DNA of 64,000 nucleotides from Leptotrichia sp. oral taxon 212 (GTDB taxonomy: Bacteria > Fusobacteriota > Fusobacteriia > Fusobacteriales > Leptotrichiaceae), in NCBI RefSeq assembly GCF_001274535.1, contig NZ_CP012410.1, positions 1,709,126-1,773,125 on the forward strand, read 5' to 3'. Positions within the stretch are counted from its first letter, which is position 1; each line of letters opens with the position of its first letter. This document shows positions 1 to 64,000 of this stretch, piece after piece. The position numbers and the translations under genes were made by a program. The notes beneath the pieces were generated by a model. The model was not told the origin of the DNA, searched no databases, and was given only the letters and a program-made list of their open reading frames with translations.

Positions 1-1003
1 ATATCGGCATCGTTCCTGAAGAAGCTAGTGACTTCAGTATTGTACTTAATCCATAGTAGGAATATCCTATTATTACTGAAAGTCCTATATTTACAGCCGC
101 TCCTCCTCTTACATATCTACTTCCAAGTGACAATCCTATAAAGCACATTATAAAAGAAGACAGTGCAAATGATATTCTATAGTAAAAATCTATTCTCATT
201 GCTGTTGAATCTGCTCCAACTCTTGTAAAATAAACTATTTTTTCTCTCAGTTCAGGCATTGTAAGATTTTTAGCCGCTACAGCCTCAGCAAGTATATCAT
301 CTATAGGAAGCTTAAACTTAAAATTATTTGTATCTGCCGGCTGTGTTGAATTTGTAACTCCATCATGTTCCTTAAGATTTTCAAATGTCCACTCATTTGT
401 CTTAGGATTTATTTTACCTGAAGTTGCAGTATATATTTTGCTTATTCCTTTAAATCCTTCTTTCATCTTTATTATTTCTATTTCCCTCATTATTCCTTCT
501 TTTTTATTTGTATAGCCTGCATACAGTATGGTATCCTTTTTTTCCCTTACCATTATAAATTTTTTTTCAACTTTTACTGGTTCAGAATTTTCTATTTTCA
601 ATATTTTCATATTATTTTTCTTAGTATTGGATTTACCCAGTGTATCATAATTTATCCAAAGTACTGTAGTACTGACTAAAACAGAAAATATTATTGGATA
701 CATTGCTACTCTTAAGAAACTTATACCACTTGTTTTCATAGCAGTTATTTCAAGCTGTTTCGCCATTTTACTTATACATAACAGGCTTCCAAGTAGAACT
801 CCTAAAGGAGCTGTATTTGTAACAATTTCAGGAATTCCATATGCCAGATACTTCATAGATTCCTTTACTGTAAATTTTCCATCCATTATCCATCCTGTAA
901 GGTTTATACTTTCTGCAAGTAAAAAAATTAGAAAGAACATCATCATTCCAAGAAAAAAACTTTTTACATAATTCACAATTATATATTTATCTAATTTATT
1001 CAT
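1..1003 (-). CDS. lptG: LptG-type LPS export permease (C-terminus cut by window edge)
   Basis: Inner-membrane permease of the LptBFG complex that extracts lipopolysaccharide from the inner membrane. The frame is open from an ATG at 1003 to the left window edge, so the C-terminus is missing. It starts MNKLDKYIIVNYVKSFFLGM, has a first membrane helix at about residues 12-32, then a segment with ISKMAKQLEITAMKTSGIS, the LptF/G coupling-helix region that contacts LptB, then a periplasmic beta domain. Only 4 bp separate it from the lptF stop and its ribosome site lies in the lptF end. Partner lptB is at 9402-10136. LptG rather than a second LptF is inferred from gene order. Confidence 0.9.
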   Translation of the reverse strand, partial: MNKLDKYIIVNYVKSFFLGMMMFFLIFLLAESINLTGWIMDGKFTVKESMKYLAYGIPEIVTNTAPLGVLLGSLLCISKMAKQLEITAMKTSGISFLRVAMYPIIFSVLVSTTVLWINYDTLGKSNTKKNNMKILKIENSEPVKVEKKFIMVREKKDTILYAGYTNKKEGIMREIEIIKMKEGFKGISKIYTATSGKINPKTNEWTFENLKEHDGVTNSTQPADTNNFKFKLPIDDILAEAVAAKNLTMPELREKIVYFTRVGADSTAMRIDFYYRISFALSSFIMCFIGLSLGSRYVRGGAAVNIGLSVIIGYSYYGLSTILKSLASSGTMPI

Positions 1004-1007
1004 TTAT

Positions 1008-2111
1008 TTAATTTCTCCTGTACTTTTTTATCGAAAAATAAACACATAGAATAAGAAGTATCGTATTTGGTACCCACATTGCAATATTGACAGGTATATT
1101 ATTTTTTAAAACCATTACTTTAGCATAGTTTACAATAGCTATATATGCAAATATTACAATAAGGCTTATTCCAAAACTTATTCCTCTTCCACTTCTTCTA
1201 TGTCCAACTGAAAGCAATACACCTAACCAACATAAAAGAGTACTCGCAAGTGGTCCTATAAGCCTTTGATATATTTCTATAAGGGCTTTCAGTGCAGTTT
1301 CCCTCATTTCAGGTATTTTTATATTCTGATCATGAAACTGTTTCAGTTCTTTTATGTTCATTTCACTACGGCTTTTATTATATTCCTTATTCTTATTCTT
1401 GAAAAATGTCGAAATAGGAATTTCCTGTTCCTTATATTCTGCTGCAACCTGACTGTTACCTTCTTTATCAAATGAATATCCTTTTACATTTTTTAAAACT
1501 ATTACTCCCGGATCAAATCTTGCATTTTCAGCTAGAAATATTACAGGATAAGGATTATCTCCCTGTTTATTCAATATAAGGAAGTTTTTTGCATTTGCCT
1601 TTTCATTGTCTACTTCATCTATATAAAATCCAAATCCACTTTCAGGATTTGTAAGAAATATTTTTTCTTCTGTCAGCGAACTCGGTTTTGTAGCCAGCAC
1701 AGCTTTTGTCTGGGCATTTATATTTTCCAGTGCCCTGGGATTTACAAATATTTCCAGTCCCAGTCCTATAAATGTAAGTATAAGCCCAAATATAAAAGCC
1801 GGTCTTATTATTCTGAAAAGTCCTATTCCTGATCCTTCCATTGCTATAAGCTCATTTGTTTCTGACAACCCGCCGTAAACAAGCATCACACCAAGAAAAG
1901 CACCCATTGGTATTGTCTGGACGAGTATGCCTGGAACTGCATAAAAAAAGTAATCAATTATGGACATAAATGGCAAATCACTTGCAAACAGTCTTTCCAT
2001 TACTTCCATAACTACATTTAACATCAATATAAATGTAAATATACTTATCCCAAATATGGATGGTAATATTAGTGAACTATAAATATATCTGTCAATTATT
2101 TTTATTTTCAT
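1008..2111 (-). CDS. lptF: LptF-type LPS export permease
   Basis: Second permease subunit of the LptBFG lipopolysaccharide exporter. It has helices at about residues 10-35, 55-75 and 100-120, the coupling segment GGLSETNELIAMEGSGIG near residue 85, a periplasmic domain from about 130 to 265, and three C-terminal helices. About 367 residues is normal for the family. The frame extends two codons further (2117), but AAGGA lies 8 nt before the ATG at 2111 and only 2 nt before the first one, so 2111 is preferred. It sits between cvpA-like and lptG genes in a short-spaced minus-strand group. Confidence 0.93.
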   Translation of the reverse strand: MKIKIIDRYIYSSLILPSIFGISIFTFILMLNVVMEVMERLFASDLPFMSIIDYFFYAVPGILVQTIPMGAFLGVMLVYGGLSETNELIAMEGSGIGLFRIIRPAFIFGLILTFIGLGLEIFVNPRALENINAQTKAVLATKPSSLTEEKIFLTNPESGFGFYIDEVDNEKANAKNFLILNKQGDNPYPVIFLAENARFDPGVIVLKNVKGYSFDKEGNSQVAAEYKEQEIPISTFFKNKNKEYNKSRSEMNIKELKQFHDQNIKIPEMRETALKALIEIYQRLIGPLASTLLCWLGVLLSVGHRRSGRGISFGISLIVIFAYIAIVNYAKVMVLKNNIPVNIAMWVPNTILLILCVYFSIKKYRRN

Positions 2112-2140
2112 TTTCATATTCCTTTTATTATTTTATATTT

Positions 2141-2716
2141 TTATTTAATGTTATTTATTTTTTTCTCTTCTTTCAAAGTTCTTAAAACATTGTTTTCTAT
2201 TTCTTTTTCTTTTATTTTTCTTCTATATGAATTTACATCCTTTTGAATAAATTCAGGAAATCCCTGAGAATAACCATATATATATTCTGTTATTTTTGAA
2301 ATCAGGATACTTTTATCCCTTATTTCCTTAAGTCTTTTACTGTATGATGAACCTACCAGTACTACTATGTATATAATAAAAATTATAAAAGTTGTCTTTA
2401 ATACTCCTAGCACTCCTCCAAGAAATTCATTGTAATTACTTAATTTTATACTTTTTAAAAATTTTTTGGCGAACAGCAGTATGATTGATAACAATAAATA
2501 CAACACAACAAATATTATAAAAAAATTATTTATTTCGTCCTTTGAAATATTATCATCAAGCTTAAAAAGAAATTTTATGGCATTGTATGAATATTTCATA
2601 AGAAACATCAATAAAATATATTTAAAACAGCAAAAAAACTCATACATAAAGCCTCTCTTCATTCCGAGTATAAAAAATATGACTATTAATGATACTGATA
2701 GAATTTCAAAAAACAT
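2141..2716 (-). CDS. CvpA family membrane protein
   Basis: Small integral membrane protein with about four hydrophobic segments in the first 130 residues and a lysine/glutamate-rich cytoplasmic tail. The N-terminal hydrophobic stretch followed by GMKRGFMYEFF matches the start of the CvpA (colicin V production) family; the molecular role of this family is not well settled. The frame opens with a GTG at 2725 that abuts the ribosome site, so the ATG at 2716, 8 nt after AAGGAGG, is preferred (191 residues). Lies 24 bp upstream of lptF and 34 bp downstream of alr, probably in the same transcript. Confidence 0.75.
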   Translation of the reverse strand: MFFEILSVSLIVIFFILGMKRGFMYEFFCCFKYILLMFLMKYSYNAIKFLFKLDDNISKDEINNFFIIFVVLYLLLSIILLFAKKFLKSIKLSNYNEFLGGVLGVLKTTFIIFIIYIVVLVGSSYSKRLKEIRDKSILISKITEYIYGYSQGFPEFIQKDVNSYRRKIKEKEIENNVLRTLKEEKKINNIK

Positions 2717-2750
2717 ACTGTTCACCTCCTTTACAGTAATTCCTATATGT

Positions 2751-3830
2751 TTATTTATAAACTCTTGGAACTCTGCTACTTATTCCACATAAAATTTCAT
2801 AGGATATTGTATTACATAAATCTGCAACTTCTACTATATTAATATTTTTCCCAAAAAATTCTACAACATCTCCTTTTTTTGCACTTTCTGCCAATTCTTC
2901 CGGAATCAGCATCATCAGCTGATCCATGCAGACTCTTCCTATTATGTTGCATCTATGACCTTTATAATATACATAACCTTTATTTGATAAATCTCTTCTC
3001 ACTCCATCAGCATAGCCAATTGATACAGTTGCAACCGTATCTCCTTTTTTTGCCATGTAAGTGTTTCCATAACTAATAAAACTGTCCTTATGCAATTTTT
3101 TTATATGACTTATCTTTGCATACAGTGACATTACAGGTTTAAATTTATATGGAAGCGTCTCTTCTTCCGTCACTCCTCCATAAAGAATAATCCCAGTTCT
3201 TACAAAATCATATTCACTGTCATGGTACTTCAGACTTCCAAAACTGTTAAGAATGTGTCTGTATTTTACAGACTTTATTTCCTTCATTATATTTTCACTT
3301 ATTTCCTTGAATCTTTTTTCCTGTAATTTTGTATAATCTTCGTCTGAATCTGAAGAAGAAAAATGTGAAAATACTCCCGTTGCATTCACATATTTACAGT
3401 TTTTAAGTTTTTCTATCAATTCTGGAATTTCATCTTCCTGAAAACCTACTCTTCCCATCCCTGTATCAATTTTTAGAAAAACATCTACATTAATTCCTTT
3501 TTTTTCAATATATTCTATTTCCTCAAAATCCGTTATCATAAAATAAATATTTCTATCTAAAATTTTACTCATATATTCATTTTCAATAGGACCTAAAATA
3601 AGTATTGTTACTTCACTATTTATTTGCCTTATTTTCAATGCCTCTTCAACTGTAGCCACTGCAAAATTTTTTATTCCTATTTTTATGAGAGCTTTACATA
3701 TTTCTGTTATTCCATGTCCATATGCATTGGCTTTTATAACTGCCATTATTTTCTCTTTTAAAATTATTTTTTCAAGCTCTTTTATATTTTCATATAAATT
3801 ATCAATATTTATTTCTGCCCAGCAACGCAT
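2751..3830 (-). CDS. alr: Alanine racemase
   Basis: PLP enzyme that interconverts L- and D-alanine and supplies D-Ala for peptidoglycan. The N-terminal barrel carries AVIKANAYGHG at about residues 33-43, whose lysine forms the PLP Schiff base. KIDTGMGRVGF is the conserved barrel segment, and the C-terminal domain contains SYGNTYMAKKGD, ATVSIGYADGVRR and GRVCMDQLMM, including the catalytic-tyrosine region. About 359 residues is normal. The GTG at 3839 overlaps the ribosome site; the ATG at 3830 sits 8 nt behind AGAAGG and is preferred. First gene of the alr-cvpA-lptFG group, separated from secF by a repeat region. Confidence 0.96.
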   Translation of the reverse strand: MRCWAEINIDNLYENIKELEKIILKEKIMAVIKANAYGHGITEICKALIKIGIKNFAVATVEEALKIRQINSEVTILILGPIENEYMSKILDRNIYFMITDFEEIEYIEKKGINVDVFLKIDTGMGRVGFQEDEIPELIEKLKNCKYVNATGVFSHFSSSDSDEDYTKLQEKRFKEISENIMKEIKSVKYRHILNSFGSLKYHDSEYDFVRTGIILYGGVTEEETLPYKFKPVMSLYAKISHIKKLHKDSFISYGNTYMAKKGDTVATVSIGYADGVRRDLSNKGYVYYKGHRCNIIGRVCMDQLMMLIPEELAESAKKGDVVEFFGKNINIVEVADLCNTISYEILCGISSRVPRVYK

Positions 3831-3906
3831 TTCTTTCACCTTCTGAATTTATAATTTCAATTTTTTTAATCTAAAGAATCTCATAATCCCTTAAGTTATT
3901 AACTGA

Positions 3907-4066
3907 ACTGTCTCAAAACTTAAAATTTGAACGGGACTGTCTCAAAAAACTTTAAAGTGCGGATCATCTCAAAAGGAAAATTTTAAAAAATGAATAAATA
4001 TAGTTTTTATTATATTTACTTTTTGAGTCAATCCTATTCTATTACTTTTATATTTTTTGAGACAGT
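3907..4066. repeat. Nested inverted-repeat element with ACTGTCTCAAAA ends
   Basis: The secF-alr gap contains ACTGTCTCAAAA at 3907-3918, a direct second copy ACTGTCTCAAAAAA at 3936-3949 and a looser copy ending CTCAAAA at 3963-3974. The exact reverse complement TTTTTTGAGACAGT is at 4053-4066, and an inner partner TTTTGAGTCAATCC lies near 4021-4034. The 14-bp outer pair is perfect. No transposase frame lies between. It looks like a MITE or decayed insertion-sequence end; it could also form a hairpin at the secF 3' end. The element type is inferred. Confidence 0.65.
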
Positions 4067-4076
4067 ATCAGTTATG

Positions 4077-5051
4077 CTATACTAATACTTTTTCCTCTGC
4101 ATCATAACCATTTATAGTTTTAACTGATTTTTTCTTTTCATCATTTCTGTTATCTTTCTTTTTAACTTTTCTGAATTTTCTCATCAGATAAACTAACGGA
4201 CTTGCTACAAATATTGAAGAATATGTTCCAAAAACCATTCCAATGAACAGAGTCATATTAAATGTTCTTAAGGATTCTCCTCCAAATATGAGCAATATTA
4301 CGACTGAAAATAATGTTGTAATTGATGTATAAAGCGATCTCATGCATACCTGATTTACACTTATCTCTATAATTTCTTCAAAACTTTTCTTGTTATGCTT
4401 TTCTTTTTCATTTTTCTTGTCATTTTCCCTTATCCTGTCAAATATTACAATCGTATCATTTATCGAATAACCTAGGATAGTAAGTATTGCCGCTATAAAT
4501 GGCGTATCCACTTCGTATCTCAGCAATGCTATCAGCCCAATTGAGATTATTACATCGTGTAATAACGACAATATTCCAGCTACTGCATAGATAAACTCAA
4601 ATCTTACTGTTACATAGATTACAATAAGTATACTTCCTATTATTAAAGCCCATACTGCATTTCTTGTCAGCTCTTTTCCTATTGTAGCTCCGACAGTATC
4701 GTATCTTACAATTTCATATTTTCCAGTTTTTTCTGTTAATTTATTTAACAGATTACTTTTCTGTACTTCAGAAAGCTGTCCTGTTCTAAGAATCATTGTA
4801 TTATCATCACTTGAAATCTGTACTTTCTTTTTTCCAAGCTCCGGTATATCATTAGTCAGATTATCCAGTGCCTTATTTATTACATCCTTATTCACGGTTT
4901 TTTCATACTTAACCTGTAACAGATCTCCACCTTTAAAGTCAATTCCAAGATTCAGTCCTATCGTAAGGAAGAATATTAGTGACAATACTACCATTAAAAT
5001 TGAAAATCCTATGTAAATATTTTTATAACGTATTACTTTCAAATTTACCAT
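4077..5051 (-). CDS. secF: Protein translocase subunit SecF
   Basis: Sec accessory membrane protein that, with SecD, uses the proton-motive force to help pull secreted proteins across the inner membrane. It has an N-terminal helix (about residues 12-30), the periplasmic segment beginning GLNLGIDFKGGDLLQV, and a five-helix RND-like bundle from about residue 130 to 290 with TILGYSINDTIVIFDRIREN, the SecF signature. The C-terminus is a lysine-rich tail. The ATG at 5051 lies 7 nt behind GGAGGG and overlaps the secD 3' end by 29 bp, so the two are probably translationally coupled. Confidence 0.96.
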   Translation of the reverse strand: MVNLKVIRYKNIYIGFSILMVVLSLIFFLTIGLNLGIDFKGGDLLQVKYEKTVNKDVINKALDNLTNDIPELGKKKVQISSDDNTMILRTGQLSEVQKSNLLNKLTEKTGKYEIVRYDTVGATIGKELTRNAVWALIIGSILIVIYVTVRFEFIYAVAGILSLLHDVIISIGLIALLRYEVDTPFIAAILTILGYSINDTIVIFDRIRENDKKNEKEKHNKKSFEEIIEISVNQVCMRSLYTSITTLFSVVILLIFGGESLRTFNMTLFIGMVFGTYSSIFVASPLVYLMRKFRKVKKKDNRNDEKKKSVKTINGYDAEEKVLV

Positions 5052-6252
5052 CTTTTATCCCTCCCCAAAATAGTTTTTCTTTTTTTATTTTAAAATTATC
5101 TATTACAAAGTGCATAAACAGTTTTGTTATAAATATTGCTGTAAGCATTGTTATCATTACCCCTAAAGACAATGTTACCGCAAATCCCCTTACAGGCCCT
5201 GTTCCAAAGAAGAATAGAACTGCCGCTATTAATAATGTAGTAAGGTTCCCATCAATTATTGCAGGAAGACCATTTTCAAACCCTTTTTCCACTGCATCGT
5301 CAATACTGTATCCTTTAGCCAGCTCTTCCTTAATTCTTTCAAATGTAATAACATTCGCATCAACTGCCATTCCAAGTGTCAGTATAAATCCTGCTATTCC
5401 AGGCAATGTCAGAGTCGATCCTACCAGACTCAATGATGCCAGTACTAAAAATCCATATATTGCAAGCACGACATCTGCAATCAACCCAGGGATTTTATAT
5501 ATTACAAACATGAATATTGATATTGCTATCATTGCCAGTATTCCTGCAAACTGTGTCTGTTTTATGGATTCAACACCAAGAGTTGCTCCCACTGTTCTGA
5601 CTTCAAGTATTTTTATACTTACAGGTAGTGCTCCTGATTTTAGAAGATTTGTAATATTTTTAGCATCTTCACGGGTATTTGTAGTAATCTGACCTCTTCC
5701 TCCAGGTATCTCAGAGTTTATTACCGGTGCAGACTGTTCCTTACCATCAAGCATTATTGCAAGAGGTTTTCCTATATTTTCTCTTGTAATTTTTGCAAAA
5801 ACTTCCGCTCCTTTACCATCAAGCGTGAAATCAACTGCGGGACGGCCAAATTCTCCCTGAGAAAGTACTGCTGTTTTTATAGCTGAACCTTCAAGTAAAG
5901 TAGGACCATATGTTCCATCCTGATTTTTTATTTTAAATTCCAGTTTTGCCGTTGTCCCTATAAGTTCCACAGCCTTCTGGGAATCCTTTATTCCGGCAAG
6001 TTCCACTATCAGTCTGTCATTTCCGCTTATTTGGATTACAGGTTCCGTTACTCCCAGACCATCTACCCTTCTTTCAATTATATCCCTTACTTTTTCCATT
6101 GTATCTGATTCAATTTTTCCCTGTGCCTGAAGCACTACTGATGTTCCACCTCTCAAGTCCAGCCCCAGCTTTATTTTATTAAAATAAAGTATTACAGCAG
6201 GAACTATGAGTATGACTAAAAGCCATAAATACTGTGTTTTTCTGTTCTTCAT
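5023..6252 (-). CDS. secD: Protein translocase subunit SecD
   Basis: Partner of SecF in the Sec holotranslocon. An N-terminal helix at about residues 8-25 is followed by KLGLDLRGGTSVVLQ, a periplasmic region with ERRVDGLGVTEPVIQ, then the SecD membrane core with LTLGMAVDANVITFERIKEE at about 290-310 and GTGPVRGFAVTLSLG near the end. At 409 residues it is shorter than the roughly 600-residue enterobacterial SecD and has only the compact periplasmic domain. Stop overlaps secF; upstream neighbour is ruvX, 49 bp away. Confidence 0.96.
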   Translation of the reverse strand: MKNRKTQYLWLLVILIVPAVILYFNKIKLGLDLRGGTSVVLQAQGKIESDTMEKVRDIIERRVDGLGVTEPVIQISGNDRLIVELAGIKDSQKAVELIGTTAKLEFKIKNQDGTYGPTLLEGSAIKTAVLSQGEFGRPAVDFTLDGKGAEVFAKITRENIGKPLAIMLDGKEQSAPVINSEIPGGRGQITTNTREDAKNITNLLKSGALPVSIKILEVRTVGATLGVESIKQTQFAGILAMIAISIFMFVIYKIPGLIADVVLAIYGFLVLASLSLVGSTLTLPGIAGFILTLGMAVDANVITFERIKEELAKGYSIDDAVEKGFENGLPAIIDGNLTTLLIAAVLFFFGTGPVRGFAVTLSLGVMITMLTAIFITKLFMHFVIDNFKIKKEKLFWGGIKDGKFESNTL

Positions 6253-6301
6253 TATCTTCCTTTCCCAAATTTCTATTTGTTTTATATAATAATCTATTAA
6301 A

Positions 6302-6718
6302 TTATTTCAATGTATCAAGATATTTCTGAAGTATTATTGAAGCTGCAACCATATCCACCACTTTTCTTCTTTCCTTACCATTTTTTTTTGAATAGTTTTT
6401 CAGGTAATGTTCCGCTTCTGTCGTTGTGTATCTTTCATCTACAGCTATAACTTCTATTCTTTCTATTTTTTCTTTCATTTCAGAAATAAATTTTTCTACC
6501 TTTTCAGCCTGTAAATTTTTCGTTCCATCCAGGCTTTTCGGCATTCCTACTACAATTTTCCTAGTTCCCTCATCAGAAAGTATTTCCTTTATTCTTTCTA
6601 TGGGATCTGTAACATTTCTGTCTATTACTTCAAGGGCTGTCGCAAGAATTCCCAGAGGATCACACTTGGCAACCCCTATTCTGACATCTCCGACATCAAG
6701 CCCTATAAATTTTTTCAT
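6302..6718 (-). CDS. ruvX: RuvX/YqgF family putative Holliday-junction resolvase
   Basis: RNase H-fold protein of the YqgF/RuvX family, implicated in Holliday-junction resolution and pre-16S rRNA end maturation. It shows the N-terminal GLDVGDVRIGVAKCDP with the first catalytic aspartate, GMPKSLDGTKN in the middle, VDERYTTTEAE with the catalytic D/E pair, and a late aspartate in VVDMVAASIILQ. About 138 residues is typical. The frame opens at TTG 6724; the ATG at 6718 behind GAGAGG is preferred. Sits between alaS and secD; alaS-ruvX adjacency is common in bacteria. Confidence 0.92.
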   Translation of the reverse strand: MKKFIGLDVGDVRIGVAKCDPLGILATALEVIDRNVTDPIERIKEILSDEGTRKIVVGMPKSLDGTKNLQAEKVEKFISEMKEKIERIEVIAVDERYTTTEAEHYLKNYSKKNGKERRKVVDMVAASIILQKYLDTLK

Positions 6719-6759
6719 TTTCAAATATCCTCTCGTTTTCTTCTAGTAATATCAGTAAT

Positions 6760-9372
6760 TTAAGACAACTGAGAAACTATGTATTCAAAGGCTTTTTCAA
6801 CTGCCTGTCCTACAGCGTTTCCATCTTTTCCACCCGCCTGAGCAAAATCAGGTCTTCCGCCACCGTTTCCACCTGTAACCTGTGCAGCAACTTTAACAAT
6901 GTCCCCTGCCTTTACTTTAGAAATAAGATCTTTAGTTACTCCTGCCACAAAAATGGCTTTTTCATTATCTGAACCAAGTATAATTACTCCACTTTGAAGT
7001 TTTTCCTTTCCTCTATCCACTATTTCCTTCAGTTCATCAATACTCTTATTTTCAAATGACTTCTTTAGAACTTTTATTCCATTTACTGTATCTACATTTT
7101 CAAGAAGTTCATTAATTTCATATTTTACAAGTTTTGCCTGTAACTGCTCAAAAGATTTTAAGGCTGCCTTTGCATCGGAAATATATTTTTCTACGATATC
7201 TACCACATTTCTTTCATCTGTTTTAAGCATACCTGCTATTTTATCCAGTTTCTCTTCCAGATTATTTACATAACTTAAGCTCTTATGCCCTGTAGTTGCA
7301 GTTATTCTACGTGTTCCCGAGGCTATTCCGCTTTCTGATTCGATATTGAACAGTCCAATTTCTCCAGTTGATTTTACGTGTGCTCCTCCACAAAGCTCTA
7401 TTGAAAATTCAGGAATTTCAACTACTCTGACAACATCTCCATATTTATCTGAAAATAACGCCATTGCTCCTCTGTCTTTTGCATCCTGAATATTTTCATA
7501 TCCTATTTTTACCGGAATATTCGCAAGTATTATATTATTTGCCTCTTTTTCAATTTCATTCAGCGTTTCCCTTGAAATAGGTTCATAATGTGAGAAGTCA
7601 AATCTCAGTCTTTCATTATCAACAAGTGATCCTGACTGCTCTACATGTGTTCCCAGCTTTTCCCTAAGAACTTTATGTAATATATGTGTTGCAGTATGAT
7701 TTCTCTGGATGTCCTTTCTTCTTAAAACATCTATTTCCAGCTTCGCTTCTTTTCCCAATTCAGGTACTATTCCTCTTTCCACTTCAACCTGATGTACAAA
7801 TACATCTTTTTTCTTTGCAACACCTACAACTTTCCCAATAAATTCTCCAGATGTTACTGTTCCAGTATCTGAAACCTGTCCTCCTGATTCAGCATAGAAC
7901 GGTGTTCTGTCAAATATCATTTCATATCCGCTAATTCCGTCACTTTTTGAAACATACAGTACTTTTCCTGTATCTTCAAATTTTTCATATCCTACAAATT
8001 CTGTCTTACCGTGTTTTTCAAAAAATTCATCAATAAACTCATCTTTTATCATATCAGAAATTGTAGTTCTGCTGTCCTTTGATCTCTGAACCTGTCCTGC
8101 AAGTTTTTTCTCAAATTCCTCTTCTGATACTTCCATTCCCTGTGTTTCAACAATTAATTTTGTTAATTCAAATGGAAATCCGAAAGTATCGTATAATTTA
8201 AATGAAATATCTGATGAAAGTTCTTTTTTATTTTCCCCTTTTAGTTTAATAATTTCGCTTTCAAGAAGTTCTGTTCCATTTTTCAATGTATTTGAGAATC
8301 TTTCTTCTTCTATTTTTATTACTTTTTCTATATATTCTGCCTTTTCAGGAAGTTCAGGATATCCTTCCTTCATAGTTTCCACAACATATGAAACCAGTTT
8401 ATGAAGAAATATGTCTTCCTTTTCAAAAACCTTTCCTTTAGCCGCACTTCCTGCTCCAAACGCTCTTCTTATTATTTTTCTCAGTATATATCCTCTTCCT
8501 TCATTTGAAGGAAGAACTCCGTCACATATAAGGAATACTGACGCTCTTATGTGATCAGCTATTATTTTTACTGTCTCATCAAAGTCTTCCTTCTTTATAT
8601 CCAATACCTTTTCAATTCCCTGTATTATTGGCATAAATAAATCTGTTTCAAAATTTGTTTTCTTTTCCTGAATAACCGAGGCTATTCTTTCAATTCCTGC
8701 TCCTGTATCTATATTTTTTTCAGGAAGTGGAACCAGTGTACCGTCTTCAAGCCTATTCCATTCTGTAAATACAAGGTTCCATATTTCAAGGAACCTGTCC
8801 CCTTCATCTCCAGGTTTTGAGTTTATTTCTTCATTATTTTTACCCATATTCTGAGTGTCATAATATATTTCACTACATGGTCCACATGATCCGACAGGCC
8901 CTGCCGCCCACCAGTTATCATCTTCACCAAGTCTTACAAGTCTTTCTTTTGGTATTCCTATTTCCTCATTCCATATTCTGTATGCTTCATCATCTGTTTC
9001 GAAAACAGAAACCCATAATCTTTCTTTATCCAGTTTAAGTACTTCTGTTATATATTCCCATGACCATTCTATCGCTTCTTTTTTGAAATAATCTCCAAAC
9101 GAAAAATTTCCCAGCATCTCAAAAAATGTATGGTGTCTAGGCGTTCTCCCTACATTTTCCAGATCATTTGTTCTTATACACTTCTGATAAGTTGTAATTC
9201 TTTTAAAAGGTGCTTCCTTTTCTCCGAGAAAAAACGGTTTAAAAGGAACCATCCCTGCAACCGTAAGCAGTAAACTCTTATCATCAGGTATAAGTGATGC
9301 ACTTTCAAAATGTTTATGTTCTTTAGATTTAAAGAAATCCACAAAACTTTTTCTTAATTCATTTCCTGTCAT
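6760..9372 (-). CDS. alaS: Alanyl-tRNA synthetase
   Basis: Charges tRNA-Ala with alanine and edits mischarged Ser/Gly. The order of domains is complete: catalytic core at about residues 1-240 (opening FVDFFKSKEHKHFESASLIP, with GPCSEIYYD), tRNA-recognition region, editing domain with the metal-binding HTATH near residue 570 and CGGAH near 675, and C-terminal DHHA1-like domain with GGNGGGRPDFAQAGGKDG near 840. 870 residues is full length. No T-box-like leader is present: only 29 bp separate it from lptB, so it is transcribed with the mutS-lptB group. Confidence 0.98.
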   Translation of the reverse strand: MTGNELRKSFVDFFKSKEHKHFESASLIPDDKSLLLTVAGMVPFKPFFLGEKEAPFKRITTYQKCIRTNDLENVGRTPRHHTFFEMLGNFSFGDYFKKEAIEWSWEYITEVLKLDKERLWVSVFETDDEAYRIWNEEIGIPKERLVRLGEDDNWWAAGPVGSCGPCSEIYYDTQNMGKNNEEINSKPGDEGDRFLEIWNLVFTEWNRLEDGTLVPLPEKNIDTGAGIERIASVIQEKKTNFETDLFMPIIQGIEKVLDIKKEDFDETVKIIADHIRASVFLICDGVLPSNEGRGYILRKIIRRAFGAGSAAKGKVFEKEDIFLHKLVSYVVETMKEGYPELPEKAEYIEKVIKIEEERFSNTLKNGTELLESEIIKLKGENKKELSSDISFKLYDTFGFPFELTKLIVETQGMEVSEEEFEKKLAGQVQRSKDSRTTISDMIKDEFIDEFFEKHGKTEFVGYEKFEDTGKVLYVSKSDGISGYEMIFDRTPFYAESGGQVSDTGTVTSGEFIGKVVGVAKKKDVFVHQVEVERGIVPELGKEAKLEIDVLRRKDIQRNHTATHILHKVLREKLGTHVEQSGSLVDNERLRFDFSHYEPISRETLNEIEKEANNIILANIPVKIGYENIQDAKDRGAMALFSDKYGDVVRVVEIPEFSIELCGGAHVKSTGEIGLFNIESESGIASGTRRITATTGHKSLSYVNNLEEKLDKIAGMLKTDERNVVDIVEKYISDAKAALKSFEQLQAKLVKYEINELLENVDTVNGIKVLKKSFENKSIDELKEIVDRGKEKLQSGVIILGSDNEKAIFVAGVTKDLISKVKAGDIVKVAAQVTGGNGGGRPDFAQAGGKDGNAVGQAVEKAFEYIVSQLS

Positions 9373-9401
9373 TTAACTTCCTTTTCCTTTCCATAATTTA
9401 T

Positions 9402-10136
9402 TTAATCAAGCTTGAAATTATCTCCAAGATAAACTTTTCTTGCAGTTTCATTATTTGCAATTTCCTGTCCTGTTCCTGCAATAAGTATAGTACCTTCAGC
9501 CATAATATAGGCTCTTTCAGTTATTCTCAATGTTTCCCTTACGTTATGGTCTGTTATGAGAATTCCAAGACCTCTTTCCTTTAGCTGCATTATTATATTC
9601 TGAATATCCTCAACCGCAATAGGATCAACCCCTGCAAAAGGCTCATCCAGAAGAATGAAGTCAGGATTTGTAGAAATTGTTCTGGCAATTTCCACCCTTC
9701 TTCTTTCCCCTCCCGAAAGAGCATATCCTAAACTTTTTGCCACATGGGAAAGTTTAAATTCCTCTATGAGGCTGTTCATTGTTTCCATTCTTTCCTTCTT
9801 AGGAATCCCACGCATTTCCAGAACTGAAACTATATTTTCCTCAACAGTAAGATTTCTGAATACTGATGCTTCCTGAGGAAGATAGCCCAGACCCAGTCTT
9901 GCCCTTTTATACATCGGAAAATTTGTAATATCTTCCCCATTATACATTACTCTGCCATAGTTAGGCTTCACAATTCCTGTTATCATGTAAAATGTAGTTG
10001 TCTTTCCTGCTCCATTTGGTCCAAGAAGTCCTACAACCTCACCTTTTTCCATGCTTAAGCTGACATTTTTTACAACTTCCCTGTTTTTATATATCTTTTT
10101 TAAACTGTCAGCTTCTATATTGATTTTTCTACTCAT
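9402..10136 (-). CDS. lptB: LPS export ABC ATPase LptB
   Basis: Cytoplasmic ATPase that drives LptF/LptG. Walker A is [12 protein letters not shown] at about residues 35-46, the Q-loop region is [11 protein letters not shown], the signature is [15 protein letters not shown] and Walker B is [13 protein letters not shown], followed by the switch segment [11 protein letters not shown]. The [20 protein letters not shown] pattern separates LptB from general ABC ATPases. The partner permeases are 7 kb away at 1-2111. Directly downstream of the LptC/LptA-like gene (48 bp gap), which supports an Lpt role. Confidence 0.96.
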
Positions 10137-10184
10137 CGTATTATAACAGCTCCTAATTATTTATTTTTAATTTATAACAGTTAA

Positions 10185-12560
10185 TTAATACTGTTTTTTA
10201 TATTCTGTACCCTGATAATTCAGAATAGCTGTCAATCCTTTCGCATCAGCTGCACTCTGTACCCTGTTTCCACCTGACATCCATACTATAGGTACATCAA
10301 CTGTTCCTTTTCCTATATTTACCCTTACAGAAGAAGGAAGATTTTTACCTGTTTCAGGTAAATAAATATTTCTGGCTGCCCTTTCCAGCATTTCCCTAGT
10401 TGTTTCCACCGGAATATTTACATTGAAACTTTTTTCCCTCGAATCATTTCCTACTTTGGCTACAGCTTTTAATACAACTGACTTATTGTCACCACCTAAA
10501 AATTGTTTATTTATTTTCCCAGTTATTGACAGGAATGATGAATTTGAAGTTGTCCATCTTATTGTAACAGGCACTCCGTTTGAAGCATTCATTGTCTTAG
10601 GAAGGTTTATTTTCCCCCTGCTGTTTACTTCATTTTGTGAAACAGACAGTTTATTTATAACTTCTTCCACAGCGGCAACATTTTTAGGATCTGATTTTCC
10701 CTGGGAAGAACTGTCATTTCCTTCCTGTACATGATACTGCATTTTTATATTTCCAGTATTTTCAAGCGTTTTTTTGTCAATACTGTACATTGCATTATTA
10801 GAAGAAATCTTTGTTTTTCCCTGATACGTGACAACTTTACCGTTCAGGTTTATTTTCTTCTCCTTCATATAAACTGTTGCTTTGTCTGCACTTGTATTTA
10901 AGTTTGCAAACTGTGGCAGCTTACTTACAATTTTTACATTTTTCTCAGCATGTCCTTCTTCTTTGTTCAAATCGAGATAAAGAAAATTCGAAGTCATCTG
11001 GGTATCATTTCTGAAGTCAAGCATAACTCTGTCTCTTGCAAGCACCAGATTTTTCCCGGTATCAATTTCATTATACTGGGAAGTTAAGTTTACTTCCTTA
11101 TATCGCATATGTACATTTTCCTTGATTTCACTTCTCGTAACACTCATATCCTTGCTGTTATGGGAAATAAAGTATATTTTTGCGGTATTTCCTCTAAAGT
11201 GGACAGCTTCCTCTTCAATAAGCTTTGTAGGATTTGTTGCAAAGTTCTTTACATTCCCTCTTATTTTACCGTTTACATTTCCATCGAATCTAAATTCTTT
11301 CTTTTCAAAACTTCCTTCTCCGGTGTTAGATGTTATTTTATCTCCCTGCACACTTGTCATTATCATCTTATTTGAAAATATATTCTTTGCTATGGTATTC
11401 ATGTGACCATTGTCTCCTGCAACCGTAAAGTTCTGTTTTGTTACGGCAAATCTGCTGTTAAAAGTGGCATCTCCTGTCTTAAACAGATATACAAGACCTG
11501 TACCTTCCATACGATAATCTTCATAATTCATAGTATAGAAATCATTTGTAGTCAATATTTCATTTGCCAGATCATATACTCCACTTCTGAATGTACCTGT
11601 AGTGGCTCTTGGGAGATAATTGAATCTACCGTTTCCATCTGCATTTACTATCTTTTTAACTTCATCATAGAATACATGATTTGCGGAAACTTTAAGATCT
11701 TTTCCTGAATAGTTCACATTCCCTGTTGCATCAACCTGTTTCTGCTTTACAAAATATTTGGCACTGTTTCCTGTAATTGTTGCACTTTTACCGACATAAT
11801 GTACATTCCCGTCTGCATGTATCTCTTCAGGCTTCATAAAATATTTTGCCCTGTCTCCACTTATATTGTTTTCAGCATCTTTATACTTTACATTTCCTTC
11901 AGCGTGTATTTCTTCAGACTGCATAAAATATGATGCCTTATTTGCTGTGATAGTCACTTTGTCATCCTTGTAGCTCACATTTCCTTCACCTGTTGCAACT
12001 TTGTTTACATCATTGTAAGTTACCTTGTCTGACTTAAGTTCCCTCTTCTTTTCAGTTTCTTTATAAATTACATTTCCAGTTCCTACTATTTCTTCAAATT
12101 TTGTTGTAGTTTCTATTTTATCAGATTCCATTTCAGTCTTGTCAACATTATTAAGTATTCTTGTCCTTGTTTCAGAGATTATTTTATCTCCTTCTTTTTT
12201 GTAATCCACTTTTTCAGTATACAGATTCCATTTGTTGTCCTTTGTACTTCCTACAACTTTTTTAATTAACGTTATATCTGAAGTTTCAGTATTTATTTCC
12301 CCTTCTTTTCCGGATATAAGCATTTCCTTCTTGAGCAGGTCCACAACTACGTTTTTAAACTTTATTATTTTATCGCCATCAGAACCTATCTGCTCATCTG
12401 CATAAATAATCGCATCATCCTTCAGCTTATATATTACTTTTTTTGCCTTCATTTCTTTTCTCATCTGATCTACAGGTGTTTCTATTTTCTTAAAGAATAC
12501 AGCATAAAGAAAATATATCAGGACAGCCAGCAGACCTCCATAGGCTATTTTTTTCCACAT
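10185..12560 (-). CDS. LptC/LptA-like LPS transport protein with OstA repeats and Ig-like C-terminus
   Basis: Large (791 residues) envelope protein placed between mutS and lptB, where lptC and lptA usually lie. Residues 7-23 form one N-terminal helix, residues about 30-160 resemble LptC, then come OstA/LptA-type beta repeats. Four tandem 29-residue units start GNVSYK (193), GNVKYK (222), GNVHYV (251) and GNVNYS (280). A second beta-rich part covers about 310-620. Residues about 635-790 look like one or two Ig-like domains of the atrophied bacterial Ig type (INLPKTM, IRWTTSNSSF, then NIYLPET, VPIVW). Inferred role: the periplasmic LPS bridge from LptFG outward, with LptC and LptA in one chain. 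Its ATG overlaps the mutS stop by one base. Confidence 0.8.
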   Translation of the reverse strand: MWKKIAYGGLLAVLIYFLYAVFFKKIETPVDQMRKEMKAKKVIYKLKDDAIIYADEQIGSDGDKIIKFKNVVVDLLKKEMLISGKEGEINTETSDITLIKKVVGSTKDNKWNLYTEKVDYKKEGDKIISETRTRILNNVDKTEMESDKIETTTKFEEIVGTGNVIYKETEKKRELKSDKVTYNDVNKVATGEGNVSYKDDKVTITANKASYFMQSEEIHAEGNVKYKDAENNISGDRAKYFMKPEEIHADGNVHYVGKSATITGNSAKYFVKQKQVDATGNVNYSGKDLKVSANHVFYDEVKKIVNADGNGRFNYLPRATTGTFRSGVYDLANEILTTNDFYTMNYEDYRMEGTGLVYLFKTGDATFNSRFAVTKQNFTVAGDNGHMNTIAKNIFSNKMIMTSVQGDKITSNTGEGSFEKKEFRFDGNVNGKIRGNVKNFATNPTKLIEEEAVHFRGNTAKIYFISHNSKDMSVTRSEIKENVHMRYKEVNLTSQYNEIDTGKNLVLARDRVMLDFRNDTQMTSNFLYLDLNKEEGHAEKNVKIVSKLPQFANLNTSADKATVYMKEKKINLNGKVVTYQGKTKISSNNAMYSIDKKTLENTGNIKMQYHVQEGNDSSSQGKSDPKNVAAVEEVINKLSVSQNEVNSRGKINLPKTMNASNGVPVTIRWTTSNSSFLSITGKINKQFLGGDNKSVVLKAVAKVGNDSREKSFNVNIPVETTREMLERAARNIYLPETGKNLPSSVRVNIGKGTVDVPIVWMSGGNRVQSAADAKGLTAILNYQGTEYKKQY

Positions 12561-15190
12561 TATTTTTTCTCCTCTAATTTAGCTTTTATTTCAGATAAAA
12601 ATTTTAATGCTTCCATAGGAGTAATATTATTTATATCTTTATTTTCGATATCAAATATTACTTCATCTATTTTCTCATCTCTTTCATTTTCAACCACATC
12701 TATATTTTTCTCTTCGTACTTGCTGTCTATTTCGGCAATCTGACCAAAAAGAGACAGCTGCTTTACATTTATAGTCTTTTCAATCAGTTCCTTACGCTGC
12801 TCCAGCCTATGAAGTATTTCCCTGCTTTCCTTCAGTATCTCCTTAGGCAGTCCTGCCAGTTTTGCCACTTCTATCCCGTAGGATCTGTCTGCTCCACCTT
12901 TTATAATATTTCTCAGGAACATTACTTTTCCATTTTTTTCCTTTACTTCAATCCGATAATTCACAATATTTTCAAATTTATTTTCAAGATCTGTCAGTTC
13001 ATGATAATGTGTTGCAAATATCGTCTTAGCTCTTATCTTTTCATGTAAATATTCTGAAATGGCAGTTGCTATTGAAACCCCATCAAAGGTTGAAGTACCT
13101 CTTCCCACCTCATCCAGTATAATCAGGCTGTTTTCAGTCGCATTGTTTATAATGTTGGAAACTTCACTCATTTCCACCATAAATGTACTCTGCCCTGAAA
13201 GTATGTCATCTGAAGCTCCTATTCTTGTGAGATACTTATCCACAACTGAAAGTTTTGCTTCCTTTGCAGGCACATACGAACCTGTCTGAGCCATTATTGA
13301 AATAAGCGCAACCTGTTTCATATATGTAGATTTCCCTGACATATTCGGTCCTGTCAGAACTACAAATTTTTCTTTTTCCGAAAGTAAAGTATCATTTGAT
13401 ACAAAATCCCCTCTTCCAATGAGCTTTTCCACTACCGGATGTCTTCCTTCAATTATTTTCATATCAAATTCATTATTTATTTCAGGTCTCACGTATCCAT
13501 TTTCTATTGCTGCTGTAGCAAAGGAAATCATTACATCAAGATAGGCAAGCTTTTCAGCAAGTCTTACCAGAAGAGACTTATGTTCCTTTATTTTCCCGCT
13601 TATTTCCTTAAACAGGTAGTATTCCATGTCCTCTATTTTCGCCTTGGAATTTATAATTGTATCTTCATATTTCTTCAACTCAGGAGTTACAAATCTCTCA
13701 GCATTTGACAGAGTCTGCTTTCTTATATACGTTTCAGGCACCATGTCCAGATTGGACTTAGTAATTTCAATAAAATAGCCAAATACTTTATTGTACTTTA
13801 TCTTCATATTTTTAATTCCGGTAGCTTCTCTTTCTCTTCCTTCTATTTCCAGAAGGAAATCCTTTCCTGAATTCATAATATGATATATTTCATCCAGTTC
13901 ACTGCTGTAGCCTCTTTTTATCATTCCACCTTCCCTTACTGAAAAAGGTGCATCTTCAACTATTCCTGTATCAATAAGCTTATATATATTGATTAAAACT
14001 TGAATTTCTATATCTTTGAAAAATTCAGTATTTCTAAGTATTTCCATTATTTCAATTGCTGATTTCACAGTATTTTTAAGTGCTGTCAAATCTTTCCCGT
14101 TTTCATTTCCAAAGACGATTTTTCCTGAAAGTCTTTCCAGATCATAGACATTTTCAAGTTTTTCCTTTATGTCTTCACGTATAAGTATGTTATCAATAAA
14201 ATATTGCACATCCTGCTGTCTTTTTAAAATTTTATCTACATCCAGCAGAGGATTGTTTATATATCTTTTAAGAAGTCTTGTCCCCATGGAAGACTTACAT
14301 TTATCAAGAACCCATAAAAGCGATCCGAATACAGTTTTTTCTCTCTGGTTTTTAGTCAGTTCCAGATTTCTTGCAGTAATGGAATTAATTTCAGCATAAT
14401 TTGACACATTCAGATACTCTATCTTTTCCACTGTAAGCTCATTTTCAATCTGCATTGTCAGTATATAGTCAAGCGCCATTGCTCCTGCCTCGATTACTGC
14501 CTTTTTATTTTTTATTCCATAACTTTCAAGTGAAACTACTCCAAAATAATCCGCCAGAAATTTTTCCGAATCCCTGACTTTATTTACACATGTTACTGTA
14601 GCATGATTTTTTCTTGCATAGTCATCCAGTATTTCCTTTGCAGATTCATAAAAGGAAGATGTTACAAGTATTTCCTTAGGCTCTATTTTATTAAGTTCAT
14701 TTGTCATACCTGAACATTCTTTGTCGTTTTCTATTTCTGTTACCTTAAATTCCCCTGTTGTAATATCTATATATGCTATTCCTGTTTTTTCTTCCGCTAT
14801 TCTTATGCTCATCAAATAATTATTGCTTTTTGCATCAAGTGTATCCACATCAATAACTGTTCCGGGAGTTATTATCTTTGTAACTTCCCTTTTCACAATC
14901 CCTTTTGCAGTCTTAGGATCTTCCACCTGTTCACATATTGCTATTTTATATCCCTTTGAAACTAATTTTGATATATACGAATTTGCAGAATGGTATGGAA
15001 CTCCTGCAAGAGGCACATCCACATCCTTTTCCTTATTTCTGGAAGTAAGCGTCAATCCAAGTTCTTTTGAAGCTTTTACCGCATCATCAAAAAACATTTC
15101 ATAGAAATCCCCTAACCTGAAAAACAGTATGGAATCTTCATGTTTTGATTTTATTTCCTTATATTGCTTCATTAACGGTGTTTCCGCCAT
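12560..15190 (-). CDS. mutS: DNA mismatch repair protein MutS
   Basis: Recognises mismatches and starts repair with MutL. The mismatch-binding N-terminal domain begins MKQYKEIKSKHEDSILFFRL and carries GDFYEMF with the wedge Phe and Glu. Connector, lever and clamp domains follow; the ATPase domain has GPNMSGKSTYMKQ near residue 613, LDEVGRGTSTFDG near 695 and ATHYHELTDL near 725. The C-terminus ends with the dimerisation segment after EIDSKYEE. 876 residues matches MutS1. It is first in a mixed group with lpt, alaS, ruvX and sec genes; its promoter lies at 15230-15258. Confidence 0.98.
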   Translation of the reverse strand: MAETPLMKQYKEIKSKHEDSILFFRLGDFYEMFFDDAVKASKELGLTLTSRNKEKDVDVPLAGVPYHSANSYISKLVSKGYKIAICEQVEDPKTAKGIVKREVTKIITPGTVIDVDTLDAKSNNYLMSIRIAEEKTGIAYIDITTGEFKVTEIENDKECSGMTNELNKIEPKEILVTSSFYESAKEILDDYARKNHATVTCVNKVRDSEKFLADYFGVVSLESYGIKNKKAVIEAGAMALDYILTMQIENELTVEKIEYLNVSNYAEINSITARNLELTKNQREKTVFGSLLWVLDKCKSSMGTRLLKRYINNPLLDVDKILKRQQDVQYFIDNILIREDIKEKLENVYDLERLSGKIVFGNENGKDLTALKNTVKSAIEIMEILRNTEFFKDIEIQVLINIYKLIDTGIVEDAPFSVREGGMIKRGYSSELDEIYHIMNSGKDFLLEIEGREREATGIKNMKIKYNKVFGYFIEITKSNLDMVPETYIRKQTLSNAERFVTPELKKYEDTIINSKAKIEDMEYYLFKEISGKIKEHKSLLVRLAEKLAYLDVMISFATAAIENGYVRPEINNEFDMKIIEGRHPVVEKLIGRGDFVSNDTLLSEKEKFVVLTGPNMSGKSTYMKQVALISIMAQTGSYVPAKEAKLSVVDKYLTRIGASDDILSGQSTFMVEMSEVSNIINNATENSLIILDEVGRGTSTFDGVSIATAISEYLHEKIRAKTIFATHYHELTDLENKFENIVNYRIEVKEKNGKVMFLRNIIKGGADRSYGIEVAKLAGLPKEILKESREILHRLEQRKELIEKTINVKQLSLFGQIAEIDSKYEEKNIDVVENERDEKIDEVIFDIENKDINNITPMEALKFLSEIKAKLEEKK

Positions 15191-15229
15191 TTATTTATAC
15201 CTCAGTTTCTAATTAGTCTTTTACAGATA

Positions 15230-15258
15230 AGTATATCACAATTTCCATGTTTTTTCAA
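15230..15258 (-). promoter_or_regulatory. Sigma-70-type promoter for mutS and downstream genes
   Basis: On the minus strand: -35 TTGAAA (15253-15258), 17-bp spacer, -10 TATACT (15230-15235), with TG one base before the -10 (extended -10). It lies about 40 bp before the mutS ATG. Spacer and hexamers are near consensus; no start-site data. Confidence 0.75.
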
Positions 15259-15348
15259 TTTGAGAAAGATTTTTTTCTTGCTTTTATTTATGTGTTTACG
15301 TAATATTTAACATCCTTTTTCTTTTAGATGTTTTTCATGGAAAGAAAG

Positions 15349-15569
15349 CCTTTCTCAAAAAGAAACTTAAAAAACAATAAAAAAACTATATTTAATGAAT
15401 TATTTAAAATTTTACAATGCAAAACAGAATATGAATTTAGGAAAAATCAACAGCCTTTAGGCGAATTTTGATTTTTTCTTAATGAATTACTGTTTTGCAT
15501 GAGTAAAATTTTAGCAAATGAAGAAATATAGTTTTTCATATTAATATTTTTTCTTTTTTTGAAACAGAC
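15349..15569. repeat. Long imperfect palindrome, MITE-like element copy 1
   Basis: About 220 bp that fold back on themselves across a centre near 15459. The clearest arms are AAAATTTTACAATGCAAAAC at 15406-15425 and its near-perfect complement ending TAAAATTTT at 15490-15512; arms continue outward to TTTCTCAAAAAGAAAC on the left and TTTTTTGAAACAGAC on the right, and inward to an AAAAATCAA/TTGATTTTTT pair. No protein is encoded. A diverged copy is at 58707-58875: ATTCATTAAGAAAAAAT is identical in both (complement at 15471-15487). It abuts the stop of the lipoprotein gene and fills the mutS-lipoprotein gap, so it may also act as its terminator. Confidence 0.8.
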
Positions 15570-16024
15570 TATTCAGCACTTACATATGCATCTTTTACCT
15601 TACATGATTTTACGTCACCTGAATTTAAAACTGCTCTAAATTCCCATTTTTCATTTTTATTAAGGGAATCTACTGTATCAACAGCATCTCCTATTCTATC
15701 CCCTTTTTTATCAAAGCACGGTATTTCAAGTCTGACATTCTTTTTACTGCTTCCATTATGAGAAAGAACTCCTGTTATAACTGTTGTATTTCCATCATTT
15801 TCAACTTTTGCCCTGGAAAATTTATATTTTACACCCTTTGCATTAATTTCCCCTTCGTTTCCTCCGATTATTCCACCTATAATGTTTCCTGTTGTCTTAA
15901 TTGCCGCTCCTGCAACAGTTCCTGCAGCCTTAATTGTTCCACCTGCAATACTTCCCGCAGCTCCGACTACTCCACATGAAGAAAGAAGTAGAACAGAACT
16001 CACTATCATTATTATTTTTTTCAT
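15569..16024 (-). CDS. Small lipoprotein with FxLYD-like beta domain
   Basis: Predicted exported lipoprotein of unknown function. A short signal ends in a lipobox LLLSSC, so the cysteine near residue 17 would be lipidated. A Gly/Ala/Ile-rich stretch (AAGSIAGGTIKAAGTVAG and following) of about 40 residues follows, then a compact beta domain of about 90 residues with VENDGNTTVITGVLSHNGSS and a late FRAVLNSGDVKSCKV, resembling FxLYD-type domains. The ATG at 16024 (MKKIIMIVSS) is preferred over 16033 because it begins a normal signal peptide. Its stop touches the palindromic repeat. Confidence 0.7.
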   Translation of the reverse strand: MKKIIMIVSSVLLLSSCGVVGAAGSIAGGTIKAAGTVAGAAIKTTGNIIGGIIGGNEGEINAKGVKYKFSRAKVENDGNTTVITGVLSHNGSSKKNVRLEIPCFDKKGDRIGDAVDTVDSLNKNEKWEFRAVLNSGDVKSCKVKDAYVSAE

Positions 16025-16118
16025 ATTTATCAAATCCTCTCATCTATTTTTCAAATATTCTATAATAGTTGTCATATATTTTCAGTAGGTATGTCTGTAA
16101 CTTAAGTTTGAATATCTT

Positions 16119-19100
16119 TTACAGTCTCATGTTTTTGGAAGAATTATTACTTTCATTCCATTCCCTGATAATTTCAGAAGCCCTATTTTTTATTTTATTC
16201 ATAAGTTCCCTTTCTTTTATCAGAACTTCTCTATCTTCCATATTTTTAGGATATATGCCTTTCTGATTCAATTCTTCCATGACCTTGTTCATTACGGCTT
16301 CAGGGTTTTTAAAATATTTGCTTCCTCTAATTCTTATAAATTGCCACCCGCAACGTTCCAGAACATTCTGATGTTCCATATCCTGTCTTATATTTTCTAT
16401 AGTATTGTTCCATTTTTCTCCGTCACATTCTATCGCCACTTTTTTATCTTGAAAGAGTGCGACCATGTCTATTCTGTATGAACCTGCTTCCCATTGCTGT
16501 ACTATATGATATCCCTTTGATACTAAATATTTCGCTGCGTTCTTTTCCAAAACTGAATCTGAAATTTTTTCTTTTTTTTTATATAAATCCATTTCTTTTG
16601 GACTTTTGACATATTCCAAAAATTCTTTTCTGATATCCCCTGTTTTTAAATCATTATCTGTATCAAGGGAATTTATTACCCACATCTGATTTTTTGCACG
16701 GCTTGCAGCAACATTATACCTTTTCTTTCTTGCCGCCTCAGTTCCATCGCTCATCATTCTCAAGGAACTTCTTCCGGAATTACTGTCAACCATAGTCAGG
16801 AACATCACATCCCTTTCATCTCCTTGAAAATGACTTGGATTTCCACATAAGATATTATGTTTTTCTATGTCTGTCAAATCTATTTTTTCAACTATCATTT
16901 TCTGAATAAGTTCAGACTGCTCATCACCTAAAAGAGAGACAACACCAAAAGAACTTCCTTCATATTCTTCCAGTTCCAGACATGATTTAAGTAAAGCTGT
17001 AACCGTCTGAGCTTCTATCATATTTATTTTTCTCTTTTCATCTCTTGTTCCTGAAACTTTATAATCTATAACTGCCGGTTTTAATGTTGACGAGCTGGAT
17101 TCCCTTAATGGTTTTATTTTCAGGTCATAGGAATTTTTGTTGCTATATCCTATTATTTCAGGTACACATCTGAAATGTTCCTTTAGCATCAATGGCTGAT
17201 ATGTTGTTGCAGCTACTGAATAAAGTGAGGAATTCAGTCCATATAAATCATCATTAATAATTTTCCCCTTTATATATTTTTCTCTTAATGAATTTATTTT
17301 CTCAACATTTATTCCTATATCAAGAGGACTTACCTGCTTGTCATCTCCAACAATAATAACTTTTTTCGCCATATACAGAAGCACTAATGAGCTTATGTCT
17401 GACTGACTGGCTTCATCTATAATTGTAATATCAAATTTATTTTCCGCAGGATTTAATGTATCAATCACTTTATTTATAGGCATTATCCATGCAGGAACCG
17501 CTTTCTGGCAGACAGCCATTTTTTCTTTTGCCTGTTTTCTGTACAGTGCCGCATTTTTTCCTGTACCTTTTCCTATTTTCTGTATAGTCTGTTCCCATCC
17601 TCTGAGTGCCTGACTTACCAGTAAATTTTCCTTTTTTTCTATAAAACATAGCACATGGTACCATGATTTCTTTTCAACCAGTTCCAATGTCACTTTTTTT
17701 ATATTTTTTCTTTTTTCTGCAGCTTTTTTTTCTAAAATTTCATACGGCTCTTTTTCCAGTTTATCCAGTTCCTGTGAAAGCTGTTTCCATTTCCACACCT
17801 CTTCTATATCTTCCAATTTGTCTATATTGCCTGTTTTTAAGACTTTATGCCATTCAGGAGCAGTTTTACTTATTTTCTCCAGAATATTTTCTCTTTTCTG
17901 GTAATATTTCTTTTTTTCCTTTATTTTTTCCAGCTGTTTTAGACATTCCACATATTCTTCCGTATCTTCATTCTTTACCGAATCTTTAAATTTTCCATCA
18001 AGTTCAGAATCTTTTTTTGACACATTTTTAATTTTTGCCAGATATAAAGAATATTTCTCTTCCTTTTCCAGAAACTTTAAGGCTTTATTTCCGATTTCCA
18101 TTGTTTTTTCAATATTTTCTCCAGAATTCAGTATATTCTTTATTTCCTCTATCGAAATATTTGTTTCCTTAAAAATATACTTCTTATCTATTCCAATATC
18201 TTCAATGTCTTTTAATAATTTTTCCTTTCCCAGGTAATTCCAGTTAAAAAAATATTCTATTTCCTTTATTGATTCAAAAGCATAATCTATAAAGTTTCCA
18301 TCTAAAGAATCTACTGAAACTCCATCATGATTTTCTATAAGTTCCTTCCAGCTTTCCTTAAGTTCCTTTTCTTTGACAAGTAAATCAAGATACTCTAAAA
18401 GCAGGTTGCATTCTGCAGTGTCTTGTATTGTTTCTCCATTTAAAGTTATTCTTTTCCCAATTTTGTTTTTTACTTTTTTTATATTTAAACCGAATAAAAA
18501 TCCAGGATTATCAAAGGCATCCTTAAGTTCCTGAATCATTTTTGCAGCATCAGAAGGATCTACTCCGGAAACATCAATTTTTTTCTTAAATAATTTTGGT
18601 TTCATGTTGTTCAAATATTTATGTGCCTTTTTAATGTCTTCCATAAAATTTTTCCAGTTCGCTTTATTTCCGCTATTTGTTCCTCCTGATACAGCTGCAT
18701 CTACTTTCCATTTTTCTACATTTCTTATCAGTTCTTTTAAAACTGTCTGTCTTGTATTGTAATTTTCCTTGAATTTTTTTAAATCTATTATTTCTTTCCC
18801 TTTTACATATAAAATATCATCGCTGATATTAAAATTGTCTTCATTCATCAATTTTTTCAATTCTTCCCATGCCAGTTTCTTATTATTGACCAGTTCCCTA
18901 AACTCATTTTCATCTAAATAATCGGAAATGTCATTCAAACCTGAAACAATTTCTTTTTCTTCGCTTACGGTTACTAACTGTCTGTATTCGTTACTAAGAA
19001 AATTAAATTCCTCATTTGTAATAGGACAGGCTATTAATTCCGAGATTTTTCCAGGAATTTTTTCAGAAATTTCAGAATTTTCTCTTAAATATTCTCCTAT

Positions 19101-20612
19101 TTCCTGTATTGAAAAAGTCTCTCCATTAAAATTTATGGAGTTACTTTCTTTATATCTTATAGCACACATCTGATTATTTATATTTTCTAAATTATTATAT
19201 TCTTCCATCTGGATTTTTTCCAGCTCTTCCACTTCTTTTCCAAGTTTTTCTGAAGTAAAATTTCCTAATTTTTCCGAAATGGTTTCAACAGACTTTCTCA
19301 TATCACTGTTATCATCATCTAAAATTGAAATGCACAATCCCTGTATATCTTCAGGAATTTTTTCCTTTAATACCCTTAATGCTTTTTTAGTCTGACTTGT
19401 TACTAAAACGTTTTTTCCCTGTGCTAAAAAATGTCCTAGCAGATTGGCGATAGTATGTGTTTTACCTGTTCCCGGAGGTCCCTGAACTACAACCGCATTA
19501 TTTCTTTCTATTTGTCTTGCTATATTAATCTGCTCACTGTTTGCATCTTTTACAAATAAAATTTCTTCTTTTTTAAAATTCTTTTTTTGTTCTACGTTTT
19601 CGTTCTCTCCCTCATTCATTACACCGACCAATTCATAAAGATGAGCAGGAATCTCTCCATTTTTTTCTATTTTATCAATTATACTACCTATTGCATTAAC
19701 TATTCCTGTTTCTTTTTTCCTTATAAAAATCAATGGATTATCTTCTATGAATATATCTCCGTCTTCTTTTAAATCTTCTATATTTCCATTTTCAATGAAA
19801 CGCCCTTTGTTAGTTAAACTATGGATAAATTTTTTGAAAAAATCTGAAGTTTCTTTTCTGTTTAACGGATGCAGATTTCTTTCTTTAATTTCCTTTTCCA
19901 GCTCAAAAATATTCTCCAAATGAATATCATTTATTTCATTCAAGAAATTCGTATACAAAAATGGAGAAAAACTTTCATTTGAATGCAAATCTGATAAAAT
20001 TAAAATATTATCTTTAGCATTAAAGTCTATTTTTATCTTTTTTAACAGAACAGGATAGTAAATATTCCTTTCTTTTATTCTGACTATTCCGTTTCCAATC
20101 AGAAGTTCCAATGTTTCTGTTTCTTTGTTAAGTTCCAGATATTTAATGTAAAGAGTGTCAAAAAAATTTCTTACTTCTTCTATAATTAACTGCTTTTCCA
20201 CCCATTGTTCCCTTTTTTCAAGTTCTTTCTGTAATTTTACCTCTATCTCGGGTGTTATATCAGCTATTTCTCCTGAACCGCTTTCTTCATCTCCAATAAA
20301 TATTTTTTCATTAATTTCTATAACTGCTCTGTAATCTCCCCAGTCACCTTCAATCCAAGATAATAAAGCCTTATCTATGTGTAACGGTTTTGTAAAATCA
20401 GGCCTTTTTATTTCTAAAAGTTTACTTTCCTCATTTTCAAAATATTTTTCACCTAAATTTTCATACTCAAAAGCAATGTCCTTATGTTTAGGAAAATTTC
20501 TAAAAAACTCAAGCCATTTTTCTTCATTAATGTTTGTTTTTGTATTTTTCAGATTTTTAGATATTTCTGAAATATAATTGTATAATGCCAATACTTTTTC
20601 CTTATTCTTCAT
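16119..20612 (-). CDS. SF1 helicase with C-terminal Vsr-like nuclease domain
   Basis: A 1497-residue single-chain helicase-nuclease. An N-terminal region of about 360 residues is followed by Walker A QGPPGTGKTHTIANLL near residue 377, a long coiled-coil-rich insertion (about 450-1000), motif II IIDEASQSDI near 1064, motif III GDDKQVSP, then HFQGDERDV and the motif VI-like VAASRAKNQ. Residues about 1360-1480 form a Vsr/MTES_1575-type nuclease fold with RIDMVALFQDKKVAIECDG as the catalytic core. Such fusions occur among uncharacterised SF1 proteins, some in defence contexts. No methylase or partner is adjacent, so defence is only a possibility. The gene is intact. Confidence 0.8.
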   Translation of the reverse strand: MKNKEKVLALYNYISEISKNLKNTKTNINEEKWLEFFRNFPKHKDIAFEYENLGEKYFENEESKLLEIKRPDFTKPLHIDKALLSWIEGDWGDYRAVIEINEKIFIGDEESGSGEIADITPEIEVKLQKELEKREQWVEKQLIIEEVRNFFDTLYIKYLELNKETETLELLIGNGIVRIKERNIYYPVLLKKIKIDFNAKDNILILSDLHSNESFSPFLYTNFLNEINDIHLENIFELEKEIKERNLHPLNRKETSDFFKKFIHSLTNKGRFIENGNIEDLKEDGDIFIEDNPLIFIRKKETGIVNAIGSIIDKIEKNGEIPAHLYELVGVMNEGENENVEQKKNFKKEEILFVKDANSEQINIARQIERNNAVVVQGPPGTGKTHTIANLLGHFLAQGKNVLVTSQTKKALRVLKEKIPEDIQGLCISILDDDNSDMRKSVETISEKLGNFTSEKLGKEVEELEKIQMEEYNNLENINNQMCAIRYKESNSINFNGETFSIQEIGEYLRENSEISEKIPGKISELIACPITNEEFNFLSNEYRQLVTVSEEKEIVSGLNDISDYLDENEFRELVNNKKLAWEELKKLMNEDNFNISDDILYVKGKEIIDLKKFKENYNTRQTVLKELIRNVEKWKVDAAVSGGTNSGNKANWKNFMEDIKKAHKYLNNMKPKLFKKKIDVSGVDPSDAAKMIQELKDAFDNPGFLFGLNIKKVKNKIGKRITLNGETIQDTAECNLLLEYLDLLVKEKELKESWKELIENHDGVSVDSLDGNFIDYAFESIKEIEYFFNWNYLGKEKLLKDIEDIGIDKKYIFKETNISIEEIKNILNSGENIEKTMEIGNKALKFLEKEEKYSLYLAKIKNVSKKDSELDGKFKDSVKNEDTEEYVECLKQLEKIKEKKKYYQKRENILEKISKTAPEWHKVLKTGNIDKLEDIEEVWKWKQLSQELDKLEKEPYEILEKKAAEKRKNIKKVTLELVEKKSWYHVLCFIEKKENLLVSQALRGWEQTIQKIGKGTGKNAALYRKQAKEKMAVCQKAVPAWIMPINKVIDTLNPAENKFDITIIDEASQSDISSLVLLYMAKKVIIVGDDKQVSPLDIGINVEKINSLREKYIKGKIINDDLYGLNSSLYSVAATTYQPLMLKEHFRCVPEIIGYSNKNSYDLKIKPLRESSSSTLKPAVIDYKVSGTRDEKRKINMIEAQTVTALLKSCLELEEYEGSSFGVVSLLGDEQSELIQKMIVEKIDLTDIEKHNILCGNPSHFQGDERDVMFLTMVDSNSGRSSLRMMSDGTEAARKKRYNVAASRAKNQMWVINSLDTDNDLKTGDIRKEFLEYVKSPKEMDLYKKKEKISDSVLEKNAAKYLVSKGYHIVQQWEAGSYRIDMVALFQDKKVAIECDGEKWNNTIENIRQDMEHQNVLERCGWQFIRIRGSKYFKNPEAVMNKVMEELNQKGIYPKNMEDREVLIKERELMNKIKNRASEIIREWNESNNSSKNMRL

Positions 20613-20622
20613 TTTTTCCTTG

Positions 20623-20680
20623 AGTTATCTCAAAAAATTATATTTATCAATTATATATAATTCCTATTTCTGAGATAGCC
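20623..20680. repeat. Short inverted repeat of the TATCTCAAAAA type
   Basis: Upstream of the helicase gene, GTTATCTCAAAAA at 20623-20635 is matched in opposite orientation by TTTCTGAGATAGCC at 20667-20680, about 30 bp apart. The arms resemble the ACTGTCTCAAAA ends seen at 3907-4066. It could be a remnant of the same element or a local hairpin. Confidence 0.4.
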
Positions 20681-20704
20681 TCTCTCCTCCTTTTTATAAA
20701 CATT

Positions 20705-21652
20705 TTACTTTAAGAACATCATAAGTACAGGTATGACAGCTACAAATAAAATCGTGCTTGTAGTAACTACATTTGTAGCATACCCTATATCTCCTTCCGT
20801 TTCATTTGTTAAAATCGGCAATGCCGCAAATACAGGTGCTGCAGACTGTATCACAAATGTTTTTATTTCCAGCGGGTTCAATTGCATAAAACTAGCGGAA
20901 ATTTTAAGTAATACAACCATAACAACTGACGAAAATACAAATCTTCCCAGTAAAGCTAAAATCGTATCCAGATCAAATCTTATACTGTGAAGTCCTGCAT
21001 CAGCAAGAACAATCCCAATATACAGTAACGCAAGAGGAGTAACAATATTACCAAGATACTTGGTAGTTTCCACAAAAGGTTTAGGAATTTCTATTCTGGC
21101 AACTAAAACTGCAAAGGCAAATATAAAAGCCATCAGCGGTGGAGAAAGCAACTTTTTCAGGTTAAATCCTCCTTTTCCCTCCTTCTCTTCTACAGAATCA
21201 TTTTCCAGAAGCATATATCCTAGAGTCCATATTGATATCGTATTTGTTATATAATACATTAAATAATATTTTGAAGCTTCTTCTCCAAAAAGAGCCATAT
21301 TTAAAGGAAGCCCAATAAATATAGTATTTGCATTTACTACTGCATTGTAAAACACTCCCTGACGGCCTTTTCTTATTTTAACTGTTTTTATTATAATATA
21401 AGCTGCTATATATCCAATAATAACTGAAGCAAATGTAAAAATCAGACGATTTGATAATTCTTTCAGGGCACTCATATCTAAATATTTTAGTACGGAATAA
21501 AATATTGAACATGGTAATGCCACATTTGTTATAAGTTTTGATACATTTTCACTGAATGTATGATGAAACCAGTGTCTTTTTCTCAAAATATAACCGATTG
21601 CTATCATGACAATAATGGGAAATATACTTCCCAGTGATGTTAAAAAAATCAT
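20705..21652 (-). CDS. AEC (auxin efflux carrier) family transporter
   Basis: Integral membrane carrier of the AEC family, with about ten hydrophobic segments over 315 residues. It opens GSIFPIIVMIAIGYILRKRH and contains NVALPCSIFYSVLKY and FYNAVVNANTIFIGLPL, the conserved family positions, then the second inverted half ending PVFAALPILTNETEGD. Bacterial members move organic acids such as malate or other small anions; the substrate here cannot be read from sequence. It stands downstream of ilvC behind the terminator at 21695-21721, with its own GAAGGAG ribosome site. Confidence 0.88.
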   Translation of the reverse strand: MIFLTSLGSIFPIIVMIAIGYILRKRHWFHHTFSENVSKLITNVALPCSIFYSVLKYLDMSALKELSNRLIFTFASVIIGYIAAYIIIKTVKIRKGRQGVFYNAVVNANTIFIGLPLNMALFGEEASKYYLMYYITNTISIWTLGYMLLENDSVEEKEGKGGFNLKKLLSPPLMAFIFAFAVLVARIEIPKPFVETTKYLGNIVTPLALLYIGIVLADAGLHSIRFDLDTILALLGRFVFSSVVMVVLLKISASFMQLNPLEIKTFVIQSAAPVFAALPILTNETEGDIGYATNVVTTSTILFVAVIPVLMMFLK

Positions 21653-21694
21653 TTTTTTCTTTCTCCTTCTCTCTTAAATACACTAGTATTATAC

Positions 21695-21721
21695 TAAAAA
21701 AGACTGGAAAAAGTCCAGTCT
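21695..21721 (-). terminator. Intrinsic terminator after ilvC
   Basis: Minus strand: AGACTGG, 7-nt loop, CCAGTCT, then TTTTTT. Perfect 7-bp stem about 70 bp past the ilvC stop. Confidence 0.85.
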
Positions 21722-21789
21722 AATTTAATTTACAATTTTTTACTGTAATGTCTTATCAAAATCCTTTTTAGTCATAATACTTAGAAATA

Positions 21790-22845
<1,056 letters not shown>

Positions 22846-22889
22846 TTAAAATTTACTAAAATTTTGTTTCTTAAGTTTTATGTCACCTT

Positions 22890-22944
22890 AAACATTATAT
22901 GTTTTATAATTAAAAAAGTCAATAATCTAAAACATATATGTTTT
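22890..22944 (-). promoter_or_regulatory. ilvC promoter with two operator-like palindromes
   Basis: Minus strand: -35 TTGACT (22917-22922), 17-bp spacer, -10 TATAAT (22894-22899), about 95 bp before the ilvC ATG. AAACATTATATGTTT (22890-22904) covers the -10, with arms AAACAT/ATGTTT. A perfect 16-bp palindrome, AAAACATATATGTTTT (22929-22944), lies just upstream of the -35. The repeated half-site AAACAT, placed over and next to the promoter, suggests a dimeric repressor. The regulator is unknown. Confidence 0.7.
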
Positions 22945-23235
22945 TATTGTTTAGTATAAATATAATATATTAATTGTTGTTGCAATTTTTAAGAAATGTA
23001 AGAAAACTTATATAATCTTACAGATATTCTTTGCTTTAAATTTATAAATACTTACCAGTTTTTCTAATACTCCATTTTTAAATTTTTGAGTTTGCTCTTC
23101 ATGTCTATGATATATTATTTCTTTCAAAAAGTTTATCAAAATCCATAAGTTTTCTTTTTTTATTAAGATTATTGATTTTGTTTATGTAGTATTAATTTTT
23201 TGATTTGTTATATCAAAGATATAAATCCTATAAAT
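22945..23235. other. Gene-free spacer
   Basis: AT-rich spacer between the ilvC control region and the EamA gene. I see a minus-strand open stretch of about 57 codons without a start (roughly 23010-23185) and no recognisable product; it may be a gene remnant or chance. No clear terminator is visible for the EamA gene. Confidence 0.4.
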
Positions 23236-24291
23236 CTACACTCCCTTACTGTGTATCAATTTATGTTCTTCACTATTTATATAACCTTCATGTTTATGGT
23301 CATGTATTTCTTCTGATGTAAAATGTCTGTGACCATGCTCATGTACAACAACATGCGTGTGAGTTATTCCATCATGTGTATGAACTATTGTGTGGGAATG
23401 ACTATGAATATGATACTTAACCATTGTATCATACACAATAAACATACTGCCGATTATCATAAAAACAAGACCAATGAAGTATGTCAAAGTAAGTTTTTCT
23501 CCGTTTACTATAAATGCTAAAAAAGTACCTACAAACGGAGCCACAGCATAATATGCACTGGTTTTTGCAGCTCCTAAATCCCTTTGTGCCCTGATATACA
23601 TAAAAATACTAAGACCATATGCTACAAATCCAAGCAGTAAAGCAATTATTATATATTTAATTTCGGGAATTCTTTCGCCCAAAATAAGAGCAACTATAAA
23701 TGCACAGCCACCAGAGAAAAAGCCTTTTAGCAAAACAATCTCGTAAGTACTTTTATCTGAAATTTTTCTAGTGCAGTTATTTTCAAGTCCCCAGCAACAA
23801 GTTGCTAGTATAACAAACAATGAACCTAATGAAAACTGGAAACTTACAGAACCTTCAATTGAAAGAACTATACTTGATACTGTAATAAAACCGATAGCAA
23901 TCCATAACTTTGATGTCACCTTCTCCTTAAATATCAAAAGAGCAATAAGAGTCGTTGCTACAATTTCAAAGTTACCAAGTAATGAAGCATTTGAAACTGA
24001 ACCAATATTTATACCAATCATCAGAAATATAGGTGCCATAATATCAAGAACAATCATTCCAATAGTATAAGGAAAATCTGTCTTATTCAATCTTTCGTAT
24101 TTATCTTCATTCTTACTACGGAACAAGTACATAATACCTACACCTATTCCAGCTCCCAAATATAGAAAAGAGGCCATAAATGTAGGAGGAATTTTATTTA
24201 AAAGCACTTTAGAAAATGGTGTATTTATTGCATAAAAAATAGCTGCAAGTAATGCTAAAATTACCGCCATAAATTTTCTACTTTTATCCAT
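23236..24291 (-). CDS. EamA/DMT transporter with histidine-rich tail
   Basis: Drug/metabolite-superfamily carrier of about 351 residues with ten predicted helices in two EamA halves (NTPFSKVLLNKIPPTFMASF near the start, then GCWGLENNCTRKIS-like and GAAKTSAYYAVAPFVGTFLA in the second half). After the last helix, about 58 residues hold 17 histidines in H-x-H patterns such as HIHSHSH and HEHGHRH, which implies metal binding on one membrane face. Substrate unknown. The frame begins at a GTG (24336) inside the upstream ABC gene; AAGGAG lies downstream of that, so the ATG at 24291 is preferred. Confidence 0.82.
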   Translation of the reverse strand: MDKSRKFMAVILALLAAIFYAINTPFSKVLLNKIPPTFMASFLYLGAGIGVGIMYLFRSKNEDKYERLNKTDFPYTIGMIVLDIMAPIFLMIGINIGSVSNASLLGNFEIVATTLIALLIFKEKVTSKLWIAIGFITVSSIVLSIEGSVSFQFSLGSLFVILATCCWGLENNCTRKISDKSTYEIVLLKGFFSGGCAFIVALILGERIPEIKYIIIALLLGFVAYGLSIFMYIRAQRDLGAAKTSAYYAVAPFVGTFLAFIVNGEKLTLTYFIGLVFMIIGSMFIVYDTMVKYHIHSHSHTIVHTHDGITHTHVVVHEHGHRHFTSEEIHDHKHEGYINSEEHKLIHSKGV

Positions 24292-24317
24292 GTTTGATAA
24301 ATCAACTCCTTTTAAAT

Positions 24318-25103
24318 TTATTTCACAATTAACCACGGTCTTTCACTTTCCCAAACAACTTTTACTGGCATTTTGAACATTTCTGACAAAATTTTATCTG
24401 TCAAAATCTCCTTTTTCTTACCTTGAGCTATAATTTTCCCTTTTTCCAAAAGAGCCACATGAGACACCGAAGGTAATATTTCCTCAATCTGATGTGTTAC
24501 ATATATAAAAGGTGTGCTATTCTCTTTTCCTGAATTTTCTTCAAGTACAGATAAAAAATACTCTCTTGCCTTTACATCAAGTCCTGAGCATGGTTCATCC
24601 AAAATCAACAAATCCGGCTCATTCATAAATGCCCGTGCAAGTAATGTCCGTCTTTGCTCACCTTGTGACAATGTTGCGAAATATTTATCCTTGATATAAG
24701 TTATCCCAAAATCTTCAATTATTTTTTCAGCTCTTTTTCTATCTTCAACTGTAACTTCCTCATATATCCCGATAGAACTGAATTTCCCTGATATAACCAC
24801 ATCTTCAAGTTTTTCCCTGTTAAGTGTTCCAAGAAAATTATTCAATGATGAACTTACAAAACCTACTCTTCTTTTTATATTTTTCCATACATAATTCCCA
24901 AATTTATGTCCAAAAATTCTTACTTCTCCAGTTGTTGGAAATATATAAGCCGGTATCATTCCCAGAATAGTAGACTTTCCTGAACCGTTTAGTCCAAGAA
25001 GAGCCCAGTTTTCACCTTCATTTATGTGCCAGTTAATTCCATCCAGAATGACTTTCCCATCCCTTCTAAATGTGACATTTTCATAATGAAGAATCTCTTT
25101 CAT
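24318..25103 (-). CDS. ABC transporter ATPase, ModF/YlmA-like
   Basis: Stand-alone ABC ATP-binding protein (261 residues). Walker A is LLGLNGSGKSTIL near residues 35-47, the signature LSQGEQRRTLLAR near 140, Walker B LLILDEPCSGLDVKAR near 160, and the switch VTHQIEEILP. HYENVTFRRDGKVILDGINW at the start resembles ModF/YlmA-type ATPases. No permease or binding protein is adjacent. It lies between leuB (33 bp) and the EamA gene, which it almost touches, so it may serve a cytoplasmic role or an unlinked permease. Product class is firm, substrate is not. Confidence 0.85.
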   Translation of the reverse strand: MKEILHYENVTFRRDGKVILDGINWHINEGENWALLGLNGSGKSTILGMIPAYIFPTTGEVRIFGHKFGNYVWKNIKRRVGFVSSSLNNFLGTLNREKLEDVVISGKFSSIGIYEEVTVEDRKRAEKIIEDFGITYIKDKYFATLSQGEQRRTLLARAFMNEPDLLILDEPCSGLDVKAREYFLSVLEENSGKENSTPFIYVTHQIEEILPSVSHVALLEKGKIIAQGKKKEILTDKILSEMFKMPVKVVWESERPWLIVK

Positions 25104-25136
25104 AATATATTCCTCTTTTTTATTATTTATATTTTT

Positions 25137-26195
25137 TTATATTCTTCCTGATATTTCTGTTCCCATTTCAGAAGTTCCTATCTTTTTAGTACCTTCCGTA
25201 TAAATGTCATCTGTTCTATATCCATCTTCCAATGTTTTTTCCACTGCTTTTTCTATCGCATCAGCTTCAGCAGATAAATCAAATGAATATCTTAACATCA
25301 TTGCTGCTGAAAGTATTGTGGCTATAGGATTTGCTACATTCTGTCCGGCTATATCTGGTGCAGATCCATGGCTCGGCTCATACAGTCCCTTTTTTCCATC
25401 ACCCAGACTTGCAGATGCCAGCATTCCCAGTGATCCTGTAAGCATTGAAGCCTCATCAGATAAAATATCCCCAAACATATTTTCAGTAAGAATCACATCA
25501 AACTGTCCAGGATTTGAAATCAGCTGCATTGCGGCATTATCCACATACATATGTGAAACTTCCACTTCAGGGTAATCCTTTGCTGTTTCCTCAACAATTT
25601 TTCTCCAAAGTTTTGAAGTATCAAGTACATTATGTTTATCAACACTCGTCAGCTTTCTATTTCTAACTTTTGCTATTTCAAATGCCTTTTTTGTAATTCT
25701 TTCAATTTCAGGTCTTGTGTACGAAAGTGTATCATATGCCTTTTCCTCTGAATATTCCCTATGTCCGAAATAAAGTCCTCCTGTAAGTTCCCTAACTATC
25801 ATTATATCAAGCCCTTCACCTATTATTTCTTCTTTTAGGGGACTTGCGCTTTTCAATGATTTGAATAATGTAGCAGGTCTTAAGTTAGTGTATACTCCGA
25901 GTTGCTTTCTTATTGCAAGCAGTCCTCTTTCCGGTCTCTTCTGCGGGTCAATATTATCCCACTTAGGCCCTCCAATTGCCCCAAGTAAAATTGCATCACT
26001 TTCACTGCATACCTGAATTGTTTCATCAGATAATGGAATACCATACTTATCAATGGATTCTCCCCCTAAATATCCCTGAACATATTCAAACTTGTGTCCA
26101 AACTTTTCTCCGACTTTATCCAGAACTTTTATTGCTTCATCAACTATTTCCGGACCAATCCCATCTCCTTTTAATATTGCAATTTTGTAGTTCAT
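25137..26195 (-). CDS. leuB: 3-isopropylmalate dehydrogenase
   Basis: Third step of leucine synthesis: NAD-dependent oxidative decarboxylation of 3-isopropylmalate. It opens [19 protein letters not shown], has GAIGGPKWD near residue 70, [13 protein letters not shown] near 135, the metal/substrate segment [16 protein letters not shown] near 185, and [20 protein letters not shown] near 240. The frame starts at GTG 26213 directly on the ribosome site; the ATG at 26195, 8 nt behind GGAG, is preferred (352 residues). Separated from leuD by three unrelated small genes. Confidence 0.97.
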
Positions 26196-26259
26196 TTTTA
26201 CAGCTCCTTTCACATCTATCCTTTAATTTTTTTACTGTTATCATTTGATGTGCAATTTT

Positions 26260-26676
26260 TTAATCTTCATTACTATTTTCTATAATTTTCAATGTATTTT
26301 TTGAAATATTAAATTTTGTAATCATACCTAGATTTATTCTTCCTGTGTGTCCGCTTCCTGTAATTTTAATTCCATTTTCAAATTCTATCCGTCTAATTTT
26401 TCTGAGATCAACTTTTTTCATTAAGTTAAAAAATATCATTGGGACATCTATTCTTTTCTTTTTATAATTTTGATAATGAAAATCAGCATCTGACTCTGGA
26501 ACATCATAGTCTAACCCTTTTATAACACATTTAGCATCAGAAATAATATATGAAATTTCATCTACTTTAGGCGCGGTTTTAAAAATACAGTAATCACCTT
26601 TTTGTGAAACTCCCTTAATTCCAGTCCCAAATACAGCTATTGACAATAAAAATAATAAAATAACCAGTTTTTTCAT
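26260..26676 (-). CDS. Small exported protein of unknown function
   Basis: Not recognised. From the ATG at 26676 the protein is 138 residues and begins with a signal peptide (MKKLVILLFLLSIAVFGTG), without an obvious lipobox. The mature part is beta-rich with ITGSGHTGRINLGMITKFNI near the end and two cysteines (in GDYCIF and DAKCVI). Upstream ATGs at 26691 and 26685 are possible, but GGAG sits 9 nt before 26676. It lies between leuB and a PH-like gene. Confidence 0.55.
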   Translation of the reverse strand: MKKLVILLFLLSIAVFGTGIKGVSQKGDYCIFKTAPKVDEISYIISDAKCVIKGLDYDVPESDADFHYQNYKKKRIDVPMIFFNLMKKVDLRKIRRIEFENGIKITGSGHTGRINLGMITKFNISKNTLKIIENSNED

Positions 26677-26732
26677 AAAAACCATCTCCATTCCATTTTT
26701 TTTATTTTACAATATATCCCAGAATACAAAGT

Positions 26733-27203
26733 TTATCCTTCTATCAAATTTCTACTGTCTACTTTTTCCTTCAATCTATCAAAATAACCACCTTCAACTA
26801 GATTATTTCTATTTTGTATCCACCATGCCTTTCCATTAATTTTAAGGAAATTTATTATTTCTTTTTTTACTTTGTTATCAACTTTTATTTCCAATATAAG
26901 TTTATAGTTCAGCCATCCTTTTTTTAATACAATTTTTTTAATATCCTTAACGTCTACTCTTGATGAAAATTCCTTTATTCCACCAAAGGCTCCAACTTTA
27001 AAAAATAATATTTCATCATCTCTGAAAAGAATGTAATAAGGCTGCACTCCTGTCTTAAATATCAGTCCTAAAAGTCCTGACATCAGAAGTGCATTTAAAT
27101 TTCTTTCCCTCTTAATGGCATAAATATAGTTTCCATCATGAACTACATTGTTTTCCTCAAAATATTTTTCCACCCTTAACTGTTCTTTTGATTTTTTTTT
27201 CAT
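26733..27203 (-). CDS. PH-like domain protein of unknown function
   Basis: 156 residues, about 25-45 bp from its neighbours. A hydrophobic segment (LLMSGLLGLIFKTG) near residues 39-52 precedes a beta-rich part with YYILFRDDEILFFKVG, VDVKDIKKIVLKKGWLNYKL and a final helix, which resembles bacterial PH (YcxB/bPH-type) domains. Role unknown. Ribosome site GAAGGAG precedes the ATG. Probably cotranscribed with the leu genes. Confidence 0.55.
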   Translation of the reverse strand: MKKKSKEQLRVEKYFEENNVVHDGNYIYAIKRERNLNALLMSGLLGLIFKTGVQPYYILFRDDEILFFKVGAFGGIKEFSSRVDVKDIKKIVLKKGWLNYKLILEIKVDNKVKKEIINFLKINGKAWWIQNRNNLVEGGYFDRLKEKVDSRNLIEG

Positions 27204-27227
27204 ATCTAATTCTCCTTCTTAAAAAAT

Positions 27228-27767
27228 TTAATCCATATAATATTCATCTATCTCTCCATTAAAATTACACTCAGCATAAAACATTTTATCAACAAAAAAT
27301 AATTTTTCGTGCATAGCAATTGTAAAGCAAGAATCTTCTTCTCCATCACAATAATCAATTATTATTCCCATATCTTGATTATCAAGCAACTTTTTAAACG
27401 CTTCTTTTGTAAGCAAGTTATTTTTCATGATTCTTTCTGTATCTTCTTTTCCAATAATTTTAAGTAATTCTTTTTCCACTTTATCAATACTCTTTGTTTC
27501 ATAATAAATTTCAGAATACTCAGGTTTTACCCATTTTTCTTCATTAAACCAGTCAACAAATTCGTCAGCAAATAAATTTTTACATTTTTTATCCCAATAA
27601 TCTTTATTTCCCAAAATTTTTTCAACCATTTCTTCAACTTTTGATTCATCAACTTCCTCTCCATCAATTTCATCTTCGCCATTATAATACAGTTTCATTT
27701 CTATCTCATGATTTATCCACATCACTTTACGAGTATACTCTCCATCTATGATTTCCCAATTTTTCAT
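27228..27767 (-). CDS. Acidic protein of unknown function
   Basis: Not confidently recognised. 179 residues, rich in Asp/Glu and Trp, without signal or membrane segments: a soluble acidic protein. The C-terminal third (IIIDYCDGEEDSCF and following) is a plausible small alpha/beta domain; a distant DUF2262-like relation crossed my mind but cannot be supported here. Clear GAGGAG ribosome site. It lies just downstream of leuD (18 bp). Acidic soluble proteins of this size are often immunity proteins, which is speculation. Confidence 0.5.
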   Translation of the reverse strand: MKNWEIIDGEYTRKVMWINHEIEMKLYYNGEDEIDGEEVDESKVEEMVEKILGNKDYWDKKCKNLFADEFVDWFNEEKWVKPEYSEIYYETKSIDKVEKELLKIIGKEDTERIMKNNLLTKEAFKKLLDNQDMGIIIDYCDGEEDSCFTIAMHEKLFFVDKMFYAECNFNGEIDEYYMD

Positions 27768-27785
27768 TTTTACTCCTCTTTTAAA

Positions 27786-28361
27786 CTATTTATGATTCTC
27801 CTCGTATTTTCTAATCTCATCTTCATGCTCCAAAGTCAGCCCAATCGAATCCAATCCTTTCAGCAATCTCTGTTTCCAGCTTTCTTCCAGTTCAAAGAAA
27901 TAATCTTTTCCATTTGCAGTCAGTTTATTATTTTCAAGATCAACTGTCACTTTTGCATCTCCAGGAAGTTTAGCCAGCTCCAGTCTGTCCGATTCCGGCA
28001 AAGTTATGGGCAAATGCCCGTTATTCAGCCAGTTCATATAGAATATCCCTGAATATCCTCCTGCAACAATTACATGAAATCCATAATCCTGTAATGCCCA
28101 AGCTGCGTGCTCCCTGCTTGAACCACAGCCAAAGTTATCTCCTGTAATCAAAATTGTTCCTGTCTTATATTCAGGCTTATTTAAATTAAAATCCATATTA
28201 TCTGTTCTGTCTTCATTGTATCTCCATTCATCAAACACATATTGTCCAAATCCTGTTTTTTCGATACTTTTTAAATATTGTTTTGGAATTAATTGATCCG
28301 TGTCAATGTTGTCATTCATTATTGGAACTATTGTTCCTTCATATTTTGTAAATGGTTTCAT
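27786..28361 (-). CDS. leuD: 3-isopropylmalate dehydratase small subunit
   Basis: Small subunit of isopropylmalate isomerase, paired with LeuC in leucine synthesis. It has DNIDTDQLIPKQYLK near residue 17, the hallmark TGDNFGCGSSREHAAWAL near 70, and SGIFYMNWLNNGHLPI near 105. 191 residues is typical of the LeuD1 class. 54 bp downstream of leuC, with which it must form a heterodimer. Confidence 0.97.
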   Translation of the reverse strand: MKPFTKYEGTIVPIMNDNIDTDQLIPKQYLKSIEKTGFGQYVFDEWRYNEDRTDNMDFNLNKPEYKTGTILITGDNFGCGSSREHAAWALQDYGFHVIVAGGYSGIFYMNWLNNGHLPITLPESDRLELAKLPGDAKVTVDLENNKLTANGKDYFFELEESWKQRLLKGLDSIGLTLEHEDEIRKYEENHK

Positions 28362-28415
28362 TTTACTCTCCTAATTTTTATTTTTTAAATAATAACAGTA
28401 ATTATTTTTATAAAA

Positions 28416-29834
28416 TTATTTCACTTCTTCCAATTCCCTTACATCCACAAATTTCCCATAAATTGCCGCAGCTGCAGCCATTGCTGGACTTACTAAGTGT
28501 GTTCTAGCACCTTTTCCCTGACGTCCTTCAAAATTTCTGTTGGAAGTTGAAGCACAGTGTTCCCCCGCAGGTATCAAATCAGGATTCATTCCAAGGCAAG
28601 TGGAACAGCCAGCTTCCCTCCATTCAAAACCTGCATCTTTTAATATTTGTGCTATTCCATTTTCTTCAGCTATCTTTTTAACAATCTGGGAACCAGGAAC
28701 TACAACTGCTGTAATATTAGATGCAACTTTCTTTCCTTTTACAATTTTTGCGGCAATTTCCAAATCGCTCAATCTTCCATTAGTACACGAACCGATAAAC
28801 ACATGCTTTAAAGGAATGTCAAATGGAGTTTGCCCCGGTTTTAAGCCCATGTAATCATATGCCTTTTCATCATTATGATCTTTAATTTCAGGGAAAGTTC
28901 CTGTAATATTGATTCCCATTTCAGGATTTGTTCCCCAGGTAACTTGTGGTTCAAGATTTGAAACATCAACCTTTATATGTTTATCAAAGGCTTCTACAGA
29001 ATCTGTATATAGTTCTTTCCATTCAGCCACTTTTTTCTCAAATTTCTCACCTTCTGGTGCAAATCTTCTTCCTCTAACATATTCAAAAGTAATTTCATCA
29101 GGGGCAATAATTCCTGATTTTCCTCCCCCTTCAATTGCCATATTGCATATTGTCATTCTTTCTTCCATCGAAAGGCCTCTTATCGTATCTCCAAAAAATT
29201 CGAAGGCATAACCATTTCCAAGTCCAATTCCATATGTCTTAATTATATGCAGTATTATATCCTTTGCATAAACACCTTTTTGCAGTTTACCCGTTATTTC
29301 AATCCCCATTGTCTTAGGTTTTTTCTGCCAGATTGTCTGTGTAGCCAGAACATGTTCAACTTCACTTGTTCCTATTCCAAACGCAATTGCTCCAAATGCC
29401 CCATGAGTTGCAGTATGGCTATCTCCACAGACTACTGTTTTTCCTGGCTGTGTAAGTCCCTGCTCAGGCCCTACCATATGTACAATTCCATTGTTTTCAT
29501 TAAACATATCGACCAGCTCTATCCCAAATTCCTTACAGTTTGCCTCAAGTGCATCCAGCTGTGCCTTGGAAATCTTGTCTTTGATATCCAGTCTTTGTGA
29601 CATTATGGTCGGAGTGTTGTGATCCATTGTCCCAAATGTCAGGTCAGGCCTTCTTACCTTTCTTCCGGCTAATCTCAGTCCTGAAAATGCCTGTGGTGAA
29701 GTAACTTCATGAATCAAGTGTAAATCTATGTAAAGCAGCTGTGCTTCCCCGGGCTCTCCTGTAATTACGTGTTTTTCCCAGACTTTATCAAATAAAGTTC
29801 TTGGTTTTTTAATTTCTTTTTTAGTCTCTGACAT
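28416..29834 (-). CDS. leuC: 3-isopropylmalate dehydratase large subunit
   Basis: Aconitase-fold [4Fe-4S] subunit of isopropylmalate isomerase. The cluster cysteines are in [11 protein letters not shown] near residue 352 and [11 protein letters not shown] near 415. [22 protein letters not shown] and the C-terminal [22 protein letters not shown] are conserved active-site segments. 472 residues, full length. Good GGAGG site before the ATG at 29834. The 154-bp gap upstream to the YwqG-like gene holds no leader peptide rich in leucine. Confidence 0.97.
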
Positions 29835-29988
29835 TTTTTATCCTCCAATTTTATTTTTCTCTCCAAGTTCTTATATACATTTTTTAATTAACTCATTTAA
29901 AATTGTTTCATTCTTACTGATAAATCTAAAAAATATTCATAATTTATAGTTTTTATATCCATTTTCCCAACTTTCTATTCTTATAAAA

Positions 29989-30831
29989 TTAATAGCAGTC
30001 CCAATGATAAAAAATATCTGAAAAATCTTTATTTTTCAATTTTTCACGATTAATAAAAAAGTGCATTACCCCGCTATCACCAATCATAACTTCTTTTCCG
30101 CTATCAATTTGAAACAATGATGTATCGTACTCTTTCATCTGCTCCTCATCTCTTGGTTCCCATTGAGTAAAATATGGAAATCCATTGCATTTTGTCCCAA
30201 CAATTTCTTCATAAAATTCATCTTCATAGATTCTCTCTACTTCTTCATATAATTTATTATCTTCTTCAAATTTAAGATTTTCTTCCTTCAACACTTCTTC
30301 ATAAAGTCTTTCTAAAAACTCATAATTAAAACTTTCTTTCTGTTTTTCCAAAGAAAATTTCATTTTACAAGGCTCAATTGCTATTAAAATTTCCATGTGC
30401 TTTAAATCAAACTTATAAGGATTATACATTTTCTTAAACTCGTTCTCAGAATAGCAATCTACAATTTTTTCATAATAAATTACTTCAAAGCCATCACGAT
30501 TTGTTGGATTATCAAAATCTTTTCCAAAATGATCACTTCCTAAAACCCAAAACTGCAAAATACCTTCCTGTGGAAAATCTTCAAGCCCTTTCAAATCTTC
30601 ACAATTTATCTGTGCAAGAAACATAAACTGCTTTCCTTCTGAATTTACTGGAATTTTTCCTCCTACAGGAATATATGGAATCCCCTCAATTTTACTCTCT
30701 GTTATTTTCATTTCCTTTGAAGCATTGACTGAAGCATCTGCAACAATCATTTCTTTTACCGTTTTCTGATACTTTTTTTCTATTTTCTCAAAAATACTTT
30801 TAGCTAAATCTTTCAGTTTCTCTTCTTCCAC
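29989..30831 (-). CDS. YwqG-like (DUF1963) protein
   Basis: 280-residue soluble protein. GKQFMFLAQINCEDL, FPQEGILQFWVLGSDHFG and FPYFTQWEPRDEEQ, plus the end SGVMHFFINREKLKNKDFSD, match the YwqG/DUF1963 family, whose function is unknown; such genes often occur near polymorphic toxin loci. The start is GTG at 30831 behind GAGG. It sits 20 bp downstream of a metallophosphoesterase gene and upstream of leuC. Confidence 0.75.
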   Translation of the reverse strand: MEEEKLKDLAKSIFEKIEKKYQKTVKEMIVADASVNASKEMKITESKIEGIPYIPVGGKIPVNSEGKQFMFLAQINCEDLKGLEDFPQEGILQFWVLGSDHFGKDFDNPTNRDGFEVIYYEKIVDCYSENEFKKMYNPYKFDLKHMEILIAIEPCKMKFSLEKQKESFNYEFLERLYEEVLKEENLKFEEDNKLYEEVERIYEDEFYEEIVGTKCNGFPYFTQWEPRDEEQMKEYDTSLFQIDSGKEVMIGDSGVMHFFINREKLKNKDFSDIFYHWDCY

Positions 30832-30851
30832 TTCACACCTCTTCCAAGTCT

Positions 30852-31697
30852 TTACTTAATTTTCTTCAATTTCAGAACTACAATCTCAGGCTGTGCAAAA
30901 AATCTTATAAACATCTCAAAAGCTCCGCCACCAACACCTGAAGTAGTATAAATCTTATGTCCGTCATATTCCTTCAGACCGTAGCCATATTTCCATGGAT
31001 GTTTAATCTCAGCATGCAGTATCAGTCCAAACAGCGTTATCTGCCCACCATGAGTGTGCCCTGCCAAAGTCATATCTGCCCTTTCCTTCTGTTTATCTGT
31101 CATATATTCAAAATATTCAGGATTATGTGTAATGAAGATATTAAAATCATCTTTTTTTATTCCTTCAAGTGCTCTATCTGCGTCAGGTTGTCCTTTCCGC
31201 AAATCATCAACTGCTGAAATATAAATACTTTGATTATTTATCATAATTTTATCATTTTCATTTACTAAAACCTTATATCCAAGTTTTTTCAGCTCAGCTA
31301 TATTTTTTCCCACAGAATTATAATCATGATTTCCCAAAACTGCATAAATTCCATATTCAGGTTTTTCCAGTTTTTCCATTCCCTTGTAAAATCTTGGAAT
31401 TTTTCCTGTCCAGTTAGTGTAATCTCCACCAAGAAGTATAATATCTTTTTCCTGCTCATTTACAAGTTTGATAATTCTGTCAAGCTGCTTCTGATTAAAT
31501 CTTGAATAAGTGTCCAGCTGGAAATCTGCCAGAAATACAATTTTCTTTCCGTTAAATTCCTCTGGAATATCTTTTGAAACAACTTCTATTGTTTTTACCT
31601 TTAGCTGTGTATACTCATAATGTGCATATATCAGACATATTGTAAAAAATACTGCTAAAATTGTAAAAGCTGATAATATTATTTTTCTATTTAACAT
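30852..31697 (-). CDS. Membrane-anchored metallophosphoesterase (copy 1)
   Basis: Calcineurin-type phosphoesterase, YkuE-like, with one N-terminal helix (about residues 7-25). Metal-site motifs are FLADFQLD near 52 (D-x-Q in place of the commoner D-x-H), LLGGDYTNW near 95, VLGNHDY near 122, ITHNPEY near 190 and AGHTHGGQITLFG near 213. The substrate is unknown; relatives act on lipid or nucleotide phosphates. A close paralogue at 39715-40557 shares nearly every motif, so the 8-gene cluster between them is bracketed by homologous genes in the same orientation. Confidence 0.88.
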   Translation of the reverse strand: MLNRKIILSAFTILAVFFTICLIYAHYEYTQLKVKTIEVVSKDIPEEFNGKKIVFLADFQLDTYSRFNQKQLDRIIKLVNEQEKDIILLGGDYTNWTGKIPRFYKGMEKLEKPEYGIYAVLGNHDYNSVGKNIAELKKLGYKVLVNENDKIMINNQSIYISAVDDLRKGQPDADRALEGIKKDDFNIFITHNPEYFEYMTDKQKERADMTLAGHTHGGQITLFGLILHAEIKHPWKYGYGLKEYDGHKIYTTSGVGGGAFEMFIRFFAQPEIVVLKLKKIK

Positions 31698-31785
31698 TGT
31701 CTTACCTCTTAATTTATATTGTTAAAATACATAGCCAGCAACATGTTTATATTATTTTTATGAATTTTATCATACATTTAATATA

Positions 31786-31813
31786 ACTGTTTCAAACTTA
31801 AAAAATTTAAACT
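31786..31813. repeat. Single half-copy of the ACTGTCTCAAAA repeat
   Basis: ACTGTTTCAAACTTAAAAAA followed by TTTAAACT resembles the left end of the 3907-4066 element (ACTGTCTCAAAACTTAAAAT then TTGAAC). It lies just past the stop of the KAS III-like gene. No inverted partner was seen nearby. Confidence 0.4.
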
Positions 31814-31820
31814 AAATTAT

Positions 31821-32750
31821 TTACACTCTAATCAACAGTAAATTTGTAGTAAGTCCTGCTGCAGTTCCTATGAGCAATATTGTATCCCCATTTTTTATTT
31901 TCCTATTCTCCAGCCCATGAGCCAACGCAAGCGGAACAGAAGCTGAAACCATATTACCAAATTCTTTTACTTCATTTATAAACCTGTCTTCGGGTACACC
32001 TAACTTTTCCATCACAATAGGCATGGCCACACTTGCCTGATGTGGCACCACCATATCAATGTCAGATATTTTCATGTCATTATTTTCTAAGAACTCCTTC
32101 ATCATTTCAGGAATCTTTTTCATAGACAGTGACAGTACAGTTTTTCCATTCATATCAAACATAAATTCTTCCTTTGTTTCTTCAGAATAGTTTTCAGGAT
32201 GAAGGTTACTAAGTCCTCCTCGAATCTCAGTAGAATGTGCCCCTTCCGACCATGTTTTCTGCATAGCATCTATAACTCCTATTTCCTTATCAGTTTTTTC
32301 AATAATAAAGGCTACCGCACCATCACTGAAAAGTTGAAAGCTTTCCTTCTGCTTGGGATTCAAGGCTCTTGAAGCAACATCACATGAAAAAATCAATACT
32401 CTTTTATATCTTCCGGCTTCCAGAAGATAAGACATGGTATCCAGAGCTGTCATAAAACTTGTACATGTCGTATTTATATCAAGTGCAGGAATCGATGTCC
32501 CCTTTGCAATTTTTTCATGAATTAAAGCCGCCATACAGGGTATCGGCTGTATTCCGACTGCACTTGCTGAAACTATGCAGTCAATATCATTAACTGTAAT
32601 ATTGGCATTTTCCAGTGCTTTTTCACATGCTGAAACAGTAAGGGAAATCTGCTTTTCTCCACCGCTTATTCTGTAACGTGTCTGCCCGTCAAAATCAACT
32701 GTATTTCTTGGCAGTTCCACTCCATACCCTGTAAATTGTATTTTTCTCAT
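31821..32750 (-). CDS. Ketoacyl-ACP synthase III-like enzyme of the 8-gene cluster
   Basis: Thiolase-fold condensing enzyme of the FabH/KAS III type, 309 residues. The catalytic triad is visible: Cys96 in DINTTCTSFM, His237 in VVPHQAS and Asn266 in EFGNMVSASVP. The GTAAGLTTNL end is family-typical. The cysteine surroundings differ from housekeeping FabH, and the gene is embedded in a biosynthetic operon, so a dedicated role joining acyl units (acyl-CoA or acyl-ACP with malonyl-ACP or another acyl) is likely. Last gene of the operon; one-base overlap with the upstream adenylating-enzyme gene. Confidence 0.88.
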   Translation of the reverse strand: MRKIQFTGYGVELPRNTVDFDGQTRYRISGGEKQISLTVSACEKALENANITVNDIDCIVSASAVGIQPIPCMAALIHEKIAKGTSIPALDINTTCTSFMTALDTMSYLLEAGRYKRVLIFSCDVASRALNPKQKESFQLFSDGAVAFIIEKTDKEIGVIDAMQKTWSEGAHSTEIRGGLSNLHPENYSEETKEEFMFDMNGKTVLSLSMKKIPEMMKEFLENNDMKISDIDMVVPHQASVAMPIVMEKLGVPEDRFINEVKEFGNMVSASVPLALAHGLENRKIKNGDTILLIGTAAGLTTNLLLIRV

Positions 32751-34021
32751 TATATTACCTTCCTTATTACCCTTTTTAATTTAACTGTCCTATCTACTTT
32801 GTAATCTATAAATCGTATTTTTACATTTTCTATATCTAAAGAAGCAAATAATTTATTAAATTCTTTTTCTATTAACTCTTTCTGCTCCTCATTTATATTT
32901 AAAACAGCTATTTCCAATAAATCGTCATTTACTTGGAAAACCTGATATTCTCTTATATTTTCAACAAAAAGTACTGTTCTTCTGATAAAATCAGGAAATA
33001 CTGTAATCTCCTTGCCGTATTTATTTATAAATTTAAAAATATCATCTGAACGGCCTTCTATTTTCTCAATTTTCTGCAAAATTGAACCACATTCACAAAT
33101 TCCTTCCGATTCAACCAGAATATCGTTTAAATAATATTTTACAAAGGGCTGGCTTGTTCTCCTGAAATCTGTAATTATTGGATAAAATCTTTTTTCATCT
33201 ATATATTTTTTATCAAATTTTATCAAATCCTCATTTAAATGTAAATGTCCATATTCACATGTACAGGCTAAAAATCCTTCTGTTGCCTGATAAATCTGAT
33301 GTATTATTTTCTGATTAAACTGCTTTTTTATATATTCTTCATCAGATTTTTCCAAAATTTCCGCAACAGAAATAATTCTCTTTACAGAAAATTTCAACTC
33401 TCCTTCTTCAATTTTTTTAGCAAGTACCAGAAGTAATGAAGGAGGCGCAACTATCATTGTCGGCTGATATTTATTTAATCTTTCAATATGTTCATCAGTA
33501 TCTTTAAAAGTATCAAAATACTCCAGACTTATTAAAAATGAATTTACAGCTTTGTACAGATCATTGTCCGCCCTTAGAAAAAAGGCTATTTTATGACCGA
33601 GAATATCATTCCTTGGAAACATTTTCGCTAAAATAGTTCCTGCCCATATTCCCTGTTCTTCCGGAGTTGTTATGAACATTCCCCTGTGACCTGATGTCCC
33701 TGATGAAAGTCCTACAGAAATATCTTTATATTTTTGACTGAAATTTCTAGTTTTTTCACTGTTTAAGGCAATTTCCATAGCCTCATCCCTTTTTACCCCT
33801 AAAGTGTTCAACTCATCAAAGTTTTCCATCATAAAGACCTTATTCATCGTAAATTCTTCTTTAATCTCATGATTTTTAAAATATGGAGAGTTCTCCTTTA
33901 AAAATTCCAGATGTTTCCTTACCTGCTTTTCCTGATATTCTAAAAGTTCATTTCTTGAAGTCCATTTACTGAAATATCTGACTTTTATGAAAGTTGACAC
34001 AATTTTAAATATTTTTCTCAT
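32750..34021 (-). CDS. PaaK/F390-synthetase-like adenylate-forming enzyme
   Basis: 423 residues of the ANL superfamily branch holding phenylacetate-CoA ligase, coenzyme F390 synthetase-related proteins and LuxE. The ATP loop SSGTSGHRG is at 106-114, YQATEGFLAC near 257 contains the adenylate-site motif, YYLNDI near 297 precedes a CECG pair, and GRSDD near 322 is the hinge aspartate region. It probably activates a carboxylic acid, perhaps the product of or substrate for the adjacent KAS III. Which acid and which acceptor (CoA, ACP, alcohol) cannot be read. Start overlaps the upstream stop by 17 bp. Confidence 0.8.
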   Translation of the reverse strand: MRKIFKIVSTFIKVRYFSKWTSRNELLEYQEKQVRKHLEFLKENSPYFKNHEIKEEFTMNKVFMMENFDELNTLGVKRDEAMEIALNSEKTRNFSQKYKDISVGLSSGTSGHRGMFITTPEEQGIWAGTILAKMFPRNDILGHKIAFFLRADNDLYKAVNSFLISLEYFDTFKDTDEHIERLNKYQPTMIVAPPSLLLVLAKKIEEGELKFSVKRIISVAEILEKSDEEYIKKQFNQKIIHQIYQATEGFLACTCEYGHLHLNEDLIKFDKKYIDEKRFYPIITDFRRTSQPFVKYYLNDILVESEGICECGSILQKIEKIEGRSDDIFKFINKYGKEITVFPDFIRRTVLFVENIREYQVFQVNDDLLEIAVLNINEEQKELIEKEFNKLFASLDIENVKIRFIDYKVDRTVKLKRVIRKVI

Positions 34022-34829
34022 TTAATATCCTTCTTATCTTTTCTTTATTATCATGGCTGACAACTACAGAAATATTATCTTCTATAATTTTTTTCAGCAA
34101 ATTGCTTCCCTGCCTGTAATCCTCAAAATTATTCTGGATTTTTCCGGGAAGCCATTTCATTTTATCTGTCAGGGTTAAATATTCAGTCCCCCAGCATACA
34201 TCAGCCGCAATAAATAGATTTTTCTCCGGCATAAATAAACATCCCTGCCCTTTTGCATGTCCACCTATTTCAACCATTAACATAGATGAATCAGAAAATA
34301 AATCGAAACTTTCCTTATATGGAAACAGCTTGTTTTCCTTATAGTTTTTTATTAATGTCAATCTATTTTCAAAATCATCTGGAAACAATTCATTAAAAAT
34401 TAGAAAGTTATCTTTTCCTGACTTGAGGCTATTATAACAAGCTTCAGTTAATATTAAATTAGAATTTGGAAAAAATTTTAATCCTCCAATATGATCAGGA
34501 TGTAAATGGGAAATAATTATATATTTTATTTCTTTCCTGTCTATTCCTCTTTTTTCAAGCTGAAAATCAATAATATCTTCCCTTTTCAAGGTAACAGGAT
34601 TAACAATCCTGTATAAAAGACATTTAGGATTATTTTTTAAAATATCCATGGAATAACCTGTGTCATAAAGAATATAGCCGATTTTTCTATGTTTAATCAA
34701 AAAAACTCCTGCATAAAAATCAGTTATTGTCTTATCAAAGCCTTTAAAAATTTTTTTTAAATCACTTGTGCAATATCCACAGCCAAAATAATCAACTGTT
34801 TCTATCATTTTTTCTGCTGTGTTCAACAT
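34005..34829 (-). CDS. Metallo-beta-lactamase-fold hydrolase, lactonase-like
   Basis: 274 residues. The metal ligands are in SHLHPDHIGG (His108, His110, Asp112, His113), a later GGHAKGQG and IAADVCW, and a final histidine in VVVSHDN. The layout is close to the N-acyl-homoserine-lactone lactonase branch, whose third motif is GHTPGHQ-like. In this operon it could hydrolyse a lactone or thioester intermediate, or serve for tolerance to the product; both are inference. The ATG at 34829 is 9 nt behind GAAGGAG and overlaps the upstream gene by 38 bp. Confidence 0.8.
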   Translation of the reverse strand: MLNTAEKMIETVDYFGCGYCTSDLKKIFKGFDKTITDFYAGVFLIKHRKIGYILYDTGYSMDILKNNPKCLLYRIVNPVTLKREDIIDFQLEKRGIDRKEIKYIIISHLHPDHIGGLKFFPNSNLILTEACYNSLKSGKDNFLIFNELFPDDFENRLTLIKNYKENKLFPYKESFDLFSDSSMLMVEIGGHAKGQGCLFMPEKNLFIAADVCWGTEYLTLTDKMKWLPGKIQNNFEDYRQGSNLLKKIIEDNISVVVSHDNKEKIRRILNEKNI

Positions 34830-35775
34830 ATTTTTTCACTCCTTCAATTACAGAGATTTTTGGATAATATCCTAATTCTTTTTTTGCCTTGTCAATATTC
34901 AAAGTCTGGCTGTATCTCATCAAATATAATGTATATTTAGTAAGAGGTGGCTCTTTTTCAATTCTGAAAAATCTGTAGACTCTTTCCATAAATGAAACAA
35001 GAGGAAAAATTAAATTATAGTTCCATTTCAGATATTTTCCTTCTGTGCCGATTTCATTGAAAAATAAAGTTAAAATTTCCTTGAACTCTATCGGTTCATC
35101 ATTTGTAATATTGTATATTCCTCCTAGATATTCATTATTTTCTAATGCCAGCCGTAAGGCATAGGCAACATTTTCAACACAGGTTATATCAACTTTCTGT
35201 TTACCATCTGCAAAAAGAGGAATCCCAATTTTTTTATTTAAATCCAGAAGCCTTGGTATTATGCTCGTATCTCCTATGCCAAACAGTCCACGAGGACGAA
35301 TTATCATATAATTCAGACTGGAAGATTTTATTAATTTTTCTGCCATAATTTTGCTTTTTATGTAAAAGTTCAGGTTATTTTCTTCAGGTGCTTCATCTTC
35401 TCTGACGTCTAACTGATCCTTTGCTCCTGCATATATACTCGGAGAAGAAACAAAAACCAGTTTCAATTTTTTCTCTTCACAAAGCCGAATAATATTTTCT
35501 GTTCCTAACACATTTATATTGTAGAATTTTTCCCATTTCCCCCATACAGTGGAAAGTGCTGCCGCATGAATAACAGCTGAACAGCCTTCAGACGCTCTGA
35601 ATAAATCATCTAAATTTTCGATATTTCCTTTATAAAATGCTACATTTTTATCAGTCAGTGTTTTTCCGATTTTTCCATTTCTTCCAAAGGCAATTACCTT
35701 ATAATTGTTATTCTTCAACTCATCAATCACGTATTTTCCTAAAAAACCTGTTGCCCCTGTAAGCAAAACTTTCAT
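34792..35775 (-). CDS. Extended SDR (NAD-dependent epimerase/3-beta-HSD type)
   Basis: 327 residues with the Rossmann motif TGATGFLGKYV at 6-16 and the catalytic Tyr138/Lys142 in NFYIKSK, plus VSSPSIYAG for the serine region and IRPRGLFGIGD near 170. The sequence fits the 3-beta-hydroxysteroid-dehydrogenase-like group that includes OleD-type beta-keto-acid reductases, rather than sugar epimerases, but the substrate is not decided. In the operon a role in reducing a beta-keto product is natural. Overlaps both neighbours. Confidence 0.82.
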   Translation of the reverse strand: MKVLLTGATGFLGKYVIDELKNNNYKVIAFGRNGKIGKTLTDKNVAFYKGNIENLDDLFRASEGCSAVIHAAALSTVWGKWEKFYNINVLGTENIIRLCEEKKLKLVFVSSPSIYAGAKDQLDVREDEAPEENNLNFYIKSKIMAEKLIKSSSLNYMIIRPRGLFGIGDTSIIPRLLDLNKKIGIPLFADGKQKVDITCVENVAYALRLALENNEYLGGIYNITNDEPIEFKEILTLFFNEIGTEGKYLKWNYNLIFPLVSFMERVYRFFRIEKEPPLTKYTLYLMRYSQTLNIDKAKKELGYYPKISVIEGVKKYVEHSRKNDRNS

Positions 35776-37049
35776 TACTTTCCTCCCTTTAACAGCCTGT
35801 CAATTTCCTTTTTCAATACTTCATCCGGCGAATATTTATTAAAGTCCTTTGACATTTTTCCCAGATTATTCCATTCTTTTCTTTGTATCATCTTCTCAAA
35901 AGAATTTATTATACTCTTTCCCGATTTCAGCTTAGCTGGAATTCCAATTTCTGCCAGATCAGCTCTTACTGCATAATCAAACTGATCATAATCATGAGGT
36001 ATAATAACAGCAGGTTTATTATATTTTATACAGGAATAAAGTACTCCTGTCCCTCCATGATGAATTACATAATCAATTTTAGGTAAAACCTCGTCATAAT
36101 CCAGATAATGATAAATATGTAAATTATTTTCCTTTATAATTTTCTTATTCCTTTCCAGATAGCTTCCCAGCGAGACTACAAATAAAAATTCAGGATATAA
36201 TTTTGAAAGTTCCTCCGCTACATCAGTCATTGATTTTTTAGCCCATTTTAAATGAGTACCGTTTGTCATAAATACAGTCTTTTTGTATTTTTTATCCTTT
36301 TCAAATTTTATACTGTCCTTGAAAAGAGATGAACAGCATGGTCCTGCCCAAATAAACTGTTCCGGAAAATCATCCCTGAATTCAAATTCTTTCATTCCTA
36401 AGGCCAGTATAGAATAAGGAGAGTATATATTTTCCTCACCCTTTTCATTATACAGGGTAAAACTTAATTCTTTTATCTGCTTTCTTAAAATCAGACAGAT
36501 CAGTTTTTTATAATTTCTGATGATATTTCTTGCCAGTTTATCTCTTAATTTAAAGAAAAAACCATCTCGCGGGTACAGTCCTCCGACATAGGCAGGTGCT
36601 GTTGTCTTAGATTCTATTGCAAAAGGAGTTGGAATACTTGTAATCCATGGAATATTTAATTTTTTACATATAATCCCGGCTGGAACAGCAGTAAAATCTA
36701 CCAATACTATATCAGGCCTTCTCTCAGAAAAAAAATTTTCTGTTTCTTTTATAATTTCCGGCATGAGCTTCAAATTTTCCTTAAACTGTCTATATGCAAT
36801 TACAGGATTTGTCTGTCTTTCCGTATCGGATATTTTTTCAAAAACATCAGGCTTATCCTTAAGTAAAACCTTTACAGGAAATCCTAACTTTTTAACTACT
36901 TCTTCCTTATGAAATCCCGTATAAATACATATATCATATTTATCTTTTTCTCTTAAGAGAGGAATAACCAGCTCTAAAATGGGATAAAGATGTCCACTGA
37001 AAGGTGGTGCGACAACAGCAATTTTAATTTTTTCCTTGTAAATATTCAT
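35775..37049 (-). CDS. UGT-type (GT1) glycosyltransferase
   Basis: 424 residues with the GT-B arrangement of macrolide/UDP-glycosyltransferases. The N-terminal acceptor domain opens AVVAPPFSGHLYPILELV; the nucleotide-sugar domain has IDYVIHHGGTGVLYSCIKY near residue 331 and PAVIIPHDYDQFDYA after it. Family members add a sugar to a hydroxyl of a lipid or natural product. It overlaps the upstream hydrolase-like gene by 26 bp. Together with the GT2-fold enzyme at 37640-38845 it suggests a product carrying two sugars or two glycosylation steps. Confidence 0.85.
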   Translation of the reverse strand: MNIYKEKIKIAVVAPPFSGHLYPILELVIPLLREKDKYDICIYTGFHKEEVVKKLGFPVKVLLKDKPDVFEKISDTERQTNPVIAYRQFKENLKLMPEIIKETENFFSERRPDIVLVDFTAVPAGIICKKLNIPWITSIPTPFAIESKTTAPAYVGGLYPRDGFFFKLRDKLARNIIRNYKKLICLILRKQIKELSFTLYNEKGEENIYSPYSILALGMKEFEFRDDFPEQFIWAGPCCSSLFKDSIKFEKDKKYKKTVFMTNGTHLKWAKKSMTDVAEELSKLYPEFLFVVSLGSYLERNKKIIKENNLHIYHYLDYDEVLPKIDYVIHHGGTGVLYSCIKYNKPAVIIPHDYDQFDYAVRADLAEIGIPAKLKSGKSIINSFEKMIQRKEWNNLGKMSKDFNKYSPDEVLKKEIDRLLKGGK

Positions 37050-37665
37050 AAATTATTTTCTTCACCTTTCTGTTCCTAAAATATTCCAGATGTCCACAAT
37101 TTACAACTTTATCAGTCTTATGAAAATCTAAAATCCAGCTGTAGATATCAGAAATCCCTTTAAAAACTATCGTATTCCTTACTTTACCAAAACCTTTTCC
37201 AACAGGTCCCAAGGCAAATATTTTTATATTTTCATTTTTACAGCCTGATAAATCCATAAATCTCTCCCATACATTCAAACCTGAACTTTGTGAAATTACT
37301 ATAACGTCTTTTAGAAATTGTAAAGGAGACAGATGCCTTAAAATTTCCTTTTCAAATCTTTTATCAAAAAGAGTGCGGTTATAATAAACTATATTTGACA
37401 AACTTGCCTTTAAAATATTTATATCTTCAAACCCTTTATAATCAAAGTCTTCATTATATGGAAAATTTGAATTTATAACCTTGTAACCAAATTCTTTAAA
37501 AATATTCAGCATTTCAAATCTGTCGGGTTTTAATGCCGCTGTTTTAAGATTACTGCTTCCGCTTATGACAAGAACAATCCTGTCTTCCTTTAAAAGAGTT
37601 CTTGAAACATCAAGACTTCCCAGTTTTTCTAAATATTCCTTAAAGTTCATAGTGTATTTTCCCAT
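37024..37665 (-). CDS. Possible alpha/beta hydrolase of the 8-gene cluster
   Basis: 213 residues, no close family recognised. It opens with a beta strand VLVISGSSNLKTAA, has a possible nucleophile elbow VIVISQSSGLNVW near residue 125 (SQSSG in place of GxSxG), FALGPVGKGFG near 152 and a C-terminal NCGHLEYFRNRKV where hydrolases keep the catalytic histidine. I read it as a diverged alpha/beta hydrolase, perhaps an esterase or acyltransferase; this is weak. Overlaps of 26 bp on both sides tie it to the two glycosyltransferase genes. Confidence 0.55.
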   Translation of the reverse strand: MGKYTMNFKEYLEKLGSLDVSRTLLKEDRIVLVISGSSNLKTAALKPDRFEMLNIFKEFGYKVINSNFPYNEDFDYKGFEDINILKASLSNIVYYNRTLFDKRFEKEILRHLSPLQFLKDVIVISQSSGLNVWERFMDLSGCKNENIKIFALGPVGKGFGKVRNTIVFKGISDIYSWILDFHKTDKVVNCGHLEYFRNRKVKKIIYEYLQGKN

Positions 37666-38845
37666 CTTTAACTCTAATTTTTTTATTTCTCCATATAATT
37701 ACAGGCGGAGTCAAAAAAGTATACATAAGCATAAAAGGAAGCATAAATTCACTTATTAATTCATACAGCAATTGAGTAATCTGAAATAAAAGAGTCATAA
37801 AAACCGTTTTTTCGGATTTTTTCTCCTTCTCTTCTCTCTTCACTCTGTAAATAGATAATCTGATAACATAAAATAATACAACCTTGCTTATGAATAAATA
37901 AAACACAGTTAATAAATAATTTATCCCTAAATAAAAACTTAAAAATAACAGCATTGTCGGCAATATAGTCGGAAGTAATATCATGAATAAAAAGTTTACA
38001 GAAAAAGCATTTTTCATGTATACATTTCCAAATAAAAGCCATCTTTTCATAAGAAGTATATATTTTTTTAAATCTGGAACGGTATTTCTCACATTGCAGA
38101 AAATAGTGCTCTGTATAATTCTTACATTTTTTGAAAGTAAATAGGTTGCAAGAGCCAGATCGTCACAAAGCCAGTATTTTATTTCTTCAAAAGCATTGTA
38201 TCTTTTTAGGATATCAGTCCTTAAAATATAGAACATTCCGTTAATAGTCCTGTTTTCCTTCAGAAATGACATAGAAAAATAAGAAAAAATGGAATTGGAA
38301 TTTATAAAGGCTGAAATTAACTTTGAATAAAAACCGCTAATATTGCTGTTAAAAGGAATTCCCGTTGCTATCCATTCAGATTTATCTTTTTCATAGATAC
38401 TTAATTCATCCAATCTTTTTCTATCCATAACCGAATCATCATCTATAATTATTGTGTACTCTGTTTTTATCTTATCCACAATTTGAGCCAGCTTAAATAT
38501 TTTTGGATTTACTTCCTGTGGAACATCATCTAACTTATAAACTTCAACTCTGTCAGAATAGTTTTCCTTTTCCAAAATTTTTTCAACTGTTTTTATAGCT
38601 GTACTGTCACTTTTATCCAAAAGCCAGATAAATTTCATATCTTCTGTATTTTTTAAATTGGCAGTCAGATCTTCTTCCAATCTTGTGTCACCCGACAGAA
38701 TAGGCTGAACTGCTGTATAATTACTTTCATTTATTCCAGTTTTTTCTAAATTATTTATTTTCTGAAAGTAGATGAAAGAAAATAACGATTTCAAAACAAA
38801 TAAAGTTACAGTCAGTCCAAGCAAAAAATTAAATAACAATATCAT
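37640..38845 (-). CDS. Ceramide-glucosyltransferase-like membrane GT
   Basis: 401-residue membrane glycosyltransferase with GT-A fold. An N-terminal helix (about 1-22) precedes the catalytic domain: VQPILSGD opening, IIIDDDSVMD near 135 as the DxD site, CDDLALATYLL near 228 and LLMKRW near 265 in place of the (Q/R)xxRW motif. Three to four helices follow. This order matches GT21 ceramide glucosyltransferase and bacterial HpnI-like relatives, which act on lipid acceptors at the membrane. Four-base overlap with the SDR gene upstream. Confidence 0.83.
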   Translation of the reverse strand: MILLFNFLLGLTVTLFVLKSLFSFIYFQKINNLEKTGINESNYTAVQPILSGDTRLEEDLTANLKNTEDMKFIWLLDKSDSTAIKTVEKILEKENYSDRVEVYKLDDVPQEVNPKIFKLAQIVDKIKTEYTIIIDDDSVMDRKRLDELSIYEKDKSEWIATGIPFNSNISGFYSKLISAFINSNSIFSYFSMSFLKENRTINGMFYILRTDILKRYNAFEEIKYWLCDDLALATYLLSKNVRIIQSTIFCNVRNTVPDLKKYILLMKRWLLFGNVYMKNAFSVNFLFMILLPTILPTMLLFLSFYLGINYLLTVFYLFISKVVLFYVIRLSIYRVKREEKEKKSEKTVFMTLLFQITQLLYELISEFMLPFMLMYTFLTPPVIIWRNKKIRVKDGKIHYEL

Positions 38846-39615
38846 TTAATCACCTTTTTTAAAATTACTCCTGCGAGTCTTAACTGCAGCGAAATTGGTA
38901 ATAAATTTATTAAAAACATAGACAGTTTATTTCTAAATCCAATAATGGAAAATCTTTTCTTCTTTTCTATCATTTTTATAATTTCTTTAGCCACATCTTC
39001 TGAAGTCATCATAAATTTTTGTGAACTTCCAAATTTTTCCTGCGTATCCTTATTAAAAAAGTTACTTGCTGTTGGACCTGGACAGACTGACAGAACCCTT
39101 ATATTTTTATTTTTATGTGACAATTCTTCATCCAGTGCCAAAGAATAATGTAACAGTGCGGATTTTGCCGAACTATATATTGCCATATATGGATGCTGAT
39201 ATAAGGCGGCAGTCGAACAGACATTTAAAATTATTCCTCTTCCCTCCTGTAAAAATTTTTCTGAAAATTTTTTAGTTAAAATTAACGGAGAAATAAAATT
39301 TACATTTACAGTATTCAAATCTTCTTCATCACTTAATTTCAGAAATTCAGTAATCTTTCCTATACCTGCACAGTTAATAACTAAATCCACGTCACAGTTT
39401 TCAGTAATGCTCTCCAGATCACCAGTATCAGTTAAATCATATTTTATACAAATACATTCAAGCAAAGAATTTTTTTCTTCCAGTTCCTTTTTCAGTAGAT
39501 TAAGTTTATCAATAGACCTTGCCAGCAAATACATTTTTCTGCTTCTTCCTGCCAGATTTCTTGCTAATTCTTTTCCAATCCCTGAACTTGCACCTGTTAT
39601 TAAAATTTTTTCCAT
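38842..39615 (-). CDS. Classical short-chain dehydrogenase
   Basis: About 257 residues. TGASSGIG (7-14) binds the cofactor, NCAGIGKI is the NAG-like motif, VCSTAA holds the serine and IYSSAKSAL near 148 the Tyr/Lys pair; SVCPGPTASNFF follows. The C-terminus is hydrophobic (LSMFLINLLPISLQLRLAGV), suggesting membrane association as in lipid-active SDRs. The frame opens with TTG at 39645; the ATG at 39615 behind AAGGAT is preferred. It is the promoter-proximal gene of the eight. No strong promoter is evident between it and the upstream phosphoesterase, so transcription may begin further upstream. Confidence 0.85.
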   Translation of the reverse strand: MEKILITGASSGIGKELARNLAGRSRKMYLLARSIDKLNLLKKELEEKNSLLECICIKYDLTDTGDLESITENCDVDLVINCAGIGKITEFLKLSDEEDLNTVNVNFISPLILTKKFSEKFLQEGRGIILNVCSTAALYQHPYMAIYSSAKSALLHYSLALDEELSHKNKNIRVLSVCPGPTASNFFNKDTQEKFGSSQKFMMTSEDVAKEIIKMIEKKKRFSIIGFRNKLSMFLINLLPISLQLRLAGVILKKVIK

Positions 39616-39714
39616 TATTTCTACATCCTTACTTTTTACAGTCAAATAAGTTGTTACAATATTAAATTATATATATTTTTTCATTCATTTGATTTCTATA
39701 TATTTCTAAAAGTC

Positions 39715-40557
39715 TTAAATTCTCTTCAGCTCAAAAATCACAATTTCAGGTCTGGCAAAAAATCTTATGAACATTTCAAGAAAAGCACCACCTAATCCTG
39801 AGGTAATATATATTTTATGACCGTTATATTCCTTCATTCCATAACCGTATTTCTTCTTATTTTTTATTGCTGAGACAACGATTTTTCCAAAAAATGTTAC
39901 CTGTCCGCCGTGAGTATGCCCTGCAATGGTTATATCAGATCTTCCCTTTGCATTTTCTGACATTTCTTCAAAATATTCAGGATTATGAGTCATAAATATT
40001 ACAAAATCTTCTTTTTGAATGCCTTCAAGAGCTTTTTCAGCATCAGGATTTCCATGCCACAAATCAGTCACTCCTGCAATATAAATACTTTTATTATTTA
40101 CAGTTATTTTTCTGTTTTCATTTACGAGAAGATTAAATCCTAATTTTTTCATATTTTCAGCAGTTTCTTCTTCTCCTGGATACTCATGATTTCCATAAAT
40201 TGCATAAACACCGAGTTCCGGAATCTTTATATCCTTAGCATCTTCATAAAACTTAGGAATATTTTTCTCCCAAGTTGCATAATCTCCTCCAAGCAGTATC
40301 ATATCTTTTTTCTGTTCATTAATCAACTCAATCGCCTTTTTCTGCTGTCTTCTGTTATATCGCGCCATTGTATCATACTGAAAATCTGCTACAAATAGTA
40401 TTCTCTTACCATCAAACTCCTTTGGCACATCCTTCGACTTTATCTCAATTGTCTTAATTTTTATATTTCTGTATTCATAATGCGAATACACTAAAAATAA
40501 TGCAATTAGTCCTAAAAAACTATATAAAATTTTAAAAATCAAACTTTTTACTTCCAT
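39715..40557 (-). CDS. Membrane-anchored metallophosphoesterase (copy 2)
   Basis: Paralogue of the 30852-31697 product. Matching motifs are FVADFQYD, LLGGDYATW, IYGNHEYPG, MTHNPEY and AGHTHGGQVTFFG, and both end in a near-identical FIRFFARPEIV / FIRFFAQPEIV segment. One N-terminal helix anchors it. The chosen ATG (40557) follows GAAGGAAG; the frame itself extends to a TTG at 40572. It lies 100 bp upstream of the 8-gene operon and 43 bp downstream of the flavodoxin-fold gene. Confidence 0.88.
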   Translation of the reverse strand: MEVKSLIFKILYSFLGLIALFLVYSHYEYRNIKIKTIEIKSKDVPKEFDGKRILFVADFQYDTMARYNRRQQKKAIELINEQKKDMILLGGDYATWEKNIPKFYEDAKDIKIPELGVYAIYGNHEYPGEEETAENMKKLGFNLLVNENRKITVNNKSIYIAGVTDLWHGNPDAEKALEGIQKEDFVIFMTHNPEYFEEMSENAKGRSDITIAGHTHGGQVTFFGKIVVSAIKNKKKYGYGMKEYNGHKIYITSGLGGAFLEMFIRFFARPEIVIFELKRI

Positions 40558-40600
40558 TTTTTCTTCCTTCAATAAATAATTTCATATAATTTAAATATTT

Positions 40601-41167
40601 CTATTTCTTTACAAATTTTCCAACTTTTTCAAGAAATTCTTTTCTGTCCTCATCTTTTCCTTTTGATTTTAAGCTATAATGAATCCATTCTGTTTTCTTT
40701 ATTCCAACACCACCAAGATTAGCTTTCTTCATAGTAATTCCAAATCCTGTTATACTTAGTAGAATTTTAGGAGCTTCAGCTGTCGTAATCATTTTTGCTG
40801 TTTTTATATTAGTCAAAAGCCCCTTTATTCCATTTTTTGTGCTTTCATATGCAAAGCCTTTAACCATAACTTTATCAAAAAATCCTTTCAGTATTGCAGG
40901 CATTGACATCCACCAGACTGGGAATATCAGTATCAGCTCATCTGTATTTTTCAAAATTTCCTGATATTTTAAAACTAAAGGATCAATACTTTTTCCTTGT
41001 GAATATAAGCTTAGTTCTTCTTCACTCATCACAGGATTAAATCCATCTTTATTTAAATCAATAACTGTGTATTTTTCTTTTGTTTCATCTAGCTTTTTCA
41101 CTACTTGGTCTAAAATTGCCTTATTAAAACTTCCATCCCATGGATGTGAAAAAATCACTGTTTTCAC
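40601..41167 (-). CDS. NAD(P)H oxidoreductase, flavodoxin fold (KefF/YwrO-like)
   Basis: FMN- or FAD-dependent quinone reductase-type protein. The mature start VKTVIFSHPWDGSFNKAI matches the first strand and P-loop of this family, with ELILIFPVWWMSMPAILKGFFDKV near residue 75 as the dimer/flavin segment. About 188 residues from GTG 41167 (8 nt behind AAGAAGG) is normal. The frame is open to an ATG at 41236, but that part is antisense-free leftover from the adjacent DUF1016 pseudogene tail, so the shorter start is preferred. Confidence 0.8.
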   Translation of the reverse strand: MKTVIFSHPWDGSFNKAILDQVVKKLDETKEKYTVIDLNKDGFNPVMSEEELSLYSQGKSIDPLVLKYQEILKNTDELILIFPVWWMSMPAILKGFFDKVMVKGFAYESTKNGIKGLLTNIKTAKMITTAEAPKILLSITGFGITMKKANLGGVGIKKTEWIHYSLKSKGKDEDRKEFLEKVGKFVKK

Positions 41168-41201
41168 TTTTATTACCTTCTTTCCGTAATCAATTTTATA
41201 A

Positions 41202-41740
41202 TTAATATTCCACTTCATTATTCTTTTTACTTTCAAACAATGTCTTCTGTTTTTCGATTTCGTTTATTAATTCCTCTTCACTAGGCAGATAATTTACATA
41301 TTTACTTGCAAAGTAGATATATTTCTATCTAATATTCTTACAGACCACATATTTTTTGCTACTTCTGTCAAATAAAATATTCTGGCTTTCTCATCAGAAA
41401 CTCTTAAAACTTTCTGAAAATGAGACCATGTCAATTGTGCGAACAGTGTTCGCACTCTTTCATAATCTGAGAAATATACATACAATTTCCGCATTTCCCA
41501 TAATGTTCTTCTACTAAATCCTTTTCCAAATTCTTCTGTCAATTCTTTAGATAAATTTTCAACAATTTCTTTCCCATATTCTGCTCTTTCTCTTCGGCTC
41601 TGCTCTTCTTCTACAATTTGTCTACCAATTTTCCAATATGCTTCCACCATCGCCGAATTTACAGCGGTATATGCTTTTTGTCTAGCATTTTTAAGTATTT
41701 TCTTTATTTCATTAATGTAATTATTTGATATTTCCATCAA
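41202..41740 (-). pseudogene. YhcG/DUF1016 nuclease-family gene with internal deletion
   Basis: The frame from 41740 encodes a good DUF1016 N-terminal domain (AVNSAMVEAYWKIGRQIVEEE, GKGFSRRTLWEMRKLY, QLTWSHFQKVLRV) and stops at 41294 after SVRILDRNISTLQVNM. Intact members continue for about 200 residues with a PD-(D/E)XK nuclease domain. Shifting frame at about 41318 reads ASKYVNYLPSEEELINEIEK and on to a stop at 41202, which is the usual extreme C-terminus of this family. So the nuclease core has been deleted with a frame change. The truncated 148-residue protein may still be made. Confidence 0.8.
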
Positions 41741-41792
41741 AATCCCCCTCTTTTTTACTTACTGTAAAATCTATTACTCTTATCTTAATTTA

Positions 41793-42296
41793 TCAAGAAA
41801 TACGCAAAACTTCATACACTTTTGAATTTTCTATTCCTTTAGGGATATCTTCAAAAAAATAATACTCCGTATGTTTCCAATTTTCAGGGTTATATACTAA
41901 TGCTCTTCCAACAATTTTATCATCTGATATAGAAAATTCCATTCTTTTCATTTTTTCCATTGGTTTTGTTTTGTTCTCTATTTCTAATAAATATCTTGCT
42001 TTAGAAAAGTTTTCATTAAACTCTTGCAACAATGGTATTCCAATATTTATAGTCTGCCAGCCAAAAGAATTTAAAATATTATCATAGAAACCATCAAATA
42101 TGAATTTATTCATTCCTTTGTTATCTTTCCAAAAGTATAATGGCGAATATTCTTTATTTTCCTCAGAGATTAAATAGGCTTTAAAAAATAAATCTTCAAA
42201 TCCATCTGTTTTAAACCCATTTTCTTGCACTCTTTTTCTAATATTATTCATATCAAAATCATTTGGAAGTTTTACTTTATACTGCATCATTATCAT
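41793..42296 (-). CDS. DUF4865 family protein
   Basis: 167 residues starting MIMMQYKVKLPNDFDMNNIR; MQY followed by LP-x-D(F/Y)DM, then TDGFEDLFFKAYLI and YFWKDNKGMNKFIFDGFYDNI, fits the DUF4865 family of unknown function, possibly related to ABM-type small enzymes. No signal or helix. It lies 25 bp downstream of leuA and could be cotranscribed with it. The two methionines at positions 3-4 are alternative starts. Confidence 0.7.
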   Translation of the reverse strand: MIMMQYKVKLPNDFDMNNIRKRVQENGFKTDGFEDLFFKAYLISEENKEYSPLYFWKDNKGMNKFIFDGFYDNILNSFGWQTINIGIPLLQEFNENFSKARYLLEIENKTKPMEKMKRMEFSISDDKIVGRALVYNPENWKHTEYYFFEDIPKGIENSKVYEVLRIS

Positions 42297-42321
42297 GTTT
42301 TTTATTCTCCTATATTTTCAC

Positions 42322-43833
42322 TTAATTACTATAAAGCCTATTTATTCCGTTAATATAAGCCTTTATACTTGCTTCCACAACATCTGTACTTTGTCCTCTA
42401 CCAATAAATCTGTTTCCATTTTTCTCGATAATTACAACTACTTGTGCCTGTGCATCAGTATCTCCAGTTATTGCCTCCAGCTTGTATTCTTCTAAAACAA
42501 AAGTATCACTTACCGCTAGATTAACCGCATTATAAGCTGCATCAACAGGTCCATCTCCAAGAGCTTCTTTAACTAGTTTTTCTCCATCCAGTTCAATTGT
42601 AACTGTCGCTTTTGGATTTTTCCCTTCCTGTCTTGAAATTTCAAAGTGAGCCAGTTTTATTCTTCCTTCTATTTTTGCTGCTTCTCCAGCAACTAATGCG
42701 ATAATGTCTTCATCTAAAACATATTTTTTCTTATCTGCCAATTTTTTAAACTGTGCAAATAATTCTTCCACTCTGTCACTTCCGACATGATTAAATCCTA
42801 GTGATTCTAATTTTTGTACAAAAGCGTGTTTTCCTGAATGTTTTCCGAGTACTAAGCTGTCCGGATTTCTTCCAACTGATTCTGGACTCATAATTTCGTA
42901 AGTTTCAGGATTTGCTAATACTCCATGTTGATGAATTCCTGATTCGTGTGCAAAGGCATTCGCTCCAACAATTGCTTTATTTGGCTGTGTTGAAACTCCT
43001 GTCAAAAGGCTTACTAATTTACTTGTTGGGTAAATTTGCTTTGAATCAATGTTTGTATAATATTCTTCAAACAAGTCTTTTCTAGTTTTTAAAATCATTG
43101 CAATCTCTTCAAGCGAAGTATTCCCTGCTCTTTCTCCAAGTCCATTAATTGTACACTCAATCTGAGTTGCTCCAGCCTGAATCGCCGCAACCGAATTTGC
43201 TACAGAAAGTCCCAAATCATCATGGCAATGCACAGAAATATCCACATTTTCAATCCCTTTAACATTTTTTTTCAAATAAGTTATAAGTTCAAACATTTCA
43301 TTTGGAGTTCTATAACCTACTGTATCAGGCACGTTAAGTGTAGTTGCTCCAGCTTTTATAGCTGTTTCATATACTTCCACCAAAAATTCCTTTTCAGTTC
43401 TAGTCGCATCTTCTGAAGAAAATTCAATATCGTCAATAAACGATTTTGCATAAGACACCATTTCTTTCACTCTATCTAAAATCTGCTCTTTTGTCATTTT
43501 TAGTTTGTATTCCCTATGAATCGGAGAAGTTGCAATAAATGTATGTATTCTTGGTTTTTTCGCATTTTTCACTGCTTCTGCAGCTACTTCAATATCTTTT
43601 TTTACAGCCCGGGACAAACTCGTAACTGTAGACTTTTCCACATTTTCTGCAATCATCTTAACTGCCTCAAAATCCCCTGGTGATGCTACCGCAAATCCAG
43701 CCTCAATCACATCCACACCAAGACTCTCAAGCTGTTTTGCAATTCTCAGCTTTTCCTGTGCATTAAGATTGACACGTGGTGTCTGTTCTCCATCTCTTAG
43801 CGTTGTATCGAATATTTTAATATGTTTTTTCAT
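42322..43833 (-). CDS. leuA: 2-isopropylmalate synthase
   Basis: First committed step of leucine synthesis: condenses acetyl-CoA with 2-oxoisovalerate. The TIM barrel carries FDTTLRDGEQTPRVNLN at 8-24 and the metal site with DISVHCHDDLGLSVANS near 200, NGLGERAGNTSLEE near 232 and HESGIHQHG near 295. The C-terminal LeuA dimer domain, which binds leucine for feedback control, spans about 370-503. Full length, 503 residues. 32 bp downstream of a racemase gene. Confidence 0.97.
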   Translation of the reverse strand: MKKHIKIFDTTLRDGEQTPRVNLNAQEKLRIAKQLESLGVDVIEAGFAVASPGDFEAVKMIAENVEKSTVTSLSRAVKKDIEVAAEAVKNAKKPRIHTFIATSPIHREYKLKMTKEQILDRVKEMVSYAKSFIDDIEFSSEDATRTEKEFLVEVYETAIKAGATTLNVPDTVGYRTPNEMFELITYLKKNVKGIENVDISVHCHDDLGLSVANSVAAIQAGATQIECTINGLGERAGNTSLEEIAMILKTRKDLFEEYYTNIDSKQIYPTSKLVSLLTGVSTQPNKAIVGANAFAHESGIHQHGVLANPETYEIMSPESVGRNPDSLVLGKHSGKHAFVQKLESLGFNHVGSDRVEELFAQFKKLADKKKYVLDEDIIALVAGEAAKIEGRIKLAHFEISRQEGKNPKATVTIELDGEKLVKEALGDGPVDAAYNAVNLAVSDTFVLEEYKLEAITGDTDAQAQVVVIIEKNGNRFIGRGQSTDVVEASIKAYINGINRLYSN

Positions 43834-43865
43834 TGTCTCCTCCTTATTAGGTAATACTTTTCATT

Positions 43866-44561
43866 TTATTTTATAGAATAAATTGCTGCCTGCTCTGCGT
43901 GAATAATCGCTGTATCAAATAATGGAACATCAGTATCCTCATTTTTTATAAGAAGCCCTATTTCAGTACATCCTAATATTATACCTTCTGCCCCTTTACT
44001 TCTTAGCTTATGAACAATTTCTAAAAATTTCTTTTTTGAATCAGAATTTATGGTTCCAAGACAAAGTTCGTCATATATTACTTCATTTATAATTTCTATA
44101 TCATTCTTATCAGGTATTATAACATTTATACCCTTTTCAATAAGTTTTGATTTGTAAAAATCCTGTTCCATCGTATATTTTGTCCCAAGCAATGCTATAT
44201 TCTTCAATCCTTTTTCTAATATTTTCTCTGCTGTCATTTCAGCAATATGCAATATTGGAATGGAGATTTTTTCTTTAATTTGGTTAACAACCTTGTGCAT
44301 TGTATTTGTGCAGATAACTATGAAATCTGCTCCCGCTTTTTCCAAATTATATGCAGCTTCTCCCAAGATTTCTCCACTTTTTTCCCAGTTGCCATTTGCC
44401 TGACATTCTTCTATTTCCTGGAAATCTACACTGTATAATATGCATTTAGCCGAATGAAGTCCACCAAGCTTTTCTTTCACAGTTTCATTTATTATTTTAT
44501 AATAAGTTACTGTGCTTTCCCAGCTCATTCCTCCTATTAATCCTATTGTTTTCAAATTCAT
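43866..44561 (-). CDS. Aspartate/glutamate racemase family protein
   Basis: 231 residues with the two-cysteine PLP-independent racemase pattern: IGLIGGMSWESTVTYYKIIN at the N-terminus, VICTNTMHK near residue 82 with the first cysteine and IILGCTEIGLL near 195 with the second. This start pattern is usual for the YgeA/aspartate-racemase group rather than MurI. Probable role is making D-Asp or a related D-amino acid. Between leuA and a methyltransferase, 23-32 bp gaps. Confidence 0.86.
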   Translation of the reverse strand: MNLKTIGLIGGMSWESTVTYYKIINETVKEKLGGLHSAKCILYSVDFQEIEECQANGNWEKSGEILGEAAYNLEKAGADFIVICTNTMHKVVNQIKEKISIPILHIAEMTAEKILEKGLKNIALLGTKYTMEQDFYKSKLIEKGINVIIPDKNDIEIINEVIYDELCLGTINSDSKKKFLEIVHKLRSKGAEGIILGCTEIGLLIKNEDTDVPLFDTAIIHAEQAAIYSIK

Positions 44562-44584
44562 CTTCCTCTCAAAATAAAAATTTT

Positions 44585-45334
44585 CTATTCTTTCACAGCC
44601 TCAAATCTTAATCTCACATAATCAGCTATAATCTGACCTTTTTCATTTTTTTCCAGTTCTTTTTCCAGTTTTTCAGTCATTTCATCTATCAGTTTTTCAT
44701 GTAATTCAGTTGGAGCATTTTCAAGTGCAGGAACAGAGAAAGTCTTAAGCCATTCCTTTATTCCTGTTGGAAGTATAGTCGGACGCAAAAATTTTGTCAT
44801 TCTTTTTACTTTTAATCTATATTTTTCGAGTAACACTCTTTCGTCTTCTTCACTCGGAAAAAACCATATTTTTTTAGCTTTAAAGCCAAATTTCCCTGCA
44901 ATTTCAAAAATAGCATTTTCTATTTTTTCTATATTTCCTTTACCACCCATTTCAACTACAAATCGCCCACCTTTCTTCAATGCCTTAGATACACTTTCCA
45001 GTACTCTTTCAGCATCAATCATCCAATGTAGAGCCGCATTGGAAAAAATCGCATCAAATTCATTTTCAAAGTTCATATTCTGTGCATCTCCCTGTACTGC
45101 CTCAACCCCAATTTTTCTTGCCGCCTCAACAAATTTCTGACTTCCATCAAGTCCTAAAACTTTGCACCCATATTCAGTAATTTTCTTAGTCAATACTCCA
45201 TCTCCACAACCTAAATCCAAAATATACTCATCTTTTTGAGGATTTAACCATTCAATCAGCTCTTCTCCGTAAACTGATACAAAACGTGCATTTTTCTCAT
45301 ATTTTTCCTTTTCCCAATGCTGGCTTACTTTCAT
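44585..45334 (-). CDS. Class I SAM-dependent methyltransferase
   Basis: About 249 residues. Motif I is ILDLGCGDGVLTKKI near residue 42, followed by LGLDGS, VQGDAQNM and a post-motif FDAIFSNAALHWM, which resembles trans-aconitate methyltransferase-like enzymes. The substrate is unknown. The frame opens with TTG at 45343; the ATG at 45334, 10 nt behind AAAGGA, is preferred. It lies 76 bp downstream of ilvN and may share its transcript. Confidence 0.83.
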   Translation of the reverse strand: MKVSQHWEKEKYEKNARFVSVYGEELIEWLNPQKDEYILDLGCGDGVLTKKITEYGCKVLGLDGSQKFVEAARKIGVEAVQGDAQNMNFENEFDAIFSNAALHWMIDAERVLESVSKALKKGGRFVVEMGGKGNIEKIENAIFEIAGKFGFKAKKIWFFPSEEDERVLLEKYRLKVKRMTKFLRPTILPTGIKEWLKTFSVPALENAPTELHEKLIDEMTEKLEKELEKNEKGQIIADYVRLRFEAVKE

Positions 45335-45419
45335 TTTACTCAATTCCTTTCAGTTTTTAAACTAGTAATTTTCTTTAGTAATACCTGAGATTATCTTTAA
45401 TTTTTGAAAGAAACTTCAA

Positions 45420-45908
45420 TTACATTCTTTCTCCCCTGCTCATTGCAGTAACTCCTGTTTTTGCCATTTCCAGTATTCCGTAATTTTTCATTATTTCAAC
45501 AAATCCCCTCAGTTTCTGTACATCTCCTGTAAGCTCTATTATTAGAGAATTTGGTGATACATCAAGTATTTTACCTCTGTAAATATCAGCTATCTGAACA
45601 ATCTGCGCCCTTGTCTCATTGTCAGATTTTACCTTTATAAGCATAAGTTCCCTTCTTATTACTCCTTCTGAAGGAAACACTTTTACTTTTACTACATCAA
45701 CTATTTTATACACCTGTTTCTGTATCTGGTCAAGTGATTTTGCATCTCCGTCTACAGAAAGTGTCAGCCTTGCATATCCAGCTTTGTTCGTAACTCCTGC
45801 CGTCATTTTATTTACAGCGTATCCTCTTCTGTTAAATAATGACATTATTCTGGCAACTATTCCATTAGTATTTTTTGCAATTATAAGAATTTCATGTTCC
45901 TTATTCAT
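45420..45908 (-). CDS. ilvN: Acetolactate synthase regulatory subunit
   Basis: Small subunit that activates IlvB and gives valine feedback sensitivity. It has an N-terminal ACT domain (ILIIAKNTNGIVARIMSLFNRRGY, residues 5-28) with the effector-site region, and a C-terminal ALS_ss domain with PNSLIIELTGDVQKLRGF. About 162 residues is typical. TTG at 45914 precedes the ATG at 45908; the latter is preferred. Overlaps the ilvB 3' end by 8 bp. Confidence 0.95.
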   Translation of the reverse strand: MNKEHEILIIAKNTNGIVARIMSLFNRRGYAVNKMTAGVTNKAGYARLTLSVDGDAKSLDQIQKQVYKIVDVVKVKVFPSEGVIRRELMLIKVKSDNETRAQIVQIADIYRGKILDVSPNSLIIELTGDVQKLRGFVEIMKNYGILEMAKTGVTAMSRGERM

Positions 45909-47619
45909 TTTCAAGCACCCCTCTCTTACCTACCATCTGAGCTACACTTGTTCCTGCCGGTATCATTGGATATACATTTTCTTCCTTTTCAACTACACAG
46001 TTTATCAATACTCCCTCATCACTTTCTATAAGCTCTTTAAGGTTGTTTTTCAAGTCTTCCTTTGTCTTCAATGTTACCGACTTAATTCCATATGCTTCCC
46101 CAATTTTTATAAAATCAGGATTATAGTCAAGATTAACAAATGAGTATCTTCTGTCATTGAATATTTCCTGCCACTGTCTTACCATTCCAAGGAATGAATT
46201 ATTTATAATCAGTACTTTTACAGGAAGATTATACTGTTTTATCATCATAAGTTCCTGGAATGTCATTTGGAATCCTCCGTCACCAACTACAAGTACCACT
46301 TTTGTATCAGGCTTTGCCACCTGAGCCCCTATTGCGGCAGGAAGTCCAAATCCCATAGTTCCTGCTCCTCCTGATGTTACAATCGAATCAGGATTTGTAT
46401 AAGTCATGAACTGTGCTGTCCACATCTGATGCTGCCCTACATCTGTTACAACTATCCCGTTTCCTTTCAGTATATTATTCAGTTCTGAAAGCACTTCCTG
46501 AGGAATAAGCTTGTCATCAGATACTTTTCTATAAACGAGAGGATATTCCTTTTTCCATCCTTTAACTTTTTCATTCCATTCTTCATGTTTTAACTGTGTC
46601 AGTTCCTTATTCAGTCCTACCAGAACATTTTTCAGATCTCCTACTATTGGAACATCTACCTTTTTGTTTTTTTCTATTTCAGCAGGATCAATGTCAATAT
46701 GTATTATTTTTGCTTTTGGACAGAATTTATCAGGATTTCCTGTAATCCTGTCATCAAATCTTATTCCGGCTGCAATTATAAGATCAGCTTCATCTGTTGC
46801 ATAATTTGCATAAACCGTTCCATGCATTCCGAGCATTCCCAATGACAGTTCATGATTTCCTGGAAATGCTCCAAGTCCAAGCAATGTCATTGTTACAGGA
46901 GTGTGAGTTTTTTCAGCAAATTCTCTCAGATATTCTGAAGCCTTTGATTTCAAAATTCCCGCTCCTGCTATAATTAAAGGTTTCTTTGCTTCTTTTATCA
47001 GTTTTAATGCTCTTTTTATCTGCCCCTGATGTCCTTTATATGTAGGATCATATCCTTCAAGTTTAAATTCTTTTTCGTATAATTTTTCAAATTCCTGATA
47101 TGTTATTTTCTGTAACTGAATATCTCTTGGAATATCAACAAGAACAGGGCCTGGCCTACCTGTTGAAGATATATAGTAGGCTTCCTTCAAAATTCTTGGC
47201 AAGTCTTCTATATTCTGTACAAGATAATTCATTTTTGTAATAGGTAGTGTTATTCCCACTATGTCACTTTCCTGAAATGCATCTTTTCCCAATAACGAAC
47301 TGCTTACCTGTCCTGTTATGGCAAGTATTGGAACAGAATCCATATGTGCAGTCATTATTCCTGTAACAAGATTTGTCGCTCCCGGTCCTGAAGTGGCAAG
47401 GCAGACTCCCACTTTTCCAGATACCCTCGCATATCCGTCAGCCTCATGAGCTGCCCCCTGCTCATGCCTTGCAAAATAATGATTAATCTTATCAAATTTA
47501 TAAATTTCATCATAAATAGGTATTACTGCACCTCCCGGATATCCAAATATATCTTTTACACCTAATCTGTGCAGACATTCCAGTACTATTCTGGCTCCAC
47601 TAATCATTTCAATACTCAT
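45901..47619 (-). CDS. ilvB: Acetolactate synthase catalytic subunit
   Basis: ThDP-, FAD- and magnesium-dependent enzyme making acetolactate and acetohydroxybutyrate, the first common step of valine and isoleucine synthesis. FGYPGGAVIPIYDEIYK is at about 24-40, the catalytic glutamate in ARHEQGAAHEADGYAR near 52, and the ThDP-binding GDGGFQMTFQEL near 445 with NNSFLGMVRQWQ after it. 572 residues, anabolic (FAD-containing) type. 29 bp downstream of ilvA. Confidence 0.97.
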   Translation of the reverse strand: MSIEMISGARIVLECLHRLGVKDIFGYPGGAVIPIYDEIYKFDKINHYFARHEQGAAHEADGYARVSGKVGVCLATSGPGATNLVTGIMTAHMDSVPILAITGQVSSSLLGKDAFQESDIVGITLPITKMNYLVQNIEDLPRILKEAYYISSTGRPGPVLVDIPRDIQLQKITYQEFEKLYEKEFKLEGYDPTYKGHQGQIKRALKLIKEAKKPLIIAGAGILKSKASEYLREFAEKTHTPVTMTLLGLGAFPGNHELSLGMLGMHGTVYANYATDEADLIIAAGIRFDDRITGNPDKFCPKAKIIHIDIDPAEIEKNKKVDVPIVGDLKNVLVGLNKELTQLKHEEWNEKVKGWKKEYPLVYRKVSDDKLIPQEVLSELNNILKGNGIVVTDVGQHQMWTAQFMTYTNPDSIVTSGGAGTMGFGLPAAIGAQVAKPDTKVVLVVGDGGFQMTFQELMMIKQYNLPVKVLIINNSFLGMVRQWQEIFNDRRYSFVNLDYNPDFIKIGEAYGIKSVTLKTKEDLKNNLKELIESDEGVLINCVVEKEENVYPMIPAGTSVAQMVGKRGVLENE

Positions 47620-47648
47620 TTTCCAGCCACCTCTCTTTTTTATTTTTA

Positions 47649-48866
47649 TTATTCTATTTCCTGAGAATTCAGTCTTTTAATAACATAGCCCCTCCTGCTG
47701 AATTCCTCTATTATTTTCTGAATATGCTCTTCACCGTTTGTTTCAACTGTTACCTGCAGTTCCACATCGTGAAATCTGTTAAGATTTTTAAACTGGTTAT
47801 GATCAAGTCTTATAACATTTGCATTCTTTTCAGAAAGAATTTGTGACACTGCAACCAGCTGTCCAGGCTTATCTGGCAAATCAACCGAAAATCTGAATAT
47901 TCTTCCTCTTACAACAAGCCCTTTATTTATCATGGAAGAAATTGTCAGCACATCTATATTTCCGCCACTTAGAATTGAAACAATCTTTTTTCCTTTTTCA
48001 TTAATTTTTCTAAGTGCCGCAACTGAAAGAACACCTGCATTCTCTGCAACAATTTTATGTTTTTCAACTAACAGGAGAAAAGATTCCATAAGCTCATAAT
48101 CGGAAATTGTAATTATGTCATCCACATATTTTTTTATATAATCAAAGTTCAAATCACCAATTCTTCTGACAGCTGTACCATCTGCTATTGTATTGGCTTC
48201 AGGCAGTTCCACAACTTCCCCATTTTTTAAAGCGGCAATTGCTGATGCTGCCCCCTCAGGTTCTACCCCAATTATTTTTATCATAGGATTTTTCAGTTTT
48301 GCCGCAAGAGCAATTCCCGAAATAAGTCCTCCTCCTCCAAGAGGTACAATAATTATATCAGCATCAGGTAATTCTTCCAGAACCTCAAGAGCAATTGTTC
48401 CCTGTCCCTCTACAACATCGTCATCGTTAAAAGGATGAATAAATACATACCCTTCTTTTTCCTGTAGTTCTTTTGCATAGTTATAGGCATCGTCGTATTC
48501 TTCCCCCGCCAGAATAACTTCAGCACCATACTGGCGAGTAGCTTCCACCTTTATAAGCGGTGTGTACTTAGGCATCACGATAACTGCCTTAATCCCTAGT
48601 TTCTGTGCGGCAAGTGCCACTCCCTGAGCATGATTTCCCGCAGAAGAAGCTATAACCCCCTTCTTTTTTTCTTCTTCCGTCAATTTTGCTATTTTGTTAT
48701 AAGCTCCCCTTAATTTAAATGACCCTGTTCTCTGTAAATTTTCAGGTTTAATATAGACATCATTCCCCGTTTCTTTTGAAAAAACTGAACTGTGAATTAA
48801 TTTTGTTTTAGTAATCACAGTATTCAGTCTTTCCCTTGCTTCCATAAAATCATAAAGTTTATGCAA
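47649..48866 (-). CDS. ilvA: Threonine ammonia-lyase
   Basis: Deaminates threonine to 2-oxobutyrate, the committed step to isoleucine. The PLP lysine is in TGSFKLRGAYNKI near residue 55, SSAGNHAQGVA near 80, and the PLP-phosphate loop VPLGGGGLISGIA near 180. A single C-terminal ACT-like domain covers about 325-405, so this is the shorter biosynthetic type. AGAAGG lies 8 nt before a TTG at 48866, which I take as the start; the frame itself extends to TTG 48884. Order ilvD-ilvA-ilvB-ilvN. Confidence 0.95.
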   Translation of the reverse strand: MHKLYDFMEARERLNTVITKTKLIHSSVFSKETGNDVYIKPENLQRTGSFKLRGAYNKIAKLTEEEKKKGVIASSAGNHAQGVALAAQKLGIKAVIVMPKYTPLIKVEATRQYGAEVILAGEEYDDAYNYAKELQEKEGYVFIHPFNDDDVVEGQGTIALEVLEELPDADIIIVPLGGGGLISGIALAAKLKNPMIKIIGVEPEGAASAIAALKNGEVVELPEANTIADGTAVRRIGDLNFDYIKKYVDDIITISDYELMESFLLLVEKHKIVAENAGVLSVAALRKINEKGKKIVSILSGGNIDVLTISSMINKGLVVRGRIFRFSVDLPDKPGQLVAVSQILSEKNANVIRLDHNQFKNLNRFHDVELQVTVETNGEEHIQKIIEEFSRRGYVIKRLNSQEIE

Positions 48867-48946
48867 TTTTTTCACCTTCTTCAATTTTTTTCTTTTTTCA
48901 GCTGTTTATTTAAAAAATCTATTATTATTTCAGTCACATATTAATA

Positions 48947-50611
48947 TTAATCCAGTATTTCAATCGCACCTTCAGCTGCAGAAGATACATGCAGCGCATA
49001 TTTTTTCAGATAACCTTTAACTTCTATTTTGTATGGTTCTTTTTCAGATTTTCTTTTTTCTATTTCTTCATCTGACAATTTTACATTTAATTTTCTGTTA
49101 GGTATATCTATTTCTATTATATCCCCATCCTGAACTATCCCTATTGTTCCTCCTGAAGCCGCTTCAGGCGATACATGTCCTATGGAAGCCCCTCTTGTTG
49201 CTCCTGAAAATCTTCCGTCAGTTATAAGGGCTACATCCTTATCAAGTCCCATTCCGGCTATCATCGCTGTAGGGGCAAGCATTTCCCTCATTCCCGGTCC
49301 GCCTTTAGGCCCTTCATATCTTATGACTACAACATCTCCGGCTACTATTTTTCCACTTCTTATTGCTTCAACAGCATCTTCCTCATTGTCAAACACCTTG
49401 GCAGGCCCTGAATGAACAAGCATTTCCTTGTCAACAGCACCTTCCTTTACCACACTTCCATCTATTGCCAGATTTCCTTTAAGCACTGCTATTCCTCCTG
49501 TTTCATATGCAGGCTTGTCCCATGGTTTTATTACATCATCATCATTTATAAATGCTCCTTTTGCGAGTTCCCCCTGAGTTTCCAGTGCCACTGTCTTGGC
49601 ATCACCATGAAGCCTTCCATTTTCAAGCATCCGTCTCATAACTCCTGTAACTCCTCCTGCCCTGTATAAGTCTTCTATGAAGTACTCTCCTGACGGTGAC
49701 AGTTTACATAGCTGAGGTGTCTTTTTTGCAATCTCGTTGAAATCGTCAAGTGTCAGTTTTACTCCTGCTTCATGTGCTATTGCAGGTAAATGTAATGCCG
49801 TATTTGAAGATCCTCCAAGAGCCATATCCACAGCTACTGCATTTTCAAACGCTTCCTTTGTCATTATGTCCTTTGGTCTCAAATCCTGTTTTAATACTTC
49901 CATTATCTGCATACCGGCTTTTTTAGCAAGTCTCAGCCTTTCAGAAAATACTGCAGGTACAGTTCCATTTCCAGGAAGCCCCATTCCCAGTGCTTCAGTC
50001 AGACAGTTCATAGTATTTGCAGTATACATTCCTGAACATGAACCACAGGTAGGACATGCCATATCCTCAACCATATTCAGTTCCTTCTTGGTCATAATCC
50101 CCGCTTCATATTGCCCCACAGCTTCAAACACATTACTCAGTCCAACCTTTTTCCCTTTGTACACTCCTGCCAGCATCGCTCCACCACTTATAAATAATGA
50201 AGGGATATTAAGCCTTGCAGCCGCTATAAGCATTCCAGGTACAACCTTGTCGCAGTTCGGTATGAAAACTATTGCATCAAAAGGTGTTGCCATAGCTGTA
50301 GCTTCAATTGAATCAGCTATTATATTTCTCGTTACAAGGGAATATTTCATTCCGATATGATTCATTGCCAGCCCATCACATATTCCTATTGTATTAAATT
50401 CCATAGGAACTCCTCCGGCATTACGTATCCCGTCTTTTACAGCCTGTACTAATGTTTTCAGATGAACATGTCCAGGTATTATTTCATTAAATGAATTTGC
50501 AATCCCTATTATCGGTTTATCCATCTCTTCATTTACAAACCCCAACCCCTTTAGTAGTGACCTATGCGGAGCTCTTGCCGCACCTTTTGTTAAATTGTTA
50601 CTTCTTGACAT
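48947..50611 (-). CDS. ilvD: Dihydroxy-acid dehydratase
   Basis: Iron-sulfur dehydratase, third common step of valine/isoleucine synthesis. Cluster cysteines lie in [12 protein letters not shown] near residue 120 and [20 protein letters not shown] near 190; the end segments [19 protein letters not shown] and [11 protein letters not shown] are conserved. About 554 residues. A GTG at 50620 sits one base from GGAG; the ATG at 50611 ([10 protein letters not shown]) is the better start. First enzyme gene of the operon behind the leader at 50676-51018. Confidence 0.97.
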
Positions 50612-50675
50612 CGATTTCACTCTCCTAATTATATTTAATCCTTAATTTTTTCAACAAAATACTCTTTAAAAATAA

Positions 50676-50699
50676 AAGGCGATCTCTTCAAATCGCCTT
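50676..50699 (-). terminator. Intrinsic terminator (attenuator) in the ilvD leader
   Basis: Minus strand: AAGGCGAT, 8-nt loop, ATCGCCTT, then TTATTTTT. Perfect 8-bp stem with a U tract, between the leader ORF and ilvD (65 nt before the ilvD ATG). No usable promoter lies between it and ilvD, so ilvD expression needs read-through. Confidence 0.85.
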
Positions 50700-50789
50700 A
50701 AAAATTCTATAATAAGATTTTATATTTCCTAAGATTTTTGGAATAATCGCAATTCATGATTTTCTGCTATGAGTATATTATTAACATTT

Positions 50790-50945
50790 TTAATAATAGT
50801 CTTTTCTCATAATTACCGATTCCATTTCAAAATCATTCCTGGAAACTTTTAAGGCTGAAAATTGTAACTTTTTCACGACTATGAGTCCTAGAATTTGAAT
50901 AATAATTATGAGTAATAATATGACTAAAATTAATGTTAATGACAT
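50790..50945 (-). CDS. Branched-chain-residue-rich leader peptide of the ilv operon
   Basis: Short ORF of 51 residues starting MSLTLILVILLLIIIIQILG; 19 of the first 24 residues are Leu, Ile or Val. GGAGGAG lies directly upstream of its ATG. It is followed by the terminator at 50676-50699 and then ilvD. This is the arrangement of ilv attenuation leaders (E. coli ilvL is also packed with Ile/Val/Leu codons), where stalled ribosomes at the rich run prevent termination. The caveat is that a run of this kind is also a membrane helix, followed by KK, so a small membrane protein is possible. Confidence 0.75.
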   Translation of the reverse strand: MSLTLILVILLLIIIIQILGLIVVKKLQFSALKVSRNDFEMESVIMRKDYY

Positions 50946-50989
50946 TTTCTCCTCCTTATTTCACAAATTTTCTAATTATTTACTAAATC

Positions 50990-51018
50990 ATTTTATCAAA
51001 AATAAATGTTAATGTAAA
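50990..51018 (-). promoter_or_regulatory. Promoter of the ilv leader-ilvDABN transcript
   Basis: Minus strand: -35 TTTACA (51013-51018), 17-bp spacer, -10 TAAAAT (50990-50995) preceded by TG one base upstream (extended -10). It lies about 45 bp before the leader ORF ATG. Confidence 0.65.
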
Positions 51019-51091
51019 ATATAGGTTTTTTATATTATTAATATATATTGTAAATTATTACACTACAAATTTTTCCAGGCTTCTAAAACAG

Positions 51092-51124
51092 AAAAACTAC
51101 CTGAAGATATTCTCAGGCAGTTTT
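51092..51124 (-). terminator. Intrinsic terminator after the OmpA-type gene
   Basis: Minus strand: AAAACTGCCTGAG, 5-nt loop, CTTCAGGTAGTTTTT; one mismatch in the stem. It follows the OmpA-family stop by about 10 bp and separates it from the ilv promoter. Confidence 0.8.
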
Positions 51125-51131
51125 AATATAA

Positions 51132-51779
51132 TTATTGCTCTTTAGCTACTACTTTTATTTCAACTCTTCTGTTTTCTGCTCTTCCAGATTCTGTAGAGTT
51201 ACTTGCTATAGGTTGTCTGCTTCCATACCCGACAGAGTTTATTCTTGAACTTCTTACTCCTTTTGATATCAGGTAAGATGCTACAGAAGAAGCTCTATTT
51301 CTTGAAAGAGGTTCATTTATTGAATCATTTCCCGTACTGTCAGTATGTCCTGAAATAATTATATCACTTTCAGGATATTTCAGTAACACTTCAGCCACCT
51401 TATCAAGTGAATTTTCAAATCTTGGTTTTATTATACTGCTGTTTGTATCAAATGTTATATTTTCAGGAGCTACAAGTTTTATTTCCCCTTGTCCTGTTCT
51501 TTCAACTGCTACACCTGAACCTTTCAGTTTATCCTTCAATTCTTTCTCCTGTCTGTCAAATATGTTCCCTATAGCCGCTCCTACTGCCGCTCCTCCGGCT
51601 GTTCCTATAACTGTTCCTTTAGTATCTTTTCCTATTATCTGTCCTATTGCCGCACCTGCCGCTGCTCCTATTCCGGCACCTATTCCTGTCTTACTTACTT
51701 TTTTTGTACCGTCAGGTGCAGTTGTACATGATACAACAAGCAACAGTGATAACATAAATATTGTCAATAACTTTTTCAT
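51132..51779 (-). CDS. OmpA-family lipoprotein with glycine-zipper
   Basis: 215-residue outer-membrane lipoprotein (YiaD/Pal-like). Signal peptide ends in lipobox LLVVSC, lipidated at Cys18. A glycine-zipper region (GIGAGIGAAAGAAIGQIIG, repeated GTAGGAAVGAAIGNI) lies at about 33-75 and could insert into a membrane. The OmpA domain covers about 105-213, with FDTNSSIIKP, ISGHTDSTGN and LSRNRASSVASYL and a final GRAENRRVEI, the peptidoglycan-binding residues. Likely tethers the outer membrane to peptidoglycan. Divergent from dus. Confidence 0.92.
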   Translation of the reverse strand: MKKLLTIFMLSLLLVVSCTTAPDGTKKVSKTGIGAGIGAAAGAAIGQIIGKDTKGTVIGTAGGAAVGAAIGNIFDRQEKELKDKLKGSGVAVERTGQGEIKLVAPENITFDTNSSIIKPRFENSLDKVAEVLLKYPESDIIISGHTDSTGNDSINEPLSRNRASSVASYLISKGVRSSRINSVGYGSRQPIASNSTESGRAENRRVEIKVVAKEQ

Positions 51780-51879
51780 TTTCTATCCCTCCTGATGTTT
51801 ATTATCATTTAACTTAAAGAAAGTATATTCTACAAACGTGTTCTTTTCTGTTTGTTTTGACTTTGAAATTAATTTGTGG

Positions 51880-51907
51880 TTGTAATTCTCTTTAAAAATG
51901 ATATAAT
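51880..51907 (+). promoter_or_regulatory. Promoter of dus
   Basis: Plus strand: -35-like TTGTAA (51880-51885), 16-bp spacer, TATAAT (51902-51907) with TGA just before it (extended -10). About 54 bp upstream of the dus ATG. Confidence 0.65.
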
Positions 51908-51960
51908 AATGTCTACATTATTATAAATTTTGATTGTTATATTAAAGGAGAAACATTTTT

Positions 51961-52896
51961 ATGAAAATATATATTGCACCAATGGCAGGAATTACTGACT
52001 ATTCTTTTAGAAAAATACTGGAAAAGTTTAATCCTGACTTTCTTTTTACAGAAATGGTGAATGCCCGCCTTCTTTTTGAACGCGATAAAACTACGGAAAC
52101 AGAACTTTTGAAATGTGATAGTATACAAAATACAGGAACTCAGGTTTTCGGAAGTGATGAAAAGGAAATTATATATTCATTTCAGAAACTTGAAAAAATG
52201 GGATTTAAAAAAATTAATCTTAATATGGGTTGTCCTCAGCCAAAAATTATAAAAAATGGTGCAGGTTCAGCATTACTTCCTAATACTGAATTTGTTGACA
52301 GAATTTTACACAAATTGAAAGAAATTCTGGCAGATAATACAGAAATTTCAATAAAAATACGTGTAGGATATAAAAATTTTTCAGATCCGGAACTTTATTT
52401 GAATCTTGCAAATAAATATAACATTGATTTTATATGTGTTCACGGTCGGACACAGGAACAGATTTATGGCGGAACTGCCAACTGGGATATTGTCCGTCAT
52501 CTTTCCTTACTTCCACGCAATATTGAGTTCATTGGAAACGGAGATTTATTTGAGCCATACGATATCGTTCAAAAAATAGATAACTCAAACTTGGATGGAA
52601 TTATGCTTGCACGTGGTGTTATTGGAAACCCCTGGCTTATCACTCAGGTAAGGGAACTGATTGAATATAAAAAAATTTTAACAGTCCCAGATTTTTTTGA
52701 AATTAAATCCACTCTTTTAGAGCATCTGGAACTTTTATCAGAAAATAAGGGAACAGTGACTGCATCCATGGAAATAAATAAGTTTATAAAACCTTATTTT
52801 AAACCTTTTTACAAAGAAGAACTATATGAAAAGCTTAATAGGATTATTATTGAAAAAAATCTTAAATATAAAGTTGATTTAATTTCCTCATTATAG
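51961..52896 (+). CDS. tRNA-dihydrouridine synthase
   Basis: Flavoenzyme reducing uridine to dihydrouridine in tRNA loops. It opens YIAPMAGITDYSFRKIL, has the catalytic cysteine and lysine region NMGCPQPKIIKNGAGSAL near residue 92, IKIRVGYK near 137, CVHGRTQEQIYGGTANWD near 160 and GIMLARGVIGNPWLI near 218. A C-terminal helical domain is present but short. 311 residues. DusA/B/C assignment is not made. One of three plus-strand genes; ribosome site AAAGGAG. Confidence 0.95.
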   Translation: MKIYIAPMAGITDYSFRKILEKFNPDFLFTEMVNARLLFERDKTTETELLKCDSIQNTGTQVFGSDEKEIIYSFQKLEKMGFKKINLNMGCPQPKIIKNGAGSALLPNTEFVDRILHKLKEILADNTEISIKIRVGYKNFSDPELYLNLANKYNIDFICVHGRTQEQIYGGTANWDIVRHLSLLPRNIEFIGNGDLFEPYDIVQKIDNSNLDGIMLARGVIGNPWLITQVRELIEYKKILTVPDFFEIKSTLLEHLELLSENKGTVTASMEINKFIKPYFKPFYKEELYEKLNRIIIEKNLKYKVDLISSL

Positions 52897-52992
52897 AAAC
52901 TGTTATATTTTCAATATTCAGGGATATTTATTTTTATCAATCTGATATATTAAAACTTTGAAAGACAAATAAATATTGTTTTTTCTCCACTA

Positions 52993-53020
52993 TTTACTTT
53001 TAAAAAAAATAAGATATACT
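52993..53020 (+). promoter_or_regulatory. Promoter of the HydE-type gene
   Basis: Plus strand: TTTACT (52993-52998), 16-bp spacer, TATACT (53015-53020), about 30 bp before the ATG at 53051 whose ribosome site is AGGAGG. Confidence 0.55.
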
Positions 53021-53050
53021 AGTATTAGACTATATCAGGAGGTTAATACT

Positions 53051-54130
53051 ATGGACCGGGAAAACTCAGTTATAAACAATAATGGCAACAGAATAAGGGA
53101 GCTCATTTCCCGTCTTGATGCAGAACATCGTTTAACTCTTTCTGAATATGAAGAAATTTTAAAAAACCGTACAGAAGAAGATGAAAAATTTGCTCAGAAA
53201 CTCGCTATAAAATGGAGAAAAAAAATTTATGGAAACGGAGTCTATACTAGAGGGCTTATAGAATTTACAAATTACTGCAGAAATAACTGTCATTACTGTG
53301 GAATTCAAAGTTCAAACAGGGAAGTGGAACGGTATCGTCTTAGCAAGGAAGATATTCTGTCCTGCTGTGAAGAAGGATATACTCTGGGATTCCGTACTTT
53401 TGTACTGCAAGGCGGAGAAGATCCCTATTTTACAGATGAAAAAATGGTTGATATAATAGAATCCATAAGAAAAAAATATCCTGACTGTGCTATTACAATA
53501 TCCATCGGAGAAAGATCAAAAGAATCCTATAAAGCTTTTTTTGAAGCAGGGGCAGACAGATACCTGTTACGTCATGAAACAGCTGATAGAAAACATTATA
53601 ATTTCCTTCATCCAAAGGAACTTTCTTTTGATAACCGTATGCAATGTCTCAAATATCTGAAGGAAATAGGATATCAGGTAGGCTGTGGATTTATGGTAGG
53701 ATCTCCTGGTCAGACTTATCATACTCTTGCTGAAGATTTATACTTCATACAGGAATTTCAGCCTGAAATGTGTGGTATTGGTCCTTTTATTCCACAGCAT
53801 TCTACAATTTTTGCTAATAAAAAACAGGGCGGATTATCAGAAACGCTTTTTCTTCTCTCACTTTTGAGATTGATTAAGCCGAACTTACTGATTCCATCTA
53901 CTACTGCTCTTGGAACTATTCATCCACGTGGACGTGAAATGGGAATTAATGCAGGGGCAAATGTTGTCATGCCAAATTTATCTCCTGTTTCAGTAAGAAA
54001 AAAGTATTTACTGTATGATAACAAAATATGTACAGGAGATGAGTCAGCGCAGTGCAGAAGTTGCCTTAATCATCGTATGTCTTCTGTAGGATGTGAACTC
54101 CTTACACATCGTGGAGATATAAAAAGATAA
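53051..54130 (+). CDS. hydE: [FeFe]-hydrogenase maturase HydE-type radical SAM protein
   Basis: Radical SAM enzyme that helps build the H-cluster of [FeFe]-hydrogenase. The SAM cluster motif is CRNNCHYC (Cys76, 80, 83; C-x3-C-x2-C). The second, HydE-specific cluster site, C-x7-C-x2-C, is intact as CTGDESAQCRSC near residues 327-338. LQGGEDPYFTDEK and RHETADRKHYNFLHP are family-typical. About 359 residues. The frame opens at 52976, but AGGAGG lies 8 nt before the ATG at 53051, which is preferred. No hydF, hydG or hydrogenase gene is in the window. Confidence 0.85.
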   Translation: MDRENSVINNNGNRIRELISRLDAEHRLTLSEYEEILKNRTEEDEKFAQKLAIKWRKKIYGNGVYTRGLIEFTNYCRNNCHYCGIQSSNREVERYRLSKEDILSCCEEGYTLGFRTFVLQGGEDPYFTDEKMVDIIESIRKKYPDCAITISIGERSKESYKAFFEAGADRYLLRHETADRKHYNFLHPKELSFDNRMQCLKYLKEIGYQVGCGFMVGSPGQTYHTLAEDLYFIQEFQPEMCGIGPFIPQHSTIFANKKQGGLSETLFLLSLLRLIKPNLLIPSTTALGTIHPRGREMGINAGANVVMPNLSPVSVRKKYLLYDNKICTGDESAQCRSCLNHRMSSVGCELLTHRGDIKR

Positions 54131-54175
54131 ACAAAATTTATAAATTATTATTTTGTATTTTACCGATTACAACAT

Positions 54176-54240
54176 AAAAAGAACATATACTTGCTTTCAA
54201 TAAATTTCTTCACATTGAATTAAGTATATGTTCATTTTTT
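54176..54240. terminator. Bidirectional terminator between hydE and the butanediol dehydrogenase gene
   Basis: GAACATATACTT (54181-54192) pairs perfectly with AAGTATATGTTC (54222-54233); an inner TTCAAT/ATTGAA pair extends it. A/T runs flank both sides (AAAAA left, TTTTTT right), so it can end transcripts from both the plus-strand hydE and the minus-strand dehydrogenase gene. Confidence 0.8.
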
Positions 54241-54258
54241 ATATTCAGTTATTATTTA

Positions 54259-55305
54259 CTATTTAGGTGATACTAAAATCTTAACTTGACTTTTCTCTTT
54301 TACAAGAGCATTAAATCCTTCTTCGACTATATCTTCCAATTTAATTCTTTTAGTTACCAGAATATCTTTAGAGAAATATCCTTTTCCCATTAATTCAAGA
54401 ACTTTAGGGAATACGTCACGATAAGCGATAACTCCTTTCATTGTTTTTTCCTGAATTACTATTTCATTTGGATGAATTGTTGCAGGCTGTTCCCAGATAC
54501 TTACTACTACAAGTTCCCCACCTTTTTCTGCAGCTTCAAGCGATTGTTGAAGTACTACTGGAACACCTGTTACTTCAAATGACACATTTACTCCACCACC
54601 AGTTTGTCTTCTGATTGATTCCACAGCATCTTCTTTAGAAGGATCCACTACTATCGCTCCTAATTCTTTTGCTTTTGCCTGACGTTCAGGTGATAATTCC
54701 ACTGCAAATATTCTTGATGCCCCTGCCGCTCTTAATGCATCTATAACTAATAATCCTATAGGACCACAACCAAATACAGCCGCAGTATCTCCAGCCTGTA
54801 TTCTACTCTGTCTTACTGCATACAGACCAACTGCTGCAGGTTCTGTTAAAGCTCCCTGTTCAAAATCTACATTATCCGGCAATTTATGAGCCTGATCTTC
54901 ATTTACAACAACATATTCAGAGAATCCTCCTCCTCCTCCGGCTAAACCTATGAAGTTCAAATTAGAATCAAGGTTATATTTTCCTTTTAATCCATCTTTT
55001 GCGTGAATAGGTTCTACAGTAACTCTATCCCCTACTTTAAATTTAGTTATTTCAGGACCGACTTCCACAACTTCACCAGAAAATTCATGTCCCATAACTA
55101 ATGGTGCTTTTTCACCTGTATATGGATGCGGTTTATCTACAGGAATAAAAATAGGTCCTCCCAAATATTCATGGAGATCACTTCCACAGATTCCGCAGTA
55201 CTTTACTTCAATTTTAATTTGATTTGCTTTTGGTTGAGGTATTTCCAGTTCTTCAACCCTTACATCTTTTCTGTTGTGCCATCTGGCTGCTTTCATTTTT
55301 GCCAT
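54259..55305 (-). CDS. Zinc-type alcohol dehydrogenase, (R,R)-butanediol dehydrogenase-like
   Basis: 348 residues, medium-chain dehydrogenase family. Catalytic zinc and proton-relay region CGICGSDLHEYLGGP is near residue 37 and GHEFSGEV near 73; the NAD motif is GCGPIGLLVIDALRA near 180. The segment NFIGLAGGGGGFSEYV is diagnostic of butanediol dehydrogenases, which interconvert acetoin and 2,3-butanediol. The usual structural-zinc loop with four cysteines is replaced by EPIHAKDGLKGKYNLD, shorter and cysteine-free. Convergent with hydE. Confidence 0.82.
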   Translation of the reverse strand: MAKMKAARWHNRKDVRVEELEIPQPKANQIKIEVKYCGICGSDLHEYLGGPIFIPVDKPHPYTGEKAPLVMGHEFSGEVVEVGPEITKFKVGDRVTVEPIHAKDGLKGKYNLDSNLNFIGLAGGGGGFSEYVVVNEDQAHKLPDNVDFEQGALTEPAAVGLYAVRQSRIQAGDTAAVFGCGPIGLLVIDALRAAGASRIFAVELSPERQAKAKELGAIVVDPSKEDAVESIRRQTGGGVNVSFEVTGVPVVLQQSLEAAEKGGELVVVSIWEQPATIHPNEIVIQEKTMKGVIAYRDVFPKVLELMGKGYFSKDILVTKRIKLEDIVEEGFNALVKEKSQVKILVSPK

Positions 55306-55452
55306 TTACATCGCCTCCTACATTATTTCTATAATATTATACTCCTATTTTTATTTATTTCAATAGAAAAATTGAAATTTTATAAAGTTATATTTTTCAT
55401 TAATTTCAGTACTTTAACTATATCCTGACATAAATATGCAGCTGCATTCTAA

Positions 55453-56031
55453 TTAAAAACTATCTACCGTTTTTTGCTGTTCTTCTGTAAGAATATTACG
55501 TATTTTTTCATTTCTCTCTATTCTAAGTCTGTTAAATTCTCTTGAAAAATCATCTTCAGATAAAAATTTTCCCTTCAGTTTTCCAACTTCTCTTTTAAAA
55601 TCCCTGTCGTATTTCAAAATATCTGCCTTCTGCTCATTCTTTAATTCCAGATTATCCAGCAAGTTTTTAATTTTATCATTTTTTTCTTCAAATTTGATTT
55701 TTTTACTGTTTATATAGTCATTGTAAAGTAAAAGCTGATCATATGATAAAATTTTTGCTATTTCATCATATCTTTTTCTTTCCACTTCAGCCAGTTTTTC
55801 TTTCTTCGTTTCATATTTTTTAAGTATTCCGTTTACACCTTCAGCATTTTTCTGATATCTGTCAAATACTTTTGAAAGCTGCCTCTGCTGTTGCGAAGTT
55901 GCTTTAACAGCCTTGTAAACTTCTGCTTTTGAAATTTTTACAGTATAGACTTTCTGATAATAGTCTTCATATGAATACAGAAAACTGTTTATACTTAAAG
56001 TCAATGCAAATAAAAATAGTATTTTTTTCAT
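55453..56031 (-). CDS. Spy/LTXXQ-like periplasmic protein
   Basis: About 192 residues. A signal peptide (MKKILFLFALTLSINSFLYS) is followed by a fully helical, charged mature region with Lys/Glu-rich coiled-coil potential. ILTEEQQKTVDSF at the end and similar motifs (ILSYDQLLLYN, LELKNEQKADIL) recall the LTxxQ repeats of Spy/CpxP chaperones. Function is inferred only at that level. ATG 56031 with GAGG 6 nt upstream is preferred over 56043. Confidence 0.65.
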   Translation of the reverse strand: MKKILFLFALTLSINSFLYSYEDYYQKVYTVKISKAEVYKAVKATSQQQRQLSKVFDRYQKNAEGVNGILKKYETKKEKLAEVERKRYDEIAKILSYDQLLLYNDYINSKKIKFEEKNDKIKNLLDNLELKNEQKADILKYDRDFKREVGKLKGKFLSEDDFSREFNRLRIERNEKIRNILTEEQQKTVDSF

Positions 56032-56080
56032 AAATCGCCTCATTAATAATAATTTTTTATTATTATAACATTTTTTTCAG

Positions 56081-57553
56081 TTAATTTGTAGAGTTATAAT
56101 TTGGAGCTTCCTTTGTAATTATGACATCATGTGGATGGCTTTCCTTCAATCCTGCATTTGTTATTCTTACAAATTTTCCATTTTCTTTTAAATCTTTAAC
56201 TGTCGGTGTTCCGCAATATCCCATTCCCGATCTCAATCCACCACACATCTGATATACTGTATCCTTTAATGCTCCTTTAAATGGAACCATTGATTCTATT
56301 CCTTCAGGAACTAATTTTTCTGTTGCAGATTCAAGCTGGAAATATCTGTCGCTGCTTCCTCTTTTCATTGCCGCAAGTGATCCCATTCCGGCATATGTCT
56401 TATATTTTCTTCCATTATAAAGAATTTCTTCTCCAGGTGCCTCCTGAGTACCTGCCAGAACTCCTCCAAGCATTACACAGTCTGCTCCTGCAGCTATTGC
56501 CTTTACTATATCCCCTGAAAGCTTTATTCCTCCGTCTGCAATTAATCCTATACCTTTTTCCTTACACACATCTGCCACTTCCATTACAGCTGTAATTTGT
56601 GGAACTCCAACTCCTGCCACGACTCTTGTAGTACATATTGATCCTGGACCAACTCCTACTTTTACTGCATTTACCCCTGCATCTATCAGTGCAAGTGCAG
56701 CTTCCTTTGTAACTATATTTCCACCAATCAGGTCAAGTTCAGGAAATTCTCTTCTTATTTCCTTTATTCTTTCTACTACTCCTCTTGAATGTCCATGTGC
56801 TGAATCCACAGTTACTATATCAACTCCTGCATCTACAAGAGCCTGTATTCTTTTTATAGTATCATTTCCAATTCCTACAGCCGCTCCGACTCTCAACCTT
56901 CCGTGAGAATCTTTACACGCATTCGGATAATTTATTATATTATCAATATCCTTTATTGTAATAAGACCTTTCAGTTTATCTCCTTCTACAATTGGAAGTT
57001 TTTCTATTCTATGTTCAAGAAGAATTGATTTTGCTTCTTCAAGAGTAGTTCCTACAGGTGCTGTTATAAGATTTTCCTTTGTCATTATTTCTGTAACTTT
57101 CATTGAAAAATCTTCCCTATATTTTAAATCCCTGTTAGTTATTATTCCTTTTAAGTTACGATCTTTATCTACAATAGGAAGTCCTGAAATTTTGTATTCC
57201 TTCATCAGATTATTTGCTTCCTGCAATATTGCATTTTCCCCTAAAGTTATCGGATTAGTAATCATACCACTTTCATACCTTTTTACTTTTTGAACTTCCT
57301 CAGCCTGTCTTTCAATAGTCATATTCTTATGAATAAAACCTATTCCACCTTCTCTTGCTATCGCTATGGCAAGAACAGCTTCAGTTACTGTATCCATTGC
57401 AGCACTCATAATTGGAATGTTCAGTTCCAGTTTATCTGTAACCTTTGTTTTTAATGACACTTCATGAGGTAATACTTCAGATGCCTGAGGAATTAATAAC
57501 ACATCATCAAATGTCAGACCTTCAGAAATTACAATCTTGTCTTTTTGACTCAT
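56081..57553 (-). CDS. guaB: Inosine-5'-monophosphate dehydrogenase
   Basis: Rate-limiting step of guanine nucleotide synthesis (IMP to XMP). TIM barrel with the catalytic cysteine in [13 protein letters not shown] near residue 303, [19 protein letters not shown] near 340, and the flap region [17 protein letters not shown] near 390. Two CBS domains occupy about 93-205. 490 residues, full length. Ribosome site AAGGAGG; promoter at 57640-57668. Divergent from the YitT-type gene. Confidence 0.98.
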
Positions 57554-57639
57554 TTCAAAATCCTCCTTCTTTTTCTTTTATTTTTAATTGATAAATATTT
57601 TTAACATGAATTAAAAAAATACACTGATTTGTTTATAAA

Positions 57640-57668
57640 ATTATATTATTCTATCACAATTTTATCAA
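57640..57668 (-). promoter_or_regulatory. Promoter of guaB
   Basis: Minus strand: TTGATA (57663-57668), 17-bp spacer, TATAAT (57640-57645), about 90 bp upstream of the guaB ATG. Confidence 0.7.
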
Positions 57669-57762
57669 TATTTCCAATTATTTTTCCAATATTTCCTATT
57701 CATTTTTTTTATACTTTTCCTGTAATAATTTTTATCAAAGTTATAATTAAAGTAAATTTATC

Positions 57763-57791
57763 TTGACATTAATAACACAAATCATTATAAT
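57763..57791 (+). promoter_or_regulatory. Consensus promoter of the YitT-type gene
   Basis: Plus strand: TTGACA (57763-57768), 17-bp spacer, TATAAT (57786-57791). Both hexamers match consensus exactly; 42 bp before the ATG. Confidence 0.8.
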
Positions 57792-57833
57792 AAATCAGAA
57801 TAATTTTATATAAATAGGAGCTTCGAGAATAAA

Positions 57834-58688
57834 ATGAAATACAACGTTATAAAAACTACAAAAGAATACTCCATTATAGCACTTGGTGTATTTATAATGG
57901 CAGTCGGACTGCAATTTTTCTTTTTCCCTAATAAAATAGCCAGCGGAGGGATTACAGGATTTGCACTTATTATAACTCACATGTTTAACATACCGAGCAG
58001 TATTATTGTCACAATTGGTAATGTTATATTATTTTCCATGGCATTTGTAATGATAAGCGGACAGTTTGGAATAAAGAGCATTTATGCTACTATACTTTTA
58101 TCACTTTTTTTAGGATTATTTGAAAAATTTACTCCTAACTATGCCTTCACAGATGATTTAATATTAGCAACTATATTTGGAAGTGTTTTTACAGCAGTTG
58201 GAGTTGCAATGATTTACATGTTTGAAGCCTCAACCGGAGGAACTTCAATAATTGGAAAAATTATCCAGAAATATTTCCACATAGGATATGGAATGTCTAA
58301 TTTTCTGGCAGATGCCACTGTCACAGCCCTAGCCATGTTTTCTTTCGGTATTGAACTGGCACTTGTAGGTTTACTGAGTGTTTACTTTACAGGTTTTCTG
58401 ACTGACAAACTTATTGATGGATTTAACTCCAGTAAGCAAGTTATGGTGATAACATCACAGAAAGAGCTTGTTATAGAATATATTCTGAAAGACTTTGACA
58501 GAGGATGTACAATACTTAAAGCAATTGGAGGATATTCAGGTGCTGAAAGAGATATTTTACTTGTAATACTTGATAGAAGACAGTTCATATCATTAAGAAA
58601 ATTTTTAAAGGAAAATGATCCTCGTGCTTTTGTAACAGTTACAGAAACTTCAAAAGTTTTTGGAGAAGGATTTAATCAGCTGCATTAG
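57834..58688 (+). CDS. YitT family membrane protein (DUF161 + DUF2179)
   Basis: 284 residues with five N-terminal helices (about 13-200) starting with ALGVFIMAVGLQFFFFPNKI and the conserved ASGGITGFALI, then EASTGGTSIIGKII, and a C-terminal soluble domain with DFDRGCTILKAIGGYSGAERDI, the DUF2179 part. Role is unknown; some relatives are proposed to be transporters or regulators. Strong consensus promoter and GGAG site suggest high expression. Confidence 0.88.
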   Translation: MKYNVIKTTKEYSIIALGVFIMAVGLQFFFFPNKIASGGITGFALIITHMFNIPSSIIVTIGNVILFSMAFVMISGQFGIKSIYATILLSLFLGLFEKFTPNYAFTDDLILATIFGSVFTAVGVAMIYMFEASTGGTSIIGKIIQKYFHIGYGMSNFLADATVTALAMFSFGIELALVGLLSVYFTGFLTDKLIDGFNSSKQVMVITSQKELVIEYILKDFDRGCTILKAIGGYSGAERDILLVILDRRQFISLRKFLKENDPRAFVTVTETSKVFGEGFNQLH

Positions 58689-58706
58689 AAATTAATAATA
58701 TCAAAC

Positions 58707-58875
58707 AAAAAAATAATAGTTATTCATTTATCAAAATTTTACTCATATAAAACATTTATTCATTAAGAAAAAATTATAAACTCGCTTTAAAAAACTCAGA
58801 CAATAATTTTTTCTACGACTCATTTTCTGTTTTATATTGTAAAATTGTTTAATAATTCATAACTATTATTTTTTT
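58707..58875. repeat. Long imperfect palindrome, MITE-like element copy 2
   Basis: AAAAAAATAATAGTTAT (58707-58723) has an exact 17-bp inverted partner at 58859-58875, and the interior folds further: AAAATTTTAC...ATATAAAACA on the left against TGTTTTATATTGTAAAAT on the right. It is collinear with the 15349-15569 palindrome (read on its minus strand), sharing ATTCATTAAGAAAAAAT (58758-58774) and AAAATTTTACTCAT. It lies between convergent genes and may end both transcripts. No protein is encoded. Confidence 0.75.
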
Positions 58876-58910
58876 ATTTTACATTATCACCTTGTAATTA
58901 GTACAAAAAT

Positions 58911-60140
58911 TTATCCTTTTTTCTCATTTAACTTTATTATTTCGATAATTGTATCTGTTGCCTTTATCATACTTTCAAGTGCAACAAATTCATATTTCCC
59001 ATGGAAATTTTCTCCTCCTGCAAATATATTAGGCGTAGGCAGTCCCATAAATGAAATTTTTGACCCGTCAGTACCACCACGGATAGCTTTTATAATAGGT
59101 TTAATCCCAAGATTTTCCATAGCTTCCCTTGCTATTTCCACTATATTCATGTGATTTTTTATAATTTCCCCCATATTATAATACTCATCCTTCAGAGTTA
59201 CTTCAACTGTTCCTTTTCCATATTTTTCATTTATTTTCTTAGCTGCATCTTCTGCAAATTTTTTCTTCGCAAGGAACTTTTCCTTGTCATGATCTCTTAG
59301 AATATATGACATTTCAGCATCTTCAACAGTTGTTTTCATTTTCTGAAGAAGATAGAACCCTTCATATCCTTCTGTTTTTTCAGGCACTTCATCCGCAGGA
59401 AACAGTGCAGCCAGTTCCACTGCAATTGTATTCGCATTTACCATTTTTCCTTTAGCGGTTCCAGGGTGCACGCTTTTCCCCTTTATTTTAAAAGTAGCTT
59501 CTGCCGCATTAAAACTTTCATATTCCAGTTCACCTACAGGGCCTCCATCCATTGTATAGGCAAAGTCCGCATTAAATTCTTTAACATTAAAGTTATCTGC
59601 CCCTCTTCCTATTTCCTCATCAGGCCCAAATGCTACCTTCACTTCACCATGTTTAATTTCCGGATGATTTTTGAGATATTTTACTGCCTCTATAATTTCC
59701 ACAATTCCAGATTTATCATCTGCACCAAGAAGTGTAGTTCCATCTGTTGTAATAAGTGTCTTTCCTATATAATTTTTAAGGTTCGGAAAATCATTTACAT
59801 ACATTGTTATTCCTAAATCCTTATTTAATACAATGTCTTTTCCATCATAATTTTCAATTATCTGAGGATTTACATTTACAGCATTAAAATCGGCTGTATC
59901 CATATGGGCAATAAACCCTATTACAGGAACTTTTTTATCTGTATTTGATGGCAATGTACCGTTTACAAAACATGCATCATTTATAAATACATTTTCAAGT
60001 CCTATTTCTTCCAGTTCCGCCTTCAGCATTTTCGCAAATTCCACCTGTGTCTGTGTTGTAGGTATTGTCTGACTTTCCTCGTCTGATCTTGTTTCAATTT
60101 TTACATACTTTAAAAATCTTTCTTTTAATGTATCATACAT
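58911..60140 (-). CDS. pepT: Peptidase T
   Basis: Zinc aminotripeptidase of the M20 family. Metal and catalytic residues are in FIAHMDTADF near residue 80, LLGADDKSGIVEI near 140, AFGPDEEIGRGAD near 170 and TMDGGPVGELEYE near 190; the late IRGGTDGSKISFMGLPTPN and GGENFHGKYEF segments complete the site. 409 residues, full length. Cytosolic peptide use. 23 bp downstream of a GNAT gene, likely cotranscribed. Confidence 0.97.
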   Translation of the reverse strand: MYDTLKERFLKYVKIETRSDEESQTIPTTQTQVEFAKMLKAELEEIGLENVFINDACFVNGTLPSNTDKKVPVIGFIAHMDTADFNAVNVNPQIIENYDGKDIVLNKDLGITMYVNDFPNLKNYIGKTLITTDGTTLLGADDKSGIVEIIEAVKYLKNHPEIKHGEVKVAFGPDEEIGRGADNFNVKEFNADFAYTMDGGPVGELEYESFNAAEATFKIKGKSVHPGTAKGKMVNANTIAVELAALFPADEVPEKTEGYEGFYLLQKMKTTVEDAEMSYILRDHDKEKFLAKKKFAEDAAKKINEKYGKGTVEVTLKDEYYNMGEIIKNHMNIVEIAREAMENLGIKPIIKAIRGGTDGSKISFMGLPTPNIFAGGENFHGKYEFVALESMIKATDTIIEIIKLNEKKG

Positions 60141-60163
60141 TTCAATTTCCTGCCTTTCTTTAT

Positions 60164-60652
60164 TTAAAGATTAATTTTATATACACAATGTCCATTATTC
60201 GTTTCTATTAGTTTTCCGCCATTATCCTCTATAACCTTCTGTGAGGGTATATTACTTTCATTGCAAGTAATTATTATATACTTATGATTTTTAAACAATG
60301 CAAGAGCATTTTTTAATATCTTTTTTCCATATCCCTTATTTCTATAGTCTTTTCCAACAAAATATCCTATATTTCCACCTATTTTTTTTAAATTTTCATT
60401 TAAAGTCTCTCTAATTTTAACTATTCCTATTATTTTTTCATTTATTTCTACCCAGTAAACTTTTTGTGGAACTCTTCCAAAATCTGGATTTTCACTATCT
60501 TTAATAAATTTATTCAAGAGTTTTTCAAATTCTTTTATATTCTTGGGAATTTTCATCTGAAACCCATTTATATTTTCACTTTCAAGACTTTGCAAAAAAA
60601 AGAGCTCTCTTTCTCCATCTTTTAATGAAGTTTGCCTAAAACTTATTTGCAT
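60164..60652 (-). CDS. GNAT family acetyltransferase
   Basis: 162 residues. GNIGYFVGKDYRNKGYGKKIL near residue 95 contains the acetyl-CoA-binding V-x(n)-R-x-x-G-x-G loop, and CNESNIPSQKVIEDNGGKLI is typical of strand 6 and the following helix. Substrate unknown. The promoter at 60678-60706 is good. The ribosome site is GAGGGGGGG, a run of seven G (60659-60665) 5-6 nt before the ATG, which could vary in length. Confidence 0.85.
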   Translation of the reverse strand: MQISFRQTSLKDGERELFFLQSLESENINGFQMKIPKNIKEFEKLLNKFIKDSENPDFGRVPQKVYWVEINEKIIGIVKIRETLNENLKKIGGNIGYFVGKDYRNKGYGKKILKNALALFKNHKYIIITCNESNIPSQKVIEDNGGKLIETNNGHCVYKINL

Positions 60653-60677
60653 AATAATCCCCCCCTCTTTTACTTTT

Positions 60678-60706
60678 AGTATACCTTATTATACTAATTA
60701 TTTCAA
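60678..60706 (-). promoter_or_regulatory. Promoter of the GNAT-pepT pair
   Basis: Minus strand: TTGAAA (60701-60706), 17-bp spacer, TATACT (60678-60683), about 25 bp upstream of the GNAT ATG. Confidence 0.7.
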
Positions 60707-60743
60707 ATTTATATTTTATGATAAAAAATTAATTAATAAAAAA

Positions 60744-60784
60744 ACTACACCTCCAATCTTTTGTCCAAGATTTTGGATGCAGTA
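60744..60784 (-). terminator. Terminator after the PAP2 gene
   Basis: Minus strand: hairpin built on AATCTT/AAGATT with TCC/GGA and outer ACT/AGT pairs, then TTTTTTTATT. About 60 bp past the PAP2 stop. Confidence 0.65.
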
Positions 60785-60841
60785 CATTTTTTTATATTTT
60801 ATTTATAATTTTTATAGTTACTTTCTATTGCTGATAACTAA

Positions 60842-61516
60842 CTACTTCCTATTATCCAGACTTCGTTTAAATTTTTCTGTTTCCATGTCATAAACAGTCT
60901 TTTTTTGTCTAGCTAATTTTATGTCATTCAACTTCATTCTATTGTATACAATTTTTGCAATAAAATAAGAAATAACAATACTTGCAATAACATCTGTAGT
61001 CCAATGGTATACTAAATAAACCCGACTAACTCCCACTAAAAATCCTAAGACAAATAATAATATTTTTATATGTCTATTTTTTATGAGAAGAAAAGATAAA
61101 ATCCAAATTGTTCCCCAGACAGTAATTGTATGTCCTGAAGGAAAAGAGGCATAGTCAGTTTCAAAAAATGAACTATTCTTTATTAACCCGTAAAATTTAT
61201 CTGGACTTACAGTTATTGATGGTCTTGCTCTTCCAAATGAAAACTTCAGTAAATTCACAGCAACTTGAGTTGAAAGCAGAGTAAGAAGTACTCCGACAAT
61301 GTATTTTTTTAAATTACAGGACTTCTCTTTATTGAATAAAAGAAAAGAAACCATTATAGCAATTAATAGTAATTCAAAGTAGCCTTCCCCAAATTTAGTA
61401 ATAAAACGAAAAAAAATTTCAGTATTTTCTGAACAAGAAAAAATAGTGTGTTCAGAAAAACATGATACATGTTTTAAAAAAAAGCTGTCAATAAAATATA
61501 TAAGTTGCAGTAACAT
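60842..61516 (-). CDS. PAP2-type membrane phosphatase
   Basis: 224 residues with about six hydrophobic segments. The three-part PAP2 active site is complete: KFSFGRARPS near residue 88 (K-x6-RP), SFPSGHTITVWG (PSGH) near 120 and SRVYLVYHWTTDVIAS (SR-x5-H-x3-D) near 165. Likely hydrolyses a lipid phosphate such as undecaprenyl pyrophosphate or phosphatidate in the membrane; substrate not resolved. A basic C-terminal tail follows. Monocistronic: terminators on both sides. Confidence 0.92.
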   Translation of the reverse strand: MLLQLIYFIDSFFLKHVSCFSEHTIFSCSENTEIFFRFITKFGEGYFELLLIAIMVSFLLFNKEKSCNLKKYIVGVLLTLLSTQVAVNLLKFSFGRARPSITVSPDKFYGLIKNSSFFETDYASFPSGHTITVWGTIWILSFLLIKNRHIKILLFVLGFLVGVSRVYLVYHWTTDVIASIVISYFIAKIVYNRMKLNDIKLARQKKTVYDMETEKFKRSLDNRK

Positions 61517-61676
61517 TATCCTCTCCTTTATTTATTTTAATTACAGATTATTCAGCACACAATTACACCTGTTTTGTAAAATTTAAAATGTAATATTTAG
61601 CATTTTATGTTATCATACAAAAATGAATATAAAATGAACAGATAAATTATCAAATATGACTTTTAATATTAAAAGT

Positions 61677-61705
61677 AAAAAGACTGAGTTTTCTCAGCCT
61701 TTTTT
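61677..61705 (-). terminator. Terminator after the DUF4153 gene
   Basis: Minus strand: AAAAAGGCTGAG, AAAA loop, CTCAGTCTTTTT (one G-U pair). A run on both sides allows activity in either direction. Confidence 0.8.
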
Positions 61706-61740
61706 GATGATTTTTTATTTTCTATTTATTTTTCCTACTT

Positions 61741-63600
61741 TTATTTCTTCACACTGTAATAAAAATTATAATAATAATTTGTTATCTCAGCTTTCTTATT
61801 TTCTTCTCCACGAACGGAAATCTGTTTCATTTTTATTCTATATTTTACTTTTTCATTTTCTCCGATAAATTCTAAAATATTTTCAGGTACCACCGAATCC
61901 TTTATTTCTTCCTTTGGCTTATTGATTCTTTGCTGTATTTCAGGCTTATTAAGAATTCCCTTCAGAATTTCTGATATTTCAATTTTAATAAGTTCTTCTT
62001 TATTTTCATTATAAACTGAAATATTGTTTTTTGAAATTTTGACAGGATATTTTCCATAATATTCCTTTACAGAATTTTCTTGAAAATTATAACCATCAAG
62101 ACCACTAATTATATATTCGTATCCTTTCACTTCTTCTATATTATTATTTTGATTATTCAACATATTTTCATTTATTACAAAAACTGTAAAATATTCGCTT
62201 GCACTATATTTATACTTATACCATGAATCATCTATTCCGATTTCTTTTTCAAATTCTTCTATCTTTTTATAAGGTTTTCCGTCTTCTTTTCCAAAAGGAT
62301 AAAGATTTCCTACACCATCTTTTCTATCTCTTATTCCTAAAATATAGTTTAATACATCGGTAATTTCATATTTCTGGTTTTCATTCAATCCAGAATTTTT
62401 TACAAGTTTTCCATCTTTTAAAAGTCCATATTTTATAAGTATTCTTTCAAGTCTTTTATTCTGACTCATAATAGTAATTCTTCTGTTGTTGATAGGACTG
62501 AAGACACTGATATATACAACTGCAATCAGAGAAATCAGGATGACACTCAATCTTGCCTTAAAAATACTGCTTACCATACAGAATATAAGCCAGATACCTA
62601 GTAAAACTATAAAATATCTTAATTCAGTCACTCCATACTGCGAAATTCTTTTTGATATTGAAACTATTGAAAGTATCAATAATGGAACTGAAACAAAAGG
62701 AAAATAATTTTTAAATATTTTTGCTACCAGATCCTTTTCTCTCATAGGAGTTACCATTATCATTATAAACAGGCTGAAAATTGTATACCACAGAATCAAA
62801 TGAGATACAAGTCCCTGTGGCCAGCTTTTAGTTATAAGCATTTTTCCAAAATATATGTATAAAATTCCTGTATATATTGTTATCAGTGGTATCACAATAA
62901 AATATATCAAAAATCTGAAAATTTTATGGATTTCATATTCTTCCAGATTTTCATCAACTTTTTTGAGTTTTGAAGCGAAAAATATCATTGCAAAAACGAA
63001 TACCACAAATAGCCATATTTCAATATATATCTGTTCTTTTAATTTTATTAGCGAAAGCCCGTCAACTGTCAGAAAAACTGCAGTCAGTCCCAAAAACAGA
63101 ACCATTGAATATAATATTGTTACAGTTTTATCAACTACAACAGACTGAAAATACTTTTCTTCCTCATCTTTTTTCCCTATAATTGGAACAAGTAAAAAAA
63201 GTAGAAAAAATATTATACCTGTTGCAATTAATTTTTCTATATTATTTAAAATCAAAATACCTGCTTTATCTTTTCCATTCAGATAATAAAATCTATAAAA
63301 AATTATGAAAATAACTGTTATTACTACATTTAAAACTCTTATTATGCATTTATTCTTATCTGAAAGATATTTTTCCCTTATCAGTTCTAATGCTGCAGTC
63401 AAAGGAAGACTCAGTCCTATCAGAGTCAACATCTTATGAATTTCACTTAATAGATTATGATTTTTCATGTCAGAATTTTCTATAACATAAACCGAAAGTA
63501 AAAAAACAATAATTCCACAAAGAATTGTAAGTGGAAATCTTTCAACTCCCTTTTTCATATCAGGTAAAATATTTTTTATTTTCTCTTTTATTTTAGACAT
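61741..63600 (-). CDS. DUF4153 family polytopic membrane protein
   Basis: 619 residues. The opening KKGVERFPLTILCGIIVFLL matches the DUF4153 N-terminus (A/G-V-x-RFP-LT pattern). About twelve helices occupy residues 20-380, then a soluble C-terminal part of about 240 residues with DGVGNLYPFGKEDGKPYKKI and a beta-rich end. DUF4153 function is unknown. It lies 174 bp downstream of pepF with nothing else in the gap. Confidence 0.85.
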   Translation of the reverse strand: MSKIKEKIKNILPDMKKGVERFPLTILCGIIVFLLSVYVIENSDMKNHNLLSEIHKMLTLIGLSLPLTAALELIREKYLSDKNKCIIRVLNVVITVIFIIFYRFYYLNGKDKAGILILNNIEKLIATGIIFFLLFLLVPIIGKKDEEEKYFQSVVVDKTVTILYSMVLFLGLTAVFLTVDGLSLIKLKEQIYIEIWLFVVFVFAMIFFASKLKKVDENLEEYEIHKIFRFLIYFIVIPLITIYTGILYIYFGKMLITKSWPQGLVSHLILWYTIFSLFIMIMVTPMREKDLVAKIFKNYFPFVSVPLLILSIVSISKRISQYGVTELRYFIVLLGIWLIFCMVSSIFKARLSVILISLIAVVYISVFSPINNRRITIMSQNKRLERILIKYGLLKDGKLVKNSGLNENQKYEITDVLNYILGIRDRKDGVGNLYPFGKEDGKPYKKIEEFEKEIGIDDSWYKYKYSASEYFTVFVINENMLNNQNNNIEEVKGYEYIISGLDGYNFQENSVKEYYGKYPVKISKNNISVYNENKEELIKIEISEILKGILNKPEIQQRINKPKEEIKDSVVPENILEFIGENEKVKYRIKMKQISVRGEENKKAEITNYYYNFYYSVKK

Positions 63601-63774
63601 AGAAATTTCTCCTTCCTATTTGTTTTTCATATTCTACTACATTAACCTTAAAGTAAAATGAAAACTCTAATTTTATTTAAAAAATTTCTACTCTAATAAT
63701 TTGGCTGAAAAAATCATATCTAAATATAATTCCTAAATCTCGCAGTTTTTATTTTCTATCTCTTAATCAGCCTC

Positions 63775-64000
63775 TTAAATATGTCTATTTTTCAACTTTT
63801 TTATTTCAATTTCCAGTTTATCAAGCAATAGGTCAAACTGTTTTGCAACTTCTTCTACGGCAGTCTTTTTTGATAAATCGACACCTGCTTTTTTAAGCTG
63901 GGTCATCGGAAAATCACTTCCTCCTGAAGAAAGAAGTCCTATATATTTTTTCAATGCCGCATTTCTTTTCTTTGCATCTTTTTCCTTTATTATTTTATCG
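63775..64000 (-). CDS. pepF: Oligoendopeptidase F, C-terminal fragment (N-terminus beyond window)
   Basis: Only the last 75 or so residues are in the window, open to the right edge. KYIGLLSSGGSDFPMTQLKK and AGVDLSKKTAVEEVAKQFDL are the conserved end of PepF-type M3B metallopeptidases, cytosolic zinc oligopeptidases. The HExxH zinc motif would be outside. Stop TAA at 63775-63777. Confidence 0.85.
   Translation of the reverse strand, partial: DKIIKEKDAKKRNAALKKYIGLLSSGGSDFPMTQLKKAGVDLSKKTAVEEVAKQFDLLLDKLEIEIKKLKNRHI

Follow-up and report, generated by a model that had tools for sequence, protein, structure and literature searches.

The stretch of DNA analyzed here (the window) comprises 64,000 nucleotides of the 2.44 Mb genome of Leptotrichia sp. 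oral taxon 212, and its list of open reading frames holds a run of eight on the minus strand, from 31821 to 39645 (Table 1). As a preliminary description of this DNA had stated, the genes are joined by overlaps of 1 to 38 bp, which occur at all seven junctions (4, 26, 26, 1, 38, 17 and 1 bp); no ORF of at least 50 aa lies between them in the list, on which a dedicated ACP is also absent. The longest ORF for A1 spans 38842-39645 and opens with TTG, while the ATG at 39615 agrees with the 257-aa relatives in L017-L019. The arrangement is unlikely to be due to chance because the block recurs in the same order in relatives and further afield. Scans for promoters and terminators gave no more matches than shuffled sequences did, PADLOC returned no defense match and no phage DNA was matched; the sole phage protein match was E. 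coli ybjS carried within a phage record.

Table 1. Genes of the operon in the window, listed from first to last
Gene	Coordinates	Strand	Assignment	Match
A1	38842..39615	-	classical SDR, operon's first gene	PF00106, 132.5 bits
A2	37640..38845	-	GT21-like (ceramide-glucosyltransferase/HpnI-like) membrane glycosyltransferase	PF13506, 68.6 bits
A3	37024..37665	-	small alpha/beta-hydrolase-like protein	predicted fold; no sequence family
A4	35775..37049	-	GT1/GT28-type (UGT/MGT-like) glycosyltransferase	PF04101 (GT28-C)
A5 (core)	34792..35775	-	extended SDR, OleD/3beta-HSD-like	PF01370
A6 (core)	34005..34829	-	metallo-beta-lactamase (MBL)-fold hydrolase, AiiA-like	PF00753
A7 (core)	32750..34021	-	TIGR02304 F390 synthetase-related, PaaK-type adenylate-forming enzyme	678.9 bits
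A8 (core)	31821..32750	-	KAS III-like synthase	PF08541/PF08545

Pfam and NCBIfam results are consistent with the families assigned in the preliminary description. Its "possible hydrolase", A3, gains backing from a predicted structure that resembles alpha/beta-hydrolase lipases (E 4e-5, mean pLDDT 75, TM only 0.4-0.5), but neither Pfam nor NCBIfam places the protein in a sequence family. The model is moderate and the likeness to small lipases is best taken as a lead; S127, S128, G129 and H192 are invariant among relatives, and Ser127, in the motif SQSSG, is a candidate nucleophile. A1 is accessory, being absent from Streptococcus and from the related genome G010. The PF13506 score of A2 exceeds the cut-off of 21.7 bits and its DDD, DD and KRW motifs are visible in the sequence; A2 thus shares a GT21 domain with ceramide glucosyltransferase and HpnI, but reaches just 40 of the 310 bits set for the HpnI model (TIGR03472). 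The best score of A4 against the macrolide-glycosyltransferase-like model TIGR01426, 60.7 bits, is likewise under the cut-off.

Among the four remaining enzymes, only A7 passes a curated cut-off that bears on a pathway: at 678.9 bits against 251.9 it is a full member of TIGR02304 (aden_form_hyp), a family to which the library assigns no reaction and which spans more than the pathway considered here. E248, D300, R324 and K414 are conserved across 43 relatives, as is the phosphate loop SSGTSG with one Ser-to-Thr exception, and a Cys/His set (C255, H261, C309, C311), present in 39 or 40 of the 43 and largely lost together, probably forms a structural metal site. The predicted structure of A7 (pLDDT 89) is closest in fold to BT_0428, PaaK1, NatL2, AjiA1 and ClxA (TM about 0.6-0.7). 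A6 carries the dinuclear metal site HxHxDH + H + D + H, with H108, H110, D112, H113, H191, D210 and H259 retained in 43/43, and its best PDB match is the AiiA-like 2br6; the AHL lactonase models AttM (66.5/390 bits) and AiiA (37.3/375 bits) are both below cut-off. A5, in which Tyr138 and Lys142 are found in all 43 relatives, scores best with the OleD models NF042423 and NF042422 (180.8 and 178.4 bits, far under the cut-off of 580) and is a probable beta-keto acid reductase. The Cys96-His237-Asn266 triad of A8 is complete in 43/43, and the FabH model TIGR00747 gives 183.7 bits, short of its cut-off of 292.1. The host genome encodes a second KAS III (C1:1134720) that is 29% identical to A8, and most genomes tested have a distant KAS III paralog elsewhere besides that of the core.

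Within the host family all eight genes were found in five genomes (G021, G017, G011, G015 and G006), with two of the eight ORFs in the G021 locus (L017) truncated at their ends and scored as present. Reduced blocks occur in G045 (seven genes, without A4) and G010 (five genes), and the more distant G016 and G008 have seven genes, without A3 and with the KAS gene relocated. A scan of genome contigs recovered at least 80 loci with the ligase, in Streptococcus, Enterococcus, Lachnospiraceae, Acholeplasma, Microbacterium, Jonesia, Brevibacillus, Paenibacillus and others; among the matches listed, about half of which are streptococci and hence not independent, the KAS, the OleD-like SDR and the ligase are present in 80/80 and the MBL hydrolase in 79/80. 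The four core proteins co-vary in their distances over 43 loci (matrix correlations 0.89-0.92; permutation p 0.001), partly through common species history. The conserved unit is thus a four-gene core of KAS III, OleD-like SDR, AiiA-like MBL hydrolase and TIGR02304 ligase, while A1, A2, A3 and A4 are a lineage-specific tail. Finding that the genes are never kept together in relatives had been named beforehand as the result that would count against the preliminary reading; clearly the opposite was observed, with the core kept among the matches listed. The expectation of a conserved eight-gene block, however, holds for the form seen in Fusobacteriota and Enterococcus, whereas the UGT, the GT21, the first SDR and the hydrolase are each absent in some relatives.

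Control loci delimit this linkage. With a profile built here, all eight further loci whose ligase scores at least 396 bits have the core partners, whereas the ligases of L172 and L173 (316-331 bits) and 10/10 PaaK-like ligases at about 108-148 bits (L177-L186) are without them, and the linkage is therefore specific to the clade of A7. L172 and L173 also score 282-290 bits with TIGR02304, above the curated cut-off, which is slightly too wide for the core ligase clade; the model seems to span two functions. Behind the ligase gene both of these loci carry a gene for a protein of about 405 residues that is apparently membrane-bound at its start. A P. amygdali plasmid with an F390 gene by itself was rejected as a further case, the annotated core being absent within 10 kb.

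The core was found in Fusobacteriota, Bacillota, Actinomycetota and Proteobacteria. Its four genes were recovered from Ketogulonicigenium, Paraburkholderia and E. coli in a search of plasmid records and E. coli, and Pseudomonas sp. Leaf58 has them split up. Occurrence is patchy: in the samples searched, a ligase above the TIGR02304 cut-off is present in 14/98 Fusobacteriota, in 9/398 genomes from the phylum to which Lacrimispora (L105) belongs and in 1/296 of the phylum of Microbacterium (L085), the latter two counts each including the center genome itself. In E. coli a 6.9 kb run of seven genes is carried by 674 of 5426 complete genomes (one in eight), nearly always on the chromosome, and narI and purU flank it in the two records examined (L187, 9176-16057; L194, 4001-10882). 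The run adjoins tRNA-Tyr in L194. Enterococcus proteins are closer to those of the window (SDR 59, MBL 45, ligase 55 and KAS 62% identity) than are those of G016, a member of the host's own family (45, 32, 40 and 36%, respectively), and the ligase tree is consistent with this ranking; horizontal transfer is therefore indicated. The ligase of Fusobacterium vincentii is 84% identical to A7.

Two records call for separate comment. The four core proteins of a F. vincentii record labeled as a plasmid (L192) are 77-84% identical to those of the window, and its size of 2.1 Mb suggests a mislabeled chromosome. A core beside AccB/AccC-like genes was also found in a bin labeled Candidatus Saccharibacteria (L079); Saccharibacteria genomes usually lack fatty-acid synthesis, and this core may be contamination.

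In the window, metallophosphoesterase paralogs that are 57% identical stand one on each side of the operon (30852-31697 and 39715-40572), whereas L017-L019 have the two on a single side, which places the operon in a variable spot beside leuCD. The gap between leuC and the metallophosphoesterase gene measures about 1.2 kb in G010, about 1.6 kb in G026, G029 and G024, and about 1.9 kb in G031; in G017 it is about 9.5 kb, with the operon in between. The site is thus polymorphic. A DUF1016_N fragment of 148 aa at 41294-41740 is possibly the remnant of a longer gene.

The genes that accompany the core elsewhere offer a clue to its chemistry. In Lachnospiraceae and Erysipelotrichaceae (L077, L078, L081, L083) it lies near genes of fatty-acid synthesis, namely those for biotin carrier, AccC, AccDA, FabD-like and FabF-like proteins, and a PPTase or an acyl-ACP thioesterase. 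The E. coli run has the order KAS, SDR, MBL, F390-related ligase, PAP2, FA_hydroxylase and FA_desaturase, and glycosyltransferases are absent from it. ATP-grasp and GNAT-like genes are added in loci of Bacilli and Paraburkholderia, and a divergent sulfotransferase gene is found nearby in Ketogulonicigenium. Glycosyltransferases themselves vary: the A4 type is present in most Streptococcus loci, GT21 in Lacrimispora (alone) and in L099, a UDPGT-like gene near the core in Acholeplasma and Aerococcaceae, and GT4 beside the cores of Microbacterium and L079. In L176 the ligase and KAS genes have between them a gene (4260-7133) for a protein of 957 aa that combines an AMP-binding with a phosphopantetheine domain; about 400 of its N-terminal residues have no family match. 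Such varied neighbors fit a common acyl building block that receives differing finishing steps.

On balance, and with little more than even confidence, we take the operon of the window to make a glycosylated lipid from an intermediate of fatty-acid synthesis, the core building the lipid part and the tail adding sugars. A8 would condense an acyl thioester, probably with malonyl-ACP; A6 would detach the resulting beta-keto acid from the carrier, or open a lactone; A5 would reduce the beta-keto group; and A7 would bring the carboxyl back into an activated form, acyl-AMP or acyl-CoA, ready for coupling. The product would then be modified by A1 and A3 and given one or two sugars by A2 and A4. These assignments rest on family chemistry, from which we infer the substrates, step order, sugars and product identity; the substrates of the core are guesses because characterized members were not found in the core enzymes' own families. 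The malonyl extender is uncertain since the best PDB sequence matches of A8, the ketosynthase 4v2p (206 bits) and CorB (200 bits), are interconnecting ketosynthases of the corallopyronin/myxopyronin type, which join two chains. FabH follows almost level at 190 bits, and a trans-AT PKS is absent here. The preliminary description had proposed a set that condenses, activates, reduces and glycosylates to give a glycosylated lipid or short acyl compound. This was the right type of reading, and lipid-related neighbors agree with it, but the unit is four genes, and glycosylation, varying by lineage and absent in E. coli, belongs to the operon form found here.

Two further points weigh against this path. 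Release of an acid by a thioesterase-type hydrolase, followed by its activation by a ligase, needs a reason, and the closest folds of A7 act on aromatic acids, so that an aromatic starter fits equally. Were A7 (like PaaK1, NatL2 and ClxA) to activate an aromatic acid, to which KAS III adds malonyl before the MBL enzyme hydrolyzes, the SDR reduces and the glycosyltransferases glycosylate, a small aryl glycoside would result. We consider this unlikely. The operon does share an adenylating ligase, a KAS III-like enzyme and an MBL-fold hydrolase with the PqsA-E alkylquinolone path of Pseudomonas, where they correspond to PqsA, PqsD and PqsE, and PqsE hydrolyzes the thioester. However, neither the PqsBC heterodimer nor the anthranilate ligase PqsA lies within the eight-gene run, which has an extra reductase and glycosyltransferases; A8 reaches only 105 bits with PQS enzyme chains, against 206 with 4v2p; GT21 is a lipid-glycosyltransferase family; and the desaturase, hydroxylase and PAP2 genes in E. 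coli and the fatty-acid synthesis genes elsewhere point to lipids.

Joining of two acyl chains head to head is somewhat less probable again. Reduction would then give a 2-alkyl-3-hydroxy acid, and its adenylation a beta-lactone handled by the MBL enzyme, with a branched mycolate-like lipid or a beta-lactone lipid as product; this would suit the chain-joining matches of A8, the lactonase-like A6, the nearness of A5 to OleD and a weak match of A1 to a mycolate reductase. OleABCD likewise unites KAS-type condensation, an adenylating enzyme and an SDR of the OleD type within a single run, but here the ligase matches PaaK-type families only, with no OleC beta-lactone synthetase model among its matches, an MBL enzyme stands in place of an OleB-type gene, and glycosyltransferases are present. 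In a profile match of equal length, catalytic Cys96 of A8 falls on Cys143 of the OleA chains, and Glu117, the extra catalytic residue of OleA, maps to position 70 of A8, where all 43 relatives have Ile (35) or Leu (8). Together with the low OleD score (181/580 bits), this rules out OleABCD itself. That the core makes nothing new and modifies or recycles an existing molecule, for instance by degrading or inactivating a host compound or an acyl lactone used as a signal, is very improbable: AiiA-like MBL enzymes, UGT-type glycosyltransferases and SDRs are frequent in detoxification and the spread is patchy and horizontal, but KAS III forms C-C bonds, the A8 triad is complete, and ACC, FabD, FabF and PPTase neighbors are anabolic.

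In its broader form the lipid reading makes the core a lipid pathway that is as yet undescribed and yields a product class of its own, horizontally spread over at least four phyla and completed by lineage-specific steps, a proposition for and against which we are evenly divided. The finishing steps would be the addition of sugars in the window, desaturation plus hydroxylation in E. coli and, in loci with added ATP-grasp and GNAT genes, possibly coupling to an amino acid. The preliminary description could match the combination to no named pathway, and in the open-access papers searched neither a paper on this locus nor a named pathway with this set was found; the novelty of the four-enzyme set is provisional. 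A "Coenzyme F390 synthetase" transposon mutant listed in a Pseudomonas syringae virulence screen (PMC9823363) has the name in common but need not belong to this family.

Neither family names nor the open-access papers found say what the four-enzyme set is. Should the lipid reading be true, oral commensals, gut bacteria and many E. coli strains all use this one set to make a lipid building block; because the set is compact and some of its carriers can be cultured, the product is directly findable. Members of TIGR02304, which databases call "F390 synthetase-related" for want of a better name, would thereby gain a first function.
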